Positions 1 through 64,000 of a DNA stretch of 64,000 nucleotides are shown one piece after another (positions within the stretch are counted from its first letter, which is position 1; every line of letters begins with the position of its first letter). Made by a program: the position numbers and the translations under genes. The notes under the pieces are model-generated. The model had not been told where the DNA came from. It saw nothing but the letters and a program-made list of their open reading frames with translations, and did not search any database. The DNA comes from Pseudomonas flexibilis (GTDB lineage: Bacteria; Pseudomonadota; Gammaproteobacteria; Pseudomonadales; Pseudomonadaceae): NCBI RefSeq assembly GCF_000802425.1, contig NZ_JRUD01000016.1, positions 1 to 64,000 on the forward strand. Direction: 5' to 3'.

Positions 1-61
1 CTGGAAGTGGGGCGCATTATAAGGAGCCTCAGCCAAAGGTCAAGGTTTCTTTTATATAACT

Positions 62-949
62 TCAACCAACCCGTACCCCGGACAGATCGAGCACACCCTC
101 ACGCAGCGGCGGGCACCAATAATAACCGCCACTTACCGGTCGACTGAAACGATAAAGCGCATCCACAATCCCGTCATCGACTCCCGCCATCCGGCGCATT
201 TGCACCTCAAATGCATCAAAACTCCGTCCGAAGCACAAAAACATCAACCCCGCCCGCGCCCCCTCGACCCACGGCATGGAGCGACGCACCATAAACGCCT
301 CCGGTGCGAAGCTCTCCTGAGCCGTCCGCCTCACATGCGCCGACTCCGGAGCCTCATCCAGCTCTTCGTTATCACTTTTGCGACGCCCGAAAATGTCGTC
401 CTGCTCAGAACCAGGGAGACTTTCGAAATAGTCGAGATCATGAACCCACCGCTGGATGACGGCAAAACTACCACCCAGCTCCCCATCTTCACCGTCGACA
501 ACAATCGCCGCCTTGACTGCCGCCTCGCCAAGCGGGTTTTCAGTGCCATCTTCATAGCCCGTCAGATCATGACCCGCCTGATGGCGAAAGGCCTCAACAG
601 CGTGATCAAGAGTCAGCGCAGGGGATAACGCCACCTCCAATCGCCGGGACAAGTGCAGCAGCTCGCCGCGATCACTCCCCCGCAACCAGCACCACAGCGC
701 AAACTGAGTGACAGGAACCTCAACGAGCGAACCCTCGAAGGCCGGGAACTCACGAAGCCCCGAAACACAGCACCCCATCGCCGTCACAAGAGACTGCCCC
801 AGCCCTACCACCACAGCCCGGCCATCTACCCATGGCACAAGGCGATCCAGAGCCCCACGCAACTCATCCGGCGAACGCAACGAGAAGAACAAATGGCGAG
901 CTTGCAAAGGGACCGGCGCTTCGAGGATGGCCGGCTGACAACGATTCAT
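62..949 (-). CDS. DyP-type heme peroxidase
   Basis: Predicted 295-aa dye-decolourising peroxidase, a heme enzyme using hydrogen peroxide on organic substrates, probably cytoplasmic as no signal peptide is seen. The family signature GxxDG is present in the stretch GYEDGTENP, and the C-terminal part has the usual MRR-SMPW and GLMFLCFGRSFDAFE segments. The frame is open further upstream to 1165, but the start at 949 is preferred because it is preceded by a clear GGAG ribosome-binding site and the extra N-terminus would run into the folD terminator and gene. It lies downstream of folD in the same direction, separated by a terminator, so it should have its own promoter. Confidence 0.88.
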   Translation of the reverse strand: MNRCQPAILEAPVPLQARHLFFSLRSPDELRGALDRLVPWVDGRAVVVGLGQSLVTAMGCCVSGLREFPAFEGSLVEVPVTQFALWCWLRGSDRGELLHLSRRLEVALSPALTLDHAVEAFRHQAGHDLTGYEDGTENPLGEAAVKAAIVVDGEDGELGGSFAVIQRWVHDLDYFESLPGSEQDDIFGRRKSDNEELDEAPESAHVRRTAQESFAPEAFMVRRSMPWVEGARAGLMFLCFGRSFDAFEVQMRRMAGVDDGIVDALYRFSRPVSGGYYWCPPLREGVLDLSGVRVG

Positions 950-1030
950 AAACTCTCCTGCAATGGCATCGGGCAGCCCAAGCACTACGACTGGGCACAC
1001 GGGCGGCACTTGTCTCACTAGCACACCAAT

Positions 1031-1055
1031 AAAAACGGCACCCCGCAGGGTGCCG
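1031..1055 (-). terminator. Rho-independent terminator of folD
   Basis: An 8-bp perfect stem, CGGCACCC/GGGTGCCG with a 4-nt loop, is followed on the minus strand by five Ts. It begins 17 nt after the folD stop codon. Confidence 0.85.
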
Positions 1056-1071
1056 TTCTCGTGACACAGGC

Positions 1072-1926
1072 TCAAGCGTGCAACTTGTCCGCCGCATGAA
1101 GCGTATTTTCCAGCAGGCAGGCACGGGTCATAGGACCCACCCCGCCGGGAACCGGCGTAATCCAACCGGCACGCTTGCTGGCCGCCTCAAACTCGACATC
1201 ACCAACCAAACGCCCGTCCGGCTGGCGATTGATACCTACATCGATGACGATGGCACCCGGCTTGATCCAGTGCCCCTTCACCAATCCAGTGATCCCCGTG
1301 GCAACCACCACCAAGTCGGCACGACTGACGTGCTCCTCCAGATTCCTGGTGAAGCGATGGGTGACCGTAACGGTACATCCAGCCAGCAACAGCTCAAGCG
1401 CCATGGGACGCCCAACGATATTGGATGCCCCAACCACCACGGCATCCAGGCCGTGCAGATCGACGCCTGTCTCGGACAGCAGCGTCATGATGCCTTTCGG
1501 CGTGCAAGGGCGCAGCAATGGAATCCGCTGCGCAAGGCGACCCACATTGTAAGGATGGAAACCATCCACATCCTTGTCAGGACGGATACGCTCCAGCAAC
1601 CGGGACGCATCCAGATGCTTCGGCAGAGGCAGCTGCACCAGGATGCCGTCAATTGCAGGATCTGCGTTTAGCTGGTCGATCAATGCCAGCAGCTCTTCCT
1701 GACTGGTCGTTTCCGGCAGGTCGTAGGCACGGGACTCGAAACCGACCTCGACACAATCCTTGCGCTTGTGCGCCACATAAACCTGGGACGCAGGATCAGA
1801 GCCCACCAGGATCACAGCCAGACCAGGTGCGCGCAGCCCCTGCTGACGACGTTCGACAACCCGTTGGGCGATCTGCTGGCGGAGACGGGCGGCAATCGCC
1901 TTGCCGTCGATCAATTGAGCGGTCAT
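1072..1926 (-). CDS. folD: Bifunctional methylenetetrahydrofolate dehydrogenase/cyclohydrolase FolD
   Basis: 284 aa, the usual family length. FolD interconverts 5,10-methylene- and 10-formyl-tetrahydrofolate in the cytoplasm and feeds purine and formyl-Met synthesis. Recognisable segments are YVAHKRKDC (with the catalytic Lys), [10 protein letters not shown], the dinucleotide-binding [15 protein letters not shown], and the C-terminal [18 protein letters not shown]. It is single, with a terminator behind it and the tRNA cluster divergent in front. The neighbourhood folD - tRNAs - cysS is as I recall it in P. aeruginosa; here the prophage lies between the tRNAs and cysS. Confidence 0.97.
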
Positions 1927-2057
1927 TACGCTTGGTCAACCATCACAAAGGGTAAATAGAAGGCGCGCATTCTCGCACGCCAGCCCCCGAAGGCAAAAGC
2001 AGCGAAGGCCAGACAGACGTAACCCATTTATCTCACAGGATTTTTTTAAAAAATCTG

Positions 2058-2086
2058 TTGACGAGGTATGGCGACATGAATAACAT
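2058..2086 (+). promoter_or_regulatory. Sigma-70 promoter of the tRNA cluster
   Basis: TTGACG at 2058-2063 and TAACAT at 2081-2086 are separated by 17 bp, close to consensus, about 110 bp ahead of tRNA-Arg and pointing toward it. No other gene lies between, so the tRNA operon is the likely target. Confidence 0.7.
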
Positions 2087-2198
2087 ACGCCCCGCTTGTC
2101 GAGCACAGCTAGTCGCTGGGCATGAAGGCAGCAAGCCTCACCAAAGGCTAACTGCAATCAAAGCCAACATTTGCGCTCTTTCGAGATAGCAGAAATAG

Positions 2199-2275
2199 GC
2201 GCCCGTAGCTCAGCTGGATAGAGCATCCGCCTTCTAAGCGGATGGTCGCAGGTTCGAGTCCTGCCGGGTGCGCCA
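2199..2275 (+). tRNA. tRNA-Arg (anticodon TCT)
   Basis: A 77-nt cloverleaf: acceptor GCGCCCG pairs with CGGGTGC, the D-arm is GCTC...GAGC, the anticodon stem ATCCGC/GCGGAT presents TTCTAA with anticodon TCT, the T-arm is GCAGG-TTCGAGT-CCTGC, and the encoded CCA end is present. It reads AGA/AGG codons. Confidence 0.97.
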
Positions 2276-2309
2276 TAAAGGCAGCTTTGGCACAAGCAAA
2301 CGCAATATG

Positions 2310-2385
2310 GTGGGCGTAGCTCAGTTGGTAGAGCACAGGATTGTGGCTCCTGGTGTCGTGGGTTCGATTCCCATCGTCCACCCCA
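2310..2385 (+). tRNA. tRNA-His (anticodon GTG)
   Basis: A 76-nt cloverleaf with acceptor GTGGGCG pairing with CGTCCAC, anticodon stem CAGGA/TCCTG with loop TTGTGGC (anticodon GTG), T-loop TTCGATT and encoded CCA. The base before it is G, consistent with the extra G-1 of histidine tRNAs. It lies 34 nt after tRNA-Arg. Confidence 0.97.
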
Positions 2386-2393
2386 TATTCGAG

Positions 2394-2422
2394 AAAACGC
2401 CAGACCCTGAGTCTGGCGTTTT
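2394..2422 (+). terminator. Terminator-like hairpin between tRNA-His and tRNA-Leu
   Basis: AAAACGCCAGAC-CCTGA-GTCTGGCGTTTT forms a strong stem with a T-run. It ends only 12 nt before tRNA-Leu and no promoter is visible in that gap, so it may be a partial terminator or a processing stem. Confidence 0.6.
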
Positions 2423-2434
2423 CGTTTCAACCAC

Positions 2435-2519
2435 GCGGACGTGGTGAAATTGGTAGACACACCAGATTTAGGTTCTGGCGCCGCAAGGTGTGAGAGTTCG
2501 AGTCTCTCCGTCCGCACCA
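2435..2519 (+). tRNA. tRNA-Leu (anticodon TAG), integration target
   Basis: An 85-nt class II tRNA: acceptor GCGGACG/CGTCCGC, anticodon stem CCAGA/TCTGG with loop TTTAGGT (anticodon TAG), a long variable arm, T-arm GAGAG-TTCGAGT-CTCTC and CCA. Its 3' end is the prophage attachment core: the last 24 nt recur at 37719. The gene is intact at the left junction, so integration has kept the tRNA functional. Confidence 0.96.
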
Positions 2520-2523
2520 TCTC
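2496..2523 (+). other. attL core (28-bp direct repeat, left copy)
   Basis: Starts GTTCGAGTCTCT in the T-arm of tRNA-Leu and ends CCATCTC just beyond the CCA end. It is identical to 37719-37746; flanking bases on both sides differ. Confidence 0.93.
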
Positions 2524-2611
2524 TCAAGCTCCCCTCCTCCGCAAAGCCGCGCGGCTCAAGGCTTTCAGCGGATGTCATCCAGGCGCGAGCGTCTGTTTCA
2601 CTCTCTGTTTT

Positions 2612-2631
2612 GTTCCCAGAGTGTTCCCAGA
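2612..2631 (+). repeat. Paired GTTCCCAGA direct repeats, left att arm
   Basis: GTTCCCAGA occurs at 2612-2620 and again at 2623-2631, an 11-bp period (one helical turn), about 90 bp inside the attL core. A similar pair lies at 37640-37659 inside attR, so these are candidate arm-type sites for integrase or its directionality factor. Confidence 0.5.
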
Positions 2632-2779
2632 GAAAGCGCACGGATCAGGTCATCCGGGGCGGCCGGCTGGGGTTTCCGCCGTTTTATGTTGACCCCTCAA
2701 TCTGGGGTAATTTCGGTTATGTCCGGAGACCGGCCCGCTGAAACCCTTGCTGCGCTTGGGCTGCGGTCGTTCCAGCCAA

Positions 2780-2925
2780 GGTTAGGAAACGGTTAGGTAA
2801 TGGTTATCTGATTACCTTTTTTCAGGTTGCCACCCAAGAAGCTGGAAGCCTTGTAAATCAAGGGCTTGAGAAAACCTAACCTTTACCCTTACCTAAAATC
2901 ACCATCCAAGGTAATTGCCCTAACC
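2780..2925. repeat. Clustered GGTTAGG / GGTAAT repeats
   Basis: GGTTAGG at 2780-2786 and 2791-2797, the inverted copy CCTAACC at 2875-2881, a partial copy CCCTAACCC at 2917-2925, GGTAAT...ATTACC as an inverted repeat at 2796-2816, and GGTAATT at 2910-2916. Their position between the att core and cos suggests protein-binding sites; the binder is unknown. Confidence 0.45.
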
Positions 2926-3161
2926 CAGTGTTCATGCGGGTTACAGCCACGGCTTGGGGTGGTGCTAACTGAAATTACCTCTCCAGCATCCCCCCACCCA
3001 ATCCTCGCTCCCCTGCCCCACTCCCCCTGTACCGCTAAACCACCCCACCGTGCAGGGATTCGCAGGGAAATCGGCACCGCCAAACCTCCTCAACCCACCA
3101 GCATTAGCGCGGCTCACGCCTGCCCGCAGGGGTGCAGAAAAAGCGACACATTAAGCCCGCA

Positions 3162-3187
3162 GGCGTGGCGGGGGGACGATTGCGCGC
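3162..3187. other. Candidate cos site
   Basis: The stretch GGCGTGGCGGGG at 3162 followed by TGCGCGC at 3181-3187 resembles the P2/P4 cos sequence as I remember it (GGCGAGGCGGGG ... TGCGCGC), with the same 19-nt distance that equals the P2 cohesive end. Its place upstream of the portal gene and next to att agrees with P2-type maps. This rests on memory of the P2 sequence and is an inference. Confidence 0.5.
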
Positions 3188-3232
3188 GCCGGGGCCCGCT
3201 TGGTAGCGTGGCAAGACGAAATGGAGGTCCAT

Positions 3233-3619
3233 ATGAAACGAGACATGAACCTTATCCGATTGCTGCTCTTGAAGCTTGAGGAGGTGGAGCTTGACGATGA
3301 ACCCTTCACCTTCCTGGACTACTCGGATCTTGCGATCGAAGGGTTCGACGATAAGCAGGCGGCGTACCACCTTGAGCTGATGGTGGAAGCGGGTCTAATT
3401 GACCAAGGCGGCTCTGGGAACCTGGATAACGACTTCATGTTCAAGCGCCTAACTTGGCGCGGTCATGATTTTGTTGATGCCGTCCGTGACGAGGAGGTTT
3501 GGAGACGGACCAGAGAAGGTGCGCTTGCCGCTGGCGGTTGGAGCCTGGATCTCTTGCGAGATTTAGCGAAAGGCTACATTCGAAAGAAGGCCGCTGACCT
3601 CTGCGATGTGCAGTTATAA
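3233..3619 (+). CDS. DUF2513-like protein, moron gene at the phage left end
   Basis: 128 aa from the ATG at 3233, chosen because GGAGG sits 5 bp upstream; the frame extends to 3200 but without such a site. The N-terminus MKRDMNLIRLLLLKLEE and the following 'YHLELMVEAGLI' winged-helix-like segment match the DUF2513 family, small proteins often found on mobile elements, of unknown function. It is transcribed opposite to the neighbouring Q-P genes, has its own ribosome-binding site and a terminator right behind it, as expected of a gene expressed in the lysogen. In phiCTX, as I recall, the cytotoxin gene ctx occupies this slot between cos and Q. Confidence 0.75.
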   Translation: MKRDMNLIRLLLLKLEEVELDDEPFTFLDYSDLAIEGFDDKQAAYHLELMVEAGLIDQGGSGNLDNDFMFKRLTWRGHDFVDAVRDEEVWRRTREGALAAGGWSLDLLRDLAKGYIRKKAADLCDVQL

Positions 3620-3646
3620 AAAAGCCGCCCTTGAGGCGGCTTTTTC
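3619..3646 (+). terminator. Bidirectional terminator between the moron gene and Q
   Basis: AGCCGCC/GGCGGCT stem with an A-run before and five Ts after, placed directly behind the 3233 gene and in front of the convergent end of the portal gene. It can stop transcription from both sides. Confidence 0.85.
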
Positions 3647-3661
3647 GTTTCCGGGTCTGGC

Positions 3662-4660
3662 TCAACCCTTGGCCGGCAGCTCGAACGGCCTGAACCTGAC
3701 CACCTCCTCCCCCAGCCAATCGTTCACCTGCTGCAGGCGTGCCTGGATGGGTTCGAGTTCGTTGATGGCCCACACCTCGGCCGCCTCGCGCAGGCTGCCG
3801 AAGCCGCCGGCGTTCTGCGGGACGATGCCCATCAGTTGCGGCGGGATGCGCAGCGCGGCCAGCAGGTCGTCGCGGCTGATGTTCTTGATGCTGCCGAACT
3901 CGTCCTTGGCCGCCACCTCGCTCACCGGCAGCAATTGGATGCCGTCTTTCTTGCCGCCCGGGGCGTACATGAACAGGTTGCGGAAGTTGCCTGGCCCCTT
4001 GGCGTTCTTCAGCGCGGTGCGTAGCGCGGCAACGTCGCCCTCGTTCTGCGCGGCGTCGGTCATGTAGAGGATGAACCCCGCATGTGACCCGTTCTGGTAG
4101 TACTTACGCCGGAACAGGGTCGCCGACTCGTTGAGCAGCGCGCTCTGCAGGGCCGCCAGCCACTCCGGCAGGCCGTAGATCTCCTGGTTGATGTCGGCCT
4201 CGCGCAGGTGCAGCACGGTGCCGCGCTCAAACTCGTGTTCATCCTTCCAGCCGCGCACCTGGAAGTACTCACCCGGCTCGGTACCCACCCGCATGTACTT
4301 GGCCAGCGGCGGCAGCAGGCCCAGCGCCTGGCCGAGCATGTTGCGGCGCTTCTCCAGGTAGGTGTTGCCACACCACAGCCAGTCCAGGGCGAATTGCCCG
4401 AACGCGGCACGGTTCAGCAGCTTGTGCGGGATGAAGGTGCGCTCCAGCATGTTGCGCTTGAAGCCGATGCCGCTCTGCAGGTAGACGCTGGCCCGGGTGG
4501 ACTTGGCCAGGCCGTCAAGCGACAGCGGCGGTTCGTACCAGCGGCCGTTCTGCCAGCACTCCAGGTAGTCGAGGATCTCGCGGCCATCGAGCACCGGCAC
4601 CGGGTCGCCGAAGGTGAAGGCCTCGATGCCGGGCTGCGCCGCAGCGGTTTCAGTGCTCAT
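3662..4660 (-). CDS. Q: Phage portal protein, P2 gpQ family
   Basis: 332 aa. It forms the dodecameric portal at one capsid vertex through which DNA is packaged. The order of segments (YEPPLSLDGLAKSTRASVYLQSGI, WCGNTYLEKRRN, the C-terminal LRIPPQLMGIVPQNAGGFGSLREAAEVW) is that of P2-like portals, and the length fits. The ATG at 4660 overlaps the terminase stop by one base (TGATG), so translation is probably coupled; a TTG one codon upstream is less likely. Confidence 0.95.
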   Translation of the reverse strand: MSTETAAAQPGIEAFTFGDPVPVLDGREILDYLECWQNGRWYEPPLSLDGLAKSTRASVYLQSGIGFKRNMLERTFIPHKLLNRAAFGQFALDWLWCGNTYLEKRRNMLGQALGLLPPLAKYMRVGTEPGEYFQVRGWKDEHEFERGTVLHLREADINQEIYGLPEWLAALQSALLNESATLFRRKYYQNGSHAGFILYMTDAAQNEGDVAALRTALKNAKGPGNFRNLFMYAPGGKKDGIQLLPVSEVAAKDEFGSIKNISRDDLLAALRIPPQLMGIVPQNAGGFGSLREAAEVWAINELEPIQARLQQVNDWLGEEVVRFRPFELPAKG

Positions 4661-6420
4661 CAATAAATCTCCATGAAGCTGCTGTTCTGGGCGGTGCGGC
4701 CCTCCAGCGGCTCGTTGTGCAGGGCGTGCATGAGCGCCCAGGCGAGGTCGGCGTGGCCGGTCTCGTCGGTGCGCCCGGCGGTATAGGTCATCTGGCGGCC
4801 GCTGGCCGTCATGGTCTTGCGGATGGCCATCAGGCTGGAGGCCATGTCGGTCCAGCCGGCATCGAACTCCAGGCGGCCGCTCCTGATCACGTCCCAGGTC
4901 TTCATCACCAGGCGCGTCTTCACCTCGGGCGAGTAGCTGAAGGTGGTCAGGCCGGGGAAGAATTGACGCACCAGCTGGGCGACGCCGGTGCCCATGCCGG
5001 TGGTGTCGATGCCGATGTAGGTCACCCAGAAGCGCTGGGTCATCTGGCGGATGAACCCGGCCTGGGCGGCGAAATCCATTCCCCTGAACTGGTGCCGCTC
5101 GATAATGCGGAACTTGCCGCCGGGCACCATCGGCGGCGCGACCACCACCAGGCCGGCGCTGTCGCCGGACTCGGCCGGGTCATAGCCGATCCACACCGCA
5201 CGATCACCGAACGGGCGCTGCGCGAACGGCTTGTAGTCCTCGGCCCAGGCCTCCCAGCTGTCGATCATGCAGGGCTGCAGCAGCGTCAGCGGGAAGATGC
5301 TCGCGCCGTCGTCGACGAACTCGCACATCAGCAGGTTGGCCCACTGTTCGGCGTTGTACTCGAAGCGCAGCTCGTCCAGGTTGAACAGGTCGCAGCCGCG
5401 GGCCTCGGCGTCGAGGATGGTCACGATCTGTCGCCAGATCTTGTCGTCGCACAGCCGCCCCTGGCTCAGGGCGTCGTGGCTGACATCCAGCTTGATGTGC
5501 TGGGCGCTCGGCTTGCCCTTGTTCAGCCGCTCGCCAGTCCACCACTTGTAGGCCTCGTGCCCCTTGCTGGAGGGGGTCGAAAAGTAGGTCTTGCGCCACT
5601 TCTTGTGCAGCGCCATGCCCGAGGCGACCTTGTTCAGCTCCTCGAACTTGTGGGTCCAGAAGAATTCGTCGAAGTAGAAGTTTCCCGACCGCCCCTGGGC
5701 GGTGCGGTAGTTGGTGCCCAGAAAGTGCAGCTCGGCGCCGTTGGCCAGGATGATCGGGTCGCCGGTCAGCTGGCGGTCCAGGACCTCGCGCGCCATGTCC
5801 TGCATGTAGTTCTTGAACTGGTGCGCCTGCGCCTTGCTGGCCGAGAGGAAGATCTGGTTACGCCCGGTGATCGCCGCATCAAGCAGCGCCTCGCGGGCGA
5901 AGTAGTACGTGGCGCCGATCTGGCGCGACTTCAGGATCATGCGCGTGCGCTGATTGCCCGCCCGGTACCAGTCCTTCTGGTAGTCGAAGCAGGTATCGAG
6001 AAACGCCTCCTGCAGCTTCTCGATGTCCTCCTCGCTGAACTCGTTACGCTTGGGCTGCTTCTTCGGCCCCTCGTTGCGCGCGGCGATGTTCGGGTTCAGG
6101 TCGGTTTCGGTGCCGCCGCCCTGGTAGCGCTGGATGCGCGCCTGGCGCTCCAGCTGGCGGTGCAGCAGATCGATTTCCTTGAAGTCGCTGCCGGTCTTCG
6201 GGTCCTTGAGCAGCAGTTGCACCAGCCGGGCTTCCAGGGCGCCGCCAATTCGTTCTAGGGTATCGGCCCGGTCCCATTCGTCCCGGCCCTTCCAGGAATG
6301 GACGGTCTTCTCGGGCTCGCCCAGGAAGTCGGCAATGTCGGTGATGCGCCAACCCGTCCAGTACAGGAACTTGGCCTGCCGGCGGTTATCGCGGATGGGG
6401 ATTGCTACGGTCTCAGTCAT
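4660..6420 (-). CDS. P: Terminase ATPase/large subunit, P2 gpP family
   Basis: 586 aa packaging motor. An N-terminal helix-turn-helix region (about 10-55, WRITDIADFLGEPEKTVHSW) precedes an ATPase with a Walker A variant KSRQIGAT at 164-171 and Walker B FYFDEF at 248-253. The C-terminal nuclease fold begins at GYDPAESGDSAG, with D414 as a likely metal ligand. It works with gpM and the portal to cut cos and fill the capsid. The ATG lies exactly 45 nt from a late-promoter dyad and has no Shine-Dalgarno sequence. Confidence 0.96.
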   Translation of the reverse strand: MTETVAIPIRDNRRQAKFLYWTGWRITDIADFLGEPEKTVHSWKGRDEWDRADTLERIGGALEARLVQLLLKDPKTGSDFKEIDLLHRQLERQARIQRYQGGGTETDLNPNIAARNEGPKKQPKRNEFSEEDIEKLQEAFLDTCFDYQKDWYRAGNQRTRMILKSRQIGATYYFAREALLDAAITGRNQIFLSASKAQAHQFKNYMQDMAREVLDRQLTGDPIILANGAELHFLGTNYRTAQGRSGNFYFDEFFWTHKFEELNKVASGMALHKKWRKTYFSTPSSKGHEAYKWWTGERLNKGKPSAQHIKLDVSHDALSQGRLCDDKIWRQIVTILDAEARGCDLFNLDELRFEYNAEQWANLLMCEFVDDGASIFPLTLLQPCMIDSWEAWAEDYKPFAQRPFGDRAVWIGYDPAESGDSAGLVVVAPPMVPGGKFRIIERHQFRGMDFAAQAGFIRQMTQRFWVTYIGIDTTGMGTGVAQLVRQFFPGLTTFSYSPEVKTRLVMKTWDVIRSGRLEFDAGWTDMASSLMAIRKTMTASGRQMTYTAGRTDETGHADLAWALMHALHNEPLEGRTAQNSSFMEIY

Positions 6421-6465
6421 GGCGGCGATGCTGCCGCCCGCGCGCGAACCGCCCTAGCACTGGGC

Positions 6466-6488
6466 GTTGTAACGCACACGCCTACAAC
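6466..6488. promoter_or_regulatory. Late-promoter dyad (Ogr-type site) for P-Q and O-N-M...
   Basis: A perfect inverted repeat, GTTGTA-N11-TACAAC, in the divergent intergenic region between P and O. The same 23-bp dyad occurs at 12750 and 17508. P2 has its late promoters PP and PO here, activated by Ogr bound to a dyad centred near -55. One symmetric site may serve both directions. Confidence 0.8.
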
Positions 6489-6574
6489 CCGCCGTCGTTG
6501 CCGCTCATCGCGCGCCTGCCGACCATGCCCTCAACCCACTGCACACCCGCAGACCGGATTGAGGACATCCACCG

Positions 6575-7396
6575 ATGAGCAAGAAATTCCGCTCCAAGCT
6601 GTTCCGCGTCGCCGTCGAAGGCGCGACCACGGACGGTCGCGAGATCCAGCGCAGCTGGATCGAGGACATGGCCGCCACCTACAACCGCAACACCTATGGC
6701 GCCCGTCTGAACTGCGAACACATCAAGGGCCTGGCCCCGGACTCCGTGTTCGGCAGCTATGGCGACGTGCTTTCCCTGGAAGCCAAGGAAGTCGACATCG
6801 CCGGCGAGAAGAAGCTGGCCCTGTTCGCCCAGATCGAGCCCACTGAAGCGCTGATCGCCCTGAACAAGCGGGGCCAGAAGATCTACACCTCCATCGAGGT
6901 GCAGCCCAACTTCGCCAAGACCGGCAAGGCCTACCTGGTCGGCCTGGCCGTGACCGACAGCCCGGCCAGCCTGGGCACCGAGGCCCTGGAGTTCAGCGCC
7001 CAGAAAGGCACCCTGGCCAATCGCAAGCTGCACGCGGACAACCTGTTCACCGCTGCCGAGGAAACCGAACTCGAGTTCGAGGAAGTGGACGACACCCCGT
7101 CCAAGGTCGCCGGCCTGTTCAAGAAGGTCAGCGAGCTGCTGGGCAAGGGCAAGCAGACCGACGAGCAGTTCGGCGAGCTGGCCGAGACCCTGGAAGCCAT
7201 CGCCAAGCACTCGGCCGAGCAAGCCGAAGCGCTGAACGCCGAGAAGACCGCCCGCCAGAGGCTGGAAACCCAACTGTCCACGCTGTCGGGTGACCTGGCC
7301 TCCCTCAAAGAAACCCTCGGCAAAACCCACGACCACAGCCAACAACAGCGCCCGCCGGTGGCCGGCGGCGACGGCCAGATCAAGACCCAGTTCTGA
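6575..7396 (+). CDS. O: Capsid scaffolding protein/protease, P2 gpO family
   Basis: 273 aa. The N-terminal two thirds match the GPO family serine protease that matures the capsid (FRVAVEGATTDGREIQRSWIEDMA, YGARLNCEHIKG, TSIEVQPNF, GLAVTDSPASLGTEAL). The C-terminal third is charged and helical (coiled coil about 195-250), the scaffold part. It starts at an ATG with GAGGA upstream, first gene of the rightward late operon controlled by the 6466 dyad. Confidence 0.95.
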   Translation: MSKKFRSKLFRVAVEGATTDGREIQRSWIEDMAATYNRNTYGARLNCEHIKGLAPDSVFGSYGDVLSLEAKEVDIAGEKKLALFAQIEPTEALIALNKRGQKIYTSIEVQPNFAKTGKAYLVGLAVTDSPASLGTEALEFSAQKGTLANRKLHADNLFTAAEETELEFEEVDDTPSKVAGLFKKVSELLGKGKQTDEQFGELAETLEAIAKHSAEQAEALNAEKTARQRLETQLSTLSGDLASLKETLGKTHDHSQQQRPPVAGGDGQIKTQF

Positions 7397-7423
7397 TCGG
7401 CGCGCCACAGGAGAGAGATTCCC

Positions 7424-8434
7424 ATGCGTAACGAAACCCGCCTTGCCTTTACCGCCCTGGCCGCGCAGATCGCCCTGCTCAACGGCGTGGCCAGCGCGAC
7501 CGAGAAATTCAACGTCACCCCGTCGGTGCAGCAGACTCTGGAAACCGCCATGCAGGAGTCCACCGACTTCCTGGGGCGCATCAACCTGATCGGCGTCATC
7601 GAAAAGGACGGCGAAGCGCTGCTGCTGGGCGTAAACGGCCCGGTTGCTGGCCGCACCAACACCGCCGCCGGCAACCGTCGCACCCCGACCGATCGCAGCG
7701 CGCTGGCCAAAGACGACTACGCCTGCAAGCAGACCAACTTCGACACCTCGTTCCCGTACTCGCTGCTGGACGCCTGGGCCAAGTTCCCCGACTTCCAGGT
7801 GCGTCTGACCAACGCCATCATCCAGCGTCAGGCCCTGGACCGGATCATGATTGGCTTCAACGGCGTCAGCGCCGCCGCCGCCACCGATCGCGCCGCCAAC
7901 CCAATGCTCCAGGACGTGAACATCGGCTGGCTGCAGAAGATCCGCACCAAGGCAGTGGACCGCGTACTCAATGAGGGCGTGGAAGGTTCCGGCAAGGTCA
8001 CCGTCGGCGCCACTGGCGACTACAAGACCCTGGACGGCCTGGTGTTCGACGCCGTGCAGATGCTCGATCCGTGGCACCGCACCCGCCCGGACCTGGTGGT
8101 GCTGGTCAGCCGCGACCTGATGCACGAGAAGCTGCTCAAGGCCGTGGAGAAAGGCGCCGCTTCCAACCAGGAAGAGAATGCTGCGCAGGAAGTGGTCAGC
8201 CGCGCCCGCCTCGGCGGCCTGCCGGTGGTTGATGCCCCGTTCTTCCCCGAAGGCACCGTGCTGGTCACCTTCCTGAAGAACCTGTCCATCTACTGGCAGG
8301 AAGGCGCCCGCCGCCGCCACCTGAAGGACGAGCCGGAATACGACCGCATCGCCGACTACCAGTCCAGCAACGACGCCTATGTCGTCGAGGACTTCGGCGC
8401 CGTCGCCCTGGTCGAGAACATCGAGGCCGTCTGA
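7424..8434 (+). CDS. N: Major capsid protein, P2 gpN family
   Basis: 336 aa, typical for the P2 family major capsid protein. It starts with the family-like MRNETRLAFTALAAQIALLNG and contains AKDDYACKQTNFDT and RPDLVVLVSRDLMHEKLL. The ATG follows GGAGAG. It is expected to be processed at its N-terminus by gpO. It lies 27 nt after O and 2 nt before M. Confidence 0.96.
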   Translation: MRNETRLAFTALAAQIALLNGVASATEKFNVTPSVQQTLETAMQESTDFLGRINLIGVIEKDGEALLLGVNGPVAGRTNTAAGNRRTPTDRSALAKDDYACKQTNFDTSFPYSLLDAWAKFPDFQVRLTNAIIQRQALDRIMIGFNGVSAAAATDRAANPMLQDVNIGWLQKIRTKAVDRVLNEGVEGSGKVTVGATGDYKTLDGLVFDAVQMLDPWHRTRPDLVVLVSRDLMHEKLLKAVEKGAASNQEENAAQEVVSRARLGGLPVVDAPFFPEGTVLVTFLKNLSIYWQEGARRRHLKDEPEYDRIADYQSSNDAYVVEDFGAVALVENIEAV

Positions 8435-8436
8435 CC

Positions 8437-9150
8437 ATGAGCCTGACCCTCGCCCAACGTAACCAGCTGCGCAAACGCGCGGCCCAGGAGGCCGCCGCCG
8501 CTGCGCCGGCCACCTCCATGGCGGGTGCGACGTCCTACGAGCTGCAGCTGGCCCAGCTGCACCAGGACCGCCACCGTCTGAAACAGATCCAATCGACCGA
8601 GGGCAAGATCGAGCTCAAGCGGCAACTGGTCCCGCACTACGCCCCGTATATCGACGGCGTGCTTTCGGCCGGCGTCGGCGCCCAGGACGAGGTACTGGCC
8701 ACCCTGATGGTCTGGTGCTTCGACATCGGCGACTGGCACAGCGCTTTGCCCCTCGCCCGCTACGTCCTGGAGCACAAGCTGCCGATGCCGGATCGCTTCG
8801 CGCGTACGCCCGGCACCCTGGTTGCCGAGGAAATCGCCGAGGCCGCGCTCAAGGCGCTCAAGCTCGGCCAGCCCTTCGAGCTGGCCGTGCTGGAGCAGAC
8901 CGAGGAGCTCACCCGTGAGCAGGACATGCCCGACCAGGCGCGCGCCAAGCTGCACCTGGCCCTCGCCCGCGTGCTGCTGGGTCTAGTCCCGGACGAGTCT
9001 CCAACCTTTGAGCAACTGATCCAGCTGAACGCTGCCCACTCCCACGTGCTGCGCGCCATCGAGCTGCACGAAAACTGCGGCGGCAAGAAAGACCTGGAGC
9101 GCGCCACGCGCCTCCTCAAGAAACACGCCACGGTCACCACCGAGGCATAA
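8437..9150 (+). CDS. M: Terminase small/endonuclease subunit, P2 gpM family
   Basis: 237 aa. Matches the P2 gpM family by position and features: N-terminal basic MSLTLAQRNQLRKRAAQE, a central VGAQDEVLATLMVWCFDIGDWHSAL segment and a helical C-terminus. Together with gpP it recognises and cuts cos. A 98-nt gap without a gene follows before L. Confidence 0.9.
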   Translation: MSLTLAQRNQLRKRAAQEAAAAAPATSMAGATSYELQLAQLHQDRHRLKQIQSTEGKIELKRQLVPHYAPYIDGVLSAGVGAQDEVLATLMVWCFDIGDWHSALPLARYVLEHKLPMPDRFARTPGTLVAEEIAEAALKALKLGQPFELAVLEQTEELTREQDMPDQARAKLHLALARVLLGLVPDESPTFEQLIQLNAAHSHVLRAIELHENCGGKKDLERATRLLKKHATVTTEA

Positions 9151-9248
9151 CCGAGCGTCCCCGCGACCCCGGCGGCTCGGGGCGGATCAGCAGGTTGATT
9201 CCTTCGCTGTGAAGCCCCGACCACCGCCGACCTGATTCCGAGGCATTG

Positions 9249-9710
9249 ATGAGCGGATTTATCGCCACCGGCACCGCCGAGGCCTTCACCCTGACCAACG
9301 ACGGCTTCTGGCCGGACATCCAGACCGACCACCTGCGCGCCTCCCTGCGCATGGACGGCACCGTCAGCGACGAGCGCCTGGCGATGGCCGCCGTCAATGC
9401 CGTGCTTTCCGTGAACCGGGAGCTGAGCCAGCTGCAGGCCGAGTATCGGACCCAGGGCTACCAGACGCTGGAGGACGTGCCGTCCGCCCAGCTGCAGGGC
9501 CTGAGCGGGCTGGTCCACCTGTATCGCCGCGCCGTGTACTGCACCGCCGGCGCCGAGCTGGCCGAGCGGTTCCGCAGCTATGACGCCACCGCTGCCGGCA
9601 ACCAGCGCGCCGATGCGCTCACCCCCAGCATCGACGAGTACCGCCGCGACGCCCGCTACGCGATCCGCGACCTGCTGGGCATCACCCACAGCACGGTGGA
9701 ACTCATCTGA
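9249..9710 (+). CDS. L: Head completion/stabilisation protein, P2 gpL family
   Basis: 153 aa from the ATG at 9249, which has GAGG five bases upstream; a TTG just before is rejected. Head completion proteins of this family plug the portal after packaging. The gene sits between M and X as in P2, and its stop overlaps the X start by one base (TGATG). Confidence 0.9.
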   Translation: MSGFIATGTAEAFTLTNDGFWPDIQTDHLRASLRMDGTVSDERLAMAAVNAVLSVNRELSQLQAEYRTQGYQTLEDVPSAQLQGLSGLVHLYRRAVYCTAGAELAERFRSYDATAAGNQRADALTPSIDEYRRDARYAIRDLLGITHSTVELI

Positions 9711-9919
9711 TGGACACGATCCGGGCCACCCAGGGCGACACCCTCGACGCGATCTGCTGGCGGTACTACGGCCGCACGGCCGGCGTGGTCGAGCAGGTGC
9801 TGGAGGCCAACCCCGGGCTGGCCAGCCTCGGGCCGGTGCTGCCCATCGGCACGCCGGTCCGGATGCCCGCCGTGGCCACCCAGGCCAGCCAGCGCGACGT
9901 GGTGAACCTATGGGACTGA
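9710..9919 (+). CDS. X: Tail protein X, P2 gpX family
   Basis: 69 aa. The sequence IRATQGDTLDAICWRYYG...VEQVLEANPGLA...LPIGTPVRMP is a LysM-like fold typical of phage tail protein X, thought to work at tail completion or on the cell wall. Translation appears coupled to L. Confidence 0.92.
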   Translation: MDTIRATQGDTLDAICWRYYGRTAGVVEQVLEANPGLASLGPVLPIGTPVRMPAVATQASQRDVVNLWD

Positions 9920-9949
9920 CCGACCACCCCCTCCCCGAGGGCCAACGAG

Positions 9950-10273
9950 ATGAACAACATGCCTGACCGTCCTGAAACCTGGGGGTTCTTCGCCGCCTGG
10001 CTGGAAAACAACTTTCCAGGCCTTTACGCGGGCGGGCTCGCCTTCCTGATCGCTGTGTGGCGGAACATCTATACCGGAGGCAAGTTCCGGCAGTACGCCC
10101 TGGAAGCCCCGCTGTGCGGCCTGCTTGGCGTCGGCGTCAGCTATGGGCCGTCGCTGATCGGGGCACCGCCGCAGGCGGGGGTCTTTCTCGCCTGCATGGT
10201 CGGTCTGTTCGGTGTCGAGGCCAGCCGTGCCGCTGCCAAGCGCCTGCTGGATCGCAAGGTGGACTCGCTATGA
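9950..10273 (+). CDS. Putative holin
   Basis: 107 aa with three predicted membrane segments (about 25-40, 54-73 and 80-95) and a basic C-terminus (AAAKRLLDRKVDSL). The place directly before the endolysin, with an ATGA overlap, supports a holin that opens the inner membrane at lysis. No specific holin family was recognised with certainty. Confidence 0.75.
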   Translation: MNNMPDRPETWGFFAAWLENNFPGLYAGGLAFLIAVWRNIYTGGKFRQYALEAPLCGLLGVGVSYGPSLIGAPPQAGVFLACMVGLFGVEASRAAAKRLLDRKVDSL

Positions 10274-11085
10274 CCCTGCGCCTCGACGACCGCAGCCTGG
10301 CCGTGCTGCAGCTGCAAAAACGCCTCAACGAACTGGGCGCCTCGCCGCGCCTGTACCCGGACGGCCATTTCGGCGACGCCACCGAAAAGGCGGTGCGTGC
10401 CTTCCAGCAACGCGCCGGTCTGGTGGCCGATGGCGTGGTAGGGCCGAAAACACGGCTCGCCCTGAACGGCGCCGACACCAGCCGCCTACTCAGCCAGCGC
10501 GACCTGCGACGCGCCGCCGACCGCCTGGGCGTGCCGCTGGCCAGCGTCATGGCCCTGAATGCCGTGGAAAGTCGCGGCGAAGGCTTCGCCGCCAATGGCC
10601 GGCCGGTGATCCTGTTCGAGCGGCACGTGATGCACGAACGCCTGCAGGCCAACGGCCTGAGCGAAGCCGAGGCGGACGCCCTGGCGGCACGCCACCCCGG
10701 CCTGGTGAGTCGCCGGCCAGGCGGCTACGTCGGCGACACCGCCGAGCATCAGCGCCTGGCCAATGCCCGCCTGCTGCACGACACCGCCGCCCTGGAATCC
10801 GCCAGTTGGGGTCTGTTCCAGGTGATGGGCTACCACTGGAAGGCGCTGGGCTACGACAGCGCCGAGGCCTTCACCGAGCGCATGGCCCGCAACGAGGCCG
10901 AACAGCTGGAAGCGTTCGTGCGCTTCATCGAAGCCGACCCAGCGCTGCACAAGGCCCTCAAGGCCCGCAAGTGGGCCGAGTTCGCCCGCCGCTACAACGG
11001 CCCGGCCTATGCCCGCAATTTGTACGACGTGAAGCTGGCTCGGGCGTTCGAGCAGTTCAGCGAGCAGGTAAAGGAGGTCGCATGA
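10270..11085 (+). CDS. Endolysin with peptidoglycan-binding domain and muramidase-like domain
   Basis: 271 aa. Residues about 5-65 form a PG_binding_1 repeat (LQKRLNELG...DGHFGDATEKAVRAFQQRAGLVADGVVGPKTRLAL). The rest matches the N-acetylmuramidase family (DUF3380): ALNAVESRGEGF with the likely catalytic Glu, ILFERHVMHERL, ASWGLFQVMGYHWKALGY, and FARRYNGPAY. It degrades the cell wall once the holin lets it out. The start overlaps the holin stop by four bases. Confidence 0.93.
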   Translation: MTLRLDDRSLAVLQLQKRLNELGASPRLYPDGHFGDATEKAVRAFQQRAGLVADGVVGPKTRLALNGADTSRLLSQRDLRRAADRLGVPLASVMALNAVESRGEGFAANGRPVILFERHVMHERLQANGLSEAEADALAARHPGLVSRRPGGYVGDTAEHQRLANARLLHDTAALESASWGLFQVMGYHWKALGYDSAEAFTERMARNEAEQLEAFVRFIEADPALHKALKARKWAEFARRYNGPAYARNLYDVKLARAFEQFSEQVKEVA

Positions 11086-11297
11086 CGGCACCCCGGTGGT
11101 TCCTCGACGTGAGCCAGATCCGCCCGCGCGATGGCGATGTGCTCGTCCTCCCTGCAGACACTCCACACGAGGAAATTCTGCGCTTTGGCGAAGCGCTGAA
11201 AGCGGCACATGACGGCAAGCGCTTCCTGTTGGTGAACTGTGATATTTCGGTGATCCCCGAAGCCGAAATGAACGCCGCCGGCTGGTACCGCAAATGA
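11082..11297 (+). CDS. Small hypothetical protein in the lysis cassette
   Basis: 71 aa beginning MTAPRWFLDVSQ. The start is well supported by AAGGAGGT upstream and an ATGA overlap with the endolysin stop; its own stop overlaps the next gene in the same way. No membrane segment or known domain is recognised. Being inside the lysis block it may tune lysis, but nothing in the sequence shows this. Confidence 0.7.
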   Translation: MTAPRWFLDVSQIRPRDGDVLVLPADTPHEEILRFGEALKAAHDGKRFLLVNCDISVIPEAEMNAAGWYRK

Positions 11298-11722
11298 CCC
11301 GCTGGCTGCTCGCCCTGGTTGCCGCGCTGGCCCTGCTGATCTGGCATCAGCAAACCCGCATCGACGCCGCTCAGTCCGGCAAGGAACTCGCCGTCGAGCG
11401 CGCCGAACAGGCCGAGCAAACCGCCGCGCAGCACCAGGCCAACGCCGACACCCTGGCCGCCACGCTCGCCACCGAGCGCAACACCCAGGCCCAACTGCAA
11501 ACCCGCACCACCGAGCTGCGCACCCTGCTGGCCGCCCGCCAGCGCGACATCGAGGAGCTGAAACGTGAGAACGAAGACCTGCGCCGCTGGGCTGACCAGC
11601 CTTTGCCTCTTGCTGCTCGCCGGCTGCGCGAGCGCCCCGCCCTCACCGGCGCCGACGCTTATCGTGACTGGCTGTCCCGCCGTGACGCCGTGCGTGCTGC
11701 CGGCGACGGCACCGGGCAGTAA
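11294..11722 (+). CDS. lysB: Inner-membrane spanin subunit, LysB/Rz-like
   Basis: 142 aa. An N-terminal membrane anchor (WLLALVAALALLIW) is followed by a long coiled coil (about 25-105), the architecture of i-spanins, which bridge the periplasm and fuse inner and outer membranes at lysis. The partner o-spanin is encoded inside and beyond its 3' part in another frame. Confidence 0.88.
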   Translation: MTRWLLALVAALALLIWHQQTRIDAAQSGKELAVERAEQAEQTAAQHQANADTLAATLATERNTQAQLQTRTTELRTLLAARQRDIEELKRENEDLRRWADQPLPLAARRLRERPALTGADAYRDWLSRRDAVRAAGDGTGQ

Positions 11723-11828
11723 CGGCGCACTGCTCCAGGACGCCGACACCCTGGAACTGGCCTGGGCCGAGTGCGCGGCCAAGGTCGACGCGGTGATCGC
11801 TGCTCAGCCCAAGGAAGCCGCCCGATGA
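11565..11828 (+). CDS. lysC: Outer-membrane spanin lipoprotein, LysC/Rz1-like
   Basis: 87 aa with GTG start, overlapping lysB in a different frame. The N-terminus ends in a lipobox LLAGC (Cys about 21), followed by a proline-rich segment (SAPPSPAPT), as in Rz1-type outer-membrane spanins. Nested Rz/Rz1 arrangement is typical of phages. The stop overlaps the start of gene R. Confidence 0.88.
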   Translation: MRTKTCAAGLTSLCLLLLAGCASAPPSPAPTLIVTGCPAVTPCVLPATAPGSNGALLQDADTLELAWAECAAKVDAVIAAQPKEAAR

Positions 11829-12313
11829 ACAAGACCGGATCGCTGCGGGCCCATCTGGAGGCCGCCATCCCCCAGCTGCGTCATCGCAAGGACAGCCTGC
11901 TGGTGTTTCTGGACAACGGCTCGCTGCGCTGCACCGCCGCGCCGGGGCTGTCGTTCGAATACCAGTACGACCTCAACGTGGTGCTGACCGACTTCCCCGG
12001 TCACCCGGACGCGGTGATGATCCCGCTGCTGGCCTGGGTGGGTACTCACCAGCGCGAGCTGCTGGAGAACCTGGACAAGGCCAACGGCTCGATCAAGTTC
12101 GAGGCCGAGATCCTGTCGAACAAGTCAGTGGACCTGTCCATCACCCTGCCGCTGACCGAGCGCGTCATCGTCAAGAAGCAGGCCGACGGCACCCTGCAGG
12201 TCACCCACCCGGACGAGCCGCAACCCGAGCCCTACCTTGAAGCCAGGCACTGGCAACTGATCGCCAACGGCGAGCCGCTGGCAGACTGGGACAGCCCCGA
12301 GGCCCCGGCATGA
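11825..12313 (+). CDS. R: Tail completion protein R, P2 gpR family
   Basis: 162 aa, matching phage tail completion R (MNKTGSLRAHLEAAIPQL...YDLNVVLTDFPGHPDAVMIPLLAWV...QRELL). It helps finish the tail before joining to the head. Overlaps with lysC and S by ATGA indicate a tightly coupled operon. Confidence 0.92.
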   Translation: MNKTGSLRAHLEAAIPQLRHRKDSLLVFLDNGSLRCTAAPGLSFEYQYDLNVVLTDFPGHPDAVMIPLLAWVGTHQRELLENLDKANGSIKFEAEILSNKSVDLSITLPLTERVIVKKQADGTLQVTHPDEPQPEPYLEARHWQLIANGEPLADWDSPEAPA

Positions 12314-12756
12314 GCGACAACCTCAACGCCCTGGAAGACTGGGCCGGCGCGCTGCTGGCCAAGCTCCAGCCCACCGAGCGGCGCAAGCTGAACCAGACCC
12401 TCGCCCGCGAGCTGCGCCGCAGCCAGCAGCAGCGCATCGCCGCCCAGCAGAACCCGGACGGCAGCGCCTACGCACCGCGCAAGCCTCGCAAGAACCTGCG
12501 CCGACAAGGCCGCATCAAGATGTTCGCCAAGCTGCGCCAGGCCAAGCACCTCAAGCTGCAGAGCGACGCCGACAGCATCGCCCTTGTCATCACTGGCCGC
12601 GCCGGGCGCATCGCCCACACCCACCAGCACGGCCTGACGGATCGGCCGGAGCGCAACGGCCCCGAGATCCGCTACGCCCGTCGCGAACTGCTGGGCTTCA
12701 CCGAGGCCGAGCTGGAAATGATCCGAGACCGCCTGCTGCACCACCTCGCGTTGTAA
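12310..12756 (+). CDS. S: Tail completion protein S, P2 gpS family
   Basis: 148 aa, phage virion morphogenesis family (N-terminal LEDWAGALLAKLQPTERRKLNQTLARELRRSQQQRIAAQQNPDG split by short gaps in my reading; C-terminal YARRELLGFTEAELEMI). Its last codons and stop overlap the left half of the late-promoter dyad at 12750. Confidence 0.92.
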   Translation: MSDNLNALEDWAGALLAKLQPTERRKLNQTLARELRRSQQQRIAAQQNPDGSAYAPRKPRKNLRRQGRIKMFAKLRQAKHLKLQSDADSIALVITGRAGRIAHTHQHGLTDRPERNGPEIRYARRELLGFTEAELEMIRDRLLHHLAL

Positions 12757-12772
12757 ACCCCGCCGCTACAAC
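12750..12772 (+). promoter_or_regulatory. Late-promoter dyad (Ogr-type site) for V-W-J-I-H-G
   Basis: GTTGTA-N11-TACAAC, identical half-sites to 6466 and 17508. It lies where P2 has PV. The left half contains the S stop codon. The following segment 12791-12817 matches the segment in front of P at 25 of 27 positions. Confidence 0.8.
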
Positions 12773-12817
12773 CCCCGGCCCGTGCGCCCTGCGCGCGCGG
12801 GCGGCAGCATCGCCGGC

Positions 12818-13444
12818 ATGAATATCGCCGACGTCATCCGCCGCATCGAAAACCTGATCCGTCCCGGAGTCATCGCCGAGGTCCAGCACACGCCCCTGCG
12901 CGTGCGCGTGGCCACCGGCGGCCTGCTCACCGGCTGGCTGATGGTGTTCGCCCAGCGCGCAGGCGAAGACCGCACCTGGGACCCGCCCAGCGTCAACGAG
13001 CAATGCCTGGTGCTGTGCCCCTCCGGAAACCCGGAACAGGCATTCGCCCTGGTCGGCCTGTACGGCGACGATTTCCCGGCCCCGGACGACAGCCCGGACC
13101 GCCACCGCCGCGCCTACCGCGACGGCGCCGTCATCGAGTACGACACCGCCGCCCACGCCCTGCGCGCCGAACTGCCCGAAGGCGGCACCTTCGAGCTGAT
13201 CGCCACTGGCGGCTCGCGCATCGTCGGGCCGGTGCGCATCGAGGGCACCCTGCACGCCACCGAAGCGGTGAGCACCGACAGCACCCTGCACGCGACAGAC
13301 GCCATCAGCACCGATGCCGGCGTTACCGCCGTTGATGACATCACCACCGACGCGGATGTGCTGGCCGGTGACATCAGCCTCACCAAGCACCGCACCAGTG
13401 GCGTTCTGCCCGGCAATGGCACGTCGGGAGTCCCCATCCCATGA
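12818..13444 (+). CDS. V: Baseplate spike protein V, P2 gpV family
   Basis: 208 aa from MNIADVIRRIENLIRPG. An OB-fold part (about 15-100, AEVQHTPLRVRVATGG...TWDPPSVNEQCLVLCPSGN) is followed by a beta-helical region with repeated 'TEAVSTDSTLHATDAISTDAG' type motifs, the membrane-piercing needle. The frame extends upstream to 12782, but the ATG at 12818 gives the family N-terminus. No Shine-Dalgarno sequence precedes it. Confidence 0.93.
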   Translation: MNIADVIRRIENLIRPGVIAEVQHTPLRVRVATGGLLTGWLMVFAQRAGEDRTWDPPSVNEQCLVLCPSGNPEQAFALVGLYGDDFPAPDDSPDRHRRAYRDGAVIEYDTAAHALRAELPEGGTFELIATGGSRIVGPVRIEGTLHATEAVSTDSTLHATDAISTDAGVTAVDDITTDADVLAGDISLTKHRTSGVLPGNGTSGVPIP

Positions 13445-13794
13445 CCGGCATGAGCGCAACCACCGGCCGCGCCCTGACCGAGCGCGAGCACCTGGCCCAG
13501 TCCATTGCGGACATCCTCACCACCCCGCTGAACACCCGGATCATGCGCCGCGACTACGGCAGCCTGCTGCCCGATCTCATCGACTGGCCCCTCAACGGTC
13601 AGACCACGCTGCAGGCCTATGCCGCCATCGTCATGGCCCTGATGCGCTGGGAGCCGCGCATCAGCCTGAGCGCCGTGGCGCTAAGCCTGGGCGAGCGCCC
13701 CGGCCAGGCCTTCCTCGACCTGGACGGCCAGCGCGTCGACACCAACGAGCGGCTGAACCTGCGGGTGCCGCTGCAGATGGGGGCGATGGCATGA
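13441..13794 (+). CDS. W: Baseplate protein W, P2 gpW family
   Basis: 117 aa with gpW/gp25-like features (LAQSIADILTTPLNTRIMRRDYG, WEPRISL). It is part of the baseplate wedge. It is coupled to V and J by ATGA overlaps; an internal ATG three codons in could also be used. Confidence 0.93.
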   Translation: MTGMSATTGRALTEREHLAQSIADILTTPLNTRIMRRDYGSLLPDLIDWPLNGQTTLQAYAAIVMALMRWEPRISLSAVALSLGERPGQAFLDLDGQRVDTNERLNLRVPLQMGAMA

Positions 13795-14693
13795 GCAGCA
13801 GCACCTACACGCCCATCGACCTGTCCCGCTTGCCGCCGCCCCAGGTGGTGGAGGCGCTGGATTACGAACAGATCCTCGCCGAGCGCAAGGCCTACATGGT
13901 TTCGCTCTGGCCCGCCGCCGAGCAGGCGGACATCGCCGCGAAACTGGAGCTGGAATCCGAGCCGCTGAACAAGCTGCTCCAGGAGAACGCCTACCGCGAG
14001 CTACTGCTGCGCAAGCGGATCAATGAAGCCGCCCTGGCCACGATGTTGGCGTTCGCCGAGGGCGAGGACCTCGACCACGCCGCCGCCCGCGTCGAAGTGG
14101 CGCGCCTGGTCATCACCCCGGCCACCGCCAACAGCCAGGCCGTGATGGAGGATGACGACAGCCTGCGTGAGCGCGCCCAGATGGCTTGGGAGGGCATGAG
14201 CTCCGCCGGTGCACGTAACGCCTACATCTTCCACGCCCGGAGCGCCTCCGGCCGGGTCGCCGATGCCAGCGTCCACAGCCCGGCCGGCGCCGAGGTGGTG
14301 TTGACAGTGCAGTCAGCCCTGGGTGATGGCGGCGCCGATGCCGAGCTGCTGGCCGTCGTGGAGGACTACCTGTCCGACGAGGACCGCCGGCCGGTGGGCG
14401 ACCGCCTGACGGTGCAAGGCGTGGAGGTGCTGCCGTACAGCATCACCGCCGTGCTGCACATGAACACCGCCGGCCCCGAAGCCGTGGCCGCCCGCACGGC
14501 TGCCGAAGCCGCGCTCGCCGCCGTGATCAACCCGCGTCGACGCATCGGTCAGCGGGTCTCCGACTCGTTGCTCAAGGCCGCCCTGCATGTCGAGGGCGTG
14601 AGCTGGGTGGAGCTGGTGGGCTGGTCCGACATCGTACCTACCTACGCCCAGGCCGCCTATTGCACGGGATACAGCATCGAGGTGCGGACATGA
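13791..14693 (+). CDS. J: Baseplate protein J, P2 gpJ family
   Basis: 300 aa, baseplate J-like family (MSSSTYTPIDLSRLPPPQVVE, YRELLLRKRINEAALATMLAFAEG, PRRRIGQRVSDSLLKAALHVEGV). It builds the wedge at the baseplate rim. The start codon follows the W coding end directly with ATGA overlap, which excludes the longer open frame upstream. Confidence 0.94.
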   Translation: MSSSTYTPIDLSRLPPPQVVEALDYEQILAERKAYMVSLWPAAEQADIAAKLELESEPLNKLLQENAYRELLLRKRINEAALATMLAFAEGEDLDHAAARVEVARLVITPATANSQAVMEDDDSLRERAQMAWEGMSSAGARNAYIFHARSASGRVADASVHSPAGAEVVLTVQSALGDGGADAELLAVVEDYLSDEDRRPVGDRLTVQGVEVLPYSITAVLHMNTAGPEAVAARTAAEAALAAVINPRRRIGQRVSDSLLKAALHVEGVSWVELVGWSDIVPTYAQAAYCTGYSIEVRT

Positions 14694-15310
14694 CTGTCGA
14701 CCTCCTGCCGCCCAAGGCCGCGCCGCTGGAGCGCCGCACGGCCCAGGGCCTGGCGCAGATCGAGCGGGTACCGATCCCGATCCGCGACCTGCACGACCCG
14801 GACCGCTGTCCGGAGCCGCTGCTGCCGTACCTGGCTTGGGAGCGTTCGGTGGATCGCTGGGATGACGCCTGGCCGGAACGCACCAAGCGGGAGGTCATCA
14901 AGGCCAGCCCGTACATCCACCGCCACAAGGGCACCATCGGCGCCCTGCGCCGCGTAGTGGAACCGCTCGGCTACCTGATCCGCATCGTCGAGTGGTGGGA
15001 GACCAACCCACCCGGACCGCGCGGCACCTTCGAACTGGAGATCGGCACGCTGGAAAGCGGCATCACCGAGGAGCTGTACGACGCCCTGGTGCTGTTCCTC
15101 GAGGACGCCAAGCCAGCCAGCCGGCACATCACCCGCCTGGACATCAGCCTCGATGCCCGCGTGCCCGCCTTCTACGGCTGCGCCCTCACCGACGGCGACG
15201 TGCTGGACATCTACCCCTGGCAACCCGCCGACATCGACATCCATGTTGCCGCCTACCAGGCGGTGACAGACCACACCATCGACATCCTGGACGTGTACCT
15301 CAATGGCTAA
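14690..15310 (+). CDS. I: Tail protein I, P2 gpI family
   Basis: 206 aa (LLPPKAAPLERRTAQGLAQI, PYLAWERSVDRWDDAWPE, KGTIGALRRVVEPLGY), matching phage tail protein I, a baseplate component. Eight bases overlap the tail fibre gene. Confidence 0.93.
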   Translation: MTVDLLPPKAAPLERRTAQGLAQIERVPIPIRDLHDPDRCPEPLLPYLAWERSVDRWDDAWPERTKREVIKASPYIHRHKGTIGALRRVVEPLGYLIRIVEWWETNPPGPRGTFELEIGTLESGITEELYDALVLFLEDAKPASRHITRLDISLDARVPAFYGCALTDGDVLDIYPWQPADIDIHVAAYQAVTDHTIDILDVYLNG

Positions 15311-16643
15311 CGCGAATACGCAGTTCGGGGGCTTTCTGACCAACGTGGGCGTGGTGAAACAGACCAATGCCAACGCGCTGCAGTTGCCCTGGAAAATCAC
15401 CCGCATGCAGCTGGGCGACGCCGGCGGCGAGCCGGCGCTGTTCCCCGACCCGACCCCCAGCCCGACACAGACGGCACTGATCAACGTGGTGCATGACGCC
15501 CCGCTGAATGCGCTCTATCCGTCACCGACCGACCCCGGCGTGCTGATCGCCGAACTGGTGCTGCCGCCCAACGTGGGTGGCTGGTGGATTCGCGAGACGG
15601 CCCTGCGCGACGAGGACGGCGACCTGATTGCCGTGGCCAAGCCTGCGCCCAGCTACAAGCCATTGCTGGTCCAGAACACCGGCCGTACCCAGACCATCCG
15701 CATGCACATCGTGGTGGGCAACACCGCCAACATCGCGCTCAAGATCGACCCCAGCGTGGTGCTGGCCACCCGGGCCTTGGTTGAGGCTGGCGACGCGGCG
15801 GCGCGTGCGTATGCCGAACAGTTGGCGGAACAGGGCCAGACCTATGCCGAGAACCTGGTTGCGCAAGCTGCCACCGAGGCTACTCAGGCAGAAGCCGAAG
15901 AGGGTGAGAACGGCACGCGGAAGATGACGCCCCGCCGGGTATTCCAGGCACTGAGATCTGCGGCGGCTAATGCCTCGGAAACACTGCGCGGTGTGTTGCG
16001 CATTGGTACGCAGGCAGAGATTGATGCTGGCGAAAGTGCTGCTGTAGCGGTCACCCCTCGCACGCTTATGAAGGGGGCTGGCATTCATCGCCGAGCCGAG
16101 TTCTTTGAATCCGGCACGTGGCGTTGCCCGCCGGGAGTCACACGCATCCATGTGACGGGCTGCGGCGGAGGGGGCGGTGGTGGTGGTCCAGCTGCCGGCG
16201 GGAGCGCATACGGCCAGGGTGGAGGCGGTGCTGCATCCGCGTTTTGCGTACCGCTGGAGGTCACCCCTGACGCGGAATACATCGTGAGCATTGGGGCAGC
16301 CGGAAATGGTGGTGGCCCTGGGGGAAATGGCTCTGCGGGCGGAGCAACCTCGTTCGCGTCCTTGTTAACCCTCGCCGGTGGCGCGGGCGGCCTGTCCGCC
16401 GGCTCTGGCTCGGGCGGCGGAGGCGGCGTGCCTTTTCCGGAATACCCCGCATCGGCGCGAGGCGGTAACGGAGCAGATTCACTGGCTGGTGGACATGGTG
16501 GCTCCAGCGTGTTTGGAGGCGGCGGTTCAGCTCGGTCGTCTGCAGGATCAGCTGGAGCCGGCTGGGGAGGCGGAGGCGCGGGTGGCCGTGCAGGCACTGC
16601 AGGCGGGCATGGGGCTAGTGGCTTCCTAATCGTGGAGTGGTAA
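15303..16643 (+). CDS. H: Tail fibre protein H with polyglycine-rich tip
   Basis: 446 aa. Residues 1-160 match the conserved N-terminal tail-fibre domain of P2-like phages (FLTNVGVVKQTNANALQLPWKI, WWIRETALRDEDGDLIAVA) that binds the baseplate. A helical segment (160-205) with 'NGTRKMTPRRVFQALRSA' follows. From about 275 the protein is very rich in Gly, Ser and Ala, with runs GGGGGGG, GGGGG and GGGG, ending GFLIVEW. Glycine-rich sandwiches form receptor-binding tips in some phage adhesins, so this part probably sets host range. It is much shorter than many P2 fibres. Confidence 0.9.
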   Translation: MANANTQFGGFLTNVGVVKQTNANALQLPWKITRMQLGDAGGEPALFPDPTPSPTQTALINVVHDAPLNALYPSPTDPGVLIAELVLPPNVGGWWIRETALRDEDGDLIAVAKPAPSYKPLLVQNTGRTQTIRMHIVVGNTANIALKIDPSVVLATRALVEAGDAAARAYAEQLAEQGQTYAENLVAQAATEATQAEAEEGENGTRKMTPRRVFQALRSAAANASETLRGVLRIGTQAEIDAGESAAVAVTPRTLMKGAGIHRRAEFFESGTWRCPPGVTRIHVTGCGGGGGGGGPAAGGSAYGQGGGGAASAFCVPLEVTPDAEYIVSIGAAGNGGGPGGNGSAGGATSFASLLTLAGGAGGLSAGSGSGGGGGVPFPEYPASARGGNGADSLAGGHGGSSVFGGGGSARSSAGSAGAGWGGGGAGGRAGTAGGHGASGFLIVEW

Positions 16644-16645
16644 CG

Positions 16646-17074
16646 ATGAAAACTGACCCTAACCGCCGTTATGGCGAAGTTCGCGACGGGCGCATTGCGT
16701 GGGTGTTCAACGGGGCTCAGCTGCCTGAGTACAACCCGGCACTGGCTGTTGTAGACCTCACCGACCATCCGGACGTAAATGAAGGCTGGATCGTTGACGG
16801 CACGACCTTTGTGCCGCCAACCGACCGGCCACGGGTGCCGGACTCGATCACCATGCGCCAGGCCCGTCGGTGTCTACGTCTGCACGGCCTGCTGGACGCC
16901 GTACAGCCTGCAATCGACTCGCTACCCGACCCAGATCGCGAGGATGCACAGATCGACTGGGACTACTCCGCCACCGTCGAGCGCGACCGAGGTTTCGTGC
17001 TGCAGGTAGCGCAGGCGCTGGGCCTGAGCGACCAGCAACTGGACGAGTTGTTCATCGAGGCCGCAACGCTATGA
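16646..17074 (+). CDS. Putative tail fibre assembly/chaperone protein (G position)
   Basis: 142 aa, ATG at 16646 with GGAG upstream. It holds the position of P2 gene G directly behind the fibre gene. The N-terminal half (YGEVRDGRIAWVFNG...PEYNPALAVVDLTDHP) is of the kind found at the front of tail fibre assembly proteins; the C-terminal half (TMRQARRCLRLHGLLDAV) is helical, as in phage tail chaperones. Assignment is mainly by position. Confidence 0.7.
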   Translation: MKTDPNRRYGEVRDGRIAWVFNGAQLPEYNPALAVVDLTDHPDVNEGWIVDGTTFVPPTDRPRVPDSITMRQARRCLRLHGLLDAVQPAIDSLPDPDREDAQIDWDYSATVERDRGFVLQVAQALGLSDQQLDELFIEAATL

Positions 17075-17514
17075 GCCAGGCGGTCCGTATCGTTTTCACT
17101 CGCTCCTGGCTCCCCGGCTCTTGGCTGATCCGCGCGATCACTTGGTCGCGCTGGTCGCACTGCGCGCTGATCGTCGGGGATGAGGTCATCGAGGCCGCCA
17201 TGGGCGCCGGTGTGCGTCGCCGGCCCCTGGCCGAGCTGATCGCGGCGAGCAGCGCACACAGCATTGTGGATCTGCCTGTGCAGGATGCCGCCGCCGTGGT
17301 CGCGGCTGCCGAATCGCAGATCGGTCGCCGCTACGACTGGGCCGGCGCCCTGGGCCTGGCCCTGCGCAGGGGCTGGCAGGACCGGCGCGCCTGGTTCTGC
17401 AGTGAGCTGGTGGCCTGGGCCGCCGATGCCGCCGGTTCGCCCTGGTTCCGACGCAACCGCATCGGCCGGGTGACGCCCGAGCATTTGTGGATGCTCGCGC
17501 CCGTCGAGTTGTAA
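17071..17514 (+). CDS. Predicted permuted NlpC/P60-like cysteine hydrolase
   Basis: 147 aa. It has SHCALIV near residue 30 (His) and FCSELVAWA near 110 (Cys), the arrangement of permuted papain-fold (YiiX/NlpC-P60-like) enzymes in which His precedes Cys. Such enzymes cut peptides or amides, often in peptidoglycan or lipids. No signal peptide. It is coupled to the upstream gene by ATGA overlap and its stop codon lies within the dyad at 17508. A tail-associated wall hydrolase is possible; the substrate is unknown. Confidence 0.65.
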   Translation: MSQAVRIVFTRSWLPGSWLIRAITWSRWSHCALIVGDEVIEAAMGAGVRRRPLAELIAASSAHSIVDLPVQDAAAVVAAAESQIGRRYDWAGALGLALRRGWQDRRAWFCSELVAWAADAAGSPWFRRNRIGRVTPEHLWMLAPVEL

Positions 17515-17530
17515 CCACCCCCGCTACAAC
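17508..17530 (+). promoter_or_regulatory. Late-promoter dyad (Ogr-type site) for FI-FII-E-T-U-D
   Basis: Third perfect copy of GTTGTA-N11-TACAAC, overlapping the stop codon of the preceding gene and lying about 75 bp ahead of FI, where P2 has its PF promoter. Confidence 0.8.
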
Positions 17531-17565
17531 CCCCGCCAGTCGCCCGTGCCACGCGCGCGCGTCAC

Positions 17566-17595
17566 CCTGCGCAGGACTACCCACTCCTGCGCAGG
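17566..17595. repeat. Two palindromes CCTGCGCAGG, 20-bp period
   Basis: The 10-bp perfect palindrome CCTGCGCAGG occurs at 17566-17575 and 17586-17595, in the presumed leader of FI. The second copy contributes the only ribosome-binding-like AGG ahead of the FI start. Confidence 0.6.
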
Positions 17596-17603
17596 TTTGC
17601 CCA

Positions 17604-18791
17604 ATGACCGATCACCACCACGGCGTCCGGGTCCTCGAAATCAACGAGGGCTCGCGCCCGATCCGCACCGTCTCCACCGCTATCGTTGCTATGGTCTGTA
17701 CCGGCAGCGACGCCGACGAAACCGTTTTCCCCCTCAACAAGCCCGTGCTGCTCACCGACGTGCTGCGCGCCTCCGGCTCGGCCGGCGAGCTGGGCACCCT
17801 GGCCCGCAGCCTGGATGCCATCGCCGACAACGCCAGCCCGGTGACCGTGGTGGTGCGTGTGCCCGACGGCGAAGGCGTCGACGACGAAGCCAAGGCCGCC
17901 GACCAGGCCGTCAAGGTCATCGGCGGCGTGACGCCCACCGGCGAATACACCGGCCTCAAGGCGCTGCTGGCGGCCGAATCGCAGCTGGGCGTGCGTCCGC
18001 GCATCCTGGGCGTGCCGGGGCTGGACACCCTGCCGGTCACCACCGAGCTGATCAGCATCGCCCAGAAGCTGCGCGGCTTCGCCTATGCCAGCTGCATGGG
18101 GGCGGAAACCGTCTCCGACGCCATTGCCTACCGCGACGGCTTCGGCGCCCGCGAGCTGATGCTGCTCTGGCCGGACTTCATGGCCTTCGACACCGCCCTG
18201 GCAGCCGACATGCCGGCCAGCGCCGTGGCCCGCGCCCTGGGCCTGCGGGCCCAGCTGGACCAGCAGATCGGCTGGCACAAGACCCTCTCCAACATGCCGG
18301 TTAACGGCGTGACCGGCATCAGCAAGCCGGTGTTCTGGGACCTGCAGAACCCCGCCACCGACGCCGGCCTGCTCAACGGCTCCGAAGTCACCACCTTGAT
18401 CCGCCGCGACGGATTCCGCTTCTGGGGCTCGCGCACCTGCTCGGCCGACCCGCTGTTCGCCTTCGAGAACTACACCCGCACCGCCCAGGTGCTGGCCGAC
18501 ACCATGGCCGAGGCGCAGTTCTGGGCCATGGACAAGCCCATGCACCCCTCGCTGGTCAAGGACATGCTGGAAGGCATCAACGCCAAGTTCCGCGAGCTGG
18601 TCCGGGGTGGGTACCTGATCGGCGGCGAGGCCTGGTTCGATGAAGCCGCCAACGACAAGGACACCCTCAAGGCCGGCAAGCTGTTCCTGGATTACGACTA
18701 CACCCCCGTGCCGCCGCTGGAAGACCTGACCCTGCGTCAGCGCATCACCGACCGCCACCTCATCAACTTCGCGGCCGGCATCAAGGCCTGA
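17604..18791 (+). CDS. FI: Contractile tail sheath protein, P2 gpFI family
   Basis: 395 aa. Typical sheath sequence with an N-terminus of HHGVRVLEINEGSRPI, central TGEYTGLKALLAA, and C-terminal ADTMAEAQFWAMDKP and YDYTPVPPLEDLTLRQRITDR split as read. The start at 17604 gives the family N-terminus; the longer open frame to 17487 runs into the previous gene. First gene of the third late operon. Confidence 0.96.
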   Translation: MTDHHHGVRVLEINEGSRPIRTVSTAIVAMVCTGSDADETVFPLNKPVLLTDVLRASGSAGELGTLARSLDAIADNASPVTVVVRVPDGEGVDDEAKAADQAVKVIGGVTPTGEYTGLKALLAAESQLGVRPRILGVPGLDTLPVTTELISIAQKLRGFAYASCMGAETVSDAIAYRDGFGARELMLLWPDFMAFDTALAADMPASAVARALGLRAQLDQQIGWHKTLSNMPVNGVTGISKPVFWDLQNPATDAGLLNGSEVTTLIRRDGFRFWGSRTCSADPLFAFENYTRTAQVLADTMAEAQFWAMDKPMHPSLVKDMLEGINAKFRELVRGGYLIGGEAWFDEAANDKDTLKAGKLFLDYDYTPVPPLEDLTLRQRITDRHLINFAAGIKA

Positions 18792-18804
18792 CAGGAGATC
18801 GCCC

Positions 18805-19320
18805 ATGGCTATGCCCAAGAAACTCAAATCCATGCTGCTCTTCAACGAGGGCAACAGCTACGTCGGGCAGTGCGCTTCCGTCACGCTGCCCAAGCTCGGC
18901 CGCAAGTTCGAGTCCTGGCGCGGCGCGGGAATGGATGGCCCGGTCAAGGTCGACCTCGGCCACAGCGACGACGGCATCCAGCTGGAATGGACCCTCGGCG
19001 GCTGGGACCTGACCGCCCTCAAGCAGTTCGGCGCCACCAAGATCGACGGCGCCATGCTGCGCTTCAGCGGCTCGGTGCAACGCGACGACACCGGCGAAGT
19101 AAGCGCCGTGGAAGTGGTCGTGCGCGGCCGCCACGAGGAAATCGACTTCGGCGAGAGCAAGTCCGGCGAGGACACCGAGCACAAGTACGTCACCACCTGC
19201 AGCTACTACAAGCTGACCATCGACGGCGAAGTGGTGATCGAAATCGACCTCCTCAGCTTCATCTTCAACGTCGGCGGCGACGACCGTCTGGCCGCCCACC
19301 GCCAGGCCCTCGGCCTGTAA
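18805..19320 (+). CDS. FII: Tail tube protein, P2 gpFII family
   Basis: 171 aa major tail tube protein (MPKKLKSMLLFNEGNSYVG, LPKLGRKFESWRGAGMDGP, TTCSYYKLTIDGEVVIEID). ATG preceded by AGGAGA. It polymerises into the inner tube through which DNA passes. Confidence 0.96.
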   Translation: MAMPKKLKSMLLFNEGNSYVGQCASVTLPKLGRKFESWRGAGMDGPVKVDLGHSDDGIQLEWTLGGWDLTALKQFGATKIDGAMLRFSGSVQRDDTGEVSAVEVVVRGRHEEIDFGESKSGEDTEHKYVTTCSYYKLTIDGEVVIEIDLLSFIFNVGGDDRLAAHRQALGL

Positions 19321-19374
19321 ACCCCACCCAGGCGCCGCCGGCGACGGCGGCCTACCCACTCAAGGAATCCAATC

Positions 19375-19722
19375 ATGGCCAAGCAAGAAGCCACCGCCGC
19401 CCTCGACAAGACCGAGGCCAAGAAGAACCCCAACCAGGAAACCGTGCCCCTGGACGGCCCCATCCAGCGCGGCGAGCAGACCATCACCGAGGTCCTGGTG
19501 CGCAAGCCCATGGCCGGCGAGCTGCGCGGCGTCTCGCTCCAGGACCTGATCCAGATGGACGTGATGGCCCTGCGCAAGGTGCTGCCGCGCATCACCATCC
19601 CCACCCTGACCGAGAACGAGATCAGCCGCATGGACCCGGCAGACCTGACCCAGTTGGGCGTCGCGGTGACCGGTTTTTTGGTGCAGAAGCGCTTCAAGGA
19701 GGAGGCCTCCCTCACCGCGTAG
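19375..19722 (+). CDS. E: Tail assembly chaperone E, P2 gpE family
   Basis: 115 aa. It matches phage tail assembly protein E (ETVPLDGPIQRGEQTITEV, LVRKPMAGELRGVSLQDL, VGVAV-type C-terminal region). It carries the frameshift site TTTTTTG at 19674-19680 that yields a longer product. The leader before it resembles the repeated leaders of the early genes (a hairpin, then CCTACCCACTCAAGGA). Confidence 0.92.
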   Translation: MAKQEATAALDKTEAKKNPNQETVPLDGPIQRGEQTITEVLVRKPMAGELRGVSLQDLIQMDVMALRKVLPRITIPTLTENEISRMDPADLTQLGVAVTGFLVQKRFKEEASLTA

Positions 19723-19850
19723 AAGACGCCATGGCGGACATCGCCCTGGTGTTTCACTGGGGGCCGGCGGACCTGAATCCGCTGCCCCTGTCCGAGCTGA
19801 TGGAATGGCGGGAACAGGCCCGCCGGAGAGTCGACCCCGATGGCGCGTGA
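19375..19850 (+). CDS. E-E' fusion made by -1 frameshift
   Basis: In the E frame the sequence reads GGT TTT TTG, so T-TTT-TTG at 19674-19680 is a canonical X-XXY-YYZ slippery heptamer. A -1 shift there leaves the E frame and continues to a stop at 19848-19850, giving about 158 aa instead of 115. The extension contains ALVFHWGPADLNPLPLSEL and a charged end MEWREQARRRVDPD, as expected of the E' part. P2 and many tailed phages make this chaperone pair by the same means. The end overlaps the start of T. Confidence 0.85.
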
Positions 19851-22479
19851 TCTGAAACTGGCAGTCGTGCTGCAGGCCGTGGACCGGGCCACCCGCCCGA
19901 TCCGCAACGTGATGCAGGGCAGCGCCGGCCTGTCCCGGCAGCTCAAGGCCAGCCGCGAAGCGCTCAAGGGACTGCAGGGGCAGCAGCGCGACATCAGCAG
20001 CTTCCGGCAGCTCAAGGGCGCCGCGCAGCAGACCGGCAACGCCCTCCAGGCGCAACAGTCCGAGGTGCGCCGGCTGTCACAACAGCTGGCCGCGACCAAC
20101 AAGCCCACCCGGCAGATGCGTCAGGAATTCCAGCAGGCGGTGCGTCAGGCCCAGCGCCTCAAACAGCAGCACCAGGGCCAGCAGCAGGAACTGCACGGCT
20201 TGCGCACCCGACTGCAACAGGCCGGCATCGGCACGCGCAACCTGGGCGAGCATGAGCAGCGGCTGCGCCGGCAGATGGCCGAGGCCAACCAGGACATCAC
20301 CGACCAGACCGAACGCCTGCGCAAGCTCGGCCAGCAGCAGAAGCGCCTGGCCGAGGCCAAGGCCAGCTATGAGAAAGCGCAAGGTCTGGCCGGCAGCATG
20401 GCCGCCACCGGCGCCGCCGGGGTGGCCAGCGGCACCGGCATTCTGTACGCGGGCGCCCGTCTGATGGCCCCGCAGATGGCCGCCGATCAGCAGGGCGGGA
20501 TCATCGCCGCGCAGACGGGCGAAGGCCGCGAGCAGGCCACCCGCTACACCCAGATCATCCAGAGCATCCGCACCGAGGGCGTCAGCGACGACATGGCCGC
20601 CATCGGTGCCGCCGTGGGCGCGGTGCGCAGCACCCTGGGCGCCCTGGGCGAAGTGGGGGATGACGAACTGCAACGCATCAGCCGCCGCGCCCTGGACATG
20701 AGCGCCGTGCTGGGCGGCGACGTGGCGGAGAACATCCAGGTGGCCGCGATCATGATGCAGAACGGACTGGCCAAGAACAGCGACGAGGCGCTGGACCTGC
20801 TCACCCGGGGCATGCAGTCCGTCTCCACGCAGATGCGCGGCGAGCTGCCCGAAATCCTGCACGAGTATTCGACGCACTTCCGGGGCATGGGCTTCGACGG
20901 CCAGGAGGCCATGAGCCTGCTGGTGGAGATGGCCAAGCAGGGCAAGTTCGCCCTGGACAAGACCGGCGACGCCATCAAGGAATTCAGCATCCGCGGCTCG
21001 GACATGAGCAAGGCCAGCCAGGAGGCCTACGAGAGCATCGGCCTGGACGCCGAGGCGATGTCCTCGGCCATCGCAGGCGGCGGTGATGGTGCCCAGCGCG
21101 CCCTGCAAACCACCGCCAAGGCGCTGCTGGCCATCACCGACCCCGCCGAACGCGCTAACGCCGCCATCGCCCTGTTCGGTACGCCCGTCGAGGACCTGGC
21201 CGTGGACCAGATCCCCGACTTCCTGCGCGCCCTGTCGCGCTCCAAGAACAACCTCGGGCAGGTGGAAGGCGCCGCCGAAGGACTGGGCACCGTGCTGCGC
21301 GACGACCTGCGCGGCGACATCGCCAAGTTGGGCGGCGCCTGGACCAACCTCACCTCGACCATGATGCGCGACCAGAACGGCCCACTGCGCCAGCTGACCC
21401 AAGGCATCACCCGCATCGTCGGCCGCGTCCGCGAGTGGATCGCCGCGAACCCCACCCTGGCCGCCAACATCGTCAAGACCGCTGCCGGGCTGGGCATCCT
21501 GATGGCCGCCGGCGGTGGCCTGGCCCTGGTGCTGGCCAGCGTGCTCGGCCCCATCGCCATGGTCAGCTACGGCATGAGCGTGCTGCGCTTCGGCGCCGCT
21601 CGCTTCCTCGGCCCACTGATCAGCCTTGGCCGCACGGCGCTGCCGCTGGCCGCCAAGGGCGTGCTGCTGCTTGGCAAGGCGCTGCTGATGACCCCGCTCG
21701 GCTGGATCATCGGCGCCATCGCCCTGATCGCCGGCGGCGCCTACCTGATCTGGAAGAACTGGGGCACCCTGGGGCCGAAGTTCGCCGCCCTCTGGGAAGG
21801 CCTGAAAGCCGGCGCGCTGGGCCTTTGGGAGGAACTGAAGGCAGGCTTCAGCGGCGGCCTGGCCGGCATCGCCGCCACCATCGTCAATTTCAGCCCACTG
21901 GGCGCCTTCTACAGCGCGTTCGCCGGCGTGATGAACTACCTGGGCGTGGAAATGCCCGGACGTTTCACCGAGTTCGGCGGCATGCTGCTGGACGGCATGG
22001 TCAACGGCATCACCAGCCGGCTGGGCGCGGTCAAGGAGGCCATCACCGGCGCGGCCAGCTCGGCCATCGGCTGGTTCAAGGAGACGCTGGGCATTCACTC
22101 GCCCTCGCGGGTGTTCGCCGAGCTGGGCGGCCACACCATGGACGGCCTGCAGAAAGGCATCGTCCAGGGCGAAGGCGGCCCGCTGGCGGCCGTGGGCGAC
22201 ATGAGCAAGCGCCTGGCTGCCGCCGGCGCGCTGACCCTGGCCGCCTCCGGCCCGCTGCTGGCCGACGAGCCGATCCGCATCGACAACCGCGCCCCACTGA
22301 GCCCGGCCAGCCTGAGCGCACCGGCCCCTGCCTCGGGCGGCAATACCTACAACATCACCATCCACGCCGCGCCCGGCATGGACCCCCACGCAATCGGCCA
22401 GGCCGTGGCCGCCGAGCTGGACCGCCGCGAGCGCGCCAAGGCCGCCCGCATCCGCAGCAGCCTGCACGACCAGGAGTAA
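19840..22479 (+). CDS. T: Tail tape measure protein, P2 gpT family
   Basis: 879 aa. The N-terminal 190 residues are Gln-rich coiled coil (VDRATRPIRNVMQGSAGLSR...QLKASREALKGLQGQQRDI), then a TMP domain (TGAAGVASGTGILYAGARLMAP), hydrophobic segments at about 540-630, and the tail terminus LGIHSPSRVFAELGGHTMDGLQKG, a typical feature. It sets tail length and may enter the membrane during infection. It starts inside E'. Confidence 0.95.
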   Translation: MARDLKLAVVLQAVDRATRPIRNVMQGSAGLSRQLKASREALKGLQGQQRDISSFRQLKGAAQQTGNALQAQQSEVRRLSQQLAATNKPTRQMRQEFQQAVRQAQRLKQQHQGQQQELHGLRTRLQQAGIGTRNLGEHEQRLRRQMAEANQDITDQTERLRKLGQQQKRLAEAKASYEKAQGLAGSMAATGAAGVASGTGILYAGARLMAPQMAADQQGGIIAAQTGEGREQATRYTQIIQSIRTEGVSDDMAAIGAAVGAVRSTLGALGEVGDDELQRISRRALDMSAVLGGDVAENIQVAAIMMQNGLAKNSDEALDLLTRGMQSVSTQMRGELPEILHEYSTHFRGMGFDGQEAMSLLVEMAKQGKFALDKTGDAIKEFSIRGSDMSKASQEAYESIGLDAEAMSSAIAGGGDGAQRALQTTAKALLAITDPAERANAAIALFGTPVEDLAVDQIPDFLRALSRSKNNLGQVEGAAEGLGTVLRDDLRGDIAKLGGAWTNLTSTMMRDQNGPLRQLTQGITRIVGRVREWIAANPTLAANIVKTAAGLGILMAAGGGLALVLASVLGPIAMVSYGMSVLRFGAARFLGPLISLGRTALPLAAKGVLLLGKALLMTPLGWIIGAIALIAGGAYLIWKNWGTLGPKFAALWEGLKAGALGLWEELKAGFSGGLAGIAATIVNFSPLGAFYSAFAGVMNYLGVEMPGRFTEFGGMLLDGMVNGITSRLGAVKEAITGAASSAIGWFKETLGIHSPSRVFAELGGHTMDGLQKGIVQGEGGPLAAVGDMSKRLAAAGALTLAASGPLLADEPIRIDNRAPLSPASLSAPAPASGGNTYNITIHAAPGMDPHAIGQAVAAELDRRERAKAARIRSSLHDQE

Positions 22480-22486
22480 CCGACCC

Positions 22487-22930
22487 ATGATGATGGCCCT
22501 CGGCTTGTTCGTCTTCTCGCTGGAGACGCTGGCCTATCAGGATTTCCAGCGGCAGACCGCCTGGGTACACGGCAAGACCAGCCGCGTCGGCACCAATCCG
22601 GCGCGGCAGTTCCAGGGCCGTGACGACGACACCATCACCCTGTCCGGCGTGCTGCTGCCCGGCCTGGCCGGCACCGCGTTGAGCCTCGATGCCTTGCGCT
22701 TCATGGGCGACACCGGCAAGGCCTGGCCGCTGATCGAGGGCACCGGGAAGATCTACGGCGTGTGGATCATCGAGAACCTGCAGGAGACCCGAACCCTGTT
22801 CTTCCGCGACGGCGCCGCGCGCCGCATCGAGTTCACCCTCACCCTGCAGCGCATCGATGACGGCAGCATCGACCTGCTGGGCACCGCCACCCAGGCCGGC
22901 TTCGGCCTGCTGCAGGGCCGCCGGCTATGA
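22487..22930 (+). CDS. U: Tail protein U, P2 gpU family
   Basis: 147 aa (MALGLFVFSLETLAYQDFQR, WPLIEGTGKIYGVWIIENLQ with a one-residue gap, FTLTLQRIDDG). It completes the tail end. Its stop overlaps the D start by four bases. The first Met of a MMM-type start is uncertain by one or two codons. Confidence 0.93.
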   Translation: MMMALGLFVFSLETLAYQDFQRQTAWVHGKTSRVGTNPARQFQGRDDDTITLSGVLLPGLAGTALSLDALRFMGDTGKAWPLIEGTGKIYGVWIIENLQETRTLFFRDGAARRIEFTLTLQRIDDGSIDLLGTATQAGFGLLQGRRL

Positions 22931-24141
22931 TCGAGACCGCCCGCAAACAGCTGGCCTACGCCCGGCCCCTCTGCCGTCTGGTAGTCAACGGCACCGACAT
23001 CACCGCCGCCGTGGAAAAGCGCCTGGTGGAACTGACCCTGACCGACAACCGGGGCATGGAGGCCGACCAGCTCGACGTGGCGCTCAGCGACCACGACGGC
23101 AAGCTGGCCATTCCCCCGCGCGGCGCCGAACTGCGCCTGTGGCTGGGCTGGAGCGACAGCGGCCTGGTGGACAAGGGCGTGTTCACCGTGGACGAGCTGG
23201 AGCACAGCGGCGCGCCGGATACCCTGAGCATCCGTGCCCGCTCGGCGGATCTGCGCGGCGACCTGAAAACCCGCCGCGAACAGAGCTGGCACGCCACCAC
23301 CCTGGGCGCGGTGCTGACCGCCATCGCGTCGCGCCACAACCTCACGCCCCAGGTGGAAGCGAGCCTGGCCGCCGTGCCGATCGCGCACCTGGACCAGGCC
23401 AACGAATCCGACGCCAACCTGCTCACCCGCCTGGGCCACGAGCACGACGCTATCGCCGCCATCAAGGCCGGGCGCCTGCTGTTCATGCCGGTGGGCGGCG
23501 CCAGTACCGCCAGCGGGCTGGCCCTGCCGCATATCACCCTGACCCGCGAGGACGGCGACCAGCACCGCTACCTGGAAGCCGACCGCGACAGCTACAGCGG
23601 CGTGCGCGCCCACTACTACAACCCCGGCAGCACCAAGAAGCAGGAAGCCATCGCCGGCGCCGACGGCAACCTCAAGGACCTGCGCCACAGCTACGCCGAC
23701 CGCGACGCGGCCTTGAGCGCCGCCCGCGCCGAATGGACCCGCCTGCAACGCGGTACCGCCACGCTCAGCTACACCCTGGCCAAGGGCCGCCCGGACCTGG
23801 TACCGGACCAGACGTTCAGCCTCACCGGCGTGAAGGACGAGATCGGCGCCCTCATCTGGCTCGGCCGCAACCTGACCCACAGCTACCGGCCCGAGGCGTA
23901 CACCACCAGCCTGGAGCTGGAGTCCCAGTTGCCGGACGAGCAGATCGCCGACCTGCTGGACAGCGGCGAGGGCTACACGGGCGTGCGGGCGTACTACCGC
24001 GACGCCAGCGGGCAGCAGAAATACGAAACGGCGGGACGGGGCGGGAATGTGCTGCGGCTCAAGCAGCTGTACAGCGGGCAGGCGGCGGCACGGAGGGCGG
24101 TGGAGAGGGAGTGGGGGCGGATGCAGGAAGCGCAGGCATAA
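22927..24141 (+). CDS. D: Baseplate hub/late control protein D, P2 gpD family
   Basis: 404 aa, phage late control D family (PLCRLVVNGTDITAAVEKRL, WLGWSDSGLVDKGVFTVDEL, YYNPGSTKKQEA). It forms the baseplate hub on which the spike V sits. It is the last gene of the rightward late block; a hairpin follows immediately. Confidence 0.95.
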   Translation: MIETARKQLAYARPLCRLVVNGTDITAAVEKRLVELTLTDNRGMEADQLDVALSDHDGKLAIPPRGAELRLWLGWSDSGLVDKGVFTVDELEHSGAPDTLSIRARSADLRGDLKTRREQSWHATTLGAVLTAIASRHNLTPQVEASLAAVPIAHLDQANESDANLLTRLGHEHDAIAAIKAGRLLFMPVGGASTASGLALPHITLTREDGDQHRYLEADRDSYSGVRAHYYNPGSTKKQEAIAGADGNLKDLRHSYADRDAALSAARAEWTRLQRGTATLSYTLAKGRPDLVPDQTFSLTGVKDEIGALIWLGRNLTHSYRPEAYTTSLELESQLPDEQIADLLDSGEGYTGVRAYYRDASGQQKYETAGRGGNVLRLKQLYSGQAAARRAVEREWGRMQEAQA

Positions 24142-24167
24142 AAAAACCCCGGCGCCTGGCCGGGGTT
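24141..24167 (-). terminator. Terminator between D and the leftward lysogeny-side genes
   Basis: AACCCCGGC/GCCGGGGTT stem with a 5-nt loop. The A-run on its left gives a T-run on the minus strand, so it mainly ends the leftward operon 24185-26967; it may also slow late transcription. Confidence 0.75.
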
Positions 24168-24184
24168 CGGGTGTTCCGCCGTGT

Positions 24185-24532
24185 TTAGCCGCCAGGAATA
24201 ACTCGGGCGGCGGTGAAGGCGATGCCTGTCAACACCAGCGCGGTGCCTATCGACCACTGGATCATCGTGCGTCCCATGGTTTCGATCTTGGTGCCCGTGG
24301 CTTCGATTCGGGTTAACACCGCCTCAATATCGGTCTTGGTGGCGCCATGCTTGTCGATGGCCTCCAGCTTGGTCTCGATGCGTACCAGCCGCTCCCGGAT
24401 GTCAGGAACGGCCTTTTCCAGTGCCTCAACGCGCTTTTCCAAGTCGTCGCCTCCGGTGGGTGGGTTCGTGCCCGAAGTATCGTTCTTCTTCTGACCGCGT
24501 GTCCAATCGAGCTCAACGACATTACTGCTCAT
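24185..24532 (-). CDS. Small coiled-coil, tail-anchored membrane protein
   Basis: 115 aa. Residues about 28-85 form a charged coiled coil (LEKRVEALEKAVPDIRERL), and one membrane segment follows near the C-terminus (MIQWSIGTALVLTGIAFTAARV). The layout is like XhlA-type phage proteins. It overlaps the upstream gene by 11 bases and is the last gene before a terminator. Being on the lysogen-expressed side, it could act in the membrane, for example in superinfection exclusion; the sequence does not decide this. Confidence 0.65.
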   Translation of the reverse strand: MSSNVVELDWTRGQKKNDTSGTNPPTGGDDLEKRVEALEKAVPDIRERLVRIETKLEAIDKHGATKTDIEAVLTRIEATGTKIETMGRTMIQWSIGTALVLTGIAFTAARVIPGG

Positions 24533-24857
24533 GATTCGATTCCTTGAAAGCGGCGATCTTGTACATGCTGATCAACGCCACATGGCCACAGTTCGGACAG
24601 GTAATGGCGGCGCACTTGGTCCAGGCCTCGTCGTTCCTATCATCCATCGAAAGCTTGAACGGGATCAGGATAGGATCTGCATCCGCTCGCCCCTCTTCGT
24701 CGATTTTAATATGGAACTCCCATATACCCACATGATCACAGTGCGGGCAACGTGTGTGCCTGCCTGATTTCTTAAAATAACTTAGAAGATCGCTAGCCCT
24801 TAAGTCCCTCACACCAGATTCATCAATCTGAACGACCTTACCATCTTCACCAAGCAT
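24522..24857 (-). CDS. Hypothetical zinc-ribbon protein
   Basis: 111 aa from the ATG at 24857, which has GGTGGAAG upstream; TTG and GTG codons further up are less likely. Two Cys pairs, CPHC (about 37-40) and CPNC (about 86-89), are separated by an acidic beta-rich segment and suggest one zinc site. No family recognised. It is AT-rich and lies behind the two-gene cassette, perhaps in the same transcript. Confidence 0.6.
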   Translation of the reverse strand: MLGEDGKVVQIDESGVRDLRASDLLSYFKKSGRHTRCPHCDHVGIWEFHIKIDEEGRADADPILIPFKLSMDDRNDEAWTKCAAITCPNCGHVALISMYKIAAFKESNHEQ

Positions 24858-24891
24858 AACTTCCACCAAAACAATTCAATGAGTTAAAAAA

Positions 24892-25521
24892 TCAAATTCT
24901 GAATTTAGCAAAGCGCGCCGCAACGCACTTGCAGTAATATATGTGTCTTGCATAGAAAAATAGTAATCTCTGAACAAGCAAGTAGACGACCAGCGGAAAA
25001 GGGATTAGAAGAAAAGTAAAAGCACCACCGCTTCTCCCCGCAAGAAATTCATAAAAAAAGAAAAGCAGGGAAAAAGCGTAAACTTCAGTAATGTCTATTA
25101 CTCGCTTAATCTTCCTTTCAGCCAAAGCCGCCTTTGGATACGCATCACGCACTGCAACCTTTACCTGATCCGCATTTAGATCAGAAACAGAATCGTGTAT
25201 ATCCCGCAGACAATCCTTATAAGCAATACGACTCACCTCACGCCGAGATAGCATTAAAAGAATCCACCTAACCAATATTGGAACAGCCAGAAACGAAGAA
25301 ATCAAAAGCAATAGAAACTCAGCAACAGAGATACTAAAGAAAACATCAAGGAAGCGCGCGCCTGCGTCGGAAGAACTGGAGGCCCAAAATTCGAAATCCC
25401 AAACCAAACTGAAAGAATCGGTTATCCAAAAAACAGAACCAGAGAAACAAAAAAAGCGCGCAGCCGTAAATAATGGCGCTGCGCGTTCATACAAAAAATC
25501 TAAAACCTTATCTTGTATCAT
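24892..25521 (-). CDS. Polytopic membrane protein, second gene of an AT-rich cassette
   Basis: 209 aa, family not recognised. Hydrophobic stretches at about 10-30, 55-85 (VAEFLLLLISSFLAVPILV), 145-160 (VYAFSLLFFFYEFLA) and 167-190 suggest three or four membrane spans. The loop between the second and third (about 90-140) is charged and probably cytoplasmic. Its ATG overlaps the stop of the 291-aa gene (ATGA), so the two are translated together. Composition is clearly more AT-rich than the phage structural genes, a sign of separate acquisition. A membrane effector is one reading. Confidence 0.65.
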   Translation of the reverse strand: MIQDKVLDFLYERAAPLFTAARFFCFSGSVFWITDSFSLVWDFEFWASSSSDAGARFLDVFFSISVAEFLLLLISSFLAVPILVRWILLMLSRREVSRIAYKDCLRDIHDSVSDLNADQVKVAVRDAYPKAALAERKIKRVIDITEVYAFSLLFFFYEFLAGRSGGAFTFLLIPFPLVVYLLVQRLLFFYARHIYYCKCVAARFAKFRI

Positions 25522-26393
25522 GGCTGATAAAAGTCAATAAAGACAAAATCACCCCTTACTGGATCATAAACGTCCATTATTGAAACTGGAGCCCCCCAAA
25601 TAGTTACCTCCTCGTCAACCAAATTGAACGGCTGCAACTTCATTACATCATCGTATTCTGCTATTAATATCTTCGACTCCTGCCCTGTCAACGAGCTAAG
25701 AAATTTTGCAGAATATTCGAAAAGGCTGCCCTTTCGTTGCCTTTCAAGACCCAGTAGCCGACCTGTATATATAGCCGGATCAGCCAACCGCTTAGTCTTT
25801 GTTATCCTAGAGAACCTTGAAGCCCTTAGAGGATCAAATGAATATTCACGAAACCCAGAATCATCATTTACGGCAAATTTAAGAATCGACCCCTCATTAC
25901 TTCGAACAACACTTAGCGCAGTATCAATATCGCGAAGCACAGCGCTCTGAGCGTAAGCATACTTAAAGTCATCTTCTCTATTCAGCAAATCGTCCTGCGT
26001 AACAATATCAACATTTTGCAAGCCGACGTGTATTTTTCGATTCTCCACATCCACTGCAATCTGATTAACACTACTCAGAACCTCCCGCCCAGCCCTCTCG
26101 TAGGGTTCATTCAAAAAAGCATTGAACAACCTGGGAATCTCACCAGCCAAGTCACTAAGAAAAGGGATTTTTAATGAGCCTTTCTCGACTGCATGAAGAT
26201 ATATATCCGCCAAAGGGTACATATCACCAGGTAGAGTAGTGAACTTCCTAATCTCTTTTCTTACGGAATAATAAACCGTTTTATCAATAGCTCGCTGTAT
26301 ATGAGGGAGCGTATAGGAAAGAGTCCGCAGAGAAACAGAGTGACCCAGCACAAGGCTGCCATCAAAAGTAAGAATTATTTGGCTAGACTGCAA
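25518..26393 (-). CDS. Soluble protein of unrecognised family, first gene of an AT-rich cassette
   Basis: 291 aa from a TTG at 26393 with GGA a few bases upstream; no ATG is available near the N-terminus. The start reads IILTFDGSLVLGHSVSLRTL, followed by helical segments (LPHIQRAIDKTVYYSVRKEI) and beta-rich parts, ending RGDFVFIDFYQP. No signal peptide, membrane segment or nuclease motif is seen. It is coupled to the membrane protein behind it. The pair sits on the repressor side of the phage and may be expressed from the prophage. Function unknown; a sensor for the membrane partner is an inference. Confidence 0.65.
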   Translation of the reverse strand: MQSSQIILTFDGSLVLGHSVSLRTLSYTLPHIQRAIDKTVYYSVRKEIRKFTTLPGDMYPLADIYLHAVEKGSLKIPFLSDLAGEIPRLFNAFLNEPYERAGREVLSSVNQIAVDVENRKIHVGLQNVDIVTQDDLLNREDDFKYAYAQSAVLRDIDTALSVVRSNEGSILKFAVNDDSGFREYSFDPLRASRFSRITKTKRLADPAIYTGRLLGLERQRKGSLFEYSAKFLSSLTGQESKILIAEYDDVMKLQPFNLVDEEVTIWGAPVSIMDVYDPVRGDFVFIDFYQP

Positions 26394-26487
26394 TTCCGCG
26401 CCCCTCTCAGACGTATCCTATGAGTAATCGTTTCACCGACAGCATTGGTATAAATAAACCGAAGTATCCCTTCTGCCATTCCAGACC

Positions 26488-26967
26488 TCAGCCCTGCAGC
26501 CCGAAGCGGGCCTTGAGAAATCCGCCCGCCAACAGCTCGCCCTGCTCTTCTTCAGTCAGCAGCAAATTGGCATCGGCGTAATCGGGCAGCGCAAGAAAGC
26601 GCCCTTCCAGGAGAAACGGGATCGGCCCAGACAGCCCGGAAAGGGGGCCAACCGTCAGCGGGCTGCGCGGCGGTGTGCCGTTCAGGTAGATCGCGAGCTG
26701 GTAATAGCTGGCGCCGTCGGTAGGAAGCTCGACGGCCTTGATGCGCAGCTCCCGCCAGTGGTCGTTCGGCGCAGCTTTGGCAATGGTCTTGAGGAGGGAG
26801 ACGGTGAGCTTCTTGGAGCGCTTTGCGGCTGGCTGTTCGTGAAGCACGTTGAACAGCCAGTACAACCCCTGGGTCGTGAAGGTGTAGTGGGAGCCGTAGA
26901 TGTCGGTTTCTACGTTGATGCCGCGTAGGCCCAGTCCATGTACTTCATTGGACGACAGTGAGGGCAT
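26488..26967 (-). CDS. Hypothetical phage protein next to the repressor
   Basis: 159 aa, family not recognised. It has phage-like GC content, unlike the cassette behind it. No membrane segment or metal motif; the middle (GASYYQLAIYLNGTPPRSPLT) is beta-rich. A palindrome resembling the repressor operators lies 19 bp upstream (26986-27000), so its transcription is probably tied to the lysogeny switch. The ATG at 26967 is preceded by AGGAAC. Confidence 0.65.
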   Translation of the reverse strand: MPSLSSNEVHGLGLRGINVETDIYGSHYTFTTQGLYWLFNVLHEQPAAKRSKKLTVSLLKTIAKAAPNDHWRELRIKAVELPTDGASYYQLAIYLNGTPPRSPLTVGPLSGLSGPIPFLLEGRFLALPDYADANLLLTEEEQGELLAGGFLKARFGLQG

Positions 26968-26985
26968 GTCTCACGTTCCTTGTGT

Positions 26986-27000
26986 GTTCCTGATGGGAAC
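26986..27000. promoter_or_regulatory. Operator-like palindrome downstream of the repressor
   Basis: GTTCC-TGATG-GGAAC, an inverted repeat resembling TTCCCA...TGGGAA at 27411 and 27441. It lies between the repressor stop and the next leftward start, a likely secondary operator. Confidence 0.5.
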
Positions 27001-27003
27001 AGA

Positions 27004-27417
27004 TCATGCCAGCCTTTTGATATCAGCGACAACGGCCTCAAGCTCCTGGAGGCGCTGCTCAAGGGCTTTCAGCCGTTTCTTTTCCTCAGCAGCGCTCTGT
27101 ATCTCTCGCTGGGCGTCCTCATCCAGGGCGCGGTACAGCTCCAGGATTGCCTGCTCACGGGGGTTCGCAGGCTCGGATGATGCGGCGGTGGCCTGCGCGC
27201 TTTGGCCGCGCAGCATCGGACCCTCGCCTGTCAGCAGCCAGTCAATCGAAATTCCCAATTGGGACCCAAGGGTGATCAGTGCATCAGGCCGTGGCTCTCG
27301 ATGACCACCGGCCCAGTTCTGAAGGGAGCTGTAGGAGATTCCGCAGCGATCTGCGGCCTGTTTCAGGCTTAGCCCAAGCGCATCAACTGCTTCTCTAATT
27401 CGCTTTCCAATTCCCAT
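27004..27417 (-). CDS. XRE-family lysogeny repressor
   Basis: 137 aa. Residues 1-65 are a helix-turn-helix of the XRE type (LSLKQAADRCGISYSSLQNWAGG), typical of C/cI repressors, followed by a linker and a coiled coil (about 90-137, AEEKKRLKALEQRLQELEAVV) likely used for oligomerisation. There is no S24 peptidase domain, so RecA-driven self-cleavage is not expected. Its start codon lies within the palindrome TTCCCATATGGGAA, which points to autoregulation. Divergent from the Cro/Cox-like gene. Confidence 0.88.
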   Translation of the reverse strand: MGIGKRIREAVDALGLSLKQAADRCGISYSSLQNWAGGHREPRPDALITLGSQLGISIDWLLTGEGPMLRGQSAQATAASSEPANPREQAILELYRALDEDAQREIQSAAEEKKRLKALEQRLQELEAVVADIKRLA

Positions 27418-27476
27418 ATGGGAAAATTCCTCTTGACGAATCCCATTTGGGAATCTAAGGTGCGTCGCATTGGGAA
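27411..27476. promoter_or_regulatory. Lysogeny switch: operators and early promoter
   Basis: Perfect palindrome TTCCCATATGGGAA at 27411-27424, palindrome TCCCATTTGGGA at 27441-27452, and a half-site TGGGAA at 27471-27476. A rightward promoter, TTGACG (27433-27438), 17 bp, TAAGGT (27456-27461), has the second palindrome inside its spacer, so a bound repressor would block the polymerase. The first palindrome covers the repressor start codon. Confidence 0.8.
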
Positions 27477-27505
27477 CATATTAGCCAAGCGAGACCCTTG
27501 GAACC

Positions 27506-27742
27506 ATGAATAAGCGCCAGATCCAAGCCCGACTTATTGAGCAAGGCCTCAGTTTTCGTCAGTTCGCGCTGAGCAAAGGTTACGAGCCGCGCACGGTCAC
27601 CCAGACGGTCGAACGCTGGGCCGGCTCTGAAACCCTGCCCAATGGGCGCATCGCCTTCTCCGTCATGCGCGACCTCTCGACTCAGATCGGCGTGGAGCTG
27701 ATCCCCGGCCTGCTGGATCACCCCTTCGCCAAGGCCTGCTGA
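27506..27742 (+). CDS. Cro/Cox-like DNA-binding protein
   Basis: 78 aa with a helix-turn-helix near the N-terminus (RLIEQGLSFRQFALSKGYEPRTVTQTV written here in one part only as LSFRQFALSKGYEPRTV). It resembles BcepMu gp16-type phage regulators. As the first gene after the early promoter, divergent from the repressor, it is expected to antagonise the repressor and, as Cox does in P2, may also act in excision. Confidence 0.8.
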   Translation: MNKRQIQARLIEQGLSFRQFALSKGYEPRTVTQTVERWAGSETLPNGRIAFSVMRDLSTQIGVELIPGLLDHPFAKAC

Positions 27743-27777
27743 ACCTAGCCCTTGGCCATTACCGGGAAAACGAGAAG

Positions 27778-28254
27778 ATGAAGCGCCCGATCCTTGAAAC
27801 CCGCCGCCAGGTCATGAGTGCCGTGGTGTGTGCCTACCCCGGCGGCCGCGAGTGCGCCGCCGCCCGCCTGGGCCTGCCGCTCAAGCGCCTGGACAACCAG
27901 GTGTACGAGAACGCCGGCGCCCAGCCGCTCAACGACGCCCAGTTGCACCTGCTGGAGCAGACCACCGGCACCACCCACCTGCCCGACTACATCTGCGCCC
28001 TGTATGGCGGCGTGTTCGTGCCCATGCCCGAGCAGGGCGAGCTGGACAACGTGGAGCTGTTCGAGCGCGCCCTGAACACCCAGGCCAAGCGCGGCCGGGT
28101 GGATCAGCTGATCGTCCAGGCGCTGGATGACGGCCTGATCGACGAAGCCGAGCTCGCAGAGATCGTGGCCGCCCACCGGGTACACATCGCGGCGCGACAT
28201 TCCGAAATCGGGGCGGTTATCACCCTGCATCGCAAATCAGGAGCCAAGCCATGA
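27778..28254 (+). CDS. Phage regulatory protein, CII/YmfL-like
   Basis: 158 aa. The N-terminal part (SAVVCAYPGGRECAAARLG followed by LPLKRLDNQVYENAG) is the regulatory CII/YmfL type found in early regions of many prophages, with a helix-turn-helix that binds DNA. The C-terminal half is helical. It follows the Cro/Cox-like gene by 35 bp and overlaps the next start by four bases. Confidence 0.8.
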   Translation: MKRPILETRRQVMSAVVCAYPGGRECAAARLGLPLKRLDNQVYENAGAQPLNDAQLHLLEQTTGTTHLPDYICALYGGVFVPMPEQGELDNVELFERALNTQAKRGRVDQLIVQALDDGLIDEAELAEIVAAHRVHIAARHSEIGAVITLHRKSGAKP

Positions 28255-28592
28255 CCGAACAAGCGAAAGCCACCTACACCGTGCACAAGGGCAACAACCG
28301 TGGTGAGCACATCGAGATGGACATCCCGGTGGATGCCGTCAAATCCCCACGTGAATCCGAGGCGGCCTTTCACCAGCGCGTAGCGGTGGCCGTGCGGGTC
28401 ACCAAACCGGAATGTCGTACTTCATCTGCCTGCTGTTGTCGCGGAACAGCTCAATCACAAGCGGTTGCGCCAGCTTGTACAGGTCAAGAAGCGTGTAGTC
28501 CTTGCCGGGTACAGCACCTGCTAGGAGGAGCGACTGCTCAACGTTGTAGGCCATGGCCAGGTACTCGTCAGCCAGGTTACCCCTGTCAATGA
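28251..28592 (+). pseudogene. Early phage gene, probably truncated after residue ~48
   Basis: The first 48 codons (MTEQAKATYTVHKGNNRGEH..., ending near VAVAVRVTKPE) look coding and start with ATGA overlap to the CII-like gene. The remaining frame to 28590 lies entirely antisense to a better supported minus-strand gene (28399-28623) and has Cys/Pro-rich, non-protein-like composition. The reading that fits is a gene cut by arrival of the minus-strand segment. Confidence 0.45.
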
Positions 28593-28623
28593 CATCCAGT
28601 TTCTGGATCAGCGCGTTTGCCAT
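28399..28623 (-). CDS. Small hypothetical protein, inverted in the early region
   Basis: 74 aa. The ATG at 28623 has GGAAGGA seven bases upstream. The sequence (MANALIQKLDVIDRGNLADEY, SLLLAGAVPGKDYTLLDLYKLAQP) is helical and soluble; no family recognised. It is the only leftward gene between the switch and the integrase and lies between two gene fragments, so it looks like a later insertion expressed from its own promoter. Confidence 0.6.
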   Translation of the reverse strand: MANALIQKLDVIDRGNLADEYLAMAYNVEQSLLLAGAVPGKDYTLLDLYKLAQPLVIELFRDNSRQMKYDIPVW

Positions 28624-28654
28624 TTGGAAATCCTTCCGTTCTTAAAGGGAACAC

Positions 28655-28747
28655 ATGAATACCACAACCCGACTGATCCCAGTTTTCAACGGCGAACTCG
28701 ACGGCCGCCAGCAGCAGTTGTGCGATGCCCGTGACCTGCACCAATAA
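28655..28747 (+). pseudogene. Remnant of a phage antirepressor (AntA-type N-terminus)
   Basis: A 30-codon frame reading TRLIPVFNGELDGRQ and then LCDARDLHQ before a stop. This pattern (LIPVF-G-I-G-...-V-ARDLH) is the start of AntA/AntB and related antirepressors, whose conserved domain continues well beyond; here it stops at once. AAGGGA precedes the ATG. Confidence 0.5.
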
Positions 28748-28813
28748 CACGAATAAATCGGCGCCAAGGCGCCCCTGTTTTACCGGCCCGGCCGGAGCCG
28801 TTGGGGAGGCAGT

Positions 28814-29104
28814 TTGAGTACCTACAAGCTCGTATGCCCGCATTGCCACGGGCGCATGCGGATCAGGACCAGCGATGGTCAACACATATTCCTGCGCATC
28901 GCCTACCTGCAGTGCACCAATGAGGCCTGCGGCTGGTCGGTGCGGGCCGAGTTCCAGATGACCCATGAACTCAGCCCCTCCGGCATGGCCAACCCGACGG
29001 TGCGCCTGCCGGTGGCGCCCACCACCCTGCGTCGGCAAGCCATGCAGCGGGACAACGAACAGCAACTGGACCTGATCGACACACTGGAGGCCGCCCATGG
29101 ATAA
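28814..29104 (+). CDS. ogr: Ogr/Delta-type zinc-finger activator of late genes
   Basis: 96 aa from a TTG at 28814 with GGGGAGG upstream. Cys residues 8, 11, 34 and 39 give C-X2-C-X22-C-X4-C, the exact signature of the P2 Ogr/P4 Delta family, which binds late-promoter dyads and contacts RNA polymerase alpha. The presumed targets are the three GTTGTA-N11-TACAAC sites. The C-terminus is longer than P2 Ogr. Unlike P2, where ogr follows D, the gene here lies in the early operon; a GGCGCC-AA-GGCGCC hairpin at 28760-28773 precedes it. Confidence 0.9.
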   Translation: MSTYKLVCPHCHGRMRIRTSDGQHIFLRIAYLQCTNEACGWSVRAEFQMTHELSPSGMANPTVRLPVAPTTLRRQAMQRDNEQQLDLIDTLEAAHG

Positions 29105-29330
29105 CCACAATGACTACCAGGAGCAGATGACCGACGCGGCCCGGCAGTTCGTGGCCCGCCACCGCGACGAACACCTGGGCAACGACCAGCAGTTGTTCGA
29201 ACGCACCACGGACTACCTGGTGACCTCGCTGGACGTGCCGGCCTTCATGGCGCCGCGCCTGGCGCATTTGGCCATGAGCCCAGCCCCGGACGAGCCCGTC
29301 GCCGAGCACTGGGACAGCGCCACCGCTTAA
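29097..29330 (+). CDS. Small hypothetical early phage protein
   Basis: 77 aa, acidic and helical (MDNHNDYQEQMTDAARQFVA...). It overlaps the ogr end by eight bases. No family recognised; position between ogr and the replication gene suggests an early function. Confidence 0.65.
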   Translation: MDNHNDYQEQMTDAARQFVARHRDEHLGNDQQLFERTTDYLVTSLDVPAFMAPRLAHLAMSPAPDEPVAEHWDSATA

Positions 29331-29403
29331 CCCGAACCCCTTGAGCCCATGCCCGCCTTTTCGTGGGCAGGGGATTGCTACGCCCGAATTTCAGGTGCAA
29401 CCC

Positions 29404-29634
29404 ATGAGCAGTACGCAAATCACCGTTTCAATCCAGCTCTCGCCCACCCAGGCCGAGGCCTACCTGGCCTGGGTGGTGCGCCAGTACGAACTGGCCATGA
29501 CCGAGGTGTGGTACTCCGACCGCTACCGCAAGGTGCCGGAAGGCATGCGCGGCCCGGCCGTGCTGCGCGACCACCCCTACATCGCCGGCTTGAACCGCAC
29601 GGCGCGCGAGCTGCGCAAGCAGGTGCGGGCATGA
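29404..29634 (+). CDS. Small hypothetical early phage protein
   Basis: 76 aa from MSSTQITVSIQLSPTQAEAY; the frame is open to 29341 but the downstream start gives a compact protein. It overlaps the replication gene by ATGA. No domain recognised. Confidence 0.65.
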   Translation: MSSTQITVSIQLSPTQAEAYLAWVVRQYELAMTEVWYSDRYRKVPEGMRGPAVLRDHPYIAGLNRTARELRKQVRA

Positions 29635-32360
29635 AGAGCATGGACCGCGAGATCCGCGCCGAGGTGCTGCGCCGCCTGGAGAGCGACTACGGCCTGCGCC
29701 CCGTCACTGGCACCCACTACCTGCGCAAGGGTGAATGCCCGGCCTGCGGCAAGCGCGAGCTGTATTCCCGCCAGGACGAGCCCTGGTTCATCAAGTGCGG
29801 CCGCGAGAAGAATTGCGGCCAGCAGTGGCACGTCAAGGAAATCTACGAGGACCTGTTCGACGACTGGAGCAAGCGCGCCCCGTCCACCGAGCAGGACCCG
29901 AAGGCCACCGCCATGGCCTACCTGCAGTTCGCCCGCGGCTTCGACCTGGGCCTGATCGGCGGCTGGTTCACCCAGGAGAACTACTGGGACCGCCAGACCA
30001 GTGCCGGCAGCGCCACGGTGCGCTTCGCCCTGGAGCACGGCGGCTACTGGGAGCGGCTGATCGACCGGCCGCACCGCTTCGGCAAGATGAAGGCCCGCTT
30101 CGCCCCCGGCCAGAGCCCGCGCGGCTACTGGTGGTGCCCGCCCAGCGTGGATCTGCTGGCCGTGGACGAGCTGTGGATCGTCGAGGGGATCTTCGACTGC
30201 ATCGCCCTGCTCCACCACGGCATCGCCGCCGTGTCGGCCATGAGCAGCGCCTACTACCCGGAGGAATCGCTCAAGGCCCTGGTGCGGCAACGGGCCGACG
30301 CCGGCCAGAAGCTGCCGAAGCTGGTCTGGGCGCTGGACAACGAGCCGGGAGCCCATCGCTACACCCGCAAGCACGCCCGACTGGCCCGCGAGCTGGGTTT
30401 CCGCTGCGAGGCGGCGCAGATCCCGCAGCGCGACCGCAAGGCGGACTGGAACGACCTGCACCAGCGCTGGCAGTTCATCGACGACGCCGAAAAGCGCACC
30501 GAGCAGATCGAGCGCGACCTCAAGGAGGCCCGTCACCACGGCGCACTGCTGCTGGCTGAGAGCGCCGCCGAAAAGGGCGCGCTGATGTACGAATGGCGGG
30601 AACACCATGAATTTCATTTCGTGTACGAGCGCCGCCTGTACTGGTGGAAGCTCGACCTGGAGAAGCTGAACAAGGCCGTGCAGACACTGCGCGACAGCGA
30701 CCATTCCGAGGACCGTTCCCTCACAGACCGCCAGTTGCGTGACAAGGCCCTGCGCCAGTGCGGCGCGGTGGTGGAGATCGCCAACTGTTCCTTCCAGGCC
30801 CTCTATTACCTGCGCAACGAGGTCACCGACGAGGCCTGGTTCTACTTCCGCATTGATCTGCCCAACGACACCACCGAGCGCAGTGCATTCACTGCCGGCC
30901 AGGTCGTCGCGGCCAGCGAATTCAAGAAGCGCCTGGCCCACGCCGGGAAGGGCGCGATTTTCACCGGCTCAGGAGGCCAGTTGGATCGCATCATGAAAGA
31001 GCAGCTCAACAACATTAAATCCGTCGAAACCATCGACTTCATCGGCTACAGCAAGAACCACGGCGCCTATGTGTTTGGCGACCTGGCCGTGCGCGGCGGC
31101 ATCGTCGAGAAGGCCAACGACGAGGATTACTTCGAGTTCGGCAAGCTGCGCCTCAAGACGCTGCAGAAGTCGATTCGCCTGGAGCTGGCCGTGTCCGATG
31201 AAGGCTACCGCCGCGAGTGGCTGGACTGGCTGTGGACCTGTTTCGGCCCCAAGGGCGTCATCGCGCTGGCCTTCTGGTTTGGCTCGCTGTTCGCCGAGCA
31301 GATCCGCGCGGAGTTCCAGTCCTTCCCGTTCCTGGAAGTGACCGGCGAGGCCGGCGCGGGTAAGTCCACCCTGCTGATGTTCCTGTGGAAGCTGTTCGGC
31401 CGCCCGGACGAGGAAGGCAAGGACCCCTCGAAGATGTCCAAGGCCGGTCTGCGCCGCTGGCTCGCCCAGGTGAGCGGCATGCCGCTGGTGATGCTGGAAG
31501 CCGACCGCAGCGACGTGGCCGGCAGCGGCCACGGCAAGGCGTTCGACTGGGACGAGTTCAAGCCCATGTTCAACGGCGGCTCGCTGGGCGTGACCGGCGT
31601 GAAGACCGCCGGCAACGAGACCCACGAGCCGCCCTTCCGGGGCACGCTGGTGATGAGCCAGAACGCGGCGGTGCAGGCCTCCGAGGCGATCATGACGCGG
31701 ATCGTGAAGCTGCATTTCGTGCGCCCGGAGGTCACCAGCACCAGTCGCGCGGCGGCGGACAACCTCAACCACCTGAGCGCCCGCGAGGTGTCGCACTTCC
31801 TGCTGATGGCGGTGAAGAAGGAAGGCGCCGTCCTGGAGCTGTTCCGCGAGCGGGTGAAGGTCCACGAGACGACCCTGCGCGGCCTGCAGCAGATCCGCGT
31901 GGAGCGAATCATCAAGAACCACGCGCAGATGATGGCCCTGGTGGACGCCCTGCGCCTGATCGTGCCCCTCACCGACCACCAGCTGGCCAGCGTGCAGCAG
32001 ACCCTGATGGGCATGGCCCTGGAGCGGCAGGCGGCGATCAACGCCGACCACCCACAGGTGGCCGAGTTCTGGGAGGTGTACGAGTACCTGGAATCGCTCG
32101 GCGACGGCCCGATGGTGAACCACAGCAAGAAGGACGAGCTGATCGCCATCAACCTCAACGAGTTCTGCGAGCGCGCCGCCGAGCACCGCCAGAAGCTGGC
32201 CGACGTGAACACCCTGCGCGACCTGCTGCGCGAGAGCCGCCGCCACAAGCTGATCGAGGCCAACAAGAGCGTGGACAGCGCCGTGCGCGCGCACTGGAAC
32301 CTGAAGAACCCCCTCAACCAGCGCTGCACCACGGTGAAGTGCTGGGTGTTCAAAAAGTGA
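29631..32360 (+). CDS. Replication protein: zinc finger, Toprim primase and helicase
   Basis: 909 aa. Cys 36, 39, 56 and 62 (C-X2-C-X16-C-X5-C) form a zinc finger of primase type. A Toprim fold follows with VDELWIVEG (E185) and ALDNEPG (D236, N237, E238; the second acidic position is Glu instead of the usual Asp). The C-terminal half has a Walker A GEAGAGKST at 572-580 and a likely Walker B near PLVMLEADR (about 618-626). It should prime and unwind phage DNA. P2 uses the nicking protein gpA instead, for which no gene was found here. The start at 29631 overlaps the preceding stop; the longer 1003-codon frame is rejected. Confidence 0.88.
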   Translation: MKSMDREIRAEVLRRLESDYGLRPVTGTHYLRKGECPACGKRELYSRQDEPWFIKCGREKNCGQQWHVKEIYEDLFDDWSKRAPSTEQDPKATAMAYLQFARGFDLGLIGGWFTQENYWDRQTSAGSATVRFALEHGGYWERLIDRPHRFGKMKARFAPGQSPRGYWWCPPSVDLLAVDELWIVEGIFDCIALLHHGIAAVSAMSSAYYPEESLKALVRQRADAGQKLPKLVWALDNEPGAHRYTRKHARLARELGFRCEAAQIPQRDRKADWNDLHQRWQFIDDAEKRTEQIERDLKEARHHGALLLAESAAEKGALMYEWREHHEFHFVYERRLYWWKLDLEKLNKAVQTLRDSDHSEDRSLTDRQLRDKALRQCGAVVEIANCSFQALYYLRNEVTDEAWFYFRIDLPNDTTERSAFTAGQVVAASEFKKRLAHAGKGAIFTGSGGQLDRIMKEQLNNIKSVETIDFIGYSKNHGAYVFGDLAVRGGIVEKANDEDYFEFGKLRLKTLQKSIRLELAVSDEGYRREWLDWLWTCFGPKGVIALAFWFGSLFAEQIRAEFQSFPFLEVTGEAGAGKSTLLMFLWKLFGRPDEEGKDPSKMSKAGLRRWLAQVSGMPLVMLEADRSDVAGSGHGKAFDWDEFKPMFNGGSLGVTGVKTAGNETHEPPFRGTLVMSQNAAVQASEAIMTRIVKLHFVRPEVTSTSRAAADNLNHLSAREVSHFLLMAVKKEGAVLELFRERVKVHETTLRGLQQIRVERIIKNHAQMMALVDALRLIVPLTDHQLASVQQTLMGMALERQAAINADHPQVAEFWEVYEYLESLGDGPMVNHSKKDELIAINLNEFCERAAEHRQKLADVNTLRDLLRESRRHKLIEANKSVDSAVRAHWNLKNPLNQRCTTVKCWVFKK

Positions 32361-32366
32361 ACCCCA

Positions 32367-32410
32367 GGCGCGGCAACGCCCGGCCCAACTACCCAAGGAG
32401 AAGCACCATG
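32367..32410 (+). repeat. Repeated leader, copy 1: hairpin plus ribosome-binding site
   Basis: GGCG-CGGCAA-CGCC hairpin, then ACTACCCAAGGAGAAGCACC and ATG. Identical over 44 bp to 32633-32676. It precedes the 71-aa gene. Confidence 0.8.
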
Positions 32411-32623
32411 CCCCAACAGCTCTACGCCGAGATCCGCAAGACCAGCCGGTACGCCCACCAGGCGCAGCGGCAACGCGAGACTGGCCCCTATCCCTTCCCG
32501 GTAACCCTCGCCCCGGAGTGCGACGGCTACGTGGTGCAGGGCGGGTACGGTGGCCAGTACCGACTGGAGGACGTGCACCTGATCGTCCTGCATGAAGACG
32601 GCACCCAGATCCGCATCAGCTGA
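32408..32623 (+). CDS. Small hypothetical early phage protein
   Basis: 71 aa (MPQQLYAEIRKTSRYAHQAQ, then beta-rich YVVQGGYGGQYRLEDVHL). AAGGAG precedes the ATG as part of the repeated leader. Function unknown. Confidence 0.7.
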   Translation: MPQQLYAEIRKTSRYAHQAQRQRETGPYPFPVTLAPECDGYVVQGGYGGQYRLEDVHLIVLHEDGTQIRIS

Positions 32624-32632
32624 AACCCACCG

Positions 32633-32676
32633 GGCGCGGCAACGCCCGGCCCAACTACCCAAGGAGAAGCACCATG
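32633..32676 (+). repeat. Repeated leader, copy 2: hairpin plus ribosome-binding site
   Basis: Identical to copy 1 over 44 bp; flanking CCG/CGG bases extend the stem to seven pairs around the CGGCAA loop. It leads the 112-aa gene. Confidence 0.8.
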
Positions 32677-33012
32677 TTGAACCCGCAAATCCAGGAAGCC
32701 CTGAACAAGGTATTCGCCGAGCAATCCCACCGCCCGCGCCGCCGTCAGGAGGGGATACAAGCGCTGAATCGCCTGGTCCCCATCAGCCTGAACGACACCG
32801 GCCAGAGCCGGGTGATCGGCCGCTTCCTGCTCGGCCTGTGGAACGGCCAGGCCTACCCCTTCGACCTCACCGAGCTGCGCGGCCTGGACAGCGAGCTGTA
32901 TGCCGACTGCCTGGCCGTGCTGCAGCTGGACCGCCTCGGCGAGCGCGAGGTGCACGAGTACGTCAAGGGCGGCTGGGCCGTGTGGGACCAGCTGCGCAAG
33001 CGCTGCCATTGA
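32674..33012 (+). CDS. Hypothetical early phage protein, 112 aa
   Basis: A soluble helical protein (MLNPQIQEALNKVFAEQ, LLGLWNGQAYPFDLTELRGL, VHEYVKGGWAVW). It resembles a conserved small family seen in Pseudomonas prophages, whose name I cannot give with certainty. Start fixed by AAGGAG of the repeated leader. Confidence 0.7.
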   Translation: MLNPQIQEALNKVFAEQSHRPRRRQEGIQALNRLVPISLNDTGQSRVIGRFLLGLWNGQAYPFDLTELRGLDSELYADCLAVLQLDRLGEREVHEYVKGGWAVWDQLRKRCH

Positions 33013-33020
33013 CCGTCACG

Positions 33021-33070
33021 CCCTGGAGCGGCAACTCCGGGGCGGACCCTACCCAAGGAGAAACACCATG
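33021..33070 (+). repeat. Repeated leader, copy 3: hairpin plus ribosome-binding site
   Basis: GGAG-CGGCAA-CTCC hairpin, then CCTACCCAAGGAGAAACACC and ATG. Compared with copies 1 and 2 the third stem pair changes from C-G to A-T on both sides, with the loop kept. Confidence 0.75.
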
Positions 33071-33181
33071 AACCGACTGCTGAACCGATTCACCGGCTGG
33101 ATCGCCCAGGGCCTCGGCCTGGGTGCGCTGGTGACAGCGGCCAACTACGTGCCCGATCTGCTGATGCTGTTTGCGCGCTGA
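33068..33181 (+). CDS. 37-aa small membrane-associated protein
   Basis: MNRLLNRFTGWIAQGLGLG followed by a hydrophobic or amphipathic stretch ending LLMLFAR. AAGGAGA upstream gives a strong start. Function unknown; it may work with the membrane protein encoded next. Confidence 0.6.
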   Translation: MNRLLNRFTGWIAQGLGLGALVTAANYVPDLLMLFAR

Positions 33182-33191
33182 GGAGCCAACC

Positions 33192-34127
33192 ATGCACACC
33201 CAACCCATTGGCGCCCACATGGCCCAGCTGCTGACCCTGATGGCCGTTGCCCTGTGTGGCGTGACGGCCGTATCGGTCTGCCTGGCCATGCTTGCGCTGA
33301 TCGAGGACCGCCTGCTGGCCGGGCTGTTCGCCGGCGCGGCGGTGGTCCTGGACCTGATCAAGTACGCGGCCTGGCCGCTGGCCCTGGGGCTGCTCGCCGT
33401 GGGGCGCCACGGCAGCGCGGTGCTGATGATGGTCTGCGCCCTGATCCTCGGTGGCGTGTCGGGCTGGGCGACCTATGACCGGCTGATGTCCTCGATGCTC
33501 GCCGGTCGTGCCCAGCACCAGGCGATCCAGGAGCAGCGCATCACCGACATCGAGGCCGCCCGCCGTGCCGATCAGGCCCGCCTGACCGCGTTGGATGCCG
33601 AAGCCCGTTCCGTCCAGGAACAGGCGGCGGCCATGCGCGAGCGCGGCATGGTCAGCAAGGCGCTGCTGCTGGAGACCTCGGCCCTGCGCCGGCTGGATGA
33701 TCAGCGGGAACAGGCCCGGGCTCGGCTGGAGGCCAGCTCCCGCGAGCTGACCGCGCTGCGCTCGCAGCCGGCCAAGGCGGCCAGCCTGCCGGCGCAACTG
33801 GCCACCCTCCTCTGCCTGGGTTTCGCGGCGGCGCTGGAGATCGTTCCCGCGCTGATTTTCGCGGCTCTGCGCACGGCCGGGCCTGTTCCGCAACGACAGG
33901 AACCGGCGCAGGAGCACGCCGAGGAAGACGCCGGCGAGCACAGCGAAAACGCGCTGCTCGGTGAATTGCTGGCCATCGTCGGGAAGCTGGAGCCGGGAAC
34001 GCGCTACGGCACCCGCGACTTCGCCAAAGCATTGCGCATCGGCAACAGCCGCGCGGTGGCGGCATTCGGTCTCGCACTTGAGCGCGGGGCCATACGAAAA
34101 ACGCCCGCCGGCTACGTGGTCGCGTAA
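33192..34127 (+). CDS. Membrane protein with coiled coil and C-terminal winged-helix-like domain
   Basis: 311 aa from MHTQPIGAHMAQLL, with AGGAG upstream. Three or four membrane spans occur within about 10-100 (LLTLMAVALCGVTAVSVCLA; LIKYAAWPLALGLLAVG; VLMMVCALILGGV). A coiled coil follows (about 110-195), another hydrophobic span (LLCLGFAAALEIVPALIFAAL, about 200-220), an acidic linker and a small C-terminal domain YGTRDFAKALRIGNSRAVAA that looks like a winged helix. No family name recognised. A DNA-binding end on a membrane protein would allow tethering of phage DNA; this is inference. Confidence 0.65.
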   Translation: MHTQPIGAHMAQLLTLMAVALCGVTAVSVCLAMLALIEDRLLAGLFAGAAVVLDLIKYAAWPLALGLLAVGRHGSAVLMMVCALILGGVSGWATYDRLMSSMLAGRAQHQAIQEQRITDIEAARRADQARLTALDAEARSVQEQAAAMRERGMVSKALLLETSALRRLDDQREQARARLEASSRELTALRSQPAKAASLPAQLATLLCLGFAAALEIVPALIFAALRTAGPVPQRQEPAQEHAEEDAGEHSENALLGELLAIVGKLEPGTRYGTRDFAKALRIGNSRAVAAFGLALERGAIRKTPAGYVVA

Positions 34128-34152
34128 TCGGCAGGCATTCGAGAGAAGTGGC

Positions 34153-34204
34153 GCGGGGAGCGGCAACTCCCCGACGCCGAACCTACCCAAGGAGAAACAC
34201 CATG
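34153..34204 (+). repeat. Repeated leader, copy 4: hairpin plus ribosome-binding site
   Basis: GGGGAG-CGGCAA-CTCCCC hairpin, then CCTACCCAAGGAGAAACACC and ATG. Same loop as the other copies with a stem of six pairs. Confidence 0.75.
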
Positions 34205-34456
34205 AATCAACCCAAGGTAAGCGGCGCCAAGGCTAACACAGCCGGCTCCGTGGAAATCATCGCTCGGTTCACCACCGGCACCTACGTGGCCAGGGCAATC
34301 GGCCTCAAATGCTCGGCCAGCAACACCATCGGCGCCCGCCAGGCCGCCGAGGCGGTTTGCACCAAGCTCGGGCTGGACACAGCATTGCTCCAGGAACAGC
34401 CGGACCTGCTCGGCAATCAGCAATCGCTGTTCGTGCATCCGGGGGTGGGGGTATGA
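34202..34456 (+). CDS. Hypothetical early phage protein, 84 aa
   Basis: MNQPKVSGAKANTAGSVEII followed by ARFTTGTYVARAIGLKCSAS. No domain recognised. Start fixed by AAGGAG in the leader repeat; the end overlaps the next gene by four bases, which suggests joint use with the reductase-like protein. Confidence 0.7.
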   Translation: MNQPKVSGAKANTAGSVEIIARFTTGTYVARAIGLKCSASNTIGARQAAEAVCTKLGLDTALLQEQPDLLGNQQSLFVHPGVGV

Positions 34457-35529
34457 ACGCTTTGGTCAGTCACGAACCAATCAAAGCCGAAAACTGGCCC
34501 TGGAGCCCTACCAACGAACTGGCCGGCGATCAGCACAACATCGTCAGCGTCTCGGGCGGCAAGGACAGCACCGCCACCCTAGCGCTCGCCATAGCTCAGG
34601 ATGCGCCGAACCTGCGCGGGGTTTTCGCGGACACCGGCAATGAGCACGAGCTGACGTTGGAATACGTTGATTATCTGGAACAGGCCACTGGCGTGACGAT
34701 CGAACGCCGCCGCGCCGACTTCACCCAACAGATCGCACGTAAACGGCAGTTCATCGATACCAAGTGGCGCGAGCAGGGCATCAGCGATGCCACTGTCGAT
34801 GCGGCCCTGGAAGTGCTTCAACCAACTGGCGTTCCATTCCTGGACCTTTGCCTCTGGAAGGGCCGATTCCCCAGCCGTAAAGCACAGTTCTGCACTGAGG
34901 AACTGAAACGCAACGTGATCGTTGAGCAGGTCATGCTCCCGCTTATGGACGGCCAGAACATGATTCTGTCCTGGCAAGGCGTTCGCCGTGACGAGTCATT
35001 GACCCGTCGGTACCTGCCAGAGTGCGACTATGTGGGCGAGGGGCTTTACAACTATCGGCCCATCTTGAAATGGGACGTGGCTGCCGTCTTCGAGGCCCAT
35101 CGCTACATGGGCATCAAGCCCAATCCGCTCTACATGCTGGGAGCCAGCCGTGTCGGCTGCATGCCGTGCATCAACTGCCGCAAATCAGAACTGCGCGAAA
35201 TTGCCGCCCGCTGGCCTGAGCACATTGACCGGATCGAGCGCTGGGAGGATCTGGTGCGCCATGCCAGCAAGCGCGGCGGCGCAACTTTCTTCGCAGGCGC
35301 CAATGCCAAGCATCAGCAGGGTTCCATCAAGGAAATGTCCGCCGCACAGATCGTGGACATCGCCAACATCCGCCAGGCCGTCGAGTGGTCCCGCACCACA
35401 CGCGGCGGGCTTCAGTATGACCTGATCGCCAGCGATGGCGAGGAGGATGCCGGTGCATGCTCAAGCGCCTATGGACTGTGCGATGAGCTGCCGCCGCCGG
35501 CTGGTATGGCCCAAGTGGTGGAGGCATGA
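34453..35529 (+). CDS. PAPS reductase/ATP-pyrophosphatase-like phage protein
   Basis: 358 aa. P-loop of the PP-loop family SGGKDST at 34-40, a second segment FCTEELK at 146-152 (C147), and a Cys cluster C236, C239 and C242 (CMPCINC). This set is shared with PAPS reductases and DndC-like proteins that activate a substrate with ATP and move sulfur, often with an iron-sulfur cluster. No dnd partner genes (dndB/D/E) are present, so DNA phosphorothioation is not supported. Such stand-alone genes are common in phages and their role is unclear. Coupled to its neighbours on both sides. Confidence 0.82.
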   Translation: MNALVSHEPIKAENWPWSPTNELAGDQHNIVSVSGGKDSTATLALAIAQDAPNLRGVFADTGNEHELTLEYVDYLEQATGVTIERRRADFTQQIARKRQFIDTKWREQGISDATVDAALEVLQPTGVPFLDLCLWKGRFPSRKAQFCTEELKRNVIVEQVMLPLMDGQNMILSWQGVRRDESLTRRYLPECDYVGEGLYNYRPILKWDVAAVFEAHRYMGIKPNPLYMLGASRVGCMPCINCRKSELREIAARWPEHIDRIERWEDLVRHASKRGGATFFAGANAKHQQGSIKEMSAAQIVDIANIRQAVEWSRTTRGGLQYDLIASDGEEDAGACSSAYGLCDELPPPAGMAQVVEA

Positions 35530-35729
35530 ACATGCGCACCCGTCCCCCGATGGCCAGCAAGCGGCTGGACCTGCCCCATATCTGCGACATCTGCGGCAAC
35601 GCCCGTTCCACCGGCAAGCATGCCCGCTGCAGCAAGCTGCGCCAGAAGCGCAAGGACGCCACCTGGGCGGCGATCATGGCCGAGCAGGAAGCGGTGCGCC
35701 GCCTGAGCAAGGAGGCTCGCCGTGGTTAA
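35526..35729 (+). CDS. Small CxxC hypothetical protein
   Basis: 67 aa, basic, with CDIC (about 20-23) and a later Cys (KHARCSKLRQKRKDA), so possibly a small zinc-binding protein. It overlaps the reductase-like gene by four bases. Confidence 0.65.
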   Translation: MNMRTRPPMASKRLDLPHICDICGNARSTGKHARCSKLRQKRKDATWAAIMAEQEAVRRLSKEARRG

Positions 35730-35786
35730 TCAGCACGCTGCAATCCCTGCGGCCGCTCGCGCCACCGCCCTGCTGGGCGCCGCGCT

Positions 35787-35903
35787 GTGTCACAGCGCAC
35801 CCCGGAGCAGCGCGCCCGCGTGCAGGCCCTGGCCGAAATGGCCCGGGCCCTGGGCGCGATCAGCGACGCCGACTGGCAACTGGTACGGGGGTGCCTGCAA
35901 TGA
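35787..35903 (+). CDS. Possible 38-aa protein with GTG start
   Basis: Reads SQRTPEQRARVQALAEMARA then LGAISDADWQLVRGCLQ. It is in the same frame as the 35526 gene, separated by that gene's TAA, and its stop overlaps the next ATG (ATGA). No good ribosome-binding site is seen, so it may be a small coupled gene or the cut-off end of a longer ancestral one. Confidence 0.4.
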   Translation: MSQRTPEQRARVQALAEMARALGAISDADWQLVRGCLQ

Positions 35904-36280
35904 CCAGCCATCACAAGCCCGTGGAAATGGCCTCCCTCTCCCGCCGCTGCGGGAAGGGGGTCTGGGAGCTGCTGATCTATGCCGCCGACCACGGCTGGCA
36001 GATCAGCCTGACCCGAGGCGGCCACCTGCGCTTCACCAAGCCCGGCCATGGCCCGGTGTTCACCAGCAGCACGCCGAGCGATCGGCGTGCCTACCTCAAC
36101 GCCCTAGCCATGCTGCGCCGCGCCGACCGCTCGGCACCGCTGCAGCTGACCGCGGACGAGGAGGCCGCGCTCGGCCAGGCCGAAGCCGGCTGGCAGCGAA
36201 CGATGCGCGAACCGCTGTCGACCTGGGAACGGGTGGATCTGGAGTTCGAGGGGCGCGACCAGGCGCCGATGTGTTTGTGA
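35900..36280 (+). CDS. HicA-like small phage protein
   Basis: 126 aa. Residues about 18-75 (VWELLIYAADHGWQISLTRG, HLRFTKPGHGPVFTSSTPSD) follow the pattern of the HicA/YcfA double-stranded-RNA-binding fold, including the G-[GS]-H-x-x-[FY] motif as GGHLRF. In HicAB systems this His is catalytic. No HicB-like antitoxin gene adjoins it, so a toxin role is unproven and an RNA-binding role is equally possible. Confidence 0.6.
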   Translation: MTSHHKPVEMASLSRRCGKGVWELLIYAADHGWQISLTRGGHLRFTKPGHGPVFTSSTPSDRRAYLNALAMLRRADRSAPLQLTADEEAALGQAEAGWQRTMREPLSTWERVDLEFEGRDQAPMCL

Positions 36281-36312
36281 GACTGCGCTAGAAAGCGCGC
36301 CGCCTGGTTCTA

Positions 36313-36336
36313 GGGCGCCCCTCGGGGCGCCTTTTT
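36313..36336 (+). terminator. Terminator of the early operon
   Basis: GGCGCCCC-TC-GGGGCGCC followed by five Ts, 33 bp after the last early gene and before the integrase. It separates int from the early transcript. Confidence 0.85.
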
Positions 36337-36380
36337 CCGTGGGGCATAGACTCCCCACCCTTCTTTTTCGGGCTGTTTCC

Positions 36381-37556
36381 ATGAGCAAATACGAAGGCGT
36401 CGAAGTGCGCGGCAACTCCGTCCGCGTGTACTTCCGCTACCAGGGCGAGCTGTGCCGCGAGCCCGTTCCCGGCGCGGCAACGCCGCAAAATCTGGCCCAT
36501 GCCGAGCGGCTGGTGGGGCTGATCAACCATGAGATCCGGCACGGGACATTCAGCTACGCGCGGCATTTCCCCGAGTCGCCCCGCGTCGCGTCCAACACCC
36601 TGGGGCATTACATCGACCTGTGGCTGGGCATCAAGCGCAACGAGCTGGCCCCCTCGGGTTTCCGCGTCTACAAGGGCCGCGCCGAGCGGTATATCCGGCC
36701 GCGCTGGGGCGCATTCCAGGCGGATCGCATCGACCACCTGGACCTGCAGGTGTGGGTTCAGACCGAGCTGATGCCGGTGCTGCACAACAAGACGGTGCGG
36801 GAGATCGTCGGGCTGCTGCGGCAGATCTTTCTGCTGTATCGGATGCGCAACCGCGTGGCGCACGATCCCACCGAGGGGCTACGGGTACTGCTGCCAGACC
36901 CGGACGATCCCGATCCGTTTGACCGGCGCGAAATCGCGGCGATCCTGGGCACGCCAACCGAGCGCGGGCAGGAACGCAACCTGGCGCAGTTCATGATCTG
37001 GGCGGGGCCTCGCGTCTCCGAGGCGATTGCGCTGGCCTGGGAGGACGTGGTGGATCTGGAGGCCGGCATCGTGCGGCTGCAGCGCTCGCAGGTGCGCGGG
37101 CACTACAAGGCCACCAAGACGCGTCGCTCCGTTCGCGAGGTGAAGCTGCTGCGCCCGGCGCGGGAGGCGCTGCAGGCGCAGGCGCCGTACACCCGCGACC
37201 TGCCGCCGGTGGCGGTACCGGTGACCGAGCGCGACAACAAGACGGTGCGGGTGCGGCAGCTGCGGTTCGTGTTCCACAACAGCAGCACCGGCGCGGCGCA
37301 CACCAGCTCGGACATGCTGCTCAAGGGCTGGTGGCGGCCGCATCTCAAGGCCGCTGGCGTGCGCTATCGCGGCCCGAACAACTGCCGGCACACCTTCGCC
37401 AGCCAGTCGCTGAGCACCGGCGCGGTGCCGCTGGAGTGGATCGCCGACCAGATGGGCCACACGTCCACGGACATGATCCGCAAGCACTACGGCAAGTGGA
37501 TCAGCGAGGACGGCCCGGACTTCGCCGGCATCCTGGAACACGCCCTGCAGCTGTAA
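36381..37556 (+). CDS. int: Tyrosine-recombinase integrase
   Basis: 391 aa from MSKYEGVEVRGNSVRVYFRY. An N-terminal arm-binding/SAM-like part (1-175) precedes the catalytic domain with R211 (GPRVSEAIAL), K244, box II NNCRHTF with R336, H360 (MGHTS) and nucleophile Y370. The first position of the usual H-x-x-R is Asn (N333). It catalyses integration at the tRNA-Leu 3' end; the gene lies about 160 bp from attR. Its start is preferred over the ATG at 36339, which lies too close to the terminator. Confidence 0.94.
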   Translation: MSKYEGVEVRGNSVRVYFRYQGELCREPVPGAATPQNLAHAERLVGLINHEIRHGTFSYARHFPESPRVASNTLGHYIDLWLGIKRNELAPSGFRVYKGRAERYIRPRWGAFQADRIDHLDLQVWVQTELMPVLHNKTVREIVGLLRQIFLLYRMRNRVAHDPTEGLRVLLPDPDDPDPFDRREIAAILGTPTERGQERNLAQFMIWAGPRVSEAIALAWEDVVDLEAGIVRLQRSQVRGHYKATKTRRSVREVKLLRPAREALQAQAPYTRDLPPVAVPVTERDNKTVRVRQLRFVFHNSSTGAAHTSSDMLLKGWWRPHLKAAGVRYRGPNNCRHTFASQSLSTGAVPLEWIADQMGHTSTDMIRKHYGKWISEDGPDFAGILEHALQL

Positions 37557-37572
37557 CCCTGCCCTGTCCATA

Positions 37573-37608
37573 AGGCGGCCACGACCACCCGGTCTGGCCG
37601 CCTTTTTC
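37573..37608 (+). terminator. Terminator of int
   Basis: AGGCGGCC/GGCCGCCT stem with a 15-nt loop and a T-run, just behind int. Confidence 0.8.
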
Positions 37609-37639
37609 ATGCCCGCTCGGCACCGCCCGGGCAGGCGCT

Positions 37640-37659
37640 GTTCCCATATTCGTTCCCAG
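37640..37659 (+). repeat. Paired GTTCCCA repeats, right att arm
   Basis: GTTCCCA at 37640-37646 and 37652-37658, a 12-bp period, about 60 bp inside attR. They mirror the pair at 2612-2631 and share TTCCCA with the lysogeny operators. Confidence 0.5.
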
Positions 37660-37718
37660 CGGCGACGGTTCTTAAAAATGTCTTTGAAAATCAGTGTCTT
37701 AGGAACGAAGCGCGGAGG

Positions 37719-37746
37719 GTTCGAGTCTCTCCGTCCGCACCATCTC
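37719..37746 (+). other. attR core (28-bp direct repeat, right copy)
   Basis: Identical to 2496-2523; it contains only the 3' end of tRNA-Leu and not the whole gene. Between it and cysS (37747-37900) no gene is seen. Confidence 0.93.
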
Positions 37747-37855
37747 CTTTCGCAGCACTTGCCCAAAGCCTAAGAATCAGGCTGACCGGGCACCCTCCTC
37801 TGATAACTGAATTACTGCCGGGCACCTCCGCCGAGGCCCGCTTTGTGTATGACAT

Positions 37856-37885
37856 AAAAAGGCCGCTCACGAGAGCGGCCTTTTG
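37856..37885 (-). terminator. Terminator of cysS
   Basis: GGCCGCTC-ACGA-GAGCGGCC with an A-run on one side and a T-run on the other, 20 bp from the cysS stop; usable in both directions. Confidence 0.88.
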
Positions 37886-37900
37886 CATTGCAGCGGCGAG

Positions 37901-39286
<1,386 letters not shown>

Positions 39287-39287
39287 A

Positions 39288-40955
39288 TCAGGCTCCCCAG
39301 GAGTCGCGCAGCGTCACGGTGCGATTGAAGACCGGCGCCCCAGGCGTCGAGTCGCGACGGTCCACGCAGAAGTAGCCCTCACGCTCGAACTGGAAACGCT
39401 CTTCGGCCACCGCACTGGCCAGCGACGGCTCGGCGCGGCAGCCCTTGAGCACCACCAGGGATTCCGGGTTGATGTTGTCCAGGAAGCTGCCGCCCTCCTC
39501 GGTCTTTTCCGGATTCGGCGAACGGAACAGGCGGTCGTACAGGCGCACCTCACACTCGACGCTTTCGGCGGCCGGCACCCAGTGGATCACGCCCTTGACC
39601 TTGCGGCCTTCCGGGTTCTTGCCCAGGGTGTTTTCGTCGTAGGAGCAACGCAGTTCGACGATGTTGCCCTCAGCGTCCTTGATCGCCTCGTCGGCGCGGA
39701 TCACGTAGCTGCCACGCAGGCGCACCTCGCCGCCCGGGATCAGGCGCTTGTAGCCGGCCGGCGGCACTTCTTCGAAATCGCTCGCGTCGATGTAGATCTC
39801 GCGGGAGAACGGCAGAACGCGCACGCCCATGTCCAGCTTCGGATGGCGCGGCAGCTCGAGGTTCTCGACCTGGCCTTCCGGATAGTTGGTAATCACCACC
39901 TTCAGTGGCTTGAGCACACACATGGCGCGCGCAGCGTTGGCATCCAGGTCTTCACGAATGGCGAATTCCAGCATGCCAATGTCCACCAGGCCGCCCGCGC
40001 GGTTGACGCCGATCATGTCGCAGAAGTTGCGGATCGAGGCCGGGGTATAGCCACGGCGGCGGAAGCCGGACAGCGTGGACATGCGCGGGTCGTCCCAGCC
40101 ATTCACGTGGCCTTCATCGACCAGTTGCTTGAGCTTGCGCTTGCTGGTGATGGTGTAGTTCAGGTTCAGGCGCGCGAATTCGTACTGGCGCGGCTTGGCC
40201 GGCACCGGCAGGTTGTCCAGGAACCACTCGTAGAGCGGGCGGTGATCCTCGAACTCCAGGGTGCAGATCGAGTGGGTGATGCCTTCGATGGCGTCCGACT
40301 GGCCGTGGGTGAAGTCATAGCTCGGATAGATGCACCACTTGTCGCCGGTCTGGTGGTGGTGGGCATGACGGATGCGGTAGAGGATCGGGTCGCGCAGGTT
40401 CATGTTCGGCGAAGCCATGTCGATCTTCGCACGCAGCGCACGTGCGCCATCCGGGAACTCGCCAGCCTTCATGCGCGCGAACAGGTCGAGGTTTTCCTCC
40501 ACCGAGCGCTCACGGAACGGACTGTTCCGACCCGGCTCCGTCAGACTGCCGCGGTATTCGCGGGCCTCGTCGGGGGACAGGTCACAGACATAGGCCTTGC
40601 CGGCCTTGATCAGATGGATCGCCCAGTCGTGCAGTTGCTCGAAGTAGTCCGACGCGTAATGTTCCTCGCCGGCCCACTGAAAGCCCAGCCAGCGCACGTC
40701 TTCCTTGATCGCATCGATGTATTCCTGGTCTTCCTTGGCCGGGTTGGTGTCGTCGAAGCGCAGGTTGCACTGGCCGCCAAACTCTTCGGCCAGGCCGAAG
40801 TTCAGACAGATCGACTTGGCATGACCGATATGCAGGTAACCGTTGGGCTCCGGCGGGAAGCGGGTAATGATCGTGCTGTGCTTGCCGCTGTCCAGGTCAG
40901 CCTGAACGATGGGACGGAGAAAATTCGCGGCGGCGGGAATCTCGGGCTTGCTCAT
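39288..40955 (-). CDS. glnS: Glutaminyl-tRNA synthetase
   Basis: 555 aa. HIGH motif as HIGHAKS, KMSKS-equivalent SKRKL, and typical [14 protein letters not shown] and C-terminal anticodon-binding beta-barrels. Start taken at MSKPEIP with AAGGAT upstream; the long upstream open frame overlaps ppiB on the opposite strand and is not coding. Confidence 0.98.
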
Positions 40956-41075
40956 GGGATCCTTGGACTGACTGCTGCGCGGCCCCGGGTAGGCCGAGCA
41001 AAATAAACGCCGTATCATAGCCGAGCTGTCATACACCTGACAGACCTCACTCCCCTGCGACAGAGAGCCCTTGTC

Positions 41076-41570
41076 ATGATCAAGCTGCACACCAATCACG
41101 GCACCATCACCCTGCAACTGTTCGCCGACAAGGCGCCGGAAACCGTAGCCAACTTCATCCAGTACGTGAAGGATGGCCATTACGACAACACCATCTTCCA
41201 CCGCGTGATCGGCAACTTCATGATCCAGGGCGGCGGCTTCGAACCCGGCATGAAGCAGAAGTCCACCCGCGCCCCCATCAAGAACGAAGCCAACAACGGT
41301 CTTTCCAACAAGACCGGCACCATCGCCATGGCACGTACCATGGAGCCGCACTCCGCCTCCGCGCAGTTCTTCATCAACGTCAAGGACAACGACTTCCTCG
41401 ATCACACTGCGCCGACCGTACAGGGCTGGGGCTATGCGGTCTTCGGTGAAGTGGTCGAGGGCATGGATGTGGTCAACAAGATCAAGGCAGTGCAAACCAC
41501 CATGCGTGGCGGCCACCAGGACGTGCCGGTCGACGACGTGATCATCGAGCGTGCCGAAGTCACCGAATGA
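41076..41570 (+). CDS. ppiB: Peptidyl-prolyl cis-trans isomerase B (cyclophilin)
   Basis: 164 aa, cytoplasmic cyclophilin without signal peptide. Contains [13 protein letters not shown] (catalytic Arg) and [13 protein letters not shown]. Divergent from glnS; its stop overlaps the lpxH start (ATGA). Confidence 0.97.
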
Positions 41571-42292
41571 TCCTGCTGATCTCCGATCTGCATCTTGAAG
41601 AGGAACGCCCGGACATCACCCGGGCGTTTCTGCGTTTTCTGCGGGAACGCGCGGTGCAGGCCGACGCCCTGTATATCCTCGGCGACTTCTTCGAGGTCTG
41701 GATCGGCGATGACGGCATGACGCCCTTCCAGCACCAGATTGCCGCCGCCCTGCACGAGCTGAGCCAAACCGGCACACGCATCTTCCTGATGCACGGCAAC
41801 CGCGACTTCATGATCGGCCGGGCGTTCTGCCGCGAGGCGGGCTGCACGCTGCTGAAGGACCCCAGCGTCATCACGCTGGAGAGCGAGCGGGTGCTGCTCA
41901 TGCACGGCGACAGCCTGTGCACCGCCGATGAAGCCTACATGCGCATGCGCCGCATCCTGCGCAATCCGCTGGCGTTATTCATCCTGCGCCACCTGCCGCT
42001 GAGCAAGCGCCGCCAACTGGCGCGCAAGCTGCGCAATGAAAGCCGGGCACAGACCCGCATGAAGACCGCCGAAATCACCGATGTAACACCGGCGGAGGTC
42101 GAGCGAGTGATGTCCGAGCACGGCGTACGCACGCTGATTCATGGCCATACCCACCGACCCGACGTCCATACGCTCTCGGTGAATGGGCAGGACGCTCAGC
42201 GTATCGTGCTGGGCGACTGGGACAGGCAGGGCTGGGCCCTGCAGATCGACGGCAACGGACGGAGACAGGCGCCCTTCCCGCTGGAGGCGTAA
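41567..42292 (+). CDS. lpxH: UDP-2,3-diacylglucosamine diphosphatase
   Basis: 241 aa metallophosphoesterase: [36 protein letters not shown] and HGHTHRP motifs bind the two metals. It makes lipid X in lipid A synthesis at the inner membrane. Coupled to ppiB. Confidence 0.97.
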
Positions 42293-42319
42293 GCCGGACC
42301 CTGCGTCCGGCCGCTGCCC

Positions 42320-42922
42320 TTAAGCCGGCACGCCGCTGTGAAAGCGGAATTCCGCGTCGGGGCTTTCGATCAGCTCCCGCTCCAGTTCGCGGAAGCGCTC
42401 GACCGAGCGCTCCACATCGGCCGGCTCGCCGAACTGATAGGCGAACTTCAGATAATTCTGGTAATGCCGCGACTCGGACTGCAGCAAGCCGGCGTAGAAC
42501 TTGGCCAGCTCCAGGTCCAGATGCGGCACCAGTGCCTCGAAGCGCTCACAGCTTCGCGCCTCGATATAGGCACCCACTACCAGTGTGTCGATCAGCTTGT
42601 GCGGCTCCGACGTGCGTACCCCGGCACGCAGCCCGGAGGCATAGCGACTGGCGGACACCGGTCGGACCTCGACCTTGCGCTTCTTGAGGATGCGCAGCAC
42701 CTGCTCGTGGTGCACCAGCTCTTCGCGCGCCAGCCGCGACATGTAGTTGACCAGATCCAGGCGCTGGTTGTACTTGGCGATCAGGCTCAGCGCGGTCGAA
42801 GCGGCCTTGAACTCGCAGTTCTTGTGATCGATCAGCAGGATGTCCTGGTGTTGCAGCGCCATCGCCACCCAGGCATCCGGCGTGCGGCAACCCAGGAATG
42901 CATGAATTTCCGGCAAGTTCAT
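42320..42922 (-). CDS. miaE: tRNA-(ms2io6A)-hydroxylase
   Basis: 200 aa from MNLPEIHAFLGCRTPDAW, preceded by GGGAGGT; the longer frame to 43018 is not needed. A ferritin-like di-iron fold is shown by AREELVHHEQVL and ESRHYQNYL. It hydroxylates the isopentenyl group of modified A37 in tRNAs reading UNN codons. Convergent with lpxH. Confidence 0.95.
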   Translation of the reverse strand: MNLPEIHAFLGCRTPDAWVAMALQHQDILLIDHKNCEFKAASTALSLIAKYNQRLDLVNYMSRLAREELVHHEQVLRILKKRKVEVRPVSASRYASGLRAGVRTSEPHKLIDTLVVGAYIEARSCERFEALVPHLDLELAKFYAGLLQSESRHYQNYLKFAYQFGEPADVERSVERFRELERELIESPDAEFRFHSGVPA

Positions 42923-43127
42923 CAGCACCTCCCGCTCGGCATGCGCGGGATGGACAAAGCTGAATCCAGGACTCGATTTGGGGACATTACGCTCGGCTCG
43001 ACAGCGAAAACGGCGCATTATACGACCGCACGCCCGTCCAGCCAGCGCCCGCGCTTGACCCAGGTCAGCGGCATGGGCCGACGAGGCGGCTACAGTTCAG
43101 CCAGGCACACCGCAAAGGAGCACACAT

Positions 43128-43991
43128 ATGCAAGCGATCCGCAGCATTCTGGTCGTCATCCAGCCCGATCTTCCGGAACAGCTCGCGCTGAAGCGCGCCC
43201 AGCTGATTGCCAGCGTGACCCAGTCGCATCTGCATCTGCTGATCTGCGCGGAGCCCGCTCAGAACCACGCCGCCCTGCTCGACACGCTGACCAAAACGCT
43301 CACCGACGAGGGATACTCCGTCACCGCCCAACAAGCCTGGCAGGACGGCCCGCACCAGACCGTGATCGCCGTGCAGCAGGCCGAAGGGTGCGCACTGGTG
43401 ATCAAGCAGCACCGCCGCGACAGCCTGTTGAAGAAGGCCTTCCTGACTCCGGAAGACTGGAAACTGCTGCGCTACTGCCCCTGCCCGGTGCTGATGGTCA
43501 AGAACGACCAGCCCTGGACCGGCCGTGCCATCCTCGCCGCCGTGGATGTCGGCAACTCCGACAGCGAGCACCAGACGCTGCACACCGGCATCGTTGGCCA
43601 TGCCAGCGACATCGCCCGCCTGTGCCAGGGCGAGCTGCACGTTCTCAGCGCCCACCCCTCCCCCATGCTCTCGGCGGCCGACCCGACCTTCCAGCTCAAG
43701 GAAACCATCGAGCAGCGCTACCGCGAGGCCTGCCGCAGGTTCCAGGACGAATACGAAGTTCCGGACAGCCACCTGCATATCCAGGAAGGACCGGCGGACG
43801 TACTGATCCCCAAGACCGCCCACGCGCTCAACGCAGCGGTGACCGTAATCGGCACCGTGGCCCGTACCGGCCTGGCGGGCGCCCTGATGGGCAATACCGC
43901 AGAGGTGGTGCTGGACTCACTGGAAAGCGACGTGCTGGTACTCAAGCCGGAAGACATCATTCAGCACCTGGAAACCCTGCTGCAGCGCTGA
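43128..43991 (+). CDS. Tandem universal stress protein
   Basis: 287 aa with two UspA-like halves (about 1-140 and 145-280). The second half ends GTVARTGLAGALMGNTAEVV, the nucleotide-binding G-X2-G-X9-G(S/T) type region. AAAGGAG precedes the ATG. Usp proteins help survival in stationary phase or anaerobiosis; the exact role is not visible. Confidence 0.9.
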   Translation: MQAIRSILVVIQPDLPEQLALKRAQLIASVTQSHLHLLICAEPAQNHAALLDTLTKTLTDEGYSVTAQQAWQDGPHQTVIAVQQAEGCALVIKQHRRDSLLKKAFLTPEDWKLLRYCPCPVLMVKNDQPWTGRAILAAVDVGNSDSEHQTLHTGIVGHASDIARLCQGELHVLSAHPSPMLSAADPTFQLKETIEQRYREACRRFQDEYEVPDSHLHIQEGPADVLIPKTAHALNAAVTVIGTVARTGLAGALMGNTAEVVLDSLESDVLVLKPEDIIQHLETLLQR

Positions 43992-43995
43992 AGCC

Positions 43996-44445
43996 TCAGG
44001 CCTGCCCACCGGCTTCCTGCCGGCGGCGGGCCTCGGAGAGCGCATAGAACTCCTCATCGATCGCATCGCGCAGCGCTGTCAGCGTCCATTCGCCGTAAGC
44101 CGGCTGCAGCGCCAACCCGTAGGCGTCCAGGCGGCGGATATGCCGGGCGCCATGGGCCAGCAGCTGATAGGCCCAGCAGTAGGGCGACAGCTGCGGCACA
44201 AAGCGGATCTGCCGCCGCTCCAGCTGATGACGCAACAGTTGCGCATCCTGGATCACCAGCTTTTTCTCCATCACCCGCACCAGCAATTGCTCGAGTCGCC
44301 CCCATACCTGTGCCTTGCGGGACTCGTCGTACGCGTTCCAGTCGACGATCTCGTGCAGGAAGCGCTTGCAACCCCGGCACACCAGGTCGCCAAACACTGT
44401 GGAGCAGCGTCCGACACAGGGTGTGGGCAGGCGGGAATCGGACAT
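43996..44445 (-). CDS. DUF1289-containing protein
   Basis: 149 aa. The N-terminus TPCVGRCSTVFGDLVCRGC carries the Cys motif of DUF1289, a likely small metal site; the rest is helical and unlike a known enzyme. Convergent with the usp gene, four bases apart. Confidence 0.88.
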   Translation of the reverse strand: MSDSRLPTPCVGRCSTVFGDLVCRGCKRFLHEIVDWNAYDESRKAQVWGRLEQLLVRVMEKKLVIQDAQLLRHQLERRQIRFVPQLSPYCWAYQLLAHGARHIRRLDAYGLALQPAYGEWTLTALRDAIDEEFYALSEARRRQEAGGQA

Positions 44446-44554
44446 GGCGAAGACCGGGTGGCGGCTTGCGGGGCGGGCATCTTAGCCCTTTGTCTAACCC
44501 GGGTCACCCCGGCTTGTAGTGGCTGCGCGACTTACTTTCACAGCGCCTTTCCAG

Positions 44555-44560
44555 TAGAAT
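44555..44560 (+). promoter_or_regulatory. Candidate -10 box of acnB
   Basis: TAGAAT upstream of the structured leader; no good -35 is seen at 17 bp (TTACTT only). If right, the acnB leader is about 250 nt long. Confidence 0.3.
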
Positions 44561-44592
44561 CCATCCGCCGTTTTTGGCATCACCAACCGCCG

Positions 44593-44702
44593 GAAGCTGT
44601 TTTCAAAGCGTCACGAGCACAGTCGAACCGAGCGGGACGAGAACCTCATCGCAGCGCTTCCTCGCTTCGTCCCCCTTGGCGTAAAACTTTGAAAGCAGCT
44701 TC
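44593..44702 (+). ncRNA. Large hairpin in the acnB 5' leader
   Basis: GAAGCTGTTTTCAAAG (44593-44608) pairs with CTTTGAAAGCAGCTTC (44687-44702): 16 pairs with one G-U and no bulge. Inside, GGGACGA (44634-44640) pairs with TCGTCCC further on. The 370 bp between the DUF1289 gene and acnB hold no gene, so this is a leader RNA element or a small RNA. Regulatory role not shown. Confidence 0.5.
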
Positions 44703-44815
44703 TTGAGGGGAAATCTCGCAGCCCAGGCAAAGCCGCCCATAAAGCGGTGGAGTGCAGGCTCGAGGTTCCCGGGATGAGTGTCCCGGCCCATGGGACCACT
44801 GATGAGGTAATAACT

Positions 44816-47425
44816 GTGCTTGAAGCCTACCGCAAACACGTAGCAGAGCGCGCCGCCCAAGGCGTCGTGCCTCAGCCGCTGAACGCCGAACAAACCGCAG
44901 GCCTGGTCGAGCTGCTGAAGAACCCGCCGGCTGGCGAAGAAGCCTTCCTGGTTGACCTGATCACCAACCGCGTCCCCGCGGGCGTCGACGAAGCCGCCTA
45001 CGTCAAGGCCGGATTCCTTTCCGCCATCGCCAAGGGCGAAGCCAAGTCTCCGCTGATCAGCAAGCAGCGCGCCGTTGAGCTGCTGGGCACCATGCAGGGC
45101 GGCTACAACATCGCCACCCTGGTCGAGCTGCTGGACGATGCCGAACTGGCCAACGTGACCGCCGAACAACTGAAGCACACCCTGCTGATGTTCGACGCCT
45201 TCCACGACGTGGCCGAACGTGCCAAGAAGGGCAACGCCGCCGCCAAGGCCGTGCTGCAGTCCTGGGCCGACGGCGAATGGTTCCAGAACCGTCCGGCCGT
45301 TGCCGAAAAGATCACCCTGTCCGTATTTAAGGTCACCGGCGAAACCAACACCGACGACCTGTCCCCGGCTCCGGACGCCTGGTCCCGCCCGGACATCCCG
45401 CTGCACGCCCTGGCCATGCTGAAGATGGCCCGCGACGGCATCAACCCGGACGTTCCCGGCTCCGTCGGCCCCATCAAGCAGATGGAAGCGCTGAAGGCCA
45501 AGGGCTTCCCGGTCGCCTACGTCGGCGACGTGGTCGGTACCGGTTCTTCCCGCAAGTCCGCCACCAACTCCGTGCTGTGGTTCTTCGGTGACGACATCCC
45601 CTACGTGCCGAACAAGCGCGCCGGTGGTTTCTGCTTCGGCACCAAGATCGCCCCGATCTTCTACAACACCATGGAAGACGCCGGCGCCCTGCCGATCGAA
45701 TTCGACTGCACCAACCTGGCCATGGGCGACGTCATCGACGTGTACCCGTACAAGGGCGAAGTCCGTCGTCACGACAGCAACGAGCTGGTCACCACCTTCC
45801 AGCTGAAGACCGACGTGCTGCTGGACGAAGTCCGCGCTGGCGGCCGTATCCCGCTGATCATCGGCCGCGGCCTGACCGAGAAGGCTCGCGCCGAGCTGGG
45901 TCTGGCTCCGTCCACCCTGTTCAAGAAGCCGGAAGCGCCGGCTGACAGCGGCAAGGGCTTCACCCTCGCCCAGAAGATGGTCGGCCGCGCCTGCGGTCTG
46001 CCGGAAGGCAAGGGCGTGCGCCCGGGCACCTACTGCGAACCGAAGATGACCACCGTCGGTTCCCAGGACACCACCGGCCCGATGACCCGCGACGAGCTGA
46101 AGGACCTGGCGTGCCTGGGCTTCTCCGCCGACCTGGTGATGCAGTCCTTCTGCCACACCGCCGCCTATCCGAAGCCCATCGACGTCACCACTCACCACAC
46201 CCTGCCCGACTTCATCATGAACCGTGGCGGTGTGTCCCTGCGCCCGGGTGATGGCATCATCCACAGCTGGCTGAACCGCATGCTGCTGCCGGACACCGTC
46301 GGTACCGGTGGCGACTCCCACACTCGCTTCCCGATCGGCATCTCCTTCCCGGCCGGTTCCGGCCTGGTAGCCTTCGCCGCCGCCACCGGGGTCATGCCGC
46401 TGGACATGCCGGAATCCGTGCTGGTGCGCTTCAAGGGCAAGATGCAGCCCGGTATCACCCTGCGTGACCTGGTGCATGCCATCCCCTACTACGCCATTCA
46501 GCAGGGCCTGCTGACTGTCGAGAAGAAGGGCAAGAAGAACATCTTCTCCGGCCGCATCCTGGAAATCGAAGGCCTGACCGGTCTGACCGTGGAACAAGCC
46601 TTCGAACTGTCCGACGCCTCCGCCGAGCGTTCGGCTGCCGGTTGCACCATCAAGCTGCCGGAAGACTCGATCGCCGAGTACCTGAAGTCCAACATCACCC
46701 TGCTGCGCTGGATGATCAGCGAAGGCTACGGCGATGCCCGCACCCTGGAGCGTCGCGCCAAGGCGATGGAAGCCTGGCTGGCCAAGCCGGAGCTGCTGGA
46801 AGCCGACAAGGACGCCGAATACGCGGCCGTCATCGAGATCGACCTGAACGAAGTGAAGGAACCGATCCTGTGCGCCCCGAACGATCCGGACGACGCTCGT
46901 CTGCTGTCCACCGTGGCCGGCGACAAGATCGACGAAGTGTTCATCGGTTCCTGCATGACCAACATCGGTCACTTCCGCGCTGCCGGTAAACTGCTGGACA
47001 AGGTCAAGGGTGGCATTCCGACCCGTCTGTGGCTGGCACCGCCGACCAAGATGGACGCCCACCAGCTGACCGAAGAAGGCTACTACGGCATTTACGGCAA
47101 GGCCGGTGCCCGCATGGAAATGCCGGGCTGCTCGCTGTGCATGGGTAACCAGGCGCGCGTACAGACCGGCTCCACCGTGGTCTCCACCTCGACCCGTAAC
47201 TTCCCGAACCGTCTGGGCGATGCCACCAACGTGTACCTGGCTTCTGCCGAACTGGCAGCGGTCGCCTCGATCATCGGCAAGCTGCCGACCGTCGAGGAGT
47301 ACATGGCCTACGCGAAGGACATCGACAGCATGGCTGCCGATATCTACCGCTACCTGAGCTTCGACCAGATCGCCGAGTTCCGCGAAGCCGCGGCCAACGC
47401 GAAGATCCCGGTCGTTCAGGCCTAA
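44816..47425 (+). CDS. acnB: Aconitate hydratase B
   Basis: 869 aa from the GTG at 44816 ([16 protein letters not shown]), preceded by GAGGTAA; this gives the usual AcnB length. It converts citrate to isocitrate in the TCA cycle with a 4Fe-4S cluster; the late Cys motif is GCSLCMGNQ with an earlier ligand in [10 protein letters not shown]-type order (HEAT-like domain first) is evident from [19 protein letters not shown] terminator follows. Confidence 0.98.
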
Positions 47426-47443
47426 GCCTTAGCCGGTAACACC

Positions 47444-47478
47444 AAGGGCCCGTGTCGCAAGACACGGGCCCTTTTGTT
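47444..47478 (+). terminator. Terminator of acnB
   Basis: AAGGGCCCGTGTC-GCAA-GACACGGGCCCTT followed by TTGTTT; a 13-bp perfect stem. Confidence 0.92.
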
Positions 47479-47508
47479 TCCAGCGCATCGCGGCTGGAGC
47501 CACCGAAC

Positions 47509-47533
47509 CTGTAGGAGCGACTTCAGTCGCGAC
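47509..47533. repeat. Pseudomonas REP-like element
   Basis: CTGTAGGAGCGACTTCAGTC with inner palindrome GCGACT-TC-AGTCGC, the typical TAGGAGCGA...TCGCGA form of Pseudomonas REP sequences, between two terminators. Confidence 0.65.
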
Positions 47534-47547
47534 TGACGCGCAGGCAT

Positions 47548-47573
47548 GAAAAAGCCCCGCCGAAGCGAGGCTC
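47548..47573 (-). terminator. Terminator of nfuA
   Basis: AAAGCCCCGC-CGAA-GCGAGGCT with one mismatched pair; on the minus strand a T-run follows. It lies 20 bp from the nfuA stop. Confidence 0.7.
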
Positions 47574-47593
47574 TTTAACCGCTACCCTGCCGA

Positions 47594-48178
47594 CTAGTAG
47601 TAAGCGTTCTCGCGATTGCTGTGGTCGGTCACGTCACGCACACCCTTCAGCTCCGGAATGCGCTCCATCAGGGTCTTCTCCACACCATCCTTGAGAGTGG
47701 TATCCACCATGCCGCAACCCTGGCAGCCGCCCCCGAACTGCAGGACGGCAATGCCCTCCTCCACGATGTCCACCAGGCTCACGTTGCCGCCATGGCTGGC
47801 CAGACCGGGATTCACCTCGGTCTGCAGGTAGTAGTTGATGCGCTCGTTGAGCGGGCTATCTTCGCTGATCATCGGCACCTTGGCGTTGGGCGCCTTGATG
47901 GTCAGCTGGCCACCCATGCGGTCGGTGGCGTAATCCACCACGGCGTCTTCCAGGAAGGGCTCGCTGACGGCATCGATCCAGGCGGTGAAACTGGCCAGCG
48001 ACAGCGCGGTGTCCTCGGCCTTCTGCTCGCCGGGCTTGCAATAGGCGATGCAGGTTTCGGCATAGGGAGTGCCCGGCTGGGTGATGAAGACGCGGATACC
48101 GATGCCGGGGGTGTTCTGCTTCTCGAGCAGCTCGGCCAGGTACTTTTCAGCGGATTCGGTGATGGTGATGGTGCTCAT
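47594..48178 (-). CDS. nfuA: Fe-S biogenesis protein NfuA
   Basis: 194 aa. N-terminal degenerate A-type domain (1-100) and C-terminal Nfu domain with [10 protein letters not shown] (C152, C155) that holds a 4Fe-4S cluster shared by a dimer. It delivers clusters to enzymes such as aconitase, encoded next to it on the other strand. Confidence 0.96.
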
Positions 48179-48269
48179 GGCAACTCCTCGCGTACATGCG
48201 GCGCAGTGTACGCCAAAGGGCTTTGGCGGTTAAGTCCAAGTATTCAAGTCGGATTTGAGCGCCCTCTGG

Positions 48270-50549
48270 CTACAGGTTCCGATAACGGTTCATGTCCAGC
48301 ACGCCAGCCTCTCGTGGCTCCTGCTCCCGCAGGTAGGCACTCAGGTCATGGAAGTAGTCCCAGAAGGCCGGATGGCTGCGGCGAATGCCCCAGCGCGATG
48401 CGATGTCGGCGAACGCCTCGGCGCTGCCGGCCTGCTCCAGTGCCGCCACGAAGGCTGGCACCTCCTGGGCAGACAGTGAAAACAGGAAGTTGGGATAACT
48501 GCCCAGCAGGCCCGGATAGACCGTGAGGGTGTCCTTCTCCGGCTGGTAGCGCAGCGACTCGCCGAGCATGAAGGCCACGTTGCTGTGCGCGCGGTTGCGC
48601 AACAGTGTGTAGATCACCCGCGAGCCATCCGGAAGCGACACCCGCAGCAGCGTGACATCCGGCATCTGGTGGATGACCGGCAGCCCGGCCGCCGGGCTCG
48701 CCGCCAGCCGGCGCAGGGCCTGCTCGGCCTCGCGCAACGCCGGCGGACCATCCGCACGAGCACAGGCAGCGCCGCCGCAACGGTTCAGTGGGTCGTCCGA
48801 CAGGGCGTTGATCGACTCGAAGCGTCCGAGCAGTCCGGCGGCGAACGCCGGCAGCACGCCCTCTTGTGGCAGCGTCAGGCCGCTGGGCGTGCGAGTGTCG
48901 ACCCCCGTGTAGGTCAGCCACAGCTTCAATTGGCCGCTGCCCTCATACCAGCTGTCCAGCAACGCCTGGCGCGAATCGGCCGGCAACAGGCGCAGGAAAT
49001 TGAGTTCGGCGCCATTGCGGATCAGGTCGAAATACAGCCGCGTCTGCGCCTGATGGGAGACATTGCCGAACACGTCGAAATTAACCACCAGCTGGTAGTA
49101 GGTGCGCTCCAGCAGCGGGTAGTCCATCCACCACAACGTCTGCGGTACGGCGCCGATCAATCCCTTGCGCACCGAGGCGCTGTCGTGATGGCGAAACACG
49201 CTTAGCAGCGCATTGTCGTTGCCGCGCCAGATCTGTGCCCATTCCGTCGCTGCGCCGCTGTAGCGTTCCCGGCGCAATTCCTCGTACTGGTTGCGCTTGT
49301 TCAGATAGGCGAGCCACAGGCTCCAGAGGTCGCCGAGGTTGTCGAGCTGGCCGGGCATGGCCAGCAACGGCGTCGCCTGGCGCCGGTAATCCGCATCGGC
49401 GATGTACTGGTCATGCTCCGGGTCCTGGAATAGCACCCAGAACTGGTCGCGGATCACGTCGGTGGCGATCTGCCCACGACACACCGGCCCGCGGATAAAG
49501 GTGCGCACGAAATATTCGGCGTTATCCAGCATGAACTGGTAGCGCGCCCGCGCCGGAATCGCCTCGAAGGTCGCGAAGGGGTTGGCGCGCCGACCGACGC
49601 CATAGCCCGGCAACTGCTCCAGGTCCCAGTCCTCGGCGAAGAACAGCGCCTTCACCCGCGCCAGCTTCGCCGCGCCGAGCGGATAGGTGATATGCGTCTT
49701 GTGCACGATCACATCGGTGACGGGACGCAGGCGGTAGTGGAAATCGGTGCCCGGATCGTCGTTGGGACGCCGCGTGGCGATGGGGTCGATGGGCTGCCCG
49801 CTCGGCGTACGCGAACGCACCAGCTGGAAGAAGTGCGTCTGCTCGCCGTCCTCGAAGTACAGGTGGGCCAGGAACAGGTGCTCGTATAGCCAGCGTCCCA
49901 CCAGTTGTTCGCGCAGGCTGCTGCCGTTGAGGAAGCCTTCCCAATCGCTGATCTGCACCTGCTCGCGTGGGCTCGGCTGCCATGAGCGGCTGTCCAGCGG
50001 CGCGCCCTGCGCCAGCCAGCGCTGCAGGGTGGCGTACTCCTCGTCGCTCAGCCCGGTCACCGCGAACGGCATGCCGCCGTGCGGATTGGCCTTGGCGTAG
50101 GCCGCGAACTCGTCCGGCAATGGGCATTGGTTGTCGCGATAGATGCCAATATCCAGCGACTCGGGCAGCCGGACATTGGGCGCCAGGGGCTGGCTGCGGC
50201 CCAGCTCCAGCATGCGCGCCATCAGCGCCGCCTGGTCGGACTGACCTTCCAGAACCGAATGAAAGCCCTTGCGCCGCCAGGCTGCCTCGCCCTGGGCATC
50301 GAGGAACAGCCGGGTGGTGTCCTGCGCCTGGGTGCGGGTGCCGTTGTACACCGGCAGCTTGTGCGCGCCGCGCTCGGCCCCCTCACCACTGCCCAGGTTG
50401 AGCTGGCAGGGCGAGTCGTAGCAGGCGTGGCAGGCCACGCACTTGGCGGTGAAGATCGGCTGGATGTCCCGCTGATAGGACAGCGGTTCTGCCATGGCCA
50501 GGGTGCTCAGCGCCAGCGCGGCGACTGCAAGGACGGCACGACGAATCAC
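48270..50549 (-). CDS. cti: Fatty acid cis/trans isomerase
   Basis: 759 aa. A signal peptide (1-20, ending AMA) and a cytochrome c-type heme site CVACH at 37-41 are seen, as in Cti, a periplasmic enzyme that turns cis-unsaturated membrane fatty acids to trans under solvent or heat stress. The length fits the family. It is divergent from metH, the same pairing as described for other pseudomonads. Confidence 0.93.
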   Translation of the reverse strand: MIRRAVLAVAALALSTLAMAEPLSYQRDIQPIFTAKCVACHACYDSPCQLNLGSGEGAERGAHKLPVYNGTRTQAQDTTRLFLDAQGEAAWRRKGFHSVLEGQSDQAALMARMLELGRSQPLAPNVRLPESLDIGIYRDNQCPLPDEFAAYAKANPHGGMPFAVTGLSDEEYATLQRWLAQGAPLDSRSWQPSPREQVQISDWEGFLNGSSLREQLVGRWLYEHLFLAHLYFEDGEQTHFFQLVRSRTPSGQPIDPIATRRPNDDPGTDFHYRLRPVTDVIVHKTHITYPLGAAKLARVKALFFAEDWDLEQLPGYGVGRRANPFATFEAIPARARYQFMLDNAEYFVRTFIRGPVCRGQIATDVIRDQFWVLFQDPEHDQYIADADYRRQATPLLAMPGQLDNLGDLWSLWLAYLNKRNQYEELRRERYSGAATEWAQIWRGNDNALLSVFRHHDSASVRKGLIGAVPQTLWWMDYPLLERTYYQLVVNFDVFGNVSHQAQTRLYFDLIRNGAELNFLRLLPADSRQALLDSWYEGSGQLKLWLTYTGVDTRTPSGLTLPQEGVLPAFAAGLLGRFESINALSDDPLNRCGGAACARADGPPALREAEQALRRLAASPAAGLPVIHQMPDVTLLRVSLPDGSRVIYTLLRNRAHSNVAFMLGESLRYQPEKDTLTVYPGLLGSYPNFLFSLSAQEVPAFVAALEQAGSAEAFADIASRWGIRRSHPAFWDYFHDLSAYLREQEPREAGVLDMNRYRNL

Positions 50550-50707
50550 GGCGGCGCTCCTGAAGGAAGGCCGCGCATTCTATCCGGAAGGCGGGCCCGT
50601 GGCTGCAACATGAGCCGTGCTCATGCACAACCACGCCCGGCTCAAGCCCCGTGCAGCTTTGCTATCATGCGCGCACTTTTGTCACACCCTCTTCGCCAGG
50701 TTTTTCC

Positions 50708-54400
<3,693 letters not shown>

Positions 54401-54409
54401 GGCCCGGTG

Positions 54410-54476
54410 GGTGGATGTCGTTTTGCGCATCCACCGCAGGTCTTGCACGGTGGACAACGCACAGCGGTTGTCCACC
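54410..54476. repeat. Two hairpins of the GGTGGA...TCCACC type behind metH
   Basis: GGTGGATG/CATCCACC (54410-54435) and GGTGGACAAC/GTTGTCCACC (54449-54476). Such paired imperfect hairpins are scattered between genes in Pseudomonas. They may protect or end the metH transcript. Confidence 0.6.
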
Positions 54477-54504
54477 CTACGCTTCCTCGACACCTGATTC
54501 GCCC

Positions 54505-55788
54505 ATGCATACCCTCGAGCAACTGCGCCGTGGCGAGCTGGCCGGCCTACGTCGGCTGGACCTGGCCGCCGACCTGACGGAATTCCCCAACGAGATCTTC
54601 GCGCTGGCCGACAGCCTGGAAGTCCTCAACCTGTCCGGCAACCAACTGTCACGCCTGCCGGATGACCTGCCGCGCCTGAAGAACCTGAAGGTCGTCTTCT
54701 GTTCGGAGAATCCCTTCACCGAGCTTCCCGAGGTATTGGGCGAATGCCCGCGGTTGGAGATGGTCGGCTTCAAGGCCTGCCGCATCGAGCGGGTGGCCGG
54801 CGCCGCACTGCCGCCACAGCTGCGCTGGCTTATCCTTACCGATAACCGCATTGCCCGGCTGCCGGATGCGCTGGGCCAGCGCCCGCGCCTGCAGAAGCTG
54901 ATGCTTTCCGGCAATCGATTGTCGGCGTTGCCGGACAGCCTCGCCGACGCAGCCAACCTGGAACTGCTACGACTGGCCGCCAACCGCTTCGAGGCGCTGC
55001 CGGACTGGCTCGGCGAGCTGCCGCGCCTGAGCTGGCTGGCGTTTTCCGGCAACCCGTGCAGTCCCTTCCCCGCCGTCCCGGACACGCGCGTCTATTCCCG
55101 GAACGAGGTGCAACTGGGCGAGCTGCTCGGCCAGGGCGCCTCCGGGCTGATCCATGCCGGGCTGCTACAGGACGGCGCCGCCGTGGCGGCCAAGCTGTTC
55201 AAGGGCCAGGTCACCAGCGACGGCCTGCCGGAAAGCGAGCTGGCGGCCTGCCTGGCTGCCGGCGCGCACCCGCATCTGATAGCCGTCAAGGGCATCCTGC
55301 GCACCAAACACAGTCCGTTGCCGGCGCTGCTGATGGAGCGCCTGCCGCCGCGCTACCGCACCCTGGCCGGGCCGCCGTCGCTTGCCAGCTGCACCCGGGA
55401 TTGCTACCCCGACGGCTGGACGCTCTCGACGGAGCAGGCGCTGCGCATCGCCCAGGGCACCGCGGCCGCCGTGGCGCACCTGCACGGACGTGGCATTCTG
55501 CATGGCGACCTGTATGGCCATAACCTGCTGGTCGACGGCGACGGCCACACCCTGCTCAGCGACTTCGGCGGCGCCACCTTCATCGATCCAGACAGCGCCC
55601 AGGGGCAGCGGCTGATGCGCCTGGAAAGCCGCGCCTTCGGCTGCCTGCTGGAGGAACTGCTCGACCACTGCCCTGCCGATGACCAGCCGCAGCGCCAGCA
55701 AGCCTTGCGCCAGCTCCAGCAGGCTTGCCTGGACGAACGGGTCGCCAGCCGGCCGGACTTCCAGACCCTCTGCGCCACCCTGGCCTGA
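54505..55788 (+). CDS. Leucine-rich-repeat protein kinase
   Basis: 427 aa. Residues 15-190 are about seven leucine-rich repeats (LEVLNLSGNQLSRLPDDLP type). Residues 203-425 form a Ser/Thr kinase-like domain: glycine loop GQGASG, K230 (VAAKLFKG), catalytic HGDLYGHN at 333-340 (the Arg of HRD is Gly) and DFG at 353-355. The motifs needed for catalysis are kept, so it is probably active. No membrane segment. Substrates are unknown; the repeats would bind a protein partner. Confidence 0.88.
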   Translation: MHTLEQLRRGELAGLRRLDLAADLTEFPNEIFALADSLEVLNLSGNQLSRLPDDLPRLKNLKVVFCSENPFTELPEVLGECPRLEMVGFKACRIERVAGAALPPQLRWLILTDNRIARLPDALGQRPRLQKLMLSGNRLSALPDSLADAANLELLRLAANRFEALPDWLGELPRLSWLAFSGNPCSPFPAVPDTRVYSRNEVQLGELLGQGASGLIHAGLLQDGAAVAAKLFKGQVTSDGLPESELAACLAAGAHPHLIAVKGILRTKHSPLPALLMERLPPRYRTLAGPPSLASCTRDCYPDGWTLSTEQALRIAQGTAAAVAHLHGRGILHGDLYGHNLLVDGDGHTLLSDFGGATFIDPDSAQGQRLMRLESRAFGCLLEELLDHCPADDQPQRQQALRQLQQACLDERVASRPDFQTLCATLA

Positions 55789-55792
55789 AACG

Positions 55793-55822
55793 AAAACCGC
55801 CAGACAAGCTGGCGGTTTTTTC
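55793..55822 (+). terminator. Bidirectional terminator
   Basis: AAAACCGCCAG-ACAAG-CTGGCGGTTTTTT between two convergent genes, serving both. Confidence 0.9.
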
Positions 55823-55837
55823 TTCGTAACGAGCCGA

Positions 55838-56269
55838 TTACTGCGCCACGGCCTCGGTCTGGGCCGGAACGGCTTCAGCCACCGGGGCCTCTTCGGCAAC
55901 CGCATCGTCGGCAAACAGGGTGTTGACCACTGCGCCACCGATCACGCTACCGGCGACAGCGCCAGCCATGCTGCCCATGAAGCCGCTGCCGGCCGACTGC
56001 GGCGCGGCCTGCGCAGCGGCGGGCGCGGTACCGGTGGTACGGGCCGGCGCCATGGCGGCAGCCGGAGCGGCGTTCTGTGCCGGAGCGGCAGGCTTGGCCT
56101 GGGCGGCGGGAGAGGAACCGTAACGGGTAGCCGGCTTGGCCTGAGCGGCCGGGGCCGGCTTGGCGCTCATGCGCTTGCGGGCGGCTTCCGCATCATCAAC
56201 GTAACCGGTGGTGCCAACCAGCAGGCCGGCCAGAGCCAGGCTGGTAAAGGAGAACTTGAGGGATTTCAC
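55838..56269 (-). CDS. Small secreted Ala/Pro-rich protein
   Basis: 143 aa. A signal peptide (about 1-30, LALAGLLVGTTGYVDDAEA) is followed by low-complexity Ala/Pro/Lys sequence and then GFMGSMAGAVAGSVIGGAVV, a glycine-zipper-like hydrophobic segment. Probably periplasmic or membrane-bound; function unknown. The 114 bp upstream to the EamA gene hold no gene. Confidence 0.8.
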   Translation of the reverse strand: MKSLKFSFTSLALAGLLVGTTGYVDDAEAARKRMSAKPAPAAQAKPATRYGSSPAAQAKPAAPAQNAAPAAAMAPARTTGTAPAAAQAAPQSAGSGFMGSMAGAVAGSVIGGAVVNTLFADDAVAEEAPVAEAVPAQTEAVAQ

Positions 56270-56383
56270 GCGGGGGTAACTCCTGAGGTTGTGCCTACAT
56301 AGGCGCTATATGGGGCCGGCTTGCGGCCTTCCAATGGTGGGCAAGCATAAAATCAACGCAAGGAAAATCAATCGGTTAGGCAT

Positions 56384-57310
56384 CTACTTGTGTAACGGCG
56401 CGTGAGCATGGAGGTCCTCGCGCAACAGCAGGCCCATGGCGAGCAGCACCAGCAGGCTGCCGGGCAGCCAGGCCCAGCCGATGGCTTCAGGCTGACGGGA
56501 AAACATCACCAGCATCGCCACGAAGGGCACCAGATAGCCGTAGGCAGCGATCCCTCCGGGTGAAAGCAGCCGGGTGGCATGTTGCTGCAGCCAGAAGGTG
56601 GCGCTGGTCGACAGGATTCCGAGGTACACCACCACCAGCCATTCCCGCTGACTCATGCCCAGCAGGTTTTCAGGCGTCTCCAGCAACAGGCCGAGCCCGG
56701 CAGTGATCGCCGCACCGCCCAGCAGGCTCCAGAACGCACGGGGCACCGACGCCTGCTCCAGCCAGCCCCGCGCCAGGCCCCACTTGCTGAGAACCGGGTA
56801 GAGCGCCGAACACAGGCAGCCGAGGAAGAAAAGCGCCTCGCCCATGCCGGGCTGCAGTAGCTGGTCGCTGGAGCGATGTTCAGCCCAGGCCAGCCCGAGG
56901 GCTCCCACTGCCCCCAGCAGCAGACAGCCCAGCAGCGCAGGCACCGGCCGCTCCACGCCAAAGCCGCGCCCCAGTCCATAGGCCAGCAACGGCACGCTGA
57001 CAAACAGTACGGCCATGGACAGCGAGCTGACCCTATGGGCCGCCCAGAACATGATGGCGAAGAATCCGCCTAGCGAAGCCCCCATCAGCAGGTACAGCAG
57101 CCAGCCCCGGGCGGAAGGCCAGCCGGGTTGGCGGAGATAGAGAGGCAATAGCGCCAGGGCAGCGATGGTGAAGCGCAGGGCAGTCAGCCAGAGCGGCGGC
57201 AGCTGCTGACCCAGGAGTCCAACCGCCGGGAAGGACAGTCCCACCAGCAGTGCCCAGAGCAGCATCCCCGCATGGGCACGCAACCGCACAGACGAGCTGC
57301 GCACTGTCAT
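56384..57310 (-). CDS. EamA/DMT-family transporter
   Basis: 308 aa from MTVRSSSVRLRAHAGMLLWA, with about ten membrane spans in two EamA halves (LLWALLVGLSFPAVGLLG; WSLLGGAAITAGLGLLLE). An inner-membrane exporter of small metabolites; substrate unknown. The longer frame to 57376 is less likely. Confidence 0.9.
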   Translation of the reverse strand: MTVRSSSVRLRAHAGMLLWALLVGLSFPAVGLLGQQLPPLWLTALRFTIAALALLPLYLRQPGWPSARGWLLYLLMGASLGGFFAIMFWAAHRVSSLSMAVLFVSVPLLAYGLGRGFGVERPVPALLGCLLLGAVGALGLAWAEHRSSDQLLQPGMGEALFFLGCLCSALYPVLSKWGLARGWLEQASVPRAFWSLLGGAAITAGLGLLLETPENLLGMSQREWLVVVYLGILSTSATFWLQQHATRLLSPGGIAAYGYLVPFVAMLVMFSRQPEAIGWAWLPGSLLVLLAMGLLLREDLHAHAPLHK

Positions 57311-57399
57311 GAACGAGGACACCGGATGTGCATGGGATCTCCTGCGGGCAAGGCCACCCACAGGGCTGCGACCCACATACGACGCAGCGGTTCCGCGTA

Positions 57400-57702
57400 T
57401 CAGCCCTGGTCGGTGGGCGTGTTGCGCTTGAAGCGAATGCGAAAATCCAGCTTGGGCTTCTGGGTCACGCTGATGGCCTTGCGTGTCACGGTATCCAGCG
57501 TGATGTTCCAGAAACCGGTGCTCGGCACGCGGATCCGGGCGGGGAAACGGATGAATGCGCCGCCGTGGTAGGTGTGCCGTCCGCCGTTACGGAAACTGCG
57601 GAAGTTGGCGTCGTTCATCAGCCGGATGTTGCACGGCTGGGAAGATTCGATGATCACCAGATCGTCTTCGTTGAGGTATTCGCGCCGGTGGATGAATTTC
57701 AT
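57400..57702 (-). CDS. DUF1883-containing protein
   Basis: 100 aa from MKFIHRREYLNEDDLVIIES. The pattern QPCNIRLMNDANFRSFRNGG and IRVPSTGFWNITLD is that of DUF1883, a small beta-rich domain of unknown function sometimes joined to TIR domains; here it stands alone. The frame to 57807 overlaps a neighbouring promoter region and is rejected. Confidence 0.85.
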   Translation of the reverse strand: MKFIHRREYLNEDDLVIIESSQPCNIRLMNDANFRSFRNGGRHTYHGGAFIRFPARIRVPSTGFWNITLDTVTRKAISVTQKPKLDFRIRFKRNTPTDQG

Positions 57703-57842
57703 GGCAGGTCGAGGCATCTTACGAGGGGCGCGCACCATACCACGCGGCGCCAAAAATCTCCCACCCGCCACCGCTTTGCGGTATGTTGCGCCGCCCCGGG
57801 GCGGCACCCGGCATCCGCATTACCGAGGCTCGTTTTTCTTTC

Positions 57843-58988
57843 ATGTCTGCTTCTCACACCCTCGACATCAGCGCCCCCCGGGTGCGCTGGGCCACCCGCT
57901 GCGGCTTCTTCCTTGCCGGGTTCGGCTTGTCGGTCTGGGCCCCGCTGATTCCCTACGTGCGCGAGCGCATTCCGATGAGCGACGCCACCTTTGGCCTGCT
58001 GCTGCTCTGCGTGGGTGCCGGCTCGCTGTCCTGCATGCCGCTGTCCGGCATGCTGGCCGCGCGTCTGGGCATTCGCCTGGCCTCCCTGGGTAGCCTGGCG
58101 CTGCTGATCTGCGCGCTCGCGATCATGGCGCTTACCGATTCGATCGTCTGGCTGGGGTTTGCCCTGTTCGCCTTCGGCGGCACGCTGGGTGTGCTGGACA
58201 TCCTGCTCAACATCCAGTCGTTGAAAGTGGAACGCGCCCTGCAACGGCCGCTGATGTCACAGTTTCACGGCATGTTCAGCCTGGGCACCATCGCCGGGGC
58301 GGCGTGCCTGACCGCCCTGCTGACGCTCGGTCTGTCTCCGGCGCTCAGTACACTGCTGCTGGTCGGCCTGATCCTCGTCACCACACTGGCCATCCGCAGC
58401 GGCCTGTTGCCGGACCGTGCGCCCGCCGGCGGCGTGATGTTCGCCCGCCCCACTGGCGTGGTGCTGGTGGTGGGCCTGCTGTGCTTTGTCGTCTACCTGG
58501 CTGAAGGCGCGATCCTGGACTGGAGCGCGATCTACCTCACCCAGGAAACAGGCATGGCCATGTCCCTGGCTGGCCTGGGCTATGCCAGCTTCGCCGCGCT
58601 GGTTGCCATCGCCCGTCTGGCCGGCGGGCCGGTGGTCGCCCGCCTGGGCACCGTGCGCGTGGTGGTCATCGGATCGGTGCTGGCCGCCACGGGCCTGCTG
58701 CTCAGCCTGCTGGCCAGCCACTGGATCGTCGCGCTGATCGGTTACGCCCTGTGTGGCCTGGGCTGCGCCAACATATCCCCCGTACTGATTTCTTCCCTGA
58801 ACCACCAGAAGGACATGCCGGTACACCTGGCGGTCACCGCCGCCACCACGGTAGGCTTCGCCGGCGTCCTGGCCGGCCCGGCGCTGATGGGTTTCGTGGC
58901 TCACCACAGCTCCCTGACCATCGCCTTCGCCATGGTCGCCGCTTTGTTGCTGGGCATGTTGTTCAGCACGACACGCCTGCCTCGCTAG
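57843..58988 (+). CDS. MFS transporter
   Basis: 381 aa with about twelve membrane spans (FFLAGFGLSVWAPLIPYVRE; LMSQFHGMFSLGTIAGAACL). The layout resembles YbjJ/fucose-permease-like members of the major facilitator superfamily. Substrate unknown. It starts at the ATG at 57843, not at the upstream in-frame codon. Confidence 0.9.
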   Translation: MSASHTLDISAPRVRWATRCGFFLAGFGLSVWAPLIPYVRERIPMSDATFGLLLLCVGAGSLSCMPLSGMLAARLGIRLASLGSLALLICALAIMALTDSIVWLGFALFAFGGTLGVLDILLNIQSLKVERALQRPLMSQFHGMFSLGTIAGAACLTALLTLGLSPALSTLLLVGLILVTTLAIRSGLLPDRAPAGGVMFARPTGVVLVVGLLCFVVYLAEGAILDWSAIYLTQETGMAMSLAGLGYASFAALVAIARLAGGPVVARLGTVRVVVIGSVLAATGLLLSLLASHWIVALIGYALCGLGCANISPVLISSLNHQKDMPVHLAVTAATTVGFAGVLAGPALMGFVAHHSSLTIAFAMVAALLLGMLFSTTRLPR

Positions 58989-59007
58989 CCTTCCAGACAT
59001 TCGACCC

Positions 59008-60045
59008 ATGCGAATCCAGCAGATCCATCAACACCTCGCCGAGCTGGGCGCCAAGCCCCTGCACATCACCCGTATCCTGCGTGCCTGGCTGCACGGGCTG
59101 CCGCTGGACACCGGCACCCGGCGCCAGCAGAGCCAGGATTTCCTCCCCCTGGCGGTACGCGACAACCTCCCGGCCCTCAAGGCGATGCTCGACGACCTGG
59201 CCCGCCTGCGCTCCGAGCACCCGGGTGCCGATGACTCCGCCCGGCTGCTGGTGGCGCTGAATGACGGACAGCTGGTCGAGAGCGTGCTGCTGCCCCGCGA
59301 CGGGCTCTGCGTGTCCAGCCAGGTGGGTTGCGCGGTGGGCTGCACCTTCTGCATGACCGGCAAGAGCGGCCTGCTGCGCCAGGTCGGCAGTGCCGAGATC
59401 CTCGCCCAGGTCGCCCTGGCCCGGCGCAAGCGCGCCGTGAAGAAGGTGGTGTTCATGGGCATGGGCGAGCCGGCCCACAACCTCGACAACGTGCTGGACG
59501 CCATCGACGTGCTGGGCAGTGAAGGCGGCATCGGTCACAAGAACCTGGTGTTCTCCACGGTGGGTGATCCCCGGGTATTCGAGCGCCTGCCGCTGCAGCG
59601 TGTGAAACCGGCGCTGGCCTTGTCCCTGCACAGCACCGATGCGGCCCTGCGGGAACAGCTGCTGCCGCGCGCGCCGCGCCTGGCACCCGAGGAGCTGGTC
59701 GAGCGCGGCGAAGCCTACGCTCGCGAGGTCGGCTATCCGATCCAGTACCAGTGGACCCTGCTCAAGGGCATCAATGATAGCCAGGACGAGATGGAAGGGA
59801 TCATCCGGCTACTCAAGGGCAAGTACGCGATCATGAATGTCATCCCTTACAACAGCCTGGAGCAGGATGAGTACCAGCGGCCGGATGGCGAACGCATCCG
59901 CCAGATCGTCCGCTATCTGCATGGCAACGGCGTGCTGACCAAGGTCCGCAACTCGGCGGGGCAGGATGTGGACGGCGGCTGCGGCCAATTGCGCGCCCGC
60001 GCCGAGCGCGGCAGCCGCACCCGTTCAGGCCAGGGGCAACGCTGA
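59008..60045 (+). CDS. RlmN/Cfr-family radical SAM RNA methyltransferase (second paralogue type)
   Basis: 345 aa. The radical SAM site CAVGCTFC (C-X3-C-X2-C) and GEPAHNLDNV are present, and a late Cys in DGGCGQL fits the methyl-carrying Cys of this family. It would methylate an adenosine carbon in RNA. Several details (short N-terminus, PAHN instead of the usual PLxN) set it apart from the housekeeping rlmN, which in pseudomonads I recall near ndk. Its 3' end overlaps the convergent GGDEF gene by 21 bases. Confidence 0.88.
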   Translation: MRIQQIHQHLAELGAKPLHITRILRAWLHGLPLDTGTRRQQSQDFLPLAVRDNLPALKAMLDDLARLRSEHPGADDSARLLVALNDGQLVESVLLPRDGLCVSSQVGCAVGCTFCMTGKSGLLRQVGSAEILAQVALARRKRAVKKVVFMGMGEPAHNLDNVLDAIDVLGSEGGIGHKNLVFSTVGDPRVFERLPLQRVKPALALSLHSTDAALREQLLPRAPRLAPEELVERGEAYAREVGYPIQYQWTLLKGINDSQDEMEGIIRLLKGKYAIMNVIPYNSLEQDEYQRPDGERIRQIVRYLHGNGVLTKVRNSAGQDVDGGCGQLRARAERGSRTRSGQGQR

Positions 60046-61476
60046 CAGTTCGGGGCTTTCCCGCCCGGCCAGCGTGACCATCACCACCCGGTCACGCCCT
60101 TCATCCTTGGCCTGGTACAGCGCGCGATCGGCGTCAGCCAGCAATTCATCCAGCGTCCCAGCCGGCGTTTGCGCATACCAGGCCAGACCGATGCTCAGCG
60201 TCGCGACCACATGATCGGTCCCCGCCTGCAGTGGGCGCCGCGCCACCGCGCTGCGGATCCGCTCGGCCATGCCCAGCGCATCCGCCTCCGTGAGGCCAGA
60301 CAGCACGAGAGCGAACTCTTCGCCGCCCAGGCGCCCGAAGAGATCGCTCTGACGCAGAATCTGCCGGACACCGCCGGCAAAGCTACGCAACACCTCGTCA
60401 CCCACCGCATGTCCATGGCGGTCGTTGACGCGCTTGAAGTGGTCGAGGTCCAGCATCATCACCACCAGCGGGGTTGCGGTGCCCCTGTGCTGGCGCAGCA
60501 GTCCTTCGCCACGCCTGAAAAAGCCCCGGCGCGACAGGGCGCCGGTCAGGATGTCGTGATCGGCGCGCTGTCGCAGCGCCAGCAATTCACGATTGCGAGC
60601 CTGGTTGATGCTGGCCACCGTCAGCGGGCCCAGGGCGAAGAGCGTGATGCCCAGGCGCAGCGCGACCGTCCGGGCGAAATCGTTGCCCGCATCGAGCAGC
60701 GGCACCAGCCCGAGACTCACCGCCACGAACAACCAGACACAGGCCAGCAGGGTCAGCAAGGCCGAGATAAACAGGGAATAACTCAGGGCGCACCAGAGCA
60801 GCGCGGGCACCACGATGCCCAGCGAGGCCGGCCCACCCACACCGACACAGACCATCAGCGAGACCAGCAGCGCCACCACCGGCGCGAACTCCCACAGGTC
60901 GTCCCGCCGCCGGGAATGCCTGCCGCTGGCCAGACGCGAGAAAAACTCCGGCGCCGACAGCATGGCAGGCAGGATCAGCACGGCATTGGTCAGGTCCGCA
61001 CTGAACCAGGATGCCCCGGCCTCCCACGCCGTGGCGAACAGCCGAGGGCTGACGAGATGCCCCAGCAACACGGCGGCCAGCGCGGAACAGCCCGAGGCCA
61101 GCAGACAGATGGCAAACAGCGCCAGCAGGCCGCTGGGCCTGCGCAGAGAGCGAAAACGCCGGGGCATCAGCCGGACCAAGAGCAGGCCACTGGCCACGAA
61201 GGCGAGGTTGACCAGGGAAAGTCGCAGGGAGAACAACAGGTCGCCGCCCATGAACAGATCGGCCGACACATAGCCCGCAAGGGCGGCGATCCAGCCTTCC
61301 GGGCGTGCCAGTTGGGGGTGAAGGATGAAGAGCCCCAGCAGCACGGCATTAGCGGGCCAGAAGGAGGCCAGCAGGCCGACCGGTCGCGTGGCGATGCCCA
61401 GCCAGGCGGTGAACAGGACCAGCAGCAGCACGCCCAGCAGCCGCAGCGCGCGAGCCTCCCAGTCGGTCGATGCCAT
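60025..61476 (-). CDS. MASE1-type membrane diguanylate cyclase
   Basis: 483 aa from MASTDWEARALRLLGVLLLV. About eight to ten membrane spans (15-310) of MASE1 type are followed by a GGDEF domain (about 325-470) with active-site RLGGEEFAL, so it can make c-di-GMP. The inhibitory I-site RxxD occurs as RQSD five residues before GGEEF. The start is uncertain because an upstream ATG-free extension is open to 61560. Confidence 0.9.
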   Translation of the reverse strand: MASTDWEARALRLLGVLLLVLFTAWLGIATRPVGLLASFWPANAVLLGLFILHPQLARPEGWIAALAGYVSADLFMGGDLLFSLRLSLVNLAFVASGLLLVRLMPRRFRSLRRPSGLLALFAICLLASGCSALAAVLLGHLVSPRLFATAWEAGASWFSADLTNAVLILPAMLSAPEFFSRLASGRHSRRRDDLWEFAPVVALLVSLMVCVGVGGPASLGIVVPALLWCALSYSLFISALLTLLACVWLFVAVSLGLVPLLDAGNDFARTVALRLGITLFALGPLTVASINQARNRELLALRQRADHDILTGALSRRGFFRRGEGLLRQHRGTATPLVVMMLDLDHFKRVNDRHGHAVGDEVLRSFAGGVRQILRQSDLFGRLGGEEFALVLSGLTEADALGMAERIRSAVARRPLQAGTDHVVATLSIGLAWYAQTPAGTLDELLADADRALYQAKDEGRDRVVMVTLAGRESPELSALPLA

Positions 61477-61666
61477 GATTCTCACTTCAGTTTCTCCCTG
61501 TGGTGCCTGCTCCAACCCGCTCACCCTGCCGGTCTGGCCTGCGACTTTAACATTCGGCACCCTGCGCAGCCGCTCGCCCCCGCCGCCCCGTGACTCCGGT
61601 CACAGGCACCCATCTCGCCACGGGCAGCTTTACTTTCGCTGATACCCTTTGCGACAGGAGCACGAC

Positions 61667-61879
61667 ATGAACGACCACGACGACAAGCGCCCCCTTGGCT
61701 GGGGTGAGCTGCTGCAGAGCGTGCTGGCGGCCGCCCTGGGCGTGCAGAGCGGCAAGAACCGCGCGCGCGATTTCAGTCGCGGCCGCCCGGTGCAGTTCAT
61801 CGTGCTCGGGCTGCTGTTCTGCCTGTTCTTCGTACTGATCGTCCTCGGCCTGGTGAAGCTGGCGCTCTACCTGGCCTGA
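61667..61879 (+). CDS. DUF2970 small membrane protein
   Basis: 70 aa; AGGAG precedes the ATG. N-terminal LGWGELLQSVLAAALGVQSG matches DUF2970, and one membrane span follows (FIVLGLLFCLFFVLIVLGLV). Function unknown. It overlaps the convergent gene by 13 bases. Confidence 0.85.
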   Translation: MNDHDDKRPLGWGELLQSVLAAALGVQSGKNRARDFSRGRPVQFIVLGLLFCLFFVLIVLGLVKLALYLA

Positions 61880-62946
61880 GTCGGCACATCGAGCAACGGT
61901 GACAGATCCAGCGGATAGCCGACCCGTTCAGGGTGCAAAACCCGGCTGTAACGACGGAAATCCACCTGCAGCGGCGCTGCGCCGAGCCGGCGCTGAAGCA
62001 GCGCCACCTGCTCCTCGTCCAGCAATCTGAACACCTTGCCCAACGCATCAACGCCGATACTCTCGGCAAAGTCCCGCCCCAGGTGGTAATCGTGAACCAG
62101 CAGCAGCGCCCAGCCTCCCAGGGTGAAATGCCCGGACGTCAGCGCCCCGATGTCACCTTCCAGCCGCGCCTGGAAGACCTCGGCGGAATTGTTCGCCGCA
62201 CTGAACTGCACATCCCTGCCCGGCTGCAGTCCCCGCTCGCGCACCGCCTCGATGGCACCGAGGGCCATCTCGTCGTTGGCGGACCATACCAGCCGGACAG
62301 CGGGGTAGCGCTCGAACAGCGTGCGCGCCTGGTCCCGGGCCCGCTGGCGCGACCACTCGCCGTTGACCAGCTGGCGCAGACGAATGTCCGGGTGCTCGCC
62401 AAGCGCGCGCAGCAGGCCCAGGTTGCGCAGCTGCGCCGACGGGGTCTGCGGCACGCCGCCGAAGGCCAGCATTTCCGCCTGGCCCGGTGGCTTCATGGCT
62501 GCCAGGGCCTTGCCCATCAGATAGCCGGCTTCCTCGTCGTTGGGAATCAGGCTGCCGATCCAGTTGCGATAGCGCTCACGCGGATTGCCGGTGCGCTCGC
62601 GCTGCGAGGCGGTGAGGGTGCTGTGCACATTGAAGAGTCGAACCGGGCTGTCTTCGAAAATTCTCAACAGCTCGGGACCGGCATAGATCTCATTGACGAA
62701 CAACAGGTAGTCCGGCTGGCGGTCGCGCACCTGCCTGCCCAGCGCCAGCAGGCGGTTGAAATCCCGTTCGGCGTAATGGATTTCCAGTTCCATACCCAGG
62801 TCATCGGCCACGGCCTGCATGAAGTGGGAATAACTGACCCAGAAGGGCTCGCTGGAGTAGCCAGGATTGATGAAGGCCACCGACGGGGCGGCACAGGCGG
62901 CAAAGGTCATCCAGCACAGAAACAACCCGGTGACTACACGCCTCAT
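61867..62946 (-). CDS. Periplasmic sugar-binding-type substrate-binding protein
   Basis: 359 aa from MRRVVTGLFLCWMTFAACAA, a signal peptide. The body (VAFINPGYSSEPFWVSYSHF, DYLLFVNEIYAGPELL, VWSANDEMALGAIEAVRERG) is a type I periplasmic binding fold of the sugar/LacI type. No permease or ATPase gene adjoins it, so it may serve a sensor rather than a transporter. Confidence 0.88.
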   Translation of the reverse strand: MRRVVTGLFLCWMTFAACAAPSVAFINPGYSSEPFWVSYSHFMQAVADDLGMELEIHYAERDFNRLLALGRQVRDRQPDYLLFVNEIYAGPELLRIFEDSPVRLFNVHSTLTASQRERTGNPRERYRNWIGSLIPNDEEAGYLMGKALAAMKPPGQAEMLAFGGVPQTPSAQLRNLGLLRALGEHPDIRLRQLVNGEWSRQRARDQARTLFERYPAVRLVWSANDEMALGAIEAVRERGLQPGRDVQFSAANNSAEVFQARLEGDIGALTSGHFTLGGWALLLVHDYHLGRDFAESIGVDALGKVFRLLDEEQVALLQRRLGAAPLQVDFRRYSRVLHPERVGYPLDLSPLLDVPTQAR

Positions 62947-62994
62947 TGACAACACCGCACCATCGAAGCCAGACAAAGCCTGGCATTCTGCCAG

Positions 62995-63108
62995 CTATTG
63001 TTGGCTGACCCAATAGACTGCCGTCGAGACGGCCAGAAGAATCAGCGCGAGAATCGCCACTGCGTCGACTCGGCTGTCGCTCTCGTCATGACCGGAGTGC
63101 TTGTCCAT
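62995..63108 (-). CDS. 37-aa small membrane protein
   Basis: MDKHSGHDESDSRVDAVAIL followed by a single hydrophobic span ending VYWVSQQ. AAGGGAA lies upstream of the ATG and the reading is compact, so the gene is likely real though short. Function unknown. Confidence 0.65.
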   Translation of the reverse strand: MDKHSGHDESDSRVDAVAILALILLAVSTAVYWVSQQ

Positions 63109-63313
63109 GCGTGTTCCCTTATTCTGCGCAACCCGCTTCGAGTAAAGACCAGCTTTGCAGAAGGCGCGCGCGCTGTTTTTAATTCCTTTTAACTCTAAAC
63201 ATATTCTTAAACTTCACTTTTAAGCATAAATCGATACTGCTATCGTGCCGGCCCCAACGTGCGGTGGCGCGACTGCGCGCGCAACCCGGCAGTAGACCGC
63301 TTACAGGACCCCT
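63109..63313 (+). promoter_or_regulatory. AT-rich upstream region of cysI
   Basis: About 200 bp without a gene; the part 63175-63240 is markedly AT-rich (TTTTAACTCTAAACATATTC), as expected for a promoter and perhaps CysB control. No exact -35/-10 pair could be fixed. Confidence 0.4.
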
Positions 63314-64000
63314 ATGTACGTTTACGACCAGTACGACCAGCACATCATCGAGGAGCGCGTCCGGCAGTTTCGCGACCAGACCCGCCGCTACCTGGCCGGT
63401 GAGCTGAAGGAAGACGAGTTCCGCCCGCTGCGCCTGCAGAACGGCCTGTACATCCAGCGCTACGCACCCATGCTGCGCATCGCGGTGCCTTACGGTCTGC
63501 TGTCCTCGACGCAAGTGCGCACCCTCGCGCACATCGCCCGTCATTACGACAAGGGCTACGCGCACATCAGCACGCGCACCAACGTGCAGTTCAACTGGCC
63601 GGAACTGGAAGATGTGCCGGACATCCTGGCCGAGCTGGCCGGCGTACAGATGCATGCCATCCAGACCAGCGGCAACTGCATCCGCAACACCACCACCGAC
63701 CAGTTCGCCGGCGTGGCCCGCGACGAGCTGGTGGACCCGCGCCCCTGGTGCGAGATCATCCGCCAGTGGTCCACCTTCCATCCGGAATTCGCCTTCCTGC
63801 CGCGCAAGTTCAAGATCGCGGTGAACGGCGCGGCGCGCGACCGCGCCGCCATTGAAGTGCATGACATCGGCCTGGAAGCCGTACGCAACGCCGCCGGCGA
63901 GCTGGGCTTTCGCGTCTCGGTCGGCGGCGGCCTGGGCCGCACGCCGATTGTCGGCAGCTTCATCAATGAATTCCTGCCCTGGCAGCACTTGCTCAGCTAC
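63314..64000 (+). CDS. cysI: Sulfite/nitrite reductase hemoprotein, N-terminal part
   Basis: The frame runs 229 codons to the window edge and is incomplete at its 3' end. MYVYDQYDQHIIEERVRQFR, LRIAVPYGLLSSTQVRTLAH and YAHISTRTNVQFNWPELEDV, then QTSGNCIRNTTTDQFAGVA, are the first ferredoxin-reductase-like and siroheme-binding parts of the nitrite/sulfite reductase family. It reduces sulfite to sulfide in cysteine synthesis. The Cys ligands of the cluster lie beyond the window. Confidence 0.93.
   Translation, partial: MYVYDQYDQHIIEERVRQFRDQTRRYLAGELKEDEFRPLRLQNGLYIQRYAPMLRIAVPYGLLSSTQVRTLAHIARHYDKGYAHISTRTNVQFNWPELEDVPDILAELAGVQMHAIQTSGNCIRNTTTDQFAGVARDELVDPRPWCEIIRQWSTFHPEFAFLPRKFKIAVNGAARDRAAIEVHDIGLEAVRNAAGELGFRVSVGGGLGRTPIVGSFINEFLPWQHLLSY

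Follow-up and report, generated by a model that had tools for sequence, protein, structure and literature searches.

Four small genes in the early operon of a Pseudomonas prophage are each preceded by the same kind of leader, made up of a hairpin with a CGGCAA loop, an A/C-rich linker ending in CTACCC, the Shine-Dalgarno (SD) sequence AAGGAGA, and an ATG. Comparison with related leaders identifies the hairpin as a structured RNA element with compensatory covariation. We think it probable, though well short of certain, that the leader is a cis-acting mRNA cassette for translation initiation that replaces translational coupling.

A P2-like prophage carries four leaders in its early operon

The window analyzed here, a 64,000-nucleotide stretch of Pseudomonas flexibilis DNA (family Pseudomonadaceae), contains a prophage of the P2-like type (Peduoviridae). 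Among named phages, this prophage is closest to Dobby and Sirocco of the genus Citexvirus (~75% match over half of a 7-kb query). In its early operon, cox-, CII-, and Ogr-like genes come first, followed by a toprim primase/helicase gene (PHROG 1139; 29638..32360, start approximate), a cluster of small genes, a gene resembling PAPS reductase, and the integrase gene. The leaders sit between the primase/helicase and integrase genes; in P2-like and phi3-like leader phages, the primase/helicase gene is directly upstream of the leader cluster. The leaders, the genes behind them, and the primase/helicase gene are all on the forward strand, and each leader precedes one small gene.

Leader 1 (class I; 32358..32410; 62.9 bits) contains the hairpin GGCG-CGGCAA-CGCC (32367-32380; loop at 32371), extended by CC/GG (32364-32365/32382-32383) past a mismatch, and is followed by the SD AAGGAG (32395-32400) and the ATG (32408) of gene A (32408..32623; 71 amino acids [aa]; PHROG 18597/21559, function unknown). 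Leader 2 (class I; 32624..32676; 65.6 bits) has the hairpin CCGGGCG-CGGCAA-CGCCCGG (32630-32649; loop at 32637), an SD at 32661-32666, and an ATG at 32674, where gene B begins (32674..33012; 112 aa; DUF7673/PHROG 6694); the phi3 relative of gene B has no such leader. Leader 3 (33016..33070; 64.3 bits) carries the 10-bp hairpin CGCCCTGGAG-CGGCAA-CTCCGGGGCG (33019-33044; loop at 33029), an SD at 33055-33060, and the ATG (33068) of gene C, which encodes a 37-aa small hydrophobic protein (33068..33181). A leaderless 311-aa gene at 33192 begins 10 nucleotides (nt) past the gene C stop. Leader 4 (class II; 34148..34204; 62.1 bits) has CGGGGAG-CGGCAA-CTCCCCG (34154-34173; loop at 34161) plus an outer helix, an SD at 34189-34194, and an ATG at 34202. 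It precedes gene D (34202..34456; 84 aa), which opens with a shared N-terminal tag, MNQPKVSGAKANT, and holds the window's single copy of a second class II element, AGGCTANCAC (34230..34239). The PAPS-reductase gene overlaps the gene D stop and is thus coupled to it.

All four copies are therefore present as a preliminary description of this DNA had claimed. Covariance model R1 matched the window exactly four times, at these leaders (E of about 1e-18 to 1e-17), and the next match (16.9 bits, ~45 bits lower) lies inside the integrase open reading frame (ORF) without a ribosome-binding site. The sequence CGGCG-CGGCAA-CGCCG at 36470-36485, in the integrase reading frame and without a ribosome-binding site, is probably a chance occurrence. 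The same description had taken a hairpin before gene E (19322-19375) for a looser copy, which did not hold up: that hairpin has a GCGA tetraloop, a different SD context, and no R1 match. The GC-rich hairpins that relatives have in this gap carry loops unrelated to one another; in P2-like phages (loci L509, L510, and L511-L540), such hairpins, with varied loops, separate the homologues of the tail-tube gene and gene E. On these grounds, we rejected the hairpin at 19331-19355 as a family member; it is an ordinary hairpin between cistrons.

The 79-aa gene preceding the primase gene has a conserved hairpin leader of another kind, both in the window (29315-29394) and in other loci (L001, at 5883-5959; L042, L122, L231, and L237). 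In several phages, it reads ACCCAGACCCGC-CTGCCA-GCGGGTTTGGGG, followed by AATTCGAGGT near the start codon.

Covariation supports an RNA hairpin

The stems of the four window copies vary: copy 1 has 4 bp plus 2 past an A.C mismatch, copy 2 has 7 bp, copy 3 has 10 bp, and copy 4 has 7 bp plus the outer helix. The window alone gives thin support for covariation: copy 1 is 98% identical to copy 2, and neither of these two outperforms shuffled sequences in folding (z = +1.7 and −0.5, respectively), whereas copies 3 and 4 do (z = −3.4 and −3.2, respectively).

We therefore turned to relatives. A search of IMG/VR that specified only the loop, SD, and start, leaving the stem unspecified, returned at least 179 unique leaders, the majority with at least 6 pairs flanking the loop. 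Among 41 diverse leaders, all 7 of 7 stem pairs were altered on both sides, and 93.6% of the cells were paired, compared with 63.2% after shuffling; sliding the arms of the same alignment lowered pairing to 29 to 47%. RNAalifold recovered the leader helix unaided. In a 63-sequence set selected on pairs 1 to 3 only, pairs 4 to 6, which are independent of that selection, were 84 to 92% paired, against 46 to 59% expected. As a blind test for the hairpin, we recruited sequences by SD-ATGCAA-AGGCTANCAC, ignoring stem and loop. Of the 55 nonredundant cases, 50 had a hairpin, versus 15 after shuffling; in the remaining 5, a hairpin with a mismatch could be discerned by eye. The earlier argument that paired changes on the two sides of the stem reflect an RNA structure is thus solid once relatives are added. 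The outer stem does not favor RNA over single-stranded DNA, as G.U pairs (48 cells) are no commoner there than A.C mismatches (75 cells).

The loop follows a wider consensus

CGGCAA had been described as an invariant loop. It occurs in all four window copies, but the wider consensus is [C/U]NGCN[A/G], with loop positions 1 and 6 being C.A or U.G and almost never a Watson-Crick pair. In 293 leaders with CNGCAA loops, the second base was G in 262, T in 26, A in 4, and C in 1, although recruitment by CGGCAA inflates the share of that loop and the viral contigs are redundant. Divergent loops such as UAGCCG, UAGCAG, UUACAG, UGGCCG, and UGGCAC occur in phi3, phita81A/2, UFJF_PfPro, Mu-like D3112, MP38, and Gregale. 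Another scan of IMG/VR yielded at least 20 copies of UUGCAG, plus others. Exceptions are AGGCAA, GTGCAA, TTGCAC, and a few 7-nt loops.

We examined positions 1 and 6 with four equal scans on the GGAG/CTCC stem, counting matches that carry the class II tag, with redundancy kept. Among the matches listed, the tag accompanied 60 of 101 C..A and 23 of 36 U..G loops but 0 of 65 C..G and 0 of 8 U..A loops. Protonated C.A and U.G wobbles are isosteric, which suggests that the loop resembles an NGCN tetraloop closed by a wobble pair. Leaders within one phage tend to share their loop (95% of pairs concordant versus 80% when shuffled; 0 of 2,000 shuffles), while their 6-nt stems agree in 8%; this concordance may stem from common descent or from recruitment by CGGCAA, and phages L063 and L243 are exceptions that mix CGGCAA and CTGCAA.

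The hairpin is strictly placed before a start codon

The stems, mostly 6 to 13 bp around a mostly hexanucleotide loop, start a median of ~10 nt past the nearest stop trinucleotide. Leader-bearing sequence totaling 1.15 Mb contained 168 CNGCAA hairpins of at least 6 bp, of which 153 lie no more than 70 nt upstream of an SD and start codon, compared with 1 of 28 hairpins with six permuted loops. The distance from loop to ATG is variable (24 to 46 nt), and the linker is 76% A/C. We found no promoter-like sites and no sense-strand terminator at the leaders. Position and covariation together bear out the claim of a structured, repeated RNA element upstream of the ribosome-binding site in an early phage operon.

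Leaders were found only in temperate phages of Pseudomonadaceae

Scans of public collections yielded at least several hundred further leaders, at 2 to 5 copies per phage, all in Pseudomonadaceae and in temperate phages of the P2-like, phi3-like, and Mu-like (D3112) types. Dobby and Sirocco carry the leader; D3112 and phi3 carry a divergent form. About 40 of the 398 Pseudomonadaceae genomes sampled (~10%) contained it, and ~367 other gammaproteobacterial genomes gave no matches. Where contigs assigned to other taxa matched, the stem was absent save in one 4-bp case on a metagenome-assembled contig. Model matches at 30 to 40 bits are in part chance SD/hairpin combinations and in part loop or SD variants.

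Rfam 15 recognized only three tRNAs in the window and nothing relevant in 32300-34260 at an E of ≤5, and we found no earlier account of the leader in the open-access literature. The leader is apparently undescribed. We regard it as an RNA family that is new in a practical sense because, besides the lack of an Rfam match, it differs from the start-associated sequences of mycobacteriophages in its constant part and lacks the promoter and terminator of T4-type cassettes (both discussed below).

Unrelated genes share the leader, and some share a second element

The leader is independent of the identity of the gene behind it. The proteins encoded behind the 293 leaders fall into 37 clusters. About 30 of these are credible and have no relation to one another; they include DUF7673, Arc-like, DUF2786, DUF551, small membrane, and zinc-finger proteins, along with many unknowns and a primase-helicase fragment. 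Most of these genes begin with ATGCAA. In L040 and 13 other leaders, the gene is a separate primase-helicase-like fragment (260 to 280 aa, with a P-loop) directly after the full-length primase gene.

Class II leaders are followed by an N-terminal tag of ~15 residues, ending in [K/E/Q]-A-[T/S/N/I]-T, on unrelated protein bodies. All 34 nonredundant tags use GCT for the Ala residue, a choice made for 15% of the Ala codons in these phages' long ORFs. The 10-mer AGGCTANCAC is fixed, although the preceding codons vary. In leader-bearing loci, 53 of 56 copies of AGGCTANCAC lie just downstream of an SD and ATG. The fixed codon and 10-mer, together with this position, point to a second nucleotide-level site within the class II reading frame, possibly an RNA or DNA site.

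One zinc-finger family (CDICG..RST) occurs both with and without the leader. All 15 of 15 copies with leader and tag start 58 to 77 nt past the upstream gene, whereas all 25 measurable copies of the 26 without it overlap or abut that gene (−11 to +3 nt); no measured copy of this family showed a third state, a wide gap without a leader. In this family, the leader thus takes the place of an overlapping start. The window's own zinc-finger gene (35526-35729; PHROG 10699) starts by overlap, and Dobby and other phages have versions with leader and tag; the window gene and its Dobby counterpart form a natural pair with and without the leader. Within the window, gaps before leader genes are 47 to 74 nt, and the gap before the gene at 33192 is 10 nt; the PAPS-reductase-like gene overlaps its neighbor, as does the zinc-finger gene at 35526. 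This contrast in gaps is partly arithmetical, as the leader itself fills about 55 nt. The simplest reading of these arrangements is that the leader would provide an independent translation start where coupling by overlap is missing. The suggestion that the leader belongs to a module by which genes are shuffled also gains some support from the roughly 30 unrelated families behind it and from the zinc-finger family that has both leader and tag in some phages and neither in others.

Discussion

We infer that the cassette acts in translation, with a promoting effect, and that a factor reads its loop. In the long mRNA of the early operon, a GC-rich hairpin whose NGCN loop is closed by a wobble pair would form just past the stop of the preceding gene, followed by a short unpaired A/C-rich linker, a full SD (AAGGAGA), and an ATG, usually ATGCAA. 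By folding away, the hairpin would insulate the intercistronic spacer and let 30S subunits load on the linker and SD. The downstream gene could then start translation alone rather than by overlap coupling, so that any accessory gene might be placed behind the cassette. The fixed loop, which implies something more than insulation, would most likely be read by a component common to Pseudomonadaceae hosts.

Predicted folding of 90 leaders in native context gave an SD/start accessibility of 0.604 when intact, 0.567 with the stem broken (P of about 5e-6), and 0.587 with the hairpin deleted. The gain is small and needs no conserved loop, so it fits insulation but falls short of a whole explanation, and we rejected masking and unmasking of the SD as the mechanism because the predicted effect is too small. 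In E. coli, the 30S platform uses, and only partly unfolds, a structured upstream module with a short single-stranded proximal site (PMC3936740). In the same standby model, long hairpins near the ribosome-binding site can reduce translation (PMC3936740), which makes the sign of the cassette's effect uncertain. A candidate loop-reading factor probably exists and is perhaps host encoded. The restriction to Pseudomonadaceae and the lack of a phage gene common to all leader phages favor a host component, and we hold this view with modest confidence. A broader proposal, to which we give less than an even chance, is that the wobble-closed NGCN hairpin is the site of a trans-acting factor, from host or phage, that would make early accessory genes a single translational regulon across unrelated temperate phages of Pseudomonadaceae, with class II leaders and AGGCTANCAC forming a two-part element.

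A regulatory switch is possible, and its specific form, an operator through which a phage-encoded RNA-binding regulator (a Com/mom-like activator or a coat-protein-like repressor) would switch early accessory genes together, strikes us as unlikely. Conservation of the loop far beyond the stem, loop concordance within phages, and the Ogr/Delta-like zinc finger that P2-like leader phages share beside the operon would all suit it, but the concordance may reflect descent and biased recruitment, and some phages mix loops. By tblastn, moreover, the phi3, phita81A/2, and D3112 types lack Ogr-like and CII-like genes. A co-occurrence search for a phage-encoded partner found that the P2 and phi3 types share only the primase and that nothing is shared with D3112, which lacks that primase; with class II leaders present in phi3-, phita81A/2-, and D3112-type phages that have no Ogr-like gene, no phage-encoded partner is common to all. 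That primase, encoded immediately upstream and the one gene common to P2- and phi3-type leader phages, could suggest a single-strand priming or replication hairpin. The sites follow start codons rather than replication, however, and D3112-type phages have the leader without the primase, leaving this idea highly improbable.

The intercistronic placement after a stop codon, the stable GC stems, and the variable-loop hairpins that these phages have in the gene E gap would also fit an mRNA processing or stabilizing hairpin, as in the intercistronic hairpins of T4 and T7, acting as an RNase III/E site or exonuclease barrier. We think this quite unlikely, as RNase III usually acts on stems longer than the 6 to 13 bp seen here, neither the conserved loop nor the fixed position ahead of the SD would be expected, and leaderless genes simply overlap. 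Very unlikely, in our judgment, is a recombination joint, a shared DNA segment for swapping accessory gene bodies in which the hairpin is incidental or acts as DNA. Identical leaders and tags do precede unrelated bodies, one body occurs with and without the cassette, and P2-like and Mu-like phages have leaders in common. Homology alone, however, predicts conserved sequence rather than compensatory stems with only the loop, SD, and AGGCTANCAC fixed; the early promoter and terminator of T4-type cassettes are absent; and exchange may be a consequence and not the function.

The translation-start cassette resembles several known systems in part. The Mu Com/mom translational operator is a hairpin near the ribosome-binding site of one phage gene. 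In P2-type leader phages only, the likeness extends to the presence, within the operon, of a gene for a small Ogr-like zinc-finger protein; many genes are involved here rather than one, D3112- and phi3-type leaders occur without an Ogr-like gene, and no Com homologue was identified. Structured standby sites (PMC3936740) share the order of hairpin, short single-stranded proximal site, and SD, but standby function needs no conserved loop. The T4-type PeSL mobile regulatory cassettes, as described in the paper that cites the original reports (Arbiol 2010 and Comeau 2014, cited in PMC4503421), consist of a promoter and a terminator. On that description, they share with the leader a short intercistronic stem-loop tied to accessory-gene shuffling and differ in that the leader has no early promoter or terminator and ends in an SD and start codon.

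The closest analogue is the SAS/ESAS repeats of cluster K mycobacteriophages, whose function is unknown (Pope et al. 2011, PMC3203893; PMC12699233). They are repeated at the start codons of some of the nonstructural genes, from many families, in one phage group and have an SD-like core; about half have inverted repeats just upstream, with details that vary by subcluster, and they are absent from the host genomes examined. Both systems place many copies before unrelated genes, here 2 to 5 per phage and about 30 families. The constant part of SAS is a 13-nt sequence at the start codon, GGGATAGGAGCCC, in place of which the Pseudomonas leaders have AAGGAGANNCACCATG. ESAS consist of imperfect, sequence-conserved 17-nt inverted repeats with a variable spacer of 4 to 13 nt, with no covariation described, whereas the Pseudomonas leader has a constant loop and a free but covarying stem, mostly of 6 to 13 bp. 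The leader further differs in its in-ORF AGGCTANCAC site and in spanning P2-like, phi3-like, and Mu-like phages of Pseudomonadaceae.

A translation-start cassette of this kind would explain how phages add unrelated accessory genes to an operon and keep them translated. The leader also offers an easy sequence marker for finding accessory genes, among which there may be some that counter host defenses, and it makes the question raised by SAS/ESAS, the role of start-associated repeats, testable in a tractable host.
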